Positions 1 to 25,846 of a stretch of DNA of 25,846 nt are shown here, in pieces. A program made the position numbers and the translations under genes. The notes beneath the pieces are model-generated. The model saw nothing but the letters and a program-made list of their open reading frames with translations, searched no databases and had not been told where the DNA came from. Numbering within the stretch: the stretch's first letter is position 1; each line of letters begins with the position of its first letter. This DNA is from a virus. The DNA lies in IMG/VR virus record IMGVR_UViG_3300037042_005304, positions 1 to 25,846 of that record; one strand, given 5' to 3'.

Positions 1-489
1 GCCATACGGTGTATCAGGGGCGATTTCACACTCATAGTCGTAGCAGGCCGCATCATCGGAAGCGTAGCCAGGATGCACAGTGAAGTCTGGAAAATGATCG
101 GGGGTCTCTACAGTATCCCAATCGCGTATCGTTAGTGTGTAGGACTTGTCTAAATCCAAGCAGCACATGTCGTCGGCAATACGAATAGGTTCGGTTGGAA
201 CATAGGTCGATTCACTAAAGGGAACCGTCATCGTGATGGAAACGGCGTGCGGGTGCGTATCAAGGGCGCTTGCTCGCCCCCTGTAGTATTCGCAGATATG
301 CTCTGTTGTGCAGCAGCACAGTCGAGCCTTGGCTAGCCCGCCAAGCGGTTCTCGCAGCAACGCGGTCGCTGCTCCACCGATGCGATAGAGCCCCGGCACG
401 TCGATTAACGGATCAGCGCCAGAACCACCCCACCAGTCATCGGCAAAGTGGTACGGTTCAAAATGAAAATTGCCGTTAATCCACGCCAT
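1..489 (-). CDS. Unknown phage tail-region protein, cut by the window edge
   Basis: Reading the minus strand from an ATG at 489 gives 163 codons without a stop up to base 1, so the 3' end lies outside the window. The start follows the stop of the upstream gene (493-495) by three bases. No good ribosome binding site is seen, so translation is probably coupled. The N-terminus is aromatic and acidic (MAWINGNFHF, then ADDWWGGSGADP). Cysteines are clustered: CCC at residues 58-60, CC at 109-110, and singles at 66, 149 and 154, which suggests metal binding or disulfides. No family is recognised. Its place at the end of the tail-tip genes suggests a tail or adhesion-associated product, by inference only. 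Confidence 0.65.
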   Translation of the reverse strand, partial: MAWINGNFHFEPYHFADDWWGGSGADPLIDVPGLYRIGGAATALLREPLGGLAKARLCCCTTEHICEYYRGRASALDTHPHAVSITMTVPFSESTYVPTEPIRIADDMCCLDLDKSYTLTIRDWDTVETPDHFPDFTVHPGYASDDAACYDYECEIAPDTPYG

Positions 490-492
490 CGG

Positions 493-1287
493 TTAATCCG
501 GGTTGTGGGTGATCGCGGTTCGATTGCCAGACAGGTCCGCCGTACCTGTCACGCGATTGACCGTATCGTTCAGGTCACGGAAGATTGCCGTTGCTGGTGC
601 TCCGGAGCACTTACCAGCGAGCACGGATGACATGATCCGCTGCAAGTCGCCGGCCGAGAAATCGCCTTCCAGCAGGTAGTCCCAAATCTGCGCGGCCAGC
701 TCCGCGGCGTCGATCGTCGCGGTGTAGGTCACGATGACACTCCCCGACAGCTCAGCGGGAAATGCCCCGACGGTCACCGTCAGCGACCCAACGCCAGCAG
801 CAGTACCGGAGAGGCCAGCAATCGCTCCGATGTCACCCGTAACAGCCCCAACGCCAGTGATCGTGCCGGACAGCGGCGCGACGCCCACCAAATCACCAGA
901 CAGGCTGCCGACCCCTGCCGCCGTACCAGCAATTGGAACAGTCAGCACGAGATCGCCCGTGAGCGACCCAGTGCCGGAAGCCGTTCCGGTCGCGGCGACG
1001 CCCATTTTGATGTCGACGGTCAGCGTGCCGATGCCGTTCGCCTTGTTCCGCGAAGCAAGTCCACCCGCCTTCGGAGCAGCGACCCAGGTGTACGGGAACA
1101 TATAGCCCGCAGGGAAGCTGCTCTTATCGGCAATCGACGTTCCGCCAATGACGGTCGCCTCGCCCGCGTAGAAGTTGCGCAGCGCACCGGGCGTCTTCCA
1201 CTTTCCCAGCTCAACAGCCGAACCGCTGGTACCGCCCATGGTTCGCGTGGGTCCACCGCCTTGCCGGATTCCGTTATTGATGAGCAT
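493..1287 (-). CDS. Tail-associated repeat protein (264 aa)
   Basis: The ATG at 1287 overlaps the upstream stop as TAATG, so this start is preferred over longer ones that would run deep into the upstream gene. Residues 1-80 are Gly/Ser-rich. Residues 81-180 are five in-phase 20-residue repeats of the form GTxxGVGSLTGDL followed by a hydrophobic strand, as in beta-solenoid or fibre-like proteins. Residues 190-222 look helical. The C-terminus (about 220-264: LAGKCSGAP, FRDLNDT, GNRTAIT) resembles a short C-terminal domain I recall from many siphophage tail-region proteins. Probable role: a structural tail-tip or fibre component. The exact function is unknown. Confidence 0.7.
   Translation of the reverse strand: MLINNGIRQGGGPTRTMGGTSGSAVELGKWKTPGALRNFYAGEATVIGGTSIADKSSFPAGYMFPYTWVAAPKAGGLASRNKANGIGTLTVDIKMGVAATGTASGTGSLTGDLVLTVPIAGTAAGVGSLSGDLVGVAPLSGTITGVGAVTGDIGAIAGLSGTAAGVGSLTVTVGAFPAELSGSVIVTYTATIDAAELAAQIWDYLLEGDFSAGDLQRIMSSVLAGKCSGAPATAIFRDLNDTVNRVTGTADLSGNRTAITHNPD
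748..1047 (-). repeat. Five 60-bp in-frame tandem repeats
   Basis: Five diverged 60-bp units encode residues 81-180 of the 264-aa protein. Each protein unit has Gly at positions 5 and 7, then SL/TL, then mostly GD. The first unit (NGIGTLTVDI core) is the most divergent, and the last has lost the GD. Unit length is exactly 20 residues throughout. Confidence 0.8.
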
Positions 1288-2444
1288 TAACCACCCCATC
1301 CGAAGTCGAGCGTGAACGTCACGGGAGCGAGTGAAGTTGTGGCACCAGCCGAACCGATCAGCCACGTCAAGCAGGCACCGTCCTGAACTTGCGGCATTGA
1401 CGGCAATTGGTTCACGAGGTCGCGCTCTGAGTACATGCCGGTGATCGGGATCGAGAGATCGAGCAGCGGCCGCATGATGCACAGGGCCAGCACACCTGAG
1501 CCGGTATAGGCCGTGCCTGCGGAGAGCGTGAATGATTCGATGCTCGCCACGCCTGCGTCACTACCTTGCAGCGGCAAGAAGGGACCGAAGCGGCCAGCCA
1601 CCAAACCGGAATGCGGAATGCGGCCAGCGTAGGCGTCCGCCGTCGCTCCGAACGTAGGCGAGCCACTGAATGCCCGCGCCGCAGTTCCGGCGGAATTGGT
1701 GTAGCTGCTGGCTGAGATTGTAGGACCACCAGCGGTCGGTTGGGTGGTGACTACGAAAGCCGCTTGGCAGCCCGCTCCCAGGGTGTAGCGAGGCATCCGA
1801 ATCGTCATCGTGTTGACCGGCGTACCCGCATCGGTGAACGCAATGAACGTACCGGCGACGTAGTCGGCATAGCTGGTTGAAAACTTGACCGTGGTCGCTG
1901 AGATATTGGTCAGCCAGTAATCGGTTGCCGCAGCAATGCCAGTCGGCAGCACGCCAGCGGTTGTGAATCGGACCTTCGTGCCGCTCGCCCAGTTGTTCGC
2001 ACACGTCCCCAGCAAGCCGCCCGAACTCGTGAACGTGACCGTATTGGAGTTGACCAGCGCACGGCTGCCCGTTCCAGTCACGTCCGTACCCGTTAGCGGG
2101 TAGTAGCCTTGCAAGTCAACTAGCTTGGCCTGCCACGGGCCACCAGCCGCCGCCACGATATTCATGCCGACGTTGATGATGTGTTTGGTGGCGTTAAGCA
2201 CGCCACCGCCTTTCTGGATGCCGAACGACGTGATGCCGTCGCCGCTGAACTCGTCGCAATTCTTCCAGACCAGCGTGGTTCCGCTATTGACCATCGCGGG
2301 TGGATTGCCCGCCATGGACATGAGCGAACGCCAGCAAGCTGTGGCCGTGCTGGCGGGATTGATCTGCTTGGAGCCGTCTCGTCGCAGGTACTTCCCATTG
2401 ACCGTGATCTGGTTGATAAGATCGTCTTGGCTTGTGAATCCCAT
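1287..2444 (-). CDS. Virion structural protein, paralogue of the next upstream gene, with an inserted module (385 aa)
   Basis: The ATG at 2444 overlaps the upstream stop as TAATG. The protein aligns along its length with the 290-aa product of 2444-3316: MPRYTLGAG (217-225) with LPRYTNGIG (131-139), and FGPFLPLQGSDAGVASIESF (286-305) with FGPYLALAAGDTGVTSIESV (196-215). Near the C-terminus, YSERDL and DGACLTWL match NTERELEF and DGAYLNYI. Residues about 122-213 have no counterpart. They resemble a module I know from many phage tail proteins, with the pattern GTKVRFTT, LPTGIAAATDYWL, then ATTVKFS. It is probably a tail-fibre or tail-tip component whose inserted beta-domain may tune host binding. 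Confidence 0.7.
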   Translation of the reverse strand: MGFTSQDDLINQITVNGKYLRRDGSKQINPASTATACWRSLMSMAGNPPAMVNSGTTLVWKNCDEFSGDGITSFGIQKGGGVLNATKHIINVGMNIVAAAGGPWQAKLVDLQGYYPLTGTDVTGTGSRALVNSNTVTFTSSGGLLGTCANNWASGTKVRFTTAGVLPTGIAAATDYWLTNISATTVKFSTSYADYVAGTFIAFTDAGTPVNTMTIRMPRYTLGAGCQAAFVVTTQPTAGGPTISASSYTNSAGTAARAFSGSPTFGATADAYAGRIPHSGLVAGRFGPFLPLQGSDAGVASIESFTLSAGTAYTGSGVLALCIMRPLLDLSIPITGMYSERDLVNQLPSMPQVQDGACLTWLIGSAGATTSLAPVTFTLDFGWGG

Positions 2445-3316
2445 TATGTACTCCAGGCGAATTGCGCTGAACCAACGAGCGTACCAGCCGCTACGGTTCC
2501 AGCTACGTTGGCGATGTAGTTAAGGTATGCCCCGTCGTAAATGCGAGGCGGCCCCGGACGCATTGACATGAACTCTAATTCTCGTTCGGTGTTGATCTCT
2601 CGAATGACCGTGTTTGTTAGTGGGTGGACGATCACAAAAGCCGCCAGCCCACCATTCGGCACGGTGAACGTCACGCTCTCGATGGACGTGACTCCGGTAT
2701 CTCCTGCCGCCAGAGCCAGGTAGGGCCCGAAGCAGTTGGCAACCGACTGCTGGCTGCCAAGCAGGGAGCCGATGTTCGCGGCTGTGGTCGTGCATCCTTG
2801 AGTCGGGCTAGTCTTGAGCCCGCCCGCCTGATTCTTATAGTCGAACGTGAACACGCCGCCGCCCGTTGTCGGAGCGACCACTACAGCCATCACTTGGTTG
2901 CCGATGCCGTTGGTGTAGCGTGGCAGAGCGGCAGCCCCGGCAGTCTCTCCGAAGTTGTCCATCTCTTGCAATTCGGTCGAGTCGCAATCGACGAACGGAT
3001 AGAACAGGAGATAATCCTGCAGGATGTATTGCCCGACCATCGCCGCCGTTGGCGTTTGCAATCGCAGCGTCGTCAAATGCTTTGAGGCAGGCGACTTATC
3101 TGCCCCGTGATAGATGCCATTTGCACCCGTCAGGACCGATGCCTCCTGCGGAGTCGCCGCGTAGTATTGCGGACGCGGAAAGCCAGCGGCCATTGAGAAG
3201 TCGTACCACCAGCCAGCCACCGTCGTCTGCGATGGAATCTTGCGGAAGTGCGTAGTGTAAGCACGCCCCTCTAGCTGAGCGTCGACATACTCACCAATGT
3301 TGGCAAAGCCCGGCAT
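2444..3316 (-). CDS. Virion structural protein, shorter paralogue (290 aa)
   Basis: The ATG at 3316 directly abuts the upstream TAA (3317-3319). No signal peptide or membrane segment is seen. The protein is rich in Gly, Thr and aromatic residues, with beta-rich patterning. It shares blocks with the 385-aa product immediately downstream (residues 131-153, 196-215 and 240-268), so the pair arose by tandem duplication. It lacks the roughly 92-residue insert of its partner. The position after the hub and tail-fibre-family genes suggests a tail-tip or receptor-contact role. No named family is claimed. Confidence 0.7.
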   Translation of the reverse strand: MPGFANIGEYVDAQLEGRAYTTHFRKIPSQTTVAGWWYDFSMAAGFPRPQYYAATPQEASVLTGANGIYHGADKSPASKHLTTLRLQTPTAAMVGQYILQDYLLFYPFVDCDSTELQEMDNFGETAGAAALPRYTNGIGNQVMAVVVAPTTGGGVFTFDYKNQAGGLKTSPTQGCTTTAANIGSLLGSQQSVANCFGPYLALAAGDTGVTSIESVTFTVPNGGLAAFVIVHPLTNTVIREINTERELEFMSMRPGPPRIYDGAYLNYIANVAGTVAAGTLVGSAQFAWST

Positions 3317-3748
3317 TTAGTCCTCCGATACAACCAGGGTGGTCGCGGCAAACTGCGGCTGAATGCCCGCAGTGATGGTGCGCGCATTGTCGAGAATGCC
3401 TGAGTACAAGAGCTTGCCAGCGCCGCTGGAGGCGGTGCCGACACCGAAGTGCGTGACCGTACTGGAACCGCCCGTGGATGCTGGGAACTGAACCAGGGCG
3501 GTATTGGTTGCCGTGTTCGTGGCGACCGTCCAGCCGCCGGCATCACGCGAGACGGCCACGCGGGCGTAGCTCGTGTACGCCGATTCGCTGGTGGTCTGAT
3601 CGCCCGCCTCGCCAGGATCGGCCTCGATCAGCGACACGTACAGATTCGTCAGCGGTGACGAGCCATCGTTCTCCGCCAGGTCGGCGATCGGCGTCCCGTT
3701 GAAGATCAACTTGAGCAGATCATTCTCAAAGGTATTCCCCTTACTCAT
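3317..3748 (-). CDS. Phage tail-fibre-family protein (143 aa)
   Basis: The ATG at 3748 is preceded by AAGGAG with about 7 bases spacing. The sequence (start MSKGNTFENDLLKLIFNGT, then SPLTNLYVSL, ADPGEAGDQTT, YARVAV, VTHFGVGTASSGAGKLLYSG) closely matches the pattern of a small phage protein family usually annotated as tail fibre protein in many siphophages and prophages. The length fits what I recall of that family. The recognition is strong, but the family's biochemical role is not well defined. It is followed immediately by the tandem paralogue pair. Confidence 0.8.
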   Translation of the reverse strand: MSKGNTFENDLLKLIFNGTPIADLAENDGSSPLTNLYVSLIEADPGEAGDQTTSESAYTSYARVAVSRDAGGWTVATNTATNTALVQFPASTGGSSTVTHFGVGTASSGAGKLLYSGILDNARTITAGIQPQFAATTLVVSED

Positions 3749-3785
3749 CGCAAACTCCTTTTAGCTGTTCATGGGTTGTTGAAAC

Positions 3786-6716
3786 TTATTCTTCCGGATC
3801 GCACGTGTTGATGGCGATGATTTCTTCGTCGGTGCCGCCGGCGGCCGTCCACACGCCCACGTCACGAACGGTCTGCTGCAGGAAGCCACCTTCGTCGGTG
3901 ACCGTGGCCACGACTTGCACCGTGACGGGGGAGAACACCAGGCCGGGACTCGGCGCGGCCGCGTCGAGCACGTAACCCGTGGTGATCGACTTGTAGAGGG
4001 AACCGCCGGACATATACACGTTGTCGACGATGTTGACCGAATCGAAGGTCAGCAGCGGAACGGTGTCCGGAGATCCTTCTTCCAGCACGTAGACCGGCGT
4101 GGTGGTGACACTGACCGTCCCTTCGGACTTGGACACGTCGGTAACGACCAGCGACTCCACCGCATCGTGCCAGGCGGTCCAGGCGCTCTCCCCGCCTGGG
4201 CTTTGCACCCGGACGGTGCGGGTCTTCTTCTTGAACTTGTGGTCGCCGGAGTCGTAATCAACGTCGCTCACGACGGTGACGTTAGAGTTTTCCGGCTGGG
4301 CGGCCAGATCCACCCAATCGGTTTTATCTTCCTCCCACATGACCGTGATCTTCTGCGTCTTCTGCTGCCACTTCTCGGTCCCCGCGTCGTAGCGCAGGGC
4401 GGTGACCACGGTGACGACGATGTGCTTGACCTGAAACACGATGTAAGTGGGTTCGTCGTCCTCGGTCAGATTGAACCAGTCCTCGATAATTAAACATCCG
4501 GCATCACCTTGACCACTCAAGCCGAAAGGATTGAACGCGGGAAAATTGAAAGTGGGGAGTGTAACTGGTCCGCCATCAAGGGCGTAGGCACCCACTGGGT
4601 AAATGGTTGCGTATGTGTCTGCACTTTCTAAAGCCGAAACGAGTGTAGCATAAAAAATTCGAGCTGATTTGCTGCGAATTGAGGCAAGTAAATAGTAGCT
4701 TTGGGTATTGGCGTCGTAAGCGAGCAGCAGCCTGTCATTGTTCGTCCCCGCTAATTGGAGCGGATTCTCGACGTTCGTTATTTCAACGTCCAGATTGAAC
4801 GGAAACGGAGAAATTACGTCGAGGTCTTTTACGTCCAGCGAGGTATCAAGAGTAAGAAAATTGCTGTCTGCTCGGGCCCACAAAAACATTGGTTTCTGAT
4901 TGATGACAACCGCACGGTAAACGTTGGCTGTGCGGCTAAAAATAGCGATCCCTTCTGCGTCTTCTTTCGTGTCCTCATAACCCCAGCGATTGATTTCAAC
5001 AGGGTTGGTTGCGATGTCGCCATTCGTTGGGTCCTGGGTGTCAGTCTGTGTTCCCCAAGCGGCATTCACTGTTTTGCAAGGAGCTTCGATAGAAGCCACA
5101 TCGCTACTCATGGTGAAACGAATCGCACCCGCAAAGGATTCAGCTTGCACCGCGATGAAGCGATTGTCGTCGTGGTCGTAGATCGCCACGGCCGGACCTT
5201 CCCAGCGGGGCGAGAAAAACCCGTCCGGGTCCACGAGATCGACCGGCGTATCCGGCCCCGTCTCGCCGTGCGTGTCCGAGAGAATCGCGGTATTGTCGGT
5301 AGCCCACAAGAAATTGGCGGACGGCGCGTAAGACTCCATCCACACGATCTCGAATTGTTCGGGGTGGTCCTTCATGCGGAGGGCCCAGCCCCGCGCCCCG
5401 GTCAGGCCCGTGAACGATCGCTCCGTGGGATCTTTGACCGTGATCGCGCTGCCGTCCACGTAGGCGGCCCCATCCCACTCTCGAATCTTGGCCGCGCCCG
5501 TGGTCGAGTCCATCTTGTTGGCCGTTAACTCGAATCGCACCAGCTCCGCGTAGTTGTCCGCGATGCAGTAATACAAGTCGTCGGTCGGATCTTGCCAGCA
5601 GAGCACCCGCTGTTCGGTGAGGATCCGCGAGAAGTTCGACCAGTTGGTGGCCGAGACGACGCCCGCCACGCCGATGCCCACATCCGGCAGCAGCACGTCG
5701 CCGGCAGCGCCCGGCATGATCTCCTCTTCGGAGAAGGCGTGCCAGACTTCCGTTGTGCCGGGCGAGGGTGCCGCGGCCCCCGTCAAATACCAGGCCAGGT
5801 CGGTCTGATTGCGATAGGCGGTGGCATTGCCAGGGGAGAGCGTTTGCCCCGACTTGTTCGTGGCCGACACGCTGCCCGTCGGAATCGTGACGGCAATCGA
5901 AGCCCCATCCGCGACCGACCCGCTGAGGGTGACCGGGTGAATGAACGTGTTTTCGATCCGAATCGCGTAGACATCCGTCTCGCTGATCCGGCCGACCTTC
6001 TTGGCCAGGTACAGCTCGCCCACCTGGAGCTGCGCCTTGGTGCCCGTCGACACCGAGCCATTCGCGCTATTCAGCACCACGAGCAGGCAGTCGGCCCCAT
6101 CCGCAAATTGATTCGTGCAGTAGCCGGCCGCCTCTTCGTTGGGAATGGTGACCTTGCCGGTCCAGGTGCAATTCCCCTCGCCGGCGGTGGTCCCCGTGAC
6201 CTTGACGATGGTTACCCCATCGCCGCCGCCGCCGCTCATGATGTACCACTGTTCCTCATAGGGGTAATAAAAGACGGTGACTTTATCCCCTTCTTTCACC
6301 GTTGTTTGGGAGTGATTTTGGGCGGAAACCGTCACGTCGTCGCCTTCGGCAACCAGCGTCACGTCCCCGGCGGCAGCGGCGGCAATGTCCGCGTCGGCCG
6401 TGCCTGGCCGCAGCAGCGAGCCTTCCAGCGAAGTGACTTCCCATTGCTGGGTGCCGTCATCAGCCGTGTCGTGATCGGGGTAGTAGCTGGCCCAGCCGCG
6501 CTCGCCCGTGAAGCCGAACGAGCGATAGAACGTGGCGTGGACGCGAATCCGATCGGCGGTGGCCGACAAGGCCAGGAAGTCATCGGTGAGGCCGTTGTAA
6601 TCAATGATCTTGGCCAGGGCCGACTCGCCCGGCTGCAGCGTCTCCACCAGCTCAAAGCGGAACATGAGCTGCTGGCCGGTCTGGCCGTGTCGGGAGTCGT
6701 TGCGGTCCTTCGCCAT
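3786..6716 (-). CDS. Large modular tail/virion structural protein (976 aa)
   Basis: The ATG at 6716 overlaps the upstream stop as TAATG. In-frame sequence further upstream lies inside the hub gene and is rejected. The protein is built from repeated modules. A unit of about 70-80 residues, opening with RF-x-L or a similar strand and later reading G-x-RGWA then an FEIV-like strand, occurs near 19-95, 393-460, 531-604 and 686-761. Short YD...YY strands (147-160, 371-384, 510-522, 665-676) precede or follow the units. The C-terminus has two or three related units (766-808, 813-855, about 930-960) with VTVV, YD and KT motifs. Gly-rich stretches lie at 161-167. It is probably a tail-tip, fibre or baseplate-associated protein. 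Codons for residues about 536-743 are distinctly AT-richer than the flanks. Confidence 0.75.
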   Translation of the reverse strand: MAKDRNDSRHGQTGQQLMFRFELVETLQPGESALAKIIDYNGLTDDFLALSATADRIRVHATFYRSFGFTGERGWASYYPDHDTADDGTQQWEVTSLEGSLLRPGTADADIAAAAAGDVTLVAEGDDVTVSAQNHSQTTVKEGDKVTVFYYPYEEQWYIMSGGGGDGVTIVKVTGTTAGEGNCTWTGKVTIPNEEAAGYCTNQFADGADCLLVVLNSANGSVSTGTKAQLQVGELYLAKKVGRISETDVYAIRIENTFIHPVTLSGSVADGASIAVTIPTGSVSATNKSGQTLSPGNATAYRNQTDLAWYLTGAAAPSPGTTEVWHAFSEEEIMPGAAGDVLLPDVGIGVAGVVSATNWSNFSRILTEQRVLCWQDPTDDLYYCIADNYAELVRFELTANKMDSTTGAAKIREWDGAAYVDGSAITVKDPTERSFTGLTGARGWALRMKDHPEQFEIVWMESYAPSANFLWATDNTAILSDTHGETGPDTPVDLVDPDGFFSPRWEGPAVAIYDHDDNRFIAVQAESFAGAIRFTMSSDVASIEAPCKTVNAAWGTQTDTQDPTNGDIATNPVEINRWGYEDTKEDAEGIAIFSRTANVYRAVVINQKPMFLWARADSNFLTLDTSLDVKDLDVISPFPFNLDVEITNVENPLQLAGTNNDRLLLAYDANTQSYYLLASIRSKSARIFYATLVSALESADTYATIYPVGAYALDGGPVTLPTFNFPAFNPFGLSGQGDAGCLIIEDWFNLTEDDEPTYIVFQVKHIVVTVVTALRYDAGTEKWQQKTQKITVMWEEDKTDWVDLAAQPENSNVTVVSDVDYDSGDHKFKKKTRTVRVQSPGGESAWTAWHDAVESLVVTDVSKSEGTVSVTTTPVYVLEEGSPDTVPLLTFDSVNIVDNVYMSGGSLYKSITTGYVLDAAAPSPGLVFSPVTVQVVATVTDEGGFLQQTVRDVGVWTAAGGTDEEIIAINTCDPEE

Positions 6717-8707
6717 TACTTGAGCCTCTTCGTCTTCCGCAGCATGCCCGCCACATAGGCATCCGCTTCGCGGTAGTCGTTCAGCACCAGCTTCATTTCC
6801 TGGCCTTGCACTTCGTAATACACGCCGACGACTTGCAAGAAGCGGGAATCGGCCCCGCCTTTGTTGAGGCCGAATTGGATTTCGCGGCCCTGCATGCCCA
6901 CCACCAGGTCGCCGATCTTGTAGTCGTGCTCCAAACCTTCCAGCGTGGCGTAGCCCGAGCAACCGGCCTGATCCCAAGCGTCGCGGGTGACGTTGGCAAA
7001 ATCCTGTAGCGCCACCTGGCCGTAGGTTTGGTCCGCCTTCTTCGTGCCGGCGGTGACTTCGCTGTAATAGACGCTCTGCGGATGCAGCAGGCGGGCGTGG
7101 AAGCGGGCCCCCACGTCGGCCACGAACTCATTAGTCTGCTTATTGACGCTGGACGAGCGGCGCGCGGCGGTCGCCACTATGCGGGTATCGCTGACGAGGG
7201 TGGCGGTGATCCGCAGGCGGGCTTCCACGCCGTCGCGGCGAATCGGGAAGGGGGCCGAGCCGCCATCGAACTTGATGCCGGCTTCGTTCTCGAGCAGGCG
7301 GCAGGAGAAGAACGGGAATCGCGGGTCGATCGGATCCCAGCCCGCGCCACCCTTCTTGCGCGCGTTCCACCATTCGACGAGGCAGCCGCCCGTGGGCCCG
7401 AACGGCTGTCCGTCGTCGCCCAGTGTCAGCATCGGCATGAACTTCCGCCGCTTCGGCATGATGACCGGATGATCCGCGCCATACACGTCGCGGAAGAACT
7501 GCGTCAGCTTGGGGTTGGCGGCAAGCTTGGGAAAGGCGGTGTTCCAGCCGCGATAATAGTCGCCGGCTTCGTTCAGCACCCATTCCCGCCAGACGCGATG
7601 GTACTGTGGGGTATTTTTCCAGGCGAAGTTGCCGTTATAGAGGTTCCCCAGGCTTGTGCTGTCGTAGGCGGCCCCCCAGGCCGGCATCAATTCGAAGGTG
7701 GCCTCGATCGCGGTGAAACCGCCGACGGCCCGCACCTGATTGACGGCCATCGACTCATCGTAGGTCAGCTTGAATTGCTTGACGTTCGAGCGGGTGTTGT
7801 CGAGCGAGGCTCCGGGCGCTTGGAGCTGAATGGCGCGGGAGCGGCCGAGTCCGTTCCGGATGAGGCGGATCCGCCGGCTGGTGGGCGATTCGTGGTCGAC
7901 CGTCCAGGTGTAGCCGTAGGGGTCCAGCAGCAGGTCCAAGGCTTCGTTGAGATAACAGCCCAGCCGCAGGCGGTGATTCTTCACGATCCGGCGATCGTCG
8001 GGAAGGATCGCCTTGATTTGCTGGAGAGTCGGATTCTGAATGAATTGCTGGAGCGAGTTGCAATCTTGAAACAAATAGGCCGCCGCGTCCGCCAGCGACC
8101 AGTTTTCATTCATGCTCTCGCTGATCCGCAGCAAGTTGTTCGGTTCGACGTAGGCCACGCCTTGCACCACCGCCGCGAACGACGATTGCAGGCTGTCGGG
8201 GTCGATGAACGCGAGCGACGTGGCGTTCCCCTCGCCGGGCGGCCGCTTGTTGCCGAAGATCGCGCCCTTGTAGTCGGGGTTGAAAGCTACTTCGTGATCG
8301 CTGCGGGTGTAGGTCCGCGTGGTTGGATCCCACACGAGCTGGAATCCCAGCGGGAAGCCGAAGTGGCTTTGCTCCAGCCGGCAGACCAGGGCAATCTGAT
8401 CCGGAATGGCGAGCTCGTAAACCGTGGTGCTGCCCCAGTGCAGCGTTTGGCTGAGGCCGTTGACCTCCGCCTGAATCGACATTTCCGCGCCGTTCAAATT
8501 GATCGGGCCGGAAGGCGATTGCACCGTGAGCGAGGCCAGGTCCAGGTTTTCCACATACTTGTTGGCCGCGGCCAGATCGACGGCGACCACGGCATGATCG
8601 AGCTGCTTGCCGCCGGCCAGCTTCTCGATCGAGAGGACGCGGAAGATCGCCGGCGTGAGTCCGGTGATCGACGCAAACGGCACGACGCCATCGCGGGAGA
8701 CGGGCAT
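6716..8707 (-). CDS. Tail hub / baseplate-like protein (663 aa)
   Basis: The ATG at 8707 overlaps the upstream stop as TAATG. The N-terminal 130 residues look like a beta-domain (MPVSRDGVVPFASITGLTP). A middle part reads LNEALDLLLDPYGYTWTVDH followed by RRIRLIRNG, a pattern typical of phage tail hub proteins (gp27/GpD-like folds). Near the C-terminus, GYATLEGLEHDYKIGDLV then a VVGVYYEVQGQEMKLVLNDY stretch matches the closing beta-barrel segment seen in hub proteins. The position after the tape measure and one small gene is where a siphophage hub gene sits. Hub identity is inferred from pattern and position, not from a full family match. Confidence 0.6.
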   Translation of the reverse strand: MPVSRDGVVPFASITGLTPAIFRVLSIEKLAGGKQLDHAVVAVDLAAANKYVENLDLASLTVQSPSGPINLNGAEMSIQAEVNGLSQTLHWGSTTVYELAIPDQIALVCRLEQSHFGFPLGFQLVWDPTTRTYTRSDHEVAFNPDYKGAIFGNKRPPGEGNATSLAFIDPDSLQSSFAAVVQGVAYVEPNNLLRISESMNENWSLADAAAYLFQDCNSLQQFIQNPTLQQIKAILPDDRRIVKNHRLRLGCYLNEALDLLLDPYGYTWTVDHESPTSRRIRLIRNGLGRSRAIQLQAPGASLDNTRSNVKQFKLTYDESMAVNQVRAVGGFTAIEATFELMPAWGAAYDSTSLGNLYNGNFAWKNTPQYHRVWREWVLNEAGDYYRGWNTAFPKLAANPKLTQFFRDVYGADHPVIMPKRRKFMPMLTLGDDGQPFGPTGGCLVEWWNARKKGGAGWDPIDPRFPFFSCRLLENEAGIKFDGGSAPFPIRRDGVEARLRITATLVSDTRIVATAARRSSSVNKQTNEFVADVGARFHARLLHPQSVYYSEVTAGTKKADQTYGQVALQDFANVTRDAWDQAGCSGYATLEGLEHDYKIGDLVVGMQGREIQFGLNKGGADSRFLQVVGVYYEVQGQEMKLVLNDYREADAYVAGMLRKTKRLK

Positions 8708-9141
8708 TATTCGTCCCCGATCTTGAGTTGTCGCCAGGCCAGCACACCACGCACCCACCAGCTCGGATTCGCACCGTCCAGCGTGCCCACCTGATCCGCC
8801 AGCGGCCCGCTATCGGGCGATTGATCCTTGGCAAAGCCCTCGAACGTGCAATTGCGGAACGTCCGCGGCACGCCGCCCCAGGCTCCCCGGCTGACAATGA
8901 GCTGGCTGTGCGTCCCCACCAGGCGATCCAGCCGCTCCAGCTCGTTCACCAGCGCCCCGCTGGTTTCGTAGCGGTTGTGGAGCACGATCACGGCGTAGAG
9001 CATGCGCGCCTTACGGCCGAGGCGGATCTCGCTCTCGCCGATCACGCCGGCGAACTCGGTGCGCACGGTCTGGAGCGTCGGCGGCGAATGAATCACCGAT
9101 TCGTGGGTGCCGTAGATGTACGCGCCGTTGAATTGGAGCAT
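8707..9141 (-). CDS. Small tail protein between tape measure and hub (144 aa)
   Basis: The ATG at 9141 lies 20 bases after the tape-measure stop, and the 3' end overlaps the hub gene start (TAATG). The N-terminus MLQFNGAYIYGTHESVIHS is followed by VRTEFAGVIGE and a Trp-rich end (NPSWWVRGVLAW). In siphophages this slot usually holds a distal-tail or minor tail protein that links tube and hub, so a tail-tip connector role is likely. No specific family is recognised. Confidence 0.6.
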   Translation of the reverse strand: MLQFNGAYIYGTHESVIHSPPTLQTVRTEFAGVIGESEIRLGRKARMLYAVIVLHNRYETSGALVNELERLDRLVGTHSQLIVSRGAWGGVPRTFRNCTFEGFAKDQSPDSGPLADQVGTLDGANPSWWVRGVLAWRQLKIGDE

Positions 9142-9161
9142 GGTGAATTGGCTTCCGGTCC

Positions 9162-11084
9162 CTAGTCCGTGTCAGGGTCGTTGAATTGTTCCAGGGCCCG
9201 CGGCCGCGATGTGCTGCGCCCGAGCTGGCGGCCCAGGCCGTCTTCGACTTGCACGTTCACCGCCAGCGGATTCTTGCTATAGCCGTGCAGGGCGGCCGTC
9301 AGTTCGCCCACGGCTTGCAGGAGGGCCGCTTGATCGGTGCTGCCGGACGTGGCCGCCCCAGCCGCGCGGGGCCCACGCGAGGAGCGACCGGGCTTGCCGC
9401 CGGCGGGCGTTTGCAAGAACGTGTCGAAAGCGCCGACGATCGCCCGCTGATCTTCCGGCATCGTTTCCCGGCGGTACTCTTCGAAGACACTCCGCGGGTA
9501 GGGTTCGCTATCGCGGCTGAACACGGTTCCCCACACGCCGCGGTGTTGGTCCGGGCGATTCTTTTTGGCCCAGTCCAGAAAGTTGGGGTCAGTCTGCGGC
9601 GTGGTCTTATACAGCATGTCCTGAATTGACTGCTGGACGGCCGCCCGCTGCAGCTCTTCAATCTCAGCGGGCGTTTTGCCGCTGGACTGGAGATTCGCGG
9701 AAATGCCGCGAAACTTCTGTTGCAAGTCCCCCGTGCCGGTGATGCTCCCCAATTCCTCGACGAGCTGATTGAAAGAGCCCTGTTGGGCCATCGTGGTGTT
9801 CTGAAACTGCGCGTACTGGATGGCCCCTTTGATCTTCCGCTGGTTCTCGAAATACTTTTCCTGGTTATTGGACTTTTCCAAATTGATCCGCGAATCGACC
9901 AGCCCCTCCGCCGCTTTGCCGGTCTTCACGTGCGACATGGTTTTACGCACGTCTTCCATCAAGGTCTTGTTGGGATCCAGCAGCGCTTCGCCGACTTCTT
10001 TGCCGCCAGCTTCCCCCTGCAGCGCCCCTTGGTGCATGCCGCTGGGATCGATCATGAAGGCCATTTCCCGCTCTTCTTTCGTTTTGGGAGCGAGGTAGGC
10101 TCGCATCATCATGCCGGTTTCCGTCTTCGATCGGGCGATGTCGATTTGCTTGAGGCCGGCGGTGTTGAACTCATCGATCGACATTTCCCGCCCCTTCTCG
10201 TCGACGTAGGGCGAGCCGTAGACCGAGGCAAACTGATAAGCCGCTTTCAGGCTCTTCTCCAGCAGCAGGCCCGAGGTGCGCGTGCGCCGCATATCGGGAT
10301 CGCCCATGTTCTGGCCCAGCACGCTGGACAGCGCGCCGGCCTCCTCGCGGCTGAATCCGGCATGTTCCACCAGCGGATTCTCGAACTGCATCTGATACTT
10401 GAGCTTGCCCATATCGACGGCCGTCGAAAGGGGGAACTCGCTCAAGATCGTGCCCAGCACTTCCTTGGCGGTGGTTTTCTTCTTGCGGCGGCGATCGACC
10501 TGCATCGACAAGATCAGGGCCGTCATCAGTTGCTCGGTGTCTTCTTGCGGCATCCCCTCCGCGCCAGCCAGCTTGTTGACGAGTGTGGCCGCGTCGGCTA
10601 CTTCCCCGGGCTCAATCAAAGCGCCCGCGGCGCTGAAAGCATTGGCCGCCACGGAGAGCGCGTTATTCGCGTCGCCGCGGCCCATGATGCTCTGCTTGAT
10701 CATTTCCTTGAACTTCGGGCTGCGCTGAAACTCGTCGCTGGTTTGTAGCGTCAGCCGTCGATACGGCTCGTGAGTTTGATCCAAACCTTCCATGGCCTTG
10801 CTGCGGTTGGCCACGACCCGCTCGTACTCGTTGTTGATCTGCCCGATGGCCATGTAGAGGGCCGAGGCTCCAGTGAGCATCTTGGCGAAGGCGGCAGGAT
10901 AGGATTGCAGCGTCCCCAGCATCTTGCCGTAGGATTCGCCCGCGTCGTCGCCCGCCTTCTTCATCTTCTGGCCGGCATCGCCACCCACGCGGCCGACGCC
11001 TTCGGCGGCTTGCGACACCTGCAGGAAGCCGGCGATCGCCTGCGCGTGCTGCGTGGAGACTTCGAAGACGACGGACTGGCCCAT
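9162..11084 (-). CDS. Tail tape measure protein (640 aa)
   Basis: The ATG at 11084 starts MGQSVVFEVSTQHAQAIAGF, followed by a Gln/Ala/Lys-rich, largely helical protein. The N-terminal 60 residues (AEGVGRVGGDAGQKMKKAGD) are typical of tape measure proteins. It lies directly after the frameshifting chaperone gene and before the tail-tip genes, the diagnostic position. Tape measure proteins set tail length and occupy the tube. At the usual rule of about 0.15 nm per residue, 640 residues would predict a tail near 95 nm if it is not processed. Only one short hydrophobic stretch is seen (FAKMLTGASALYMAIG). No lytic-transglycosylase domain is evident. Confidence 0.85.
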   Translation of the reverse strand: MGQSVVFEVSTQHAQAIAGFLQVSQAAEGVGRVGGDAGQKMKKAGDDAGESYGKMLGTLQSYPAAFAKMLTGASALYMAIGQINNEYERVVANRSKAMEGLDQTHEPYRRLTLQTSDEFQRSPKFKEMIKQSIMGRGDANNALSVAANAFSAAGALIEPGEVADAATLVNKLAGAEGMPQEDTEQLMTALILSMQVDRRRKKKTTAKEVLGTILSEFPLSTAVDMGKLKYQMQFENPLVEHAGFSREEAGALSSVLGQNMGDPDMRRTRTSGLLLEKSLKAAYQFASVYGSPYVDEKGREMSIDEFNTAGLKQIDIARSKTETGMMMRAYLAPKTKEEREMAFMIDPSGMHQGALQGEAGGKEVGEALLDPNKTLMEDVRKTMSHVKTGKAAEGLVDSRINLEKSNNQEKYFENQRKIKGAIQYAQFQNTTMAQQGSFNQLVEELGSITGTGDLQQKFRGISANLQSSGKTPAEIEELQRAAVQQSIQDMLYKTTPQTDPNFLDWAKKNRPDQHRGVWGTVFSRDSEPYPRSVFEEYRRETMPEDQRAIVGAFDTFLQTPAGGKPGRSSRGPRAAGAATSGSTDQAALLQAVGELTAALHGYSKNPLAVNVQVEDGLGRQLGRSTSRPRALEQFNDPDTD

Positions 11085-11100
11085 GATGAATCTCGGGGGT

Positions 11101-11924
11101 TTAGGCGATCGGCTGCTGCCAACGCGACAACGGGCTCATTTCCTCAGCGAAGAAATACCGATCAAAAAACGTGGGTCGATAGTCCAGCGGTGCCATGCCT
11201 TTGATCCACAACAGGTAGCGGAGGTAACTGGGATGGTGACTCACGCCCCCCCGCTTTTTTTTTCCGCGCTGACCGCCAGGATGGGTTGCATATCGACGGT
11301 GGCCGCCAGGATCTCGCCGCCCGAGCGATCGCCGATCAGCCCCAGGGCCGCGATGATCGGCGGCGCGAGCTTGTAGACGAGCATCAGGGCCGTGTGCACG
11401 TAGTCCAGGTCGGCTTTGATTTGCCAGGTATCGGGATTGGCGTTGTTTTGGACAAACATCAGGAACACTCGCTCTGCTTCGCGGCAAAACTCCTTGTAGG
11501 CGTCCTTGGGGACGCGCAGGTGCTCGCCGGCGTCGTCCATGCCCCACAGGTGCGGCAGCGACTCGGCCGAAGGGATCCGCCAGGCGTTGCCGTCCTCGAG
11601 CTGCACGGGATAGGTGCGGGCGGCTGGGCAGCGGTGCCGCTGAATGTCACCCGGGTGCAGGGGGCGTTCGTGGTGCGTGCCAATCCAGAACTTCTTGCCC
11701 GGCGCTTCGCGCCAGGTTTGCTTCTCCGGGTGAAACTCGGGGATGCCGGCGAAGTCACGATCCAGCCAATAGCCCAACATGCCGGCCGTCTGATTGGGCC
11801 CGGCGGGCGAGGGAGCCCAGATCATGGCGCTTTCTTCGCGCTGGATTTCAGCAAGGCCCAATTCGTCGACGAGCTGCTGCGGATGCTGCCGCACGCCGTC
11901 GACCCATAGCATGTATGCGCTCAT
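11101..11924 (-). CDS. Tail assembly chaperone, -1 frameshift extended form (274 aa)
   Basis: A -1 slip on the A9 run at 11255-11263 joins the first 223 residues of the short form to 51 residues in the -1 frame (KRGGVSHHPS onward), ending at a TAA at 11101, 16 bases before the tape measure ATG. The extension is rich in aromatic residues (YLRYLLW, YRPTFFDRYFF), looks protein-like, and has no convincing start of its own. This is the gpG/gpGT arrangement known from lambda, where the shifted T domain binds the tail tube protein. That the slip occurs is inferred from sequence only. Confidence 0.6.
11241..11924 (-). CDS. Tail assembly chaperone, unshifted short form (227 aa)
   Basis: The ATG at 11924 begins MSAYMLWVDGVRQ. 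The frame ends in SAEKKSGGA then TGA at 11241-11243. The gene sits immediately upstream of the tape measure, where lambda gpG and its relatives lie. These chaperones coat the tape measure during tail assembly and are absent from the virion. The central part is acidic and mixed helical. Residues about 176-194 (VHTALMLVYKLAPPIIAAL) are hydrophobic. No sequence family is recognised, so the call rests on position and the frameshift signal at its 3' end. No clear ribosome binding site is seen. The sequence just upstream is one arm of a large inverted repeat. An alternative start is the ATG at 11912. Confidence 0.65.
   Translation of the reverse strand: MSAYMLWVDGVRQHPQQLVDELGLAEIQREESAMIWAPSPAGPNQTAGMLGYWLDRDFAGIPEFHPEKQTWREAPGKKFWIGTHHERPLHPGDIQRHRCPAARTYPVQLEDGNAWRIPSAESLPHLWGMDDAGEHLRVPKDAYKEFCREAERVFLMFVQNNANPDTWQIKADLDYVHTALMLVYKLAPPIIAALGLIGDRSGGEILAATVDMQPILAVSAEKKSGGA
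11246..11263 (-). other. Candidate -1 programmed frameshift site
   Basis: In the zero frame the codons are GCG GAA AAA AAA AGC GGG GGG GCG TGA. The stretch A AAA AAA (last base of GAA plus two Lys codons) fits the X XXY YYZ slippery rule. A G7 run (11246-11252) follows two bases after the A9 run. I see no strong downstream stem-loop. Long homopolymers are also typical places for sequencing error, which must be excluded. Confidence 0.65.
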
Positions 11925-11928
11925 GTTG

Positions 11929-12040
11929 CGTAGTGGTCGCTGGTCAGTGGTTCTTGGGTTGTAAACAAGGCCGTGCTCAAGGTTTGGTTAATGGCTGTCC
12001 TTCGTACTAGCCAGGAACCACTGACCAGTCGGCCACTACG
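11929..12040. repeat. Large imperfect inverted repeat between tail genes
   Basis: Arms 11929-11957 and 12011-12040 are complementary over about 29 bases with two mismatches and one inserted base, around a 53-base centre. A perfect 14-base core pairs 11940-11953 with 12015-12028. The element nearly fills the 116-base gap between the 446-aa gene stop and the chaperone ATG, and the left arm ends only four bases upstream of that ATG. It could be an RNA hairpin limiting chaperone expression, a weak transcription stop, or a small palindromic mobile element. Confidence 0.75.
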
Positions 12041-13381
12041 TCAGGCAATTACGCTGTCCAAAATGTTCTCGCCGCCGCTGGCGTGACTGGGCAAAACCAA
12101 GCCCATCCCCGGCATATCGAAGTTGCGCCAAAAGGCGGTTTGCAAAGCTCCGCCGTAGTCGTTCGTCACGGCCAGCGAAAACACGTCGTCCAGGCTGAAT
12201 GCCACGTCTCCCGTAAAGACGGCGCAATAGGGGCCCCCCGTGTAAAGTTGGTCCGCCAGTCCCAGGGCGAAGTGATCGAGGTACAGAATCCGGGTGTTGG
12301 TCAGGGCCGTGCTCAGCCGCAGCCGCAGGAACACGCTCGCCGGCACGGGCTCGGGCAGGCGGAACATGGCGTGGTGCGCTTCGAAGTCCGTATCGCTGAC
12401 CGTGGTCAGGTCAATGACCAGGGTGTTGGCGTTGCCCGCGTCGTCGTCAATGACGCCCACGCCGTCGTAGAGGTCGATGGTCAGCACGCCGGCCGCCGGC
12501 GTGGTGTCGGTCAGCAGCCAGCCGCAGAGGGCGTAAGGCCGCTTGGCCAGGAGCCCCACGGCGGACAGATCCCGCCGCAACTGGGTCAGCGTCGCGCCGT
12601 CCCCCGCCAGGGCCAGGCCGCTGTCGCCCACGAAGACGTCGGTCGTTTCCTCCAGCACATCGGTGCCGGCGACGCCGACCGTAATCGTCCAGTCGTCCGG
12701 CGTATCGGCCACGGTGAACGTCTCAAATGCGCCGCTGCCGCTCAGCAGGTCACCATCGCCGCCGGCGGTGATCGTGGCCACTTGCTTGCTGGCCGCGCTT
12801 CCTTTCGGCCAGTCGTGGTTCAGCGCGCCGTAGACGGCCGCTGCCTCACCCGCGAAAAGGGCCGTCGTGGTGCCGGTGAACGAGACGTCGATCGTCTCGT
12901 CGTAGCAATACTCCAGCGTCCGGCCCGCGCCGTCGAGCTTGCTGACCACCATCGCCCCGCTCCCCACGTTGCCAACGCCGGCCGTGGCCGTGACCGTGAT
13001 CGCGTTAGCGTCCACCGTCTTGGCGTCGACACCCATCAGCCGAATCAGCTCGGTCATGGCGGTCTTCAAGTCACGCCGCTCCAGCGGCGACTCGGTATCG
13101 ACGGTCACCAGCAGCGTGGCGCTGAGTGCCTGTTGGACCCACGTTTGGAAGTTATTCAGGCCGTCTTTGGCCCGCTGCAATTCTTCCGTGGGATTCCCCA
13201 GCGCGGCCCGCAGCGGCGCGGCCTCGCCGTCATATTGCTCCACGAAATCTTCCCATTCCGTGGGCAGATCGGTGGCGATGGCTCCGCTATTGAGCGGGCC
13301 GCCGCGAAACTCATTGACCAGGTTGGCCGCGTAGATGGCGCGGCCGATCCGGTCGAACAGATCCGCATAGTTGAGTGCCAT
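12041..13381 (-). CDS. Virion structural protein with a possible carbohydrate-binding domain (446 aa)
   Basis: The ATG at 13381 lies 12 bases after the upstream stop. Residues 1-120 are mostly helical (MALNYADLFDRIGRAIYAAN onward), and the rest is beta-rich, Gly/Thr/Asp-rich sequence. In about the last 200 residues, patterns such as YALCGWLLTD, VLTIDLYDG, MFRLPEPVPASVFLRLRLS and ILYLDHFALG resemble the jelly-roll layout of family 4/9/22-type carbohydrate-binding modules, often appended to virion proteins. The position between the tube candidate and the chaperone suggests a second tail shaft or tail decoration protein. Function is inferred only. Confidence 0.65.
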   Translation of the reverse strand: MALNYADLFDRIGRAIYAANLVNEFRGGPLNSGAIATDLPTEWEDFVEQYDGEAAPLRAALGNPTEELQRAKDGLNNFQTWVQQALSATLLVTVDTESPLERRDLKTAMTELIRLMGVDAKTVDANAITVTATAGVGNVGSGAMVVSKLDGAGRTLEYCYDETIDVSFTGTTTALFAGEAAAVYGALNHDWPKGSAASKQVATITAGGDGDLLSGSGAFETFTVADTPDDWTITVGVAGTDVLEETTDVFVGDSGLALAGDGATLTQLRRDLSAVGLLAKRPYALCGWLLTDTTPAAGVLTIDLYDGVGVIDDDAGNANTLVIDLTTVSDTDFEAHHAMFRLPEPVPASVFLRLRLSTALTNTRILYLDHFALGLADQLYTGGPYCAVFTGDVAFSLDDVFSLAVTNDYGGALQTAFWRNFDMPGMGLVLPSHASGGENILDSVIA

Positions 13382-13393
13382 GCCGCCGTGCTC

Positions 13394-14362
13394 TTAAAGG
13401 ATTTGCTGATTGGAAGAAAAGCTGATGCCGTTCGTCGGTCGCACGACGATCACGCCGCGGCCGTCGTCGAGCCCCGAGACGCTGATTTCGTCCGTGGTGT
13501 CATCGCCCGTTTGGGCGGTAATCACCATATGCGCGGCCGTGGCATCGCTCACGCGGAAGCCGCCGTGGATGCCCTTCGACAGATAGATGTTGAAAGCCGT
13601 GTTGGCGATGAAGGCGTGGCCGAACATGCTGGTCAAAAACTGCGTGGTCGCGTCGAGATCGAGCGTTTCGATGCGAATCTCGGGCACGATGCTGTAGATC
13701 GAGCCGTTGATCGAGAAGGTGCAGCCATCGGCGCGGGGCGAGCGGTAGTCGATGCCGGACTTGATGCTGACGCTCTGCACGCCCGGCAGATTGGCCAGCG
13801 AGCCGCCGATTTGGCCGATCCGCACGGGCCCCAGGTAGAAAATTCCGTTGAAGTTAGGGCTGCTGGTGAGCGTGGTGGCATCGAACACGGTCAGGGGCGA
13901 CGTCGTGCCGTCGAGCGAGTGCAGCGGATACTGGAGCGTCGCGGTCACGCCCCGTTCGTCATCCTGGCGGGCCATGATCTCCGAGACATAGAGGAAGCCC
14001 TTGCTGCTTTGCGCGACGATATGGGCCCCCGTGCCGGCGGCGGTGAACGTCCCACCGTCGCTGCGCACCTGAAACTGCAGCAGCGACGTTTGGTTGCCTT
14101 CAGCGCTATCGGGGCCGACCGCATGGCCGCCCTGGAGGGAAACCGCGGGCGAGCCAGCGAACAGTGCCACCAGATCCTTCGTCGAGCATTGCACCATCGG
14201 ATCGGCGCAGCAGGTGACGATGGCCCGCGGGTGGACGTCACCGCCCGGGATGACCACGCTCTTCTTGGCTTGCGAACGAATCGAGAGGTCGAACAGATCG
14301 CGCAGCAAAATGCCGCCGAACCGGGCCGCGTACAGCGAATAACGATCGAAGGGGCCGGGCAT
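13394..14362 (-). CDS. Candidate major tail tube protein (322 aa)
   Basis: The ATG at 14362 has an AGGAG 7-8 bases upstream, one of the better ribosome binding sites here, as expected for an abundant product. The protein is beta-rich. A stretch around residues 175-245 (FYLGPVRIGQIGGSLANLPG, VSIKSGIDY, VPEIRIETLDLDATTQFL) has the look of phage tube proteins, which carry a conserved strand order near a GP...I motif. It lies after the head-tail joining candidates and before the chaperone, where lambda V sits. It is larger than gpV. The neighbouring 446-aa product is the alternative tube candidate. Confidence 0.5.
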   Translation of the reverse strand: MPGPFDRYSLYAARFGGILLRDLFDLSIRSQAKKSVVIPGGDVHPRAIVTCCADPMVQCSTKDLVALFAGSPAVSLQGGHAVGPDSAEGNQTSLLQFQVRSDGGTFTAAGTGAHIVAQSSKGFLYVSEIMARQDDERGVTATLQYPLHSLDGTTSPLTVFDATTLTSSPNFNGIFYLGPVRIGQIGGSLANLPGVQSVSIKSGIDYRSPRADGCTFSINGSIYSIVPEIRIETLDLDATTQFLTSMFGHAFIANTAFNIYLSKGIHGGFRVSDATAAHMVITAQTGDDTTDEISVSGLDDGRGVIVVRPTNGISFSSNQQIL

Positions 14363-14377
14363 GAGGTAACTCCTGTC

Positions 14378-14974
14378 TTAAATGGGGCTGCGTAGATTTC
14401 CGAACCGCCGGTGGCTGGCGGGGCCGCCGCCTTGGGTCTTGCGCATGGGCCCGTGATACCCATTGATTTGCCTCACGAGACGATCGCGATAGCCTTCCGC
14501 AATTTCTTGTCGTTCCGCCGCCGTGGTGGACGTGATTTCGGCGTCGAGCTGTTCGGGTGTGATCCCGCTGCCGCTGGCCGGATAGAGTCGCCGCGGCCGA
14601 TTCATGATCAGCCGGCCCCGCAGCACGCCGCCCGATCCCTCCGTGCCGAACGATCCGGAAAAGGCCAGGCGGTGATTGGACAGCAGGAACTTGCTCTGGC
14701 CGCCCGATCGCACTTGATCGAGATCGGCCGGCTTCTTCCAGTAGCGCACCTTGCGTTTTTTGGTGATCGACTTGCGGGGCGCGTAGCCGTATTTCTCATG
14801 GGCCCCCAGGCGAAAATGCAGCGGAATTCGCGTGCGGTAGTGCTTGAGCAGTTCATCGCCCAGCGCGTTGCGCGCGTAGACGTTCCACAGCCGGCTGCCT
14901 TTGACCAGCTCGTAAAAGCCGTCCGACAAGCGGAGCGAAATATCAAATTGTGGAATAGTGGCCAGGCGTGGCAT
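14378..14974 (-). CDS. Minor tail / head-tail joining candidate (198 aa)
   Basis: I prefer the ATG at 14974, four bases after the upstream stop at 14979, over a TTG at 14986 that overlaps it. The protein is basic, with a Lys/Arg-rich centre (KYGYAPRKSITKKRKVRYWK) and the segment NHRLAFSGSFGT. The mix of a basic helical N-terminus and a beta stretch, and the location before the tube candidate, recall gpZ/HK97 gp10-type tail completion proteins. The family match is not secure. Confidence 0.55.
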   Translation of the reverse strand: MPRLATIPQFDISLRLSDGFYELVKGSRLWNVYARNALGDELLKHYRTRIPLHFRLGAHEKYGYAPRKSITKKRKVRYWKKPADLDQVRSGGQSKFLLSNHRLAFSGSFGTEGSGGVLRGRLIMNRPRRLYPASGSGITPEQLDAEITSTTAAERQEIAEGYRDRLVRQINGYHGPMRKTQGGGPASHRRFGNLRSPI

Positions 14975-14978
14975 GCGT

Positions 14979-15548
14979 TTACCCAATGAAGTCCAGCATG
15001 AGGGTGACGACCATCACGACTTGGCCTTGCTCTTCCTTGGCGACCGCTTCGCCCGGCCCGGCGACGAGCTCCCAGCCGGTGACGTTCAGGAACGTCACGC
15101 CCTGGCCGGTGTAGATTCCCTCATCCGCCCCTTTGTCGCGGGCCTCGCGGTTTTCGATCTCATCCATGATCTGGCCGAACTGCTGTTCGAACGCGGCCAG
15201 CCGCACGTTGGGATCGGTTTCCGCCGGGTCGGGCAGAAACTCCAGGTCCAGAATCAGTTGCCCGCGTCCCGCGCCGTACGCACTCCCTTGCTTGCCACGC
15301 GACATGCCGGCGTGATTCACGATCGCCCGCGGCCGTGGATTGGTCAGCGCCATCAGGGGCGCGCCGGCCGCATCGTCGCTGCCGCTGTCCACCAGCGTGT
15401 CGTCGGCGTAGGGCGAATAGATATGCTCCGCCGCTTCCGCCGAATCCGCCGCGCCGACGGCCGTGCGGAACGTGGGGCAGGCGGCCAACAGCTCGCACAA
15501 GCCCAGCCGTGGCCGGGAAACATTGGTGGTCAGGGTCGGGAGTGGCAT
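14979..15548 (-). CDS. Head-tail joining or tail terminator candidate (189 aa)
   Basis: The ATG at 15548 (MPLPTLTTNVSRPRLGLCEL) lies four bases after the upstream TAG. Longer in-frame extensions overlap the upstream gene and read as out-of-frame coding sequence. The centre (GRGQLILDLEFLPDPAE) and the end (VVMVVTLMLDFIG) are alternating beta-strands, with an acidic helix between (AFEQQFGQIMDEIENREARD). This strand-helix-strand plan is compatible with tail terminator or connector proteins. The assignment rests mainly on position. Confidence 0.5.
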   Translation of the reverse strand: MPLPTLTTNVSRPRLGLCELLAACPTFRTAVGAADSAEAAEHIYSPYADDTLVDSGSDDAAGAPLMALTNPRPRAIVNHAGMSRGKQGSAYGAGRGQLILDLEFLPDPAETDPNVRLAAFEQQFGQIMDEIENREARDKGADEGIYTGQGVTFLNVTGWELVAGPGEAVAKEEQGQVVMVVTLMLDFIG

Positions 15549-15552
15549 CGCG

Positions 15553-15984
15553 CTAGGCCCTCTGTACCGGACGGTTGGCTTGAGGCTGCGCGTGCCGCGT
15601 GGTTTGCGGGTCGACGTTCGTGATCCGGAAATCGGAATACGCGCCGTCGGTATCGTTGTCGTTGCCGTCGCGCCGCTGCATGAACCACATTTCGCCCAGG
15701 ATGTTGAAACTCCAGGTGTGCGTGATCCCCAGCTCGACGACTTTCGTCTTGGGAATGGAGAGCTTGCCCGTGCGACGTTCCCGATCGCCCAGCTCGTCGC
15801 GGGGCACGGGGCCATCGCCCGAGACTTCGTTGGTCCCCGGCTCAAAGCTGAAATCGAGCAGCACCCCTTCGATCGTCACATAGGCCGTCCGCAGGCCGCC
15901 GGGATAAGCAATCACGGTATCGCCGCTGTAGCAGCCCAAGACTGCCTTGCCGACGCCCGCGAAGAGTTTGCTGACCAGCGACAT
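15553..15984 (-). CDS. Small head-completion candidate after the capsid gene (143 aa)
   Basis: The ATG at 15984 (MSLVSKLFAGVGKAVLGCYS) is chosen over a GTG at 15996. Neither has a strong ribosome binding site. The first 20 residues are amphipathic, followed by beta-strands (TAYVTIEGVLLDFSFEPG) and a polar end (QTTRHAQPQANRPVQRA). No family is recognised. The slot directly downstream of the major capsid gene usually holds head-completion or adaptor proteins. It starts right after a terminator-like hairpin, so its expression is probably lower than that of capsid. Confidence 0.5.
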   Translation of the reverse strand: MSLVSKLFAGVGKAVLGCYSGDTVIAYPGGLRTAYVTIEGVLLDFSFEPGTNEVSGDGPVPRDELGDRERRTGKLSIPKTKVVELGITHTWSFNILGEMWFMQRRDGNDNDTDGAYSDFRITNVDPQTTRHAQPQANRPVQRA

Positions 15985-16002
15985 AACAAGACCCACGTGA
16001 GC

Positions 16003-16057
16003 GCGAAGAAAAGAGGGAACGGGCAGCCGGCCGGCTCAGGAACCGACCGCCCGTTCC
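16003..16057 (-). terminator. Terminator-like hairpin after the capsid gene
   Basis: A perfect 9-bp stem (GGAACGGGC at 16016-16024 with its complement at 16049-16057) is followed on the minus strand by a T-rich run (CTCTTTTCTTC, 16005-16015). It lies 20 bases after the capsid stop codon. The 24-base loop is long and GC-rich, so partial termination or 3'-end protection is more likely than a complete stop. Confidence 0.5.
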
Positions 16058-16076
16058 ACATCGGTGCATCCAACGA

Positions 16077-17042
16077 CTACGGTGCCGCGCCCACGCCGGT
16101 GATGATCCGGCCCAGGGCCGAGTACATGACCTTCTCTCCGGTCTGGTGACGGCAGCGAATGACGTCGGCCCGTACCGACTCGTCGCGGTAGCTCTCGACC
16201 ACGCCATCCAGCTCGGAGTCTTCCGACCAGTGGAAGGTGCGGGCGACCGTCGGGGTTTGAATGTCATCCCCCGGCTGAACTAGCGCGAGAATCGCCTTAT
16301 CGTCATCCCAGATCGACCCCAGCGCGGTGGTCGCGCCTTCGGCCGAAGTCTTGCGAACCGCGTTGGCAATGTGGATGTTCTCCACGTCGAACAGGGCCGC
16401 CAGGATCGACTTCTGAATCCCCTTGGTCTTGGGATCGTCGCCGCCCCAGTGCTTGATCCGATCGATAATCTGGAAGCTCTGCCGCAGATCGCGGAAGCGC
16501 TTCTTGGTCACGATCAGCGTGTTCGGCCACATGCCGGCTTCGTCGTAGAACAACTGCGACTCACGCTCGATGTCGTCGATCGGCACCGCGTTCTCGTAAT
16601 CCCGCCAGGTTGCGGTGCAAGCCGCGTCCCCAAACGTAGCCGTGCTGGTGAGCAGTTCGGCGACGCGCCGTTCGTAGCTGGCCAGCAGGCCGTGGTAGCA
16701 GCGACGGCCGGTGACGATCTCGAGCTGCAGGTAGCTCCGGTAGAGCTTTTCCTCTTTGTCGTCCACCAACTCTTCCAGGCCGTATTCCTGGGTGCTGTAG
16801 GTGGTCGGCTCGAACTTGAAACTCGAACGCTGGTAACCGCCCCGTTCGCGCTTCTTGGCTTCACGATTGAGCAGTTCCTCGACCGGCACGATGCCAAAAT
16901 GACCTGCCGCGCTGCCCGTCTGGCGAACCGGCGCGACGAGACTGGCAATGAAGCCGGCGGCATTCATTTCCAAGTCAAACTCTTCGAAACTCTCGGCGAT
17001 ATCCGGTCGCAGCGTCGCCAGAGCGGAACTGGAGCTAACCAT
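16077..17042 (-). CDS. Major capsid protein, HK97-type fold (321 aa)
   Basis: The ATG at 17042 is set by AAAGGA (17049-17054) six bases upstream. An in-frame TTG at 17057 is rejected because it lies upstream of that site. The pattern matches a common phage major capsid family: an N-terminal AAGFIASLVAPVRQT segment, a domain with YGLEELVDD and LLASYERRVAELL, WRDYENAVPIDDIERE, then MWPNTLIVTKKRFRDLRQ, with LFDVENIHIANAV and SIWDDDKAILAL near the end. These subunits form the icosahedral shell and are assembled on the scaffold and matured by the protease encoded just upstream. It follows the decoration gene, as E follows D in lambda. Hairpins flank it on both sides. Confidence 0.85.
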   Translation of the reverse strand: MVSSSSALATLRPDIAESFEEFDLEMNAAGFIASLVAPVRQTGSAAGHFGIVPVEELLNREAKKRERGGYQRSSFKFEPTTYSTQEYGLEELVDDKEEKLYRSYLQLEIVTGRRCYHGLLASYERRVAELLTSTATFGDAACTATWRDYENAVPIDDIERESQLFYDEAGMWPNTLIVTKKRFRDLRQSFQIIDRIKHWGGDDPKTKGIQKSILAALFDVENIHIANAVRKTSAEGATTALGSIWDDDKAILALVQPGDDIQTPTVARTFHWSEDSELDGVVESYRDESVRADVIRCRHQTGEKVMYSALGRIITGVGAAP

Positions 17043-17065
17043 GGTCTGTCCTTTCAAAATAGAAC

Positions 17066-17094
17066 GGGGGCCGCACGGCGATCGCGCGGCCCCC
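17066..17094 (-). terminator. GC-rich hairpin between decoration and capsid genes
   Basis: A perfect 9-bp stem (17066-17074 and 17086-17094, GGGGGCCGC with its complement) has an 11-base loop. On the minus strand it is followed by GTTCTATTTTG and then the capsid ribosome binding site. The T-tract is broken, so this may be a weak terminator or an RNA processing/stability element in the capsid leader. Confidence 0.5.
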
Positions 17095-17160
17095 TGAAAG
17101 GCAGCAACAGTTCAGGCTGTCTAAGCGGGTAATTACTCCGCGTTCAGCCTTATCGGTGGT

Positions 17161-17180
17161 CCGCTCGATCGACCGAGCGG
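17161..17180 (-). other. Second hairpin in the capsid leader
   Basis: A 7-bp perfect stem (17161-17167 with 17174-17180) has a 6-base loop and lies in the same 198-base gap. Between it and the 17066 hairpin, AGGCTG (17113-17118) can pair with CAGCCT (17145-17150) around an inner GTAATTAC palindrome, so most of the gap can fold. No T-tract follows. Confidence 0.4.
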
Positions 17181-17240
17181 CCCCAGTTGTGATACGTGTT
17201 CTTTGTTAAACGATCCCTGGAAACAACTGCGGAACAAGCA

Positions 17241-17897
17241 CTACATCGTGCCGACGATCATGTACGAGACGACGCGGGCGGCGTCGGTGCTCGCAATCAG
17301 CGTCACGTTGCCCGAAGCGGTGGGCTTCCAGGCGTACAGATTGACGGTGGGGCTGGCCCCGTAATCCGCGGTGATGATCAGCGGATCCAGGCCAGGCGTG
17401 GCCGTCCCCTTGATGGTCACCACGACCGCTTCCACGGCGGTCAAGCCGCTGGCAATCGCCGTCGGGTTGCTACCGTCGAGCGTGACTTCGCCGACGACCA
17501 TCACCTTGCCATCGCCGAGGGCTTGCACGGTCGAGCCAGCCGGCCCGGTATAGACTTCCACGACTTCGTTGGCACCGCCGGCGGCTTGCAGGGCTACACC
17601 CTCGTAGTTCCCGTTCGGCGTGTCGTCGACTTTGCCGCTGGCGACGCCGTAGAGCTGGGCTCCCGCCGCGAAGGCGCTGGCCGCCACCATCTTGCGCGTG
17701 CCCACCTTATTGCGGAGCAACACGGTCACGGGATCCGTGCCGAACACGTTGGCGCAGGCCGTTCCGATCGCCTTATTGGTGGCACCGGCCAAGGCCACGG
17801 TTTCCGTTGCCGGCGTCGACAGGTAGACCCGCAGGTATTGCGAGATACCGCCGCTCTGATTGAACGTCCGTTCGGACGTATCGTTTTGGTCACTCAT
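17241..17897 (-). CDS. Capsid decoration (cement) protein (218 aa)
   Basis: The ATG at 17897 has a clean AAGGAG nine bases upstream. Residues about 25-110 fit the capsid cement pattern (DUF2190/decoration-like): AGATNKAIGTA, RKMVAASAFAAGAQLYG, ASGKVDDTPNGNYEGVALQA, then EVVEVYTGPAG. The last 90 residues form a second, Ala/Thr/Val-rich beta domain, making the protein longer than simple cement proteins. Such proteins bind the outside of the expanded head. The gene lies between the protease/scaffold and capsid genes like lambda D, and is bracketed by hairpins. Confidence 0.75.
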   Translation of the reverse strand: MSDQNDTSERTFNQSGGISQYLRVYLSTPATETVALAGATNKAIGTACANVFGTDPVTVLLRNKVGTRKMVAASAFAAGAQLYGVASGKVDDTPNGNYEGVALQAAGGANEVVEVYTGPAGSTVQALGDGKVMVVGEVTLDGSNPTAIASGLTAVEAVVVTIKGTATPGLDPLIITADYGASPTVNLYAWKPTASGNVTLIASTDAARVVSYMIVGTM

Positions 17898-17959
17898 GAG
17901 AAACAACTCCTTGTATCAGAAGAAAAAAGGCACTCCAACCGAACCGTCCCGTCGTAAGT

Positions 17960-17973
17960 GGGCCGATCGGCCC
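17960..17973. other. Perfect 14-bp palindrome after the protease gene
   Basis: GGGCCGATCGGCCC lies five bases past the protease/scaffold stop, in the 81-base leader of the decoration gene. A T6 run on the minus strand lies about 30 bases further on, too far for a standard terminator. It may be an RNA stability or processing hairpin. Confidence 0.4.
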
Positions 17974-17978
17974 TGCCG

Positions 17979-18476
17979 TTATTTGCGTCGCTTCGCCTCG
18001 CCGGCCAATCCCTCGTTGCGGGCGTTGTAGTCCGCCAGGTAGGCCTCATGGAGCTGCGGATTCGCGGCGGCCGCTGCCACCACCGCTTGGGCCCGCGTCC
18101 GGCCGCCACCCTTCTTCATGTGCGTGGCGACGAGCTCCTTCCACTGGCCCGCCACGCCACCTTCCACGTCGTCGTCGTCTTCGGCAGCCGCACTGTCCGT
18201 CTTCGGACCTGCGCCCCCGAGCGGGGCGGAATTGCCGGGACGCTTCGCCAGCGCTTCGGCCTTCTCCTCCGCGGCCGCCGCCTTGGCTTCGGCGTCCTTC
18301 ACACGCTGGTCGCCGGCCGCCTGGCGGTCGGCGAGTTCCGCGATCCAGGCGGTTTGCGCCTGTTCCACGGTCGCGCTCTTCTTGAGCTGGCCCAGCACAA
18401 ACTTTTCATCCGCGCCTTTGCAGGACGCTTCGATTTCCGCGATCGTGGCCGCCTTCGGTTCAGTCGTCGTCGACAT
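17979..18476 (-). CDS. Scaffold protein from an internal in-frame start (165 aa)
   Basis: An in-frame ATG at 18476 inside the protease gene is preceded by GGAGGA (18484-18489) with 7 bases spacing, the best Shine-Dalgarno in the neighbourhood. The product begins MSTTTEPKAATIAEIEASCK and consists of the module, coiled coil and basic C-terminus only. This repeats the lambda C/Nu3 design, in which the scaffold is made separately in excess from the 3' part of the protease gene and later removed by the protease. Separate production is inferred from the start signal. Confidence 0.75.
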   Translation of the reverse strand: MSTTTEPKAATIAEIEASCKGADEKFVLGQLKKSATVEQAQTAWIAELADRQAAGDQRVKDAEAKAAAAEEKAEALAKRPGNSAPLGGAGPKTDSAAAEDDDDVEGGVAGQWKELVATHMKKGGGRTRAQAVVAAAAANPQLHEAYLADYNARNEGLAGEAKRRK

Positions 18477-19586
18477 CTGGATTTCCTCCACTTCTTGAGT
18501 AATGTCGGCCGACGCCGACCCGGTTGCTTCCGTCTCCACCGAACCGGACGCCGGCTCGGGGTTTTGCTGTTGGGGCTCCTCGCCCGCGTGGGTGAGGTCC
18601 GTGGCCAGGCTCTCGGCCGCGATTTCCGTGGGCTCTGCCGCCAGCGGCTCGCCGGCGGGATCTTCCGCGGCGGTACTCTTGCGGGGCGGCTTGCGCGCAG
18701 CCGCCATGGCCAGCGTTTCGTCGAGCGTTTGGATCCCGTCGATCAGACCGCTATCGAGCATCTTGCTGGCGATCATCACGCGGCCGTCCGCCCAGTCCTT
18801 GGCCCGCGCCAGGGCGACACCACGCCCGCGTGCCACGCCGCGGACAAACTGTTCGTTGAGATCGTCGACTTCCACCTGCCAGGCGCGCAGGTGTTCGTCC
18901 GTGATCTCCGTCCCCTGGACGCCGGCCCCCTTGAACGCGCCCGCTTTGACCAGGTGCGTCTTGATGCCGGCTTCGTCGAACGCCTTGCTCCAGTCGTCGA
19001 CCACCATGTAGGTGCCGATGCAGGGCCCCAGCGCGGTCGCATTGGCGAAGATCCGCGTCGCTTGCGAAGCCACCCAATAGGCGGCGGAGCAGCACAGATC
19101 CTCGATTTGCACGTAAACCGGCTTCGATTTGGCCGTTTTGGCGACTTCATCGGCCAGATCTTGCGTGCCGCTCACCGTGCCGCCCGGTGAGTCGATCACG
19201 ATCACGATTTGCTTGACGTAGGGATCGTTGGCCGCCAGCCGCATCTTCCGCTTGGCCGCGACCGTGCCGCCGCCCCCGAAGGAGGAGGCAAACTTCATCA
19301 TCGTGCCGCGGATCTCAATGATCGCGGTCCCTTCCGGTGACAATTCGTACTGGCCGTTCGTTCCCGAGGCCATCATCGCGGCGCGGCTGGCTTCGGCGGT
19401 GCCGAAACGCTCGACGTAGTGCTGCAAGTGCGGCATGACCTGGTTGCGGGCCATCTTGAAATGGCCGGCGTGCATCGCCCAGTAGCCCAGGTACTCGTTG
19501 ATGTGCGCAAACCGCAGCACACGTTTGTCGCCGCGCGTTTGGTGGCGGCCCTGAGAAAGCTCAACCGAGAGTTTGGCGGTGGTCAT
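17979..19586 (-). CDS. Prohead protease (S49/SppA-like) fused to scaffold (535 aa)
   Basis: The ATG at 19586 overlaps the portal stop as ATGA. Residues about 85-290 form an S49 peptidase domain: IDSPGGTVSG (131-140), the presumed catalytic Ser167 in CCSAAYWVA, GPCIGTYMV (187-195), and the presumed catalytic Lys219 in VKAGAFKGAG. This matches the Ser/Lys dyad of lambda gpC and SppA. Residues about 300-370 are a low-complexity acidic, Pro/Glu-rich linker. From Met371 comes a scaffold-like part with a module at 381-418, an Ala/Glu/Lys coiled coil (about 420-450), an acidic patch DDDD, and a basic C-terminus EAKRRK. In the prohead it would cleave scaffold and capsid-associated proteins during maturation. 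Confidence 0.9.
   Translation of the reverse strand: MTTAKLSVELSQGRHQTRGDKRVLRFAHINEYLGYWAMHAGHFKMARNQVMPHLQHYVERFGTAEASRAAMMASGTNGQYELSPEGTAIIEIRGTMMKFASSFGGGGTVAAKRKMRLAANDPYVKQIVIVIDSPGGTVSGTQDLADEVAKTAKSKPVYVQIEDLCCSAAYWVASQATRIFANATALGPCIGTYMVVDDWSKAFDEAGIKTHLVKAGAFKGAGVQGTEITDEHLRAWQVEVDDLNEQFVRGVARGRGVALARAKDWADGRVMIASKMLDSGLIDGIQTLDETLAMAAARKPPRKSTAAEDPAGEPLAAEPTEIAAESLATDLTHAGEEPQQQNPEPASGSVETEATGSASADITQEVEEIQMSTTTEPKAATIAEIEASCKGADEKFVLGQLKKSATVEQAQTAWIAELADRQAAGDQRVKDAEAKAAAAEEKAEALAKRPGNSAPLGGAGPKTDSAAAEDDDDVEGGVAGQWKELVATHMKKGGGRTRAQAVVAAAAANPQLHEAYLADYNARNEGLAGEAKRRK
18484..18489 (-). promoter_or_regulatory. Internal ribosome binding site for the scaffold
   Basis: Perfect GGAGGA on the minus strand, seven bases before the ATG at 18476, inside an open reading frame where such a site is not needed for the longer product. 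Confidence 0.75.
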
Positions 19587-21196
19587 TTTTCGCTGGCTCC
19601 GCTCTTTTGGTTCTGTTGGGGCGAGTCTTCTTGCCCGATCAGTTGCGTGGCCAGTTCCGACACACTGGTGCCAAAGGCCGATTGCAACACCTTCCACATG
19701 GTCATGGGCTCGTGCGGATACTTCTTGTTCCACCTGTCCGCGGCCCGTTGGGCGCGGCTGAACAGGTTCATCGTGTCGCCGATCCGCTCCGACCAAATTT
19801 CGTCAATGTCCATGCCGCGGGCGGCGTGGATCCGACGCATGCTGGTGAGGCCCTTCTCGTATTTGAGGGCGTCAGCCGTGGCGTCTTTCAGTGGTTCGAT
19901 GTAATCCCAGGCCGGCAGATTCCAGCGATTGCGAAACGGGTCGAACTTCCGCAATTCCTTGGGTTTCTCTTGCTCCTTGGCCCACAGCCCGCGAGCCGCG
20001 CCGTCCTCGAGCAGCCAGCGGCGGACCTGGAAATTCCAGACCGGGCGGTGCAGCTTGCGGACGAGCATCCGCTGATTCGAGCGAAAGCCCATGCGGGCCT
20101 GATCGATCGCCCCGCGGTAGCCGGAAAAGTTCGTTTCGCTGCCGTCCATCAGGACCATGACCAGCGGCAGGCCAAAATTGACCCCCAGCAGCGCCAGCAC
20201 CATCTTCAAGATGGGCAGAAACTCGCCGCCGATCGCCGGCGGATTGAAACCGCTCAGCTCCTCGCCGTTCTCGCCGACGATCTCCATCCCGGGCGCGAGC
20301 TCTTGGATATGCCGCACCGATCCGTCGGCTTGCTCTTCCTGGCGAGCCGATCCGACCGGCGCGGGCGTGGGCTTGCCCCGGTAACTGGCGGCCCGCTTGC
20401 GAAAGATCACGAAGCAGGCGGCAATTTGCTGTTTCAGCACGCCCGCGAACATCGTGTCTTCGAACATGCCCGCGAAGTCGAAGAGCGGGGTGAAGGCCGT
20501 CATCCCGCGGGTCAGGCTGACACGCTTCGAGTTGTAGACATGGAACACGTTGCGATAGCCGTCGGCGTCGCGGGCCGCGCGGGCCGTGATTTCCGACATC
20601 GCGCGGGGCGTGCCCATCGGGTCGACGTCGTTCTTCGTGAACCAGTATTCGAGCCGGCGGCGGTTGTCATCCATCACGATCCCGTTGATGGCCCGCTTGG
20701 TCCCCTTCGACGATTGGCAGCGGTGCCCCTCGACCATTTCAAGCTGTCCGTCCAGGTACGGCAGCACAAAATGATCGCCGTCGACGAGCGTCGCGCGGAA
20801 CACTTTGTCTTCGATCTCCGCGAATTCCATTTCGCCGGCCAGGTCGCACAGCTCGGGGTCGCCGGCATACTCCTCCCAGCGTGCCTTCCACTCCTTGTCG
20901 ATGCTTTTCTCGCCCGTCTTGGGGTCCGGAGCGAAACCGCCCTGAATCGTGTGCGACACCGCTCGATCGACCGTTTGGCCAAGAGCAATGTCATCGCGGT
21001 CCATGGAGCGGGCCCGCTCCATCATCCGCAGATAGTGGGTTTGCTTGCTGATATGCCAGTCGCCCGACCGGCCAAAGCCGTTGACCGAATCGCGCTTGCG
21101 GGTCCAGCGGCTATCTTTCGCGCCGGCGTAGTCGGCGCGCATCGCCTCAAAGTTCTGTTGGATCGTGCCGTCCAGCTTTTGCGTGCGTCGCACCAT
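19583..21196 (-). CDS. Portal protein, lambda family (537 aa)
   Basis: The protein matches lambda gpB-type portals. The N-terminus has YAGAKDSRWTRKRDSVN and a segment with LRMMERARSMDRDDIALGQT. The middle has RLEYWFTKND, FHVYNSKRVSLTRGMTAFTP and DTMFAGVLKQQIAACFVIF. The end has LLGVNFGLPLVMVLMDGSET then NFSGYRGAIDQARMGFRSNQ, the conserved LG-P, D, N-S-R signature. The length is close to that of lambda B. Portals form the dodecameric ring for DNA entry and tail joining. The start is uncertain: the ATG at 21196 is preferred, 35 bases after the upstream stop, with GTG 21223 and TTG 21226 as alternatives. The stop overlaps the protease ATG. Confidence 0.92.
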   Translation of the reverse strand: MVRRTQKLDGTIQQNFEAMRADYAGAKDSRWTRKRDSVNGFGRSGDWHISKQTHYLRMMERARSMDRDDIALGQTVDRAVSHTIQGGFAPDPKTGEKSIDKEWKARWEEYAGDPELCDLAGEMEFAEIEDKVFRATLVDGDHFVLPYLDGQLEMVEGHRCQSSKGTKRAINGIVMDDNRRRLEYWFTKNDVDPMGTPRAMSEITARAARDADGYRNVFHVYNSKRVSLTRGMTAFTPLFDFAGMFEDTMFAGVLKQQIAACFVIFRKRAASYRGKPTPAPVGSARQEEQADGSVRHIQELAPGMEIVGENGEELSGFNPPAIGGEFLPILKMVLALLGVNFGLPLVMVLMDGSETNFSGYRGAIDQARMGFRSNQRMLVRKLHRPVWNFQVRRWLLEDGAARGLWAKEQEKPKELRKFDPFRNRWNLPAWDYIEPLKDATADALKYEKGLTSMRRIHAARGMDIDEIWSERIGDTMNLFSRAQRAADRWNKKYPHEPMTMWKVLQSAFGTSVSELATQLIGQEDSPQQNQKSGASEK

Positions 21197-21231
21197 CAGC
21201 CACCCAGCCCCGCAGGGCCCCACCAAGAAAC

Positions 21232-21516
21232 TCAGTCCCTAAAGCCCGAAACGTCGAAGTGACGGACGCTGCCGGTCGTTCCGCTGGCCGCGAAGATCTC
21301 GGCCTCGTCGGCCCCCTTCGCGTAGGCGTCGAGGTTCCGCCGCATATCCAACACGTGCCGTGATCCCTGGCTCGTCATGGCGGGAATCAGCATGAGCAGC
21401 TTGCGGCAGGCCTCGGCGAAGGCGTAAGCCATCGTCGCGCTGCCTTCGCGCGCGTAAGAGACGTTGGCGAGATACGCCTCCTGCGCGGCCGCGAGTTCGG
21501 CTTCCATGTCCGGCAT
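21232..21516 (-). CDS. Small head-tail joining candidate before the portal (94 aa)
   Basis: The start is taken at the ATG 21516 (MPDMEAELAAAQEAYL). TTG 21525 and ATG 21507 are possible, and none has a strong ribosome binding site. It is mainly helical, with an Ala-rich first helix, then LMLIPAMTSQG and a short beta end (SVRHFDV). It occupies the slot of lambda W between terminase and portal genes. The size and two-helix look are compatible with gpW, but I see no diagnostic sequence match. Confidence 0.55.
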   Translation of the reverse strand: MPDMEAELAAAQEAYLANVSYAREGSATMAYAFAEACRKLLMLIPAMTSQGSRHVLDMRRNLDAYAKGADEAEIFAASGTTGSVRHFDVSGFRD

Positions 21517-21542
21517 GGATGCCAATCTGCCGTGCGCAGCGG

Positions 21543-21567
21543 GGTGCCGTAAAGGGAAGGCGGCACC
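21543..21567. other. Hairpin in the gap before the small pre-portal gene
   Basis: GGTGCCG (21543-21549) pairs with CGGCACC (21561-21567) around an 11-base loop, in the 122-base gap 21517-21638. Nothing else is recognised in the gap apart from short GC-rich repeats. No T-run follows, so termination is unlikely. Confidence 0.35.
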
Positions 21568-21638
21568 GTGTCAGCCGGACAAGTTCCGAGAGGGGAGCGA
21601 CGGCGACCGGCCCACATGCCGGCCGCCGCAACGCGGCG

Positions 21639-22430
21639 TCATGCCTTGGCGGGAGTGCGGGCCGGCTTCGCAGCCTCTTCCGCAGCCACACGCGCGGCCA
21701 TTTCTTGCCACCCCGCCGACGCCAGCGGAGCCAAGTCTTGCAGCAGACAGACCACGGCATCGCCATCGCTTTGCACGTATTTGCCGTTGTTCAAACGCCT
21801 GCCCTCATTCTCATACGCATTGCGAATTTGCCCGAGCGTCCTGGCTTCCGGCGCGCTAAGCTGTCGGTCCAGGTGGAACCGCAACAGCGCCTTGTAGCCC
21901 CGCGAGCAGCGCAGATTCTTCTCGGCCATGCCGATCGGCAACGTGACTTCGATTCCGTGATGATTCCCGCCATGCGCGATCGTCCGATGGTTCGCCTGAA
22001 TCTCCTTCCAGGCCTGGGCCGCTTGTTCCATCGTGGCCCGCGCCTTGAGCTGCACGATCAGCCAATCGGCCGGCGCACCCTCGCAAACCGCTTCCAGCTC
22101 TTCGATCGTCGCGGCGCGCTGGCCCGGATCGTCGCCGGCGGGCGGGGCGGAACCGGGATTACCTTGAATCCTCCCAATCGCTGCTTTCACGTCATCAACG
22201 GGGGAGCTTGCACTTCCATCTGCCCACTGGGTTTCCAGCACTGACGGTTTGCCCCCTTCGATCGCGTCGTCGACAATCTGCTGGACGCCCTGCGCGATGG
22301 CCGGATCGTCACGGCCGATCGTCGGAAACTCTTCGAACTGCCCTTGCTCTTCGCCCGCCGGCAGGTTGTTGGGTGCCAATTCATCCCCTGTTGCCGGCTT
22401 CGTCCCCTTCCAATCACGCTTCTTTCCCAT
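21639..22430 (-). CDS. Unknown head-cluster protein sharing a module with the scaffold (263 aa)
   Basis: The ATG at 22430 has GGGAGGA eight bases upstream (22439-22445), a strong site. Residues 1-100 are polar and probably disordered. Residues 107-145 (ATIEELEAVCEGA, QLKARATMEQAAQAW) align with scaffold residues 10-48 at 19 of 39 positions. The C-terminal half (GMAEKNLRCSRGYKALLRFH, GQIRNAYENEGRRLNNGKYV) is basic and helical, with an Ala/Glu end. It lies between large terminase and portal, where lambda has no gene of this size. The shared module suggests it meets the same partner as the scaffold, perhaps inside the prohead. The C-terminal part might contact nucleic acid. Function unknown. Confidence 0.7.
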   Translation of the reverse strand: MGKKRDWKGTKPATGDELAPNNLPAGEEQGQFEEFPTIGRDDPAIAQGVQQIVDDAIEGGKPSVLETQWADGSASSPVDDVKAAIGRIQGNPGSAPPAGDDPGQRAATIEELEAVCEGAPADWLIVQLKARATMEQAAQAWKEIQANHRTIAHGGNHHGIEVTLPIGMAEKNLRCSRGYKALLRFHLDRQLSAPEARTLGQIRNAYENEGRRLNNGKYVQSDGDAVVCLLQDLAPLASAGWQEMAARVAAEEAAKPARTPAKA

Positions 22431-22455
22431 GGTCAAAATCCTCCCTGTTGGTGAA

Positions 22456-24453
22456 TTAGTTTCGATTCAAAACGCAGTAAGGACGTCCATCGGGCATCGT
22501 CACGACCGGCGTCCGCGCCGGCGATCCAGTGCCCATGCTCGTCGCCATCATCACGCCGCGGGTGGGAATCGGGTCGCCGCCGAGCCACACCAGGCAGATC
22601 ACGTCCGCATACCGCTCACAGTCGCGCAAGTCATTCGGGCGACTCTCATCCTTCCGTTGCCAACCCAGTTGATCTTCTTTCGTGCGGGGATTGAGTCGCA
22701 CGACATGATGTTCATTCAGCAGCTCTTCGGTGTAGGCCTTGTGGACGATCGGCTGCGCGTGGTAAACGCTCATCGCGCTGGGCGCGTCACGCTCCGTGGA
22801 GTAAATCAGTTGGTTGAGTTCCCCTTGGGTCCAATCGCTATCGACCAGGAACAACGGCAGCCCCGCAATGGCCGCGTTCTTGCCCGTCTCGCTCTCCCGG
22901 TAGGCCGTGCCGAGCTTCGTGCTATCGCCTTTGCAGAGGAACAGCTTGATCGGATACCCGTCGGCCTCTTCTAGCGTCAGCGCAGAAATCTCCGTCGGCT
23001 CGCGCGGATCGCCGCCATAGTCGCAAACCGCGTAGGAAACGCCGAGCGTGCCGCTGTCTTCGTAGTCGTAGGTCCGCAGAATCACGCGATCGTAAAGCTC
23101 TTGCAGGGTGACCGCCCGCCCGTAGTCCAGCGTGTGCCGTCGCCAGCCGGGCCCGTACGCGCGGACCGTGTATTTGTAGTGATCCTTCTGATGGTCCGCC
23201 GCCACGAACACCAGCGACGCCCATTTGGGGACCACAAACTGCGGCACGGAAACAATCAGCTTCTTCGCCAGCCCCTCCCAATCCTTTTCTTCCTTCTTGG
23301 GCGACCAGGTTTCCGCGAGCCACTGGTTGATAAAGTTCTGGAGGCTCGTCGCCTTGTGCTGCGCTTCAACCCAGCGGGCCCCGATCGCGCCCCAGCTCAG
23401 CGAGAGCGCGTACAAGCTCGACAATTGGAAGCCCGCCCCCACGCCGTCACGCGTCGGCTCGCCAATCAGATAGCTCTGCCGCCAGAAGCGCCCGGGGCGC
23501 GTGTCCGATAACGTGCCCGCCCGCAGCGACGCCAGGCGTTCCTTCGCCACCCGTTGCGCTTCCACGTGGTCGATGCCGCAGCCGGCCGGCACCCACACGC
23601 CCAGCCGCATCATCCGATCGCGGTGGAAGTCGAGAATCTGGCCGTTGCAGAATTCGCACACGTAGTGCGCCGTGCGACGGGCCAGGTCGGAGTCCGAATG
23701 GCCGTCGGGCCCCTTCTCCCACCGCAACCGATCGATCCGAAGAAACTGATACTTGTCGCAATGCGGGCACGGCACGTACATCTTCGATTGACTGGAGCGG
23801 CTGTAATACAACTCGATCCGCGACGTGCCCTTGACCGCCGGCGTCCCCTCCAGAATGAACTTGTGATTGGTGATGTCCTTGCCGCGATCCAAGAACAGGT
23901 CGAGCGGATCCGCTTCGGTGCTGGTACTGTGCCGCTCCCACTTGTCGATCTCGCTCCCGTGGCCGACCTTGGCGTTCTTGTCGCCGAGCGTCGACGGGCT
24001 GCGGGCCCAGCCGATTTCGATCACGCAATGGTCCAGTTCAATCCGCTCCGTACTCCGCAGATCCTCACGCAGCAATTGGCCCTGCAAGGGTCGGCACCGC
24101 TCCATGATCGAATAGGTGCGCCGCGTGACTTCCTTGGCCAGCTTCTCCACGCTGGAGACGAACATCATTGGGCCCGGATCCTGATCGGCCGCGTAGCAGA
24201 TGCAGCACTGGCCGAAGAAGGTTTTGCCCAGCCGCGTGCCGAACATTTCGGAGATCGTCCGCACGTAAGGATCGTCGAAGGCGTCGCACGGCCCGCCCGG
24301 CGCGCCCAGGTGCGGGTAGGCGTTGTGGTTGTAAGGCTCGCCCCGTTCGTTGAACTGAAACCGATCGCACCAGTCGAGAATTCGACGCTTCGGCGTCGGC
24401 TCGAGCTGCAGCAGCTCGTCTTCGAACAGGAAATCTTCGGTAACGGTCGCCAT
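22456..24453 (-). CDS. terL: Terminase large subunit, GpA family (665 aa)
   Basis: ATPase and nuclease motor for packaging DNA into the prohead. An unusual Walker A-like loop GTRLGKTF lies at 72-79. A Walker B-like segment GSEIDKW (166-172) keeps the Glu but has Ser where Asp is usual. FILEGTPAVKGTSRIELYY (199-217) is the coupling region typical of GpA. A zinc-finger-like CPHC/CEFC pair lies at 229/232 and 266/269. The nuclease domain has VFVAADHQKDHY (Asp420), YAVCDYGGD (Asp478) and LRDCERYADV (Asp611). The length is close to lambda gpA (641). The start is one base after the small terminase stop. Lambda-type gpA makes cohesive ends, so a cos mechanism is likely. Confidence 0.95.
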   Translation of the reverse strand: MATVTEDFLFEDELLQLEPTPKRRILDWCDRFQFNERGEPYNHNAYPHLGAPGGPCDAFDDPYVRTISEMFGTRLGKTFFGQCCICYAADQDPGPMMFVSSVEKLAKEVTRRTYSIMERCRPLQGQLLREDLRSTERIELDHCVIEIGWARSPSTLGDKNAKVGHGSEIDKWERHSTSTEADPLDLFLDRGKDITNHKFILEGTPAVKGTSRIELYYSRSSQSKMYVPCPHCDKYQFLRIDRLRWEKGPDGHSDSDLARRTAHYVCEFCNGQILDFHRDRMMRLGVWVPAGCGIDHVEAQRVAKERLASLRAGTLSDTRPGRFWRQSYLIGEPTRDGVGAGFQLSSLYALSLSWGAIGARWVEAQHKATSLQNFINQWLAETWSPKKEEKDWEGLAKKLIVSVPQFVVPKWASLVFVAADHQKDHYKYTVRAYGPGWRRHTLDYGRAVTLQELYDRVILRTYDYEDSGTLGVSYAVCDYGGDPREPTEISALTLEEADGYPIKLFLCKGDSTKLGTAYRESETGKNAAIAGLPLFLVDSDWTQGELNQLIYSTERDAPSAMSVYHAQPIVHKAYTEELLNEHHVVRLNPRTKEDQLGWQRKDESRPNDLRDCERYADVICLVWLGGDPIPTRGVMMATSMGTGSPARTPVVTMPDGRPYCVLNRN

Positions 24454-24454
24454 G

Positions 24455-25297
24455 CTACTCCACGCCCTGGCTGTCACTCGCGGCGTCGCTCGCCAGCACA
24501 TCCCGCCGGCGACTCGCCTGAATATCTTCCGCCGCCAACAGAATCAGCTCGTCGACGTCCTGGCCGCCGACCGGCATCTGCCGCAGCTCCACCAACAGCA
24601 ACCGGCAAAAGTCTTCGAGATCCTGCTTGCACTCCACCCGCACTTCCGCGGGAAACTTGGGTTCGAACCGATCGGGGGCCGCGATCAATCGCTCCTTGAG
24701 ACGGACGAAGATCGTCGCCACGTCGCGCTTCACCCGCCGCTTGCTCACAAGATCCTGCCGCTTCTCCGCCAGGTTGAGCATCCGCAGTTCGGTATCCACG
24801 ACTTGCGCGCGAATCTGGCCGAGGGTTCGCCGTTCGGTCAGCGTCCGCTTCCGCGTGCCGTCGGGGTTCAGCTCCTCCGTGCGCCCGCCCAGCCCCAGCG
24901 CACCGAGCCGATTCTCGGGGCCCGCCGGCCCGCCGCGGCCGTTTCGGCTGATCCATTCCAAAATCGCGCGAATTGGGCCCCGCGGGCAGCCCTCTTTGAT
25001 CCACTCGCCGACCGTGCGGCGGTTGTAGCCGAGCGTGTTGGCAATGTCGGCCACGCCCATGCCCACCATCACGTCGTCGATCTCGGTGCCCGGCGATGGC
25101 TTGGCGGCAGCCGGTATTGTCGGAATCGCCGCGGTTTTCGCCGGTTTTTTCGCCGGTTTCTTGGCCGGCGGGGCGGGCTTTGCCGGCGCACGCGTGGCGG
25201 GCCGCTTCGGCAGAGCGGGGCGCAACTTGCCAGATTTCTCGAGCGGGGGCGGCCTGAGCACCGACTTTCGCCGCCCCTTCTTTGAGCTGCGTGCCAA
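24455..25297 (-). CDS. terS: Terminase small subunit, Nu1-like (280 aa)
   Basis: It starts at a TTG (25297) with GGAGG six bases upstream. Residues 1-70 are Lys/Pro/Ala-rich (APAKPAPPAKKPAKKPAK), a basic tail that may bind DNA and is absent from lambda Nu1. Residues about 76-105 form a winged-helix HTH typical of Nu1: MGVADIANTLGYNRRTVGEW then IKEGCPRG. Residues 150-215 form a long helical part (LGQIRAQVVDTELRMLNLAE) as in Nu1/DUF1441 proteins, ahead of a C-terminal segment that would contact the large subunit. It recognises the packaging site, normally just upstream of its own gene, and here that region holds tandem 11-bp repeats. Confidence 0.8.
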   Translation of the reverse strand: MARSSKKGRRKSVLRPPPLEKSGKLRPALPKRPATRAPAKPAPPAKKPAKKPAKTAAIPTIPAAAKPSPGTEIDDVMVGMGVADIANTLGYNRRTVGEWIKEGCPRGPIRAILEWISRNGRGGPAGPENRLGALGLGGRTEELNPDGTRKRTLTERRTLGQIRAQVVDTELRMLNLAEKRQDLVSKRRVKRDVATIFVRLKERLIAAPDRFEPKFPAEVRVECKQDLEDFCRLLLVELRQMPVGGQDVDELILLAAEDIQASRRRDVLASDAASDSQGVE

Positions 25298-25303
25298 CCC
25301 TGG

Positions 25304-25308
25304 CCTCC
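25304..25308 (-). promoter_or_regulatory. Ribosome binding site selecting the TTG start of the small terminase
   Basis: GGAGG on the minus strand, six bases before the TTG at 25297. No in-frame ATG of comparable quality is near, so a TTG start is favoured. Confidence 0.65.
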
Positions 25309-25590
25309 GCGCTGTAAATCCCTTTAGTCACGCTCGCTCTTCCATTGTTGAGTTCGAGCCGAAGCGCCGGCAACCGCTTCGCCCTGAGATCGCGCGCACA
25401 AAAAGCACACGGAACACGCAGCGAAGCACACAAAAGCCCACAGCCGTTGCACCGGCACCACTCCAACAACCAAGCATTTATCGCCGAGCGCCGTCAACCC
25501 GTCGCCCGATTCGCCCTACACGACCAGCGTTGCGTCAGGCGCTATGCCAGCGTTGTTTCTGCGTGAATCTCAGGCACGGAGAATTTGCGC

Positions 25591-25606
25591 TCGCGCGCTC
25601 GCGCGA
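25591..25606. repeat. Alternating C/G near-palindrome
   Basis: TCGCGCG and CGCGCGA (7-bp arms) flank a two-base centre. It lies three bases before the first 11-bp repeat. Confidence 0.6.
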
Positions 25607-25608
25607 CA

Positions 25609-25663
25609 CTCCGAAAAACCTCCGACAAACCTCCGACAAACCTCCGACAAACCTCCGACAAAC
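25609..25663. repeat. Five tandem 11-bp repeats (iteron-like)
   Basis: Units at 25609-25619, 25620-25630, 25631-25641, 25642-25652 and 25653-25663 read CTCCGACAAAC on the plus strand. The first differs by one base (CTCCGAAAAAC). The others are identical. The 11-bp period is about one helical turn, so bound proteins would line up on one DNA face. There are no spacers. Confidence 0.9.
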
Positions 25664-25669
25664 CATATC

Positions 25670-25681
25670 GCTGACGTCAGC
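25670..25681. repeat. Perfect 12-bp palindrome next to the 11-bp repeats
   Basis: GCTGACGTCAGC lies six bases beyond the last 11-bp repeat. Two-fold symmetry suits a dimeric DNA-binding protein or a symmetric nicking site. By chance alone such a palindrome is uncommon but not rare. Confidence 0.7.
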
Positions 25682-25846
25682 AAAATGGTCAATCGCCCGT
25701 AATTCCCCGAGCAAAACGCCCCTCGCCGACATATCTCTACCGCGCGCCCGCGCGCGTACAAGATCGCCAACACGGTGGTGGGGTGGTGGTGGTGGCCCGA
25801 CAATTTTTACAAATTCAGCGACAACTTTAACATGGGGTTTTCGACC

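Follow-up and report, generated by a model that had tools for sequence, protein, structure and literature searches.

The stretch of DNA analysed here, a 25,846-base metavirome record (the window), carries its main genes on the minus strand. In order, these comprise a terminase, probable portal and capsid genes, small head-tail genes, a probable major tail protein, a 446-aa gene, a putative tail-assembly chaperone, a candidate tape measure, and distal tail genes; module roles that lack a profile match were assigned by position. The putative chaperone, a gpG-like protein of 227 aa (11241..11924, minus strand), is defined by its open reading frame and by homologs in the loci L002, L011, L013, L021, and L042 and in Planctomycetota genomes. 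Its 3' end reads GCG GAA AAA AAA AGC GGG GGG GCG TGA and includes a run of nine adenines (A9; 11255..11263, minus strand), within which lies an in-phase heptamer, A_AAA_AAA (11262-11256, minus strand), with the in-phase X_XXY_YYZ pattern required of a ribosomal -1 site. Shifting to the -1 frame on this heptamer opens a gpT-like extension (11101..11262, minus strand) of 51 residues after the slip, for a total of 274 aa, which terminates at a TAG (11103-11101, minus strand) and leaves a gap of 16 bases to the ATG (11084) of the tape-measure candidate. We rechecked the open reading frame, the A9 run, the G7 run that follows it, the stop, and the tape-measure start, and all coordinates given in a preliminary description of this DNA were right; the A9-GC-G7 tract, the 227- and 274-aa reading frames, the length of the extension, and the 16-base gap that it had reported are likewise present in the sequence.

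Under a first-order Markov model, about 0.09 A9/T9 runs are expected in the window, and one is seen. The preliminary description had also considered the G7 run 3' of the A9 run (11246..11252, minus strand) to be unusual. This impression did not hold: given the dinucleotide content of the window, about 6.7 G7/C7 runs would be expected and one is seen, and conservation of the run was looked for in relatives and not found. The G7 run thus carries no weight and is probably incidental. One further feature had been missed, a GTG in the -1 frame (11244-11242, minus strand) that overlaps the zero-frame TGA (11243-11241) and represents a possible but unlikely restart codon.

The tape-measure candidate (640 aa; 9162..11084, minus strand) was assigned by its position, by its homolog in L002, and by its counterpart in L191, a planctomycete-group genome in which the gene after the chaperone matches a tape-measure family in both Pfam (PF10145, E = 4e-18) and PHROGs (E = 1e-6). 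The chaperone lies directly upstream of a tape measure assigned by position in the window and in L002, and of a recognised one in L191. Within the same module, L192 encodes a lambda-family portal. On either side, the window encodes a 144-aa gene after the tape measure, probably the distal tail protein by its position (8707..9141, minus strand), the 446-aa gene upstream of the chaperone, which is conserved in relatives (12041..13381, minus strand), and a 322-aa gene that its position marks as the probable major tail protein (13394..14362, minus strand). When the window neighbours were tested against PHROGs and Pfam, nothing convincing was found except the terminase large subunit (GpA type).

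The chaperone itself had no match above threshold in Pfam, none of 34 family members matched PHROGs, and the -1 extension showed no similarity to the known T domains in Pfam. Single-protein searches of viral contigs and phage records with the chaperone or the tape measure returned no relative, and a two-sequence profile scan of genome contigs found nothing. The productive route led from the upstream 446-aa gene to the capsid protein and on to profile searches. The 446-aa gene recovered L002/L003, a contig that shares the gene order through the head and tail module, and a capsid profile recovered 80 further viral loci, among which L011, L013, L021, and L042/L043 hold both the gene and its extension. 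Of the genomes sampled around a Pirellulales metagenome-assembled genome (MAG), a six-sequence profile detected the gene in 12 of 392 from its phylum and in 18 of 396 from its order. A 34-sequence profile detected it in 16 of 170, 14 of 241, and 10 of 278 genomes from other groups centred on planctomycete members. It was also detected in 2 of 68 genomes sampled from the phylum around a Hydrogenedentota MAG and in one of 199 from the phylum around an Acidobacteria MAG, the latter on the same contig as L013 (group names are those of the MAGs used as sampling centres). Overall, the family is present in roughly 3-9% of the sampled Planctomycetota genomes. Since no Pfam or PHROG family covers the protein, we gathered 63 relatives in this manner, and the resulting set of 64 homologs comprises the window together with relatives from metavirome contigs and, mostly, Planctomycetota genomes. 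The IMG/VR contig of L013 corresponds in length and range to JALUUK010000408.1 (L091), which was binned in an Acidobacteria MAG, while most other relatives are planctomycete; assigning hosts by binning is doubtful.

Comparison across this set revealed that the slip site and the extension are kept together. An in-phase classical heptamer is found in 52 of the 64 homologs, and the -1 extension is present in 51 of those 52. Among the first 38 homologs collected, 34 carry such a heptamer close to the 3' end of the zero frame, and an extension is present in 33 of these; its conserved motif is W-x-x-G-L-x-P-x-[YH]-x-P-[TS]-x-[AF]-[DE]-L (in short form, WxxGLxPxYxPTxADL). In leave-one-out HMMs, the -1 frame scored above all 200 shuffles in 31 of 33 loci (12-58 bits), the exceptions being L117 and L120, while the other frames reached at most 2.1 bits. 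The same association was seen in a fresh set of 26 homologs that had been left out of the extension profile: 18 carry a heptamer, all 18 match the extension in the -1 frame (10-46 bits), and the other eight have neither heptamer nor extension. The fusion is thus not universal, as 12 of the 64 homologs lack a classical slip site as well as any detectable extension (L118, L125, L139, L141, L155, L157, L159, L160, L162, L164, L188, and L189); seven of them, L118, L155, L157, L159, L160, L162, and L164, share a region of the tree with L011 and L013. In these 12 homologs, the extension may have been lost or moved elsewhere.

The preserved extension is also constrained at the protein level. Aligned along the fused protein, the window and L002 are 45% identical, and the alignment includes 'EKKK-GVSH...PT-FDRYF'; the chaperone gene of L002 has an A10 run followed by a related extension in the downstream -1 frame. 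For seven pairs of sequences, pN/pS in the -1 frame ranged from 0.23 to 0.70 (0.46 for the window and L002), indicating purifying selection in that frame. Moreover, of the 28 runs of at least eight A's in 212 kb of homologous loci, 27 lie at the slip site. These sequence comparisons show that fusion to the -1 frame has been conserved. Relatives lacking a slippery site, or with unrelated sequence in the extension frame, would have spoken against the reading of the preliminary description; the relatives keep the slip site along with homologous -1 sequence. The L137/L144 site has an A8 run and the conserved extension in the +1 frame (41.8 bits), the offset expected from the loss of one A from A9, either in the assembly or in the phage.

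An AlphaFold2 (AF2) model of the zero-frame protein, fairly confident at pLDDT 80, assigns residues 1-139 to a beta-rich part and residues 141-223 to helices extending to the slip site. Foldseek searches of the model against the PDB and a viral library yielded no match with E <= 0.001 and no known chaperone fold, and the chaperone role hence rests on position and arrangement. This arrangement resembles that of lambda gpG/gpGT, found also in HK97, P2, and other long-tailed phages: the gene precedes the tape measure and encodes a short zero-frame protein, the -1 extension ends near the tape-measure start, and the slip site is kept despite low sequence similarity. In contrast to the lambda system, the present family has no detected sequence relation to any Pfam or PHROG family, and most of its sites are A9 runs lacking a stem-loop. 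Its zero-frame protein is also larger, at about 220-260 aa compared with about 140 aa for lambda gpG, with a beta-rich region predicted at the N terminus, ahead of the helices.

Taking the sequence evidence as a whole, we estimate a probability of about 0.88 that the window gene is a G/GT-type tail-assembly chaperone whose extension is reached by a programmed frame change, an estimate that leaves aside the mechanism of the slip. The comparative data strongly support the preliminary description on this point, which had placed a G/GT-type chaperone before the tape measure. The phage is a long-tailed one, of a kind found in planctomycetes, and its predicted chaperone represents an unnamed sequence family, outside Pfam and PHROGs, with an unusual split of slip signals. 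We infer the expression of the fusion, the division of labour between the G and GT forms, and the slip mechanism as follows. Normal decoding would produce the 227-aa G-like protein, and a share of the product would enter the -1 frame at the A9 run and acquire a 51-aa T-like tail. By analogy with lambda, the G part would coat the tape measure and the T part would recruit the major tail protein, with the balance between the two forms being important.

The slip signals of the family fall into two classes. The 49 non-redundant sites consist of 33 with A9, three with A10, three with A8, three with A7, six with GGGAAAC, and one with GGGAAAA, such that 36 of the 42 A-type sites have nine or ten A's and 33 have exactly nine. 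Of the A9 runs, 7 start at codon position 1, 18 at position 2, and 8 at position 3, and on the tree, in which many forks are weakly supported, the codon phase changes at least 11 times while the run length stays at nine. Finding a length of nine in all codon phases suggests that the homopolymer, and not the codons, is what is constrained. Sites with at least nine A's lack downstream structure (mean z -0.19, sem 0.18), and in the window the downstream sequence folds with z +1.66, 192 of 200 shuffles folding at least as well. Upstream Shine-Dalgarno stimulators are not enriched at the sites with at least nine A's (percentile 0.44), as opposed to percentiles of 0.25 for A7-8 sites and 0.24 for GGG sites, at both of which they are perhaps enriched. 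The GGGAAAC/GGGAAAA sites, on the other hand, have on average a stem-loop downstream (mean z -2.6 in 45 nt), and their folding differs from that of sites with at least nine A's (Mann-Whitney p = 4e-4); in L129, L131, L132, and L175, a GC-rich hairpin starts 5-7 nt downstream of the heptamer. One weakly supported group of the tree contains five of the seven GGG sites together with A7/A8 sites, and the other two, those of L111 and L183, are placed outside it, so the signal seems to have been switched more than once.

These patterns bear on two mechanisms. For the A9 members, we favour a model in which RNA polymerase would slip at the run and add one A to a share of the transcripts, whose standard translation would then give the fusion; we hold this at slightly better than even odds, and tandem ribosomal slip may contribute as well. 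The model is supported by the exact length of nine irrespective of codon phase and by the absence of ribosomal stimulators at the sites with at least nine A's, the window among them. Bacterial polymerases are known to slip with high efficiency at nine A's or T's (Atkins et al., PMC5009743), and a 9-A run of conserved length among homologs has been regarded as very likely to reflect purposeful transcriptional slippage (Baranov et al., PMC1088944); here, 33 A9 and 3 A10 runs among 49 sites reach that length. A precedent is dnaX, whose homologs use either mechanism (PMC5009743; Larsen et al. 2000, as cited in PMC3711429), with transcriptional slippage on an A9 run in Thermus thermophilus (PMC5009743, PMC1088944) and ribosomal frameshifting at a stimulated site in E. 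coli. However, dnaX is a cellular replication gene in which the frame change shortens the product, whereas here it extends the product of a phage gene, and the slippage proposed here, unlike that of Thermus, is predicted from sequence. In bacterial insertion sequence (IS) elements with 9A transcriptional slippage sites, a conserved 9-A run similarly joins two overlapping open reading frames (Baranov et al. 2005, PMC1088944), though in transposase genes rather than in virion assembly. Several points weigh against polymerase slippage: some orthologs clearly use non-homopolymer sites, an efficiency like that of Thermus dnaX (about half) would put the ratio of the two forms far from lambda's 30:1, and the literature searched, which covered few subscription papers, held no report of transcriptional slippage for a tail chaperone or a planctomycete.

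The closest competitor is a purely ribosomal -1 tandem slip on A_AAA_AAA, as in lambda G/GT, with the length of the A9 run either incidental or favouring sliding on Lys codons. Seven in-phase A's suffice for the ribosome, long A runs also favour ribosomal sliding, and a stimulator is not required at every ribosomal frameshift site. The window contains the in-phase heptamer, and the same -1 extension is kept by homologs with A7 sites (A_AAA_AAG, A_AAA_AAC) and by those with GGGAAAC and a stem-loop. Furthermore, lambda is documented to use ribosomal frameshifting (PMC5009743), and a frequency of 6-7% was measured for an HK97-like chaperone cluster (PMC3711429). Yet a ribosomal site would need only seven A's, while nearly all A-type sites of the family have nine or ten, with A9 runs in all three phases and, unlike the GGGAAAC sites, with neither a stem-loop nor a Shine-Dalgarno bias. 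We regard a purely ribosomal slip as a serious candidate that falls somewhat short of an even chance. Polymerase slippage, in turn, is only a modest favourite, because members with A7/A8 or GGGAAAC sites show the ribosome to be capable of the shift and because of the sliding on long A runs. The -1 frame change claimed in the preliminary description is strongly supported by comparison, but its ribosomal nature is not established for the A9 class.

Considering both classes together, the A9 class looks like RNA-polymerase slippage and the GGGAAAC/GGGAAAA class like classical ribosomal -1 frameshifting, and the GGGAAAC relatives almost certainly use the ribosome. We give roughly equal odds for and against a broader scenario: the family would make its G and GT forms mainly via polymerase slippage at an A9 run whose length is conserved, and within this one orthologous gene some lineages would have exchanged that signal, in one direction or the other, for ribosomal frameshifting at GGGAAAC followed by a stem-loop.

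Two further explanations require no slip at the A9 run. In the first, the -1 frame would be a separate, coupled gene that starts by termination-reinitiation at the GTG overlapping the TGA in the window. In L002, the corresponding codon is GTT and the closest start codon in that frame falls within the conserved region; zero-frame stops across the family are found 2-44 codons beyond the heptamer. Moreover, 15 of the 49 non-redundant extensions contain no ATG, GTG, or TTG, so that a restarted separate gene cannot explain the family and these extensions are most simply reached from the upstream frame; we consider this explanation highly improbable. The last, a homopolymer sequencing error or a pseudogene, would mean a true run length of 8 or 10 and a gene that is either uninterrupted or broken, and it has a negligible likelihood: the window is a single metagenomic record and homopolymers are error-prone, but the same -1 offset, mostly with the same A9, recurs in some 50 records and genomes, the GGGAAAC variants keep the extension with no long homopolymer, and selection acts on the extension.

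G/GT frameshifting has generally been treated as a conserved ribosomal event, and here one family holds both classes of signal. Its orthologs can thus be used to test whether tail assembly depends on the mechanism that sets the ratio of the two forms or on the ratio alone. The family and its motif can also serve to annotate tail modules of planctomycete phages that profile libraries miss.

Upstream of the chaperone, the conserved 446-aa gene has relatives with very different neighbours (L004, 5353-7149; L005, 6001-7308), and the L004 relative bears a Ser/Pro-rich tail. L004, L005, and L006 all match the 446-aa gene, yet no chaperone was found in the stretches of them that were examined. In the window, positions 11927-12043, which separate the 446-aa gene from the chaperone, contain a long and almost perfect inverted repeat (RNA folding energy -55 kcal/mol, z -8.3), and the same gap in L002 spans only 9 bases. 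A comparison of the repeat with plasmids gave no match; possible explanations are a small inserted element and a leader structure preceding the start of the chaperone gene.
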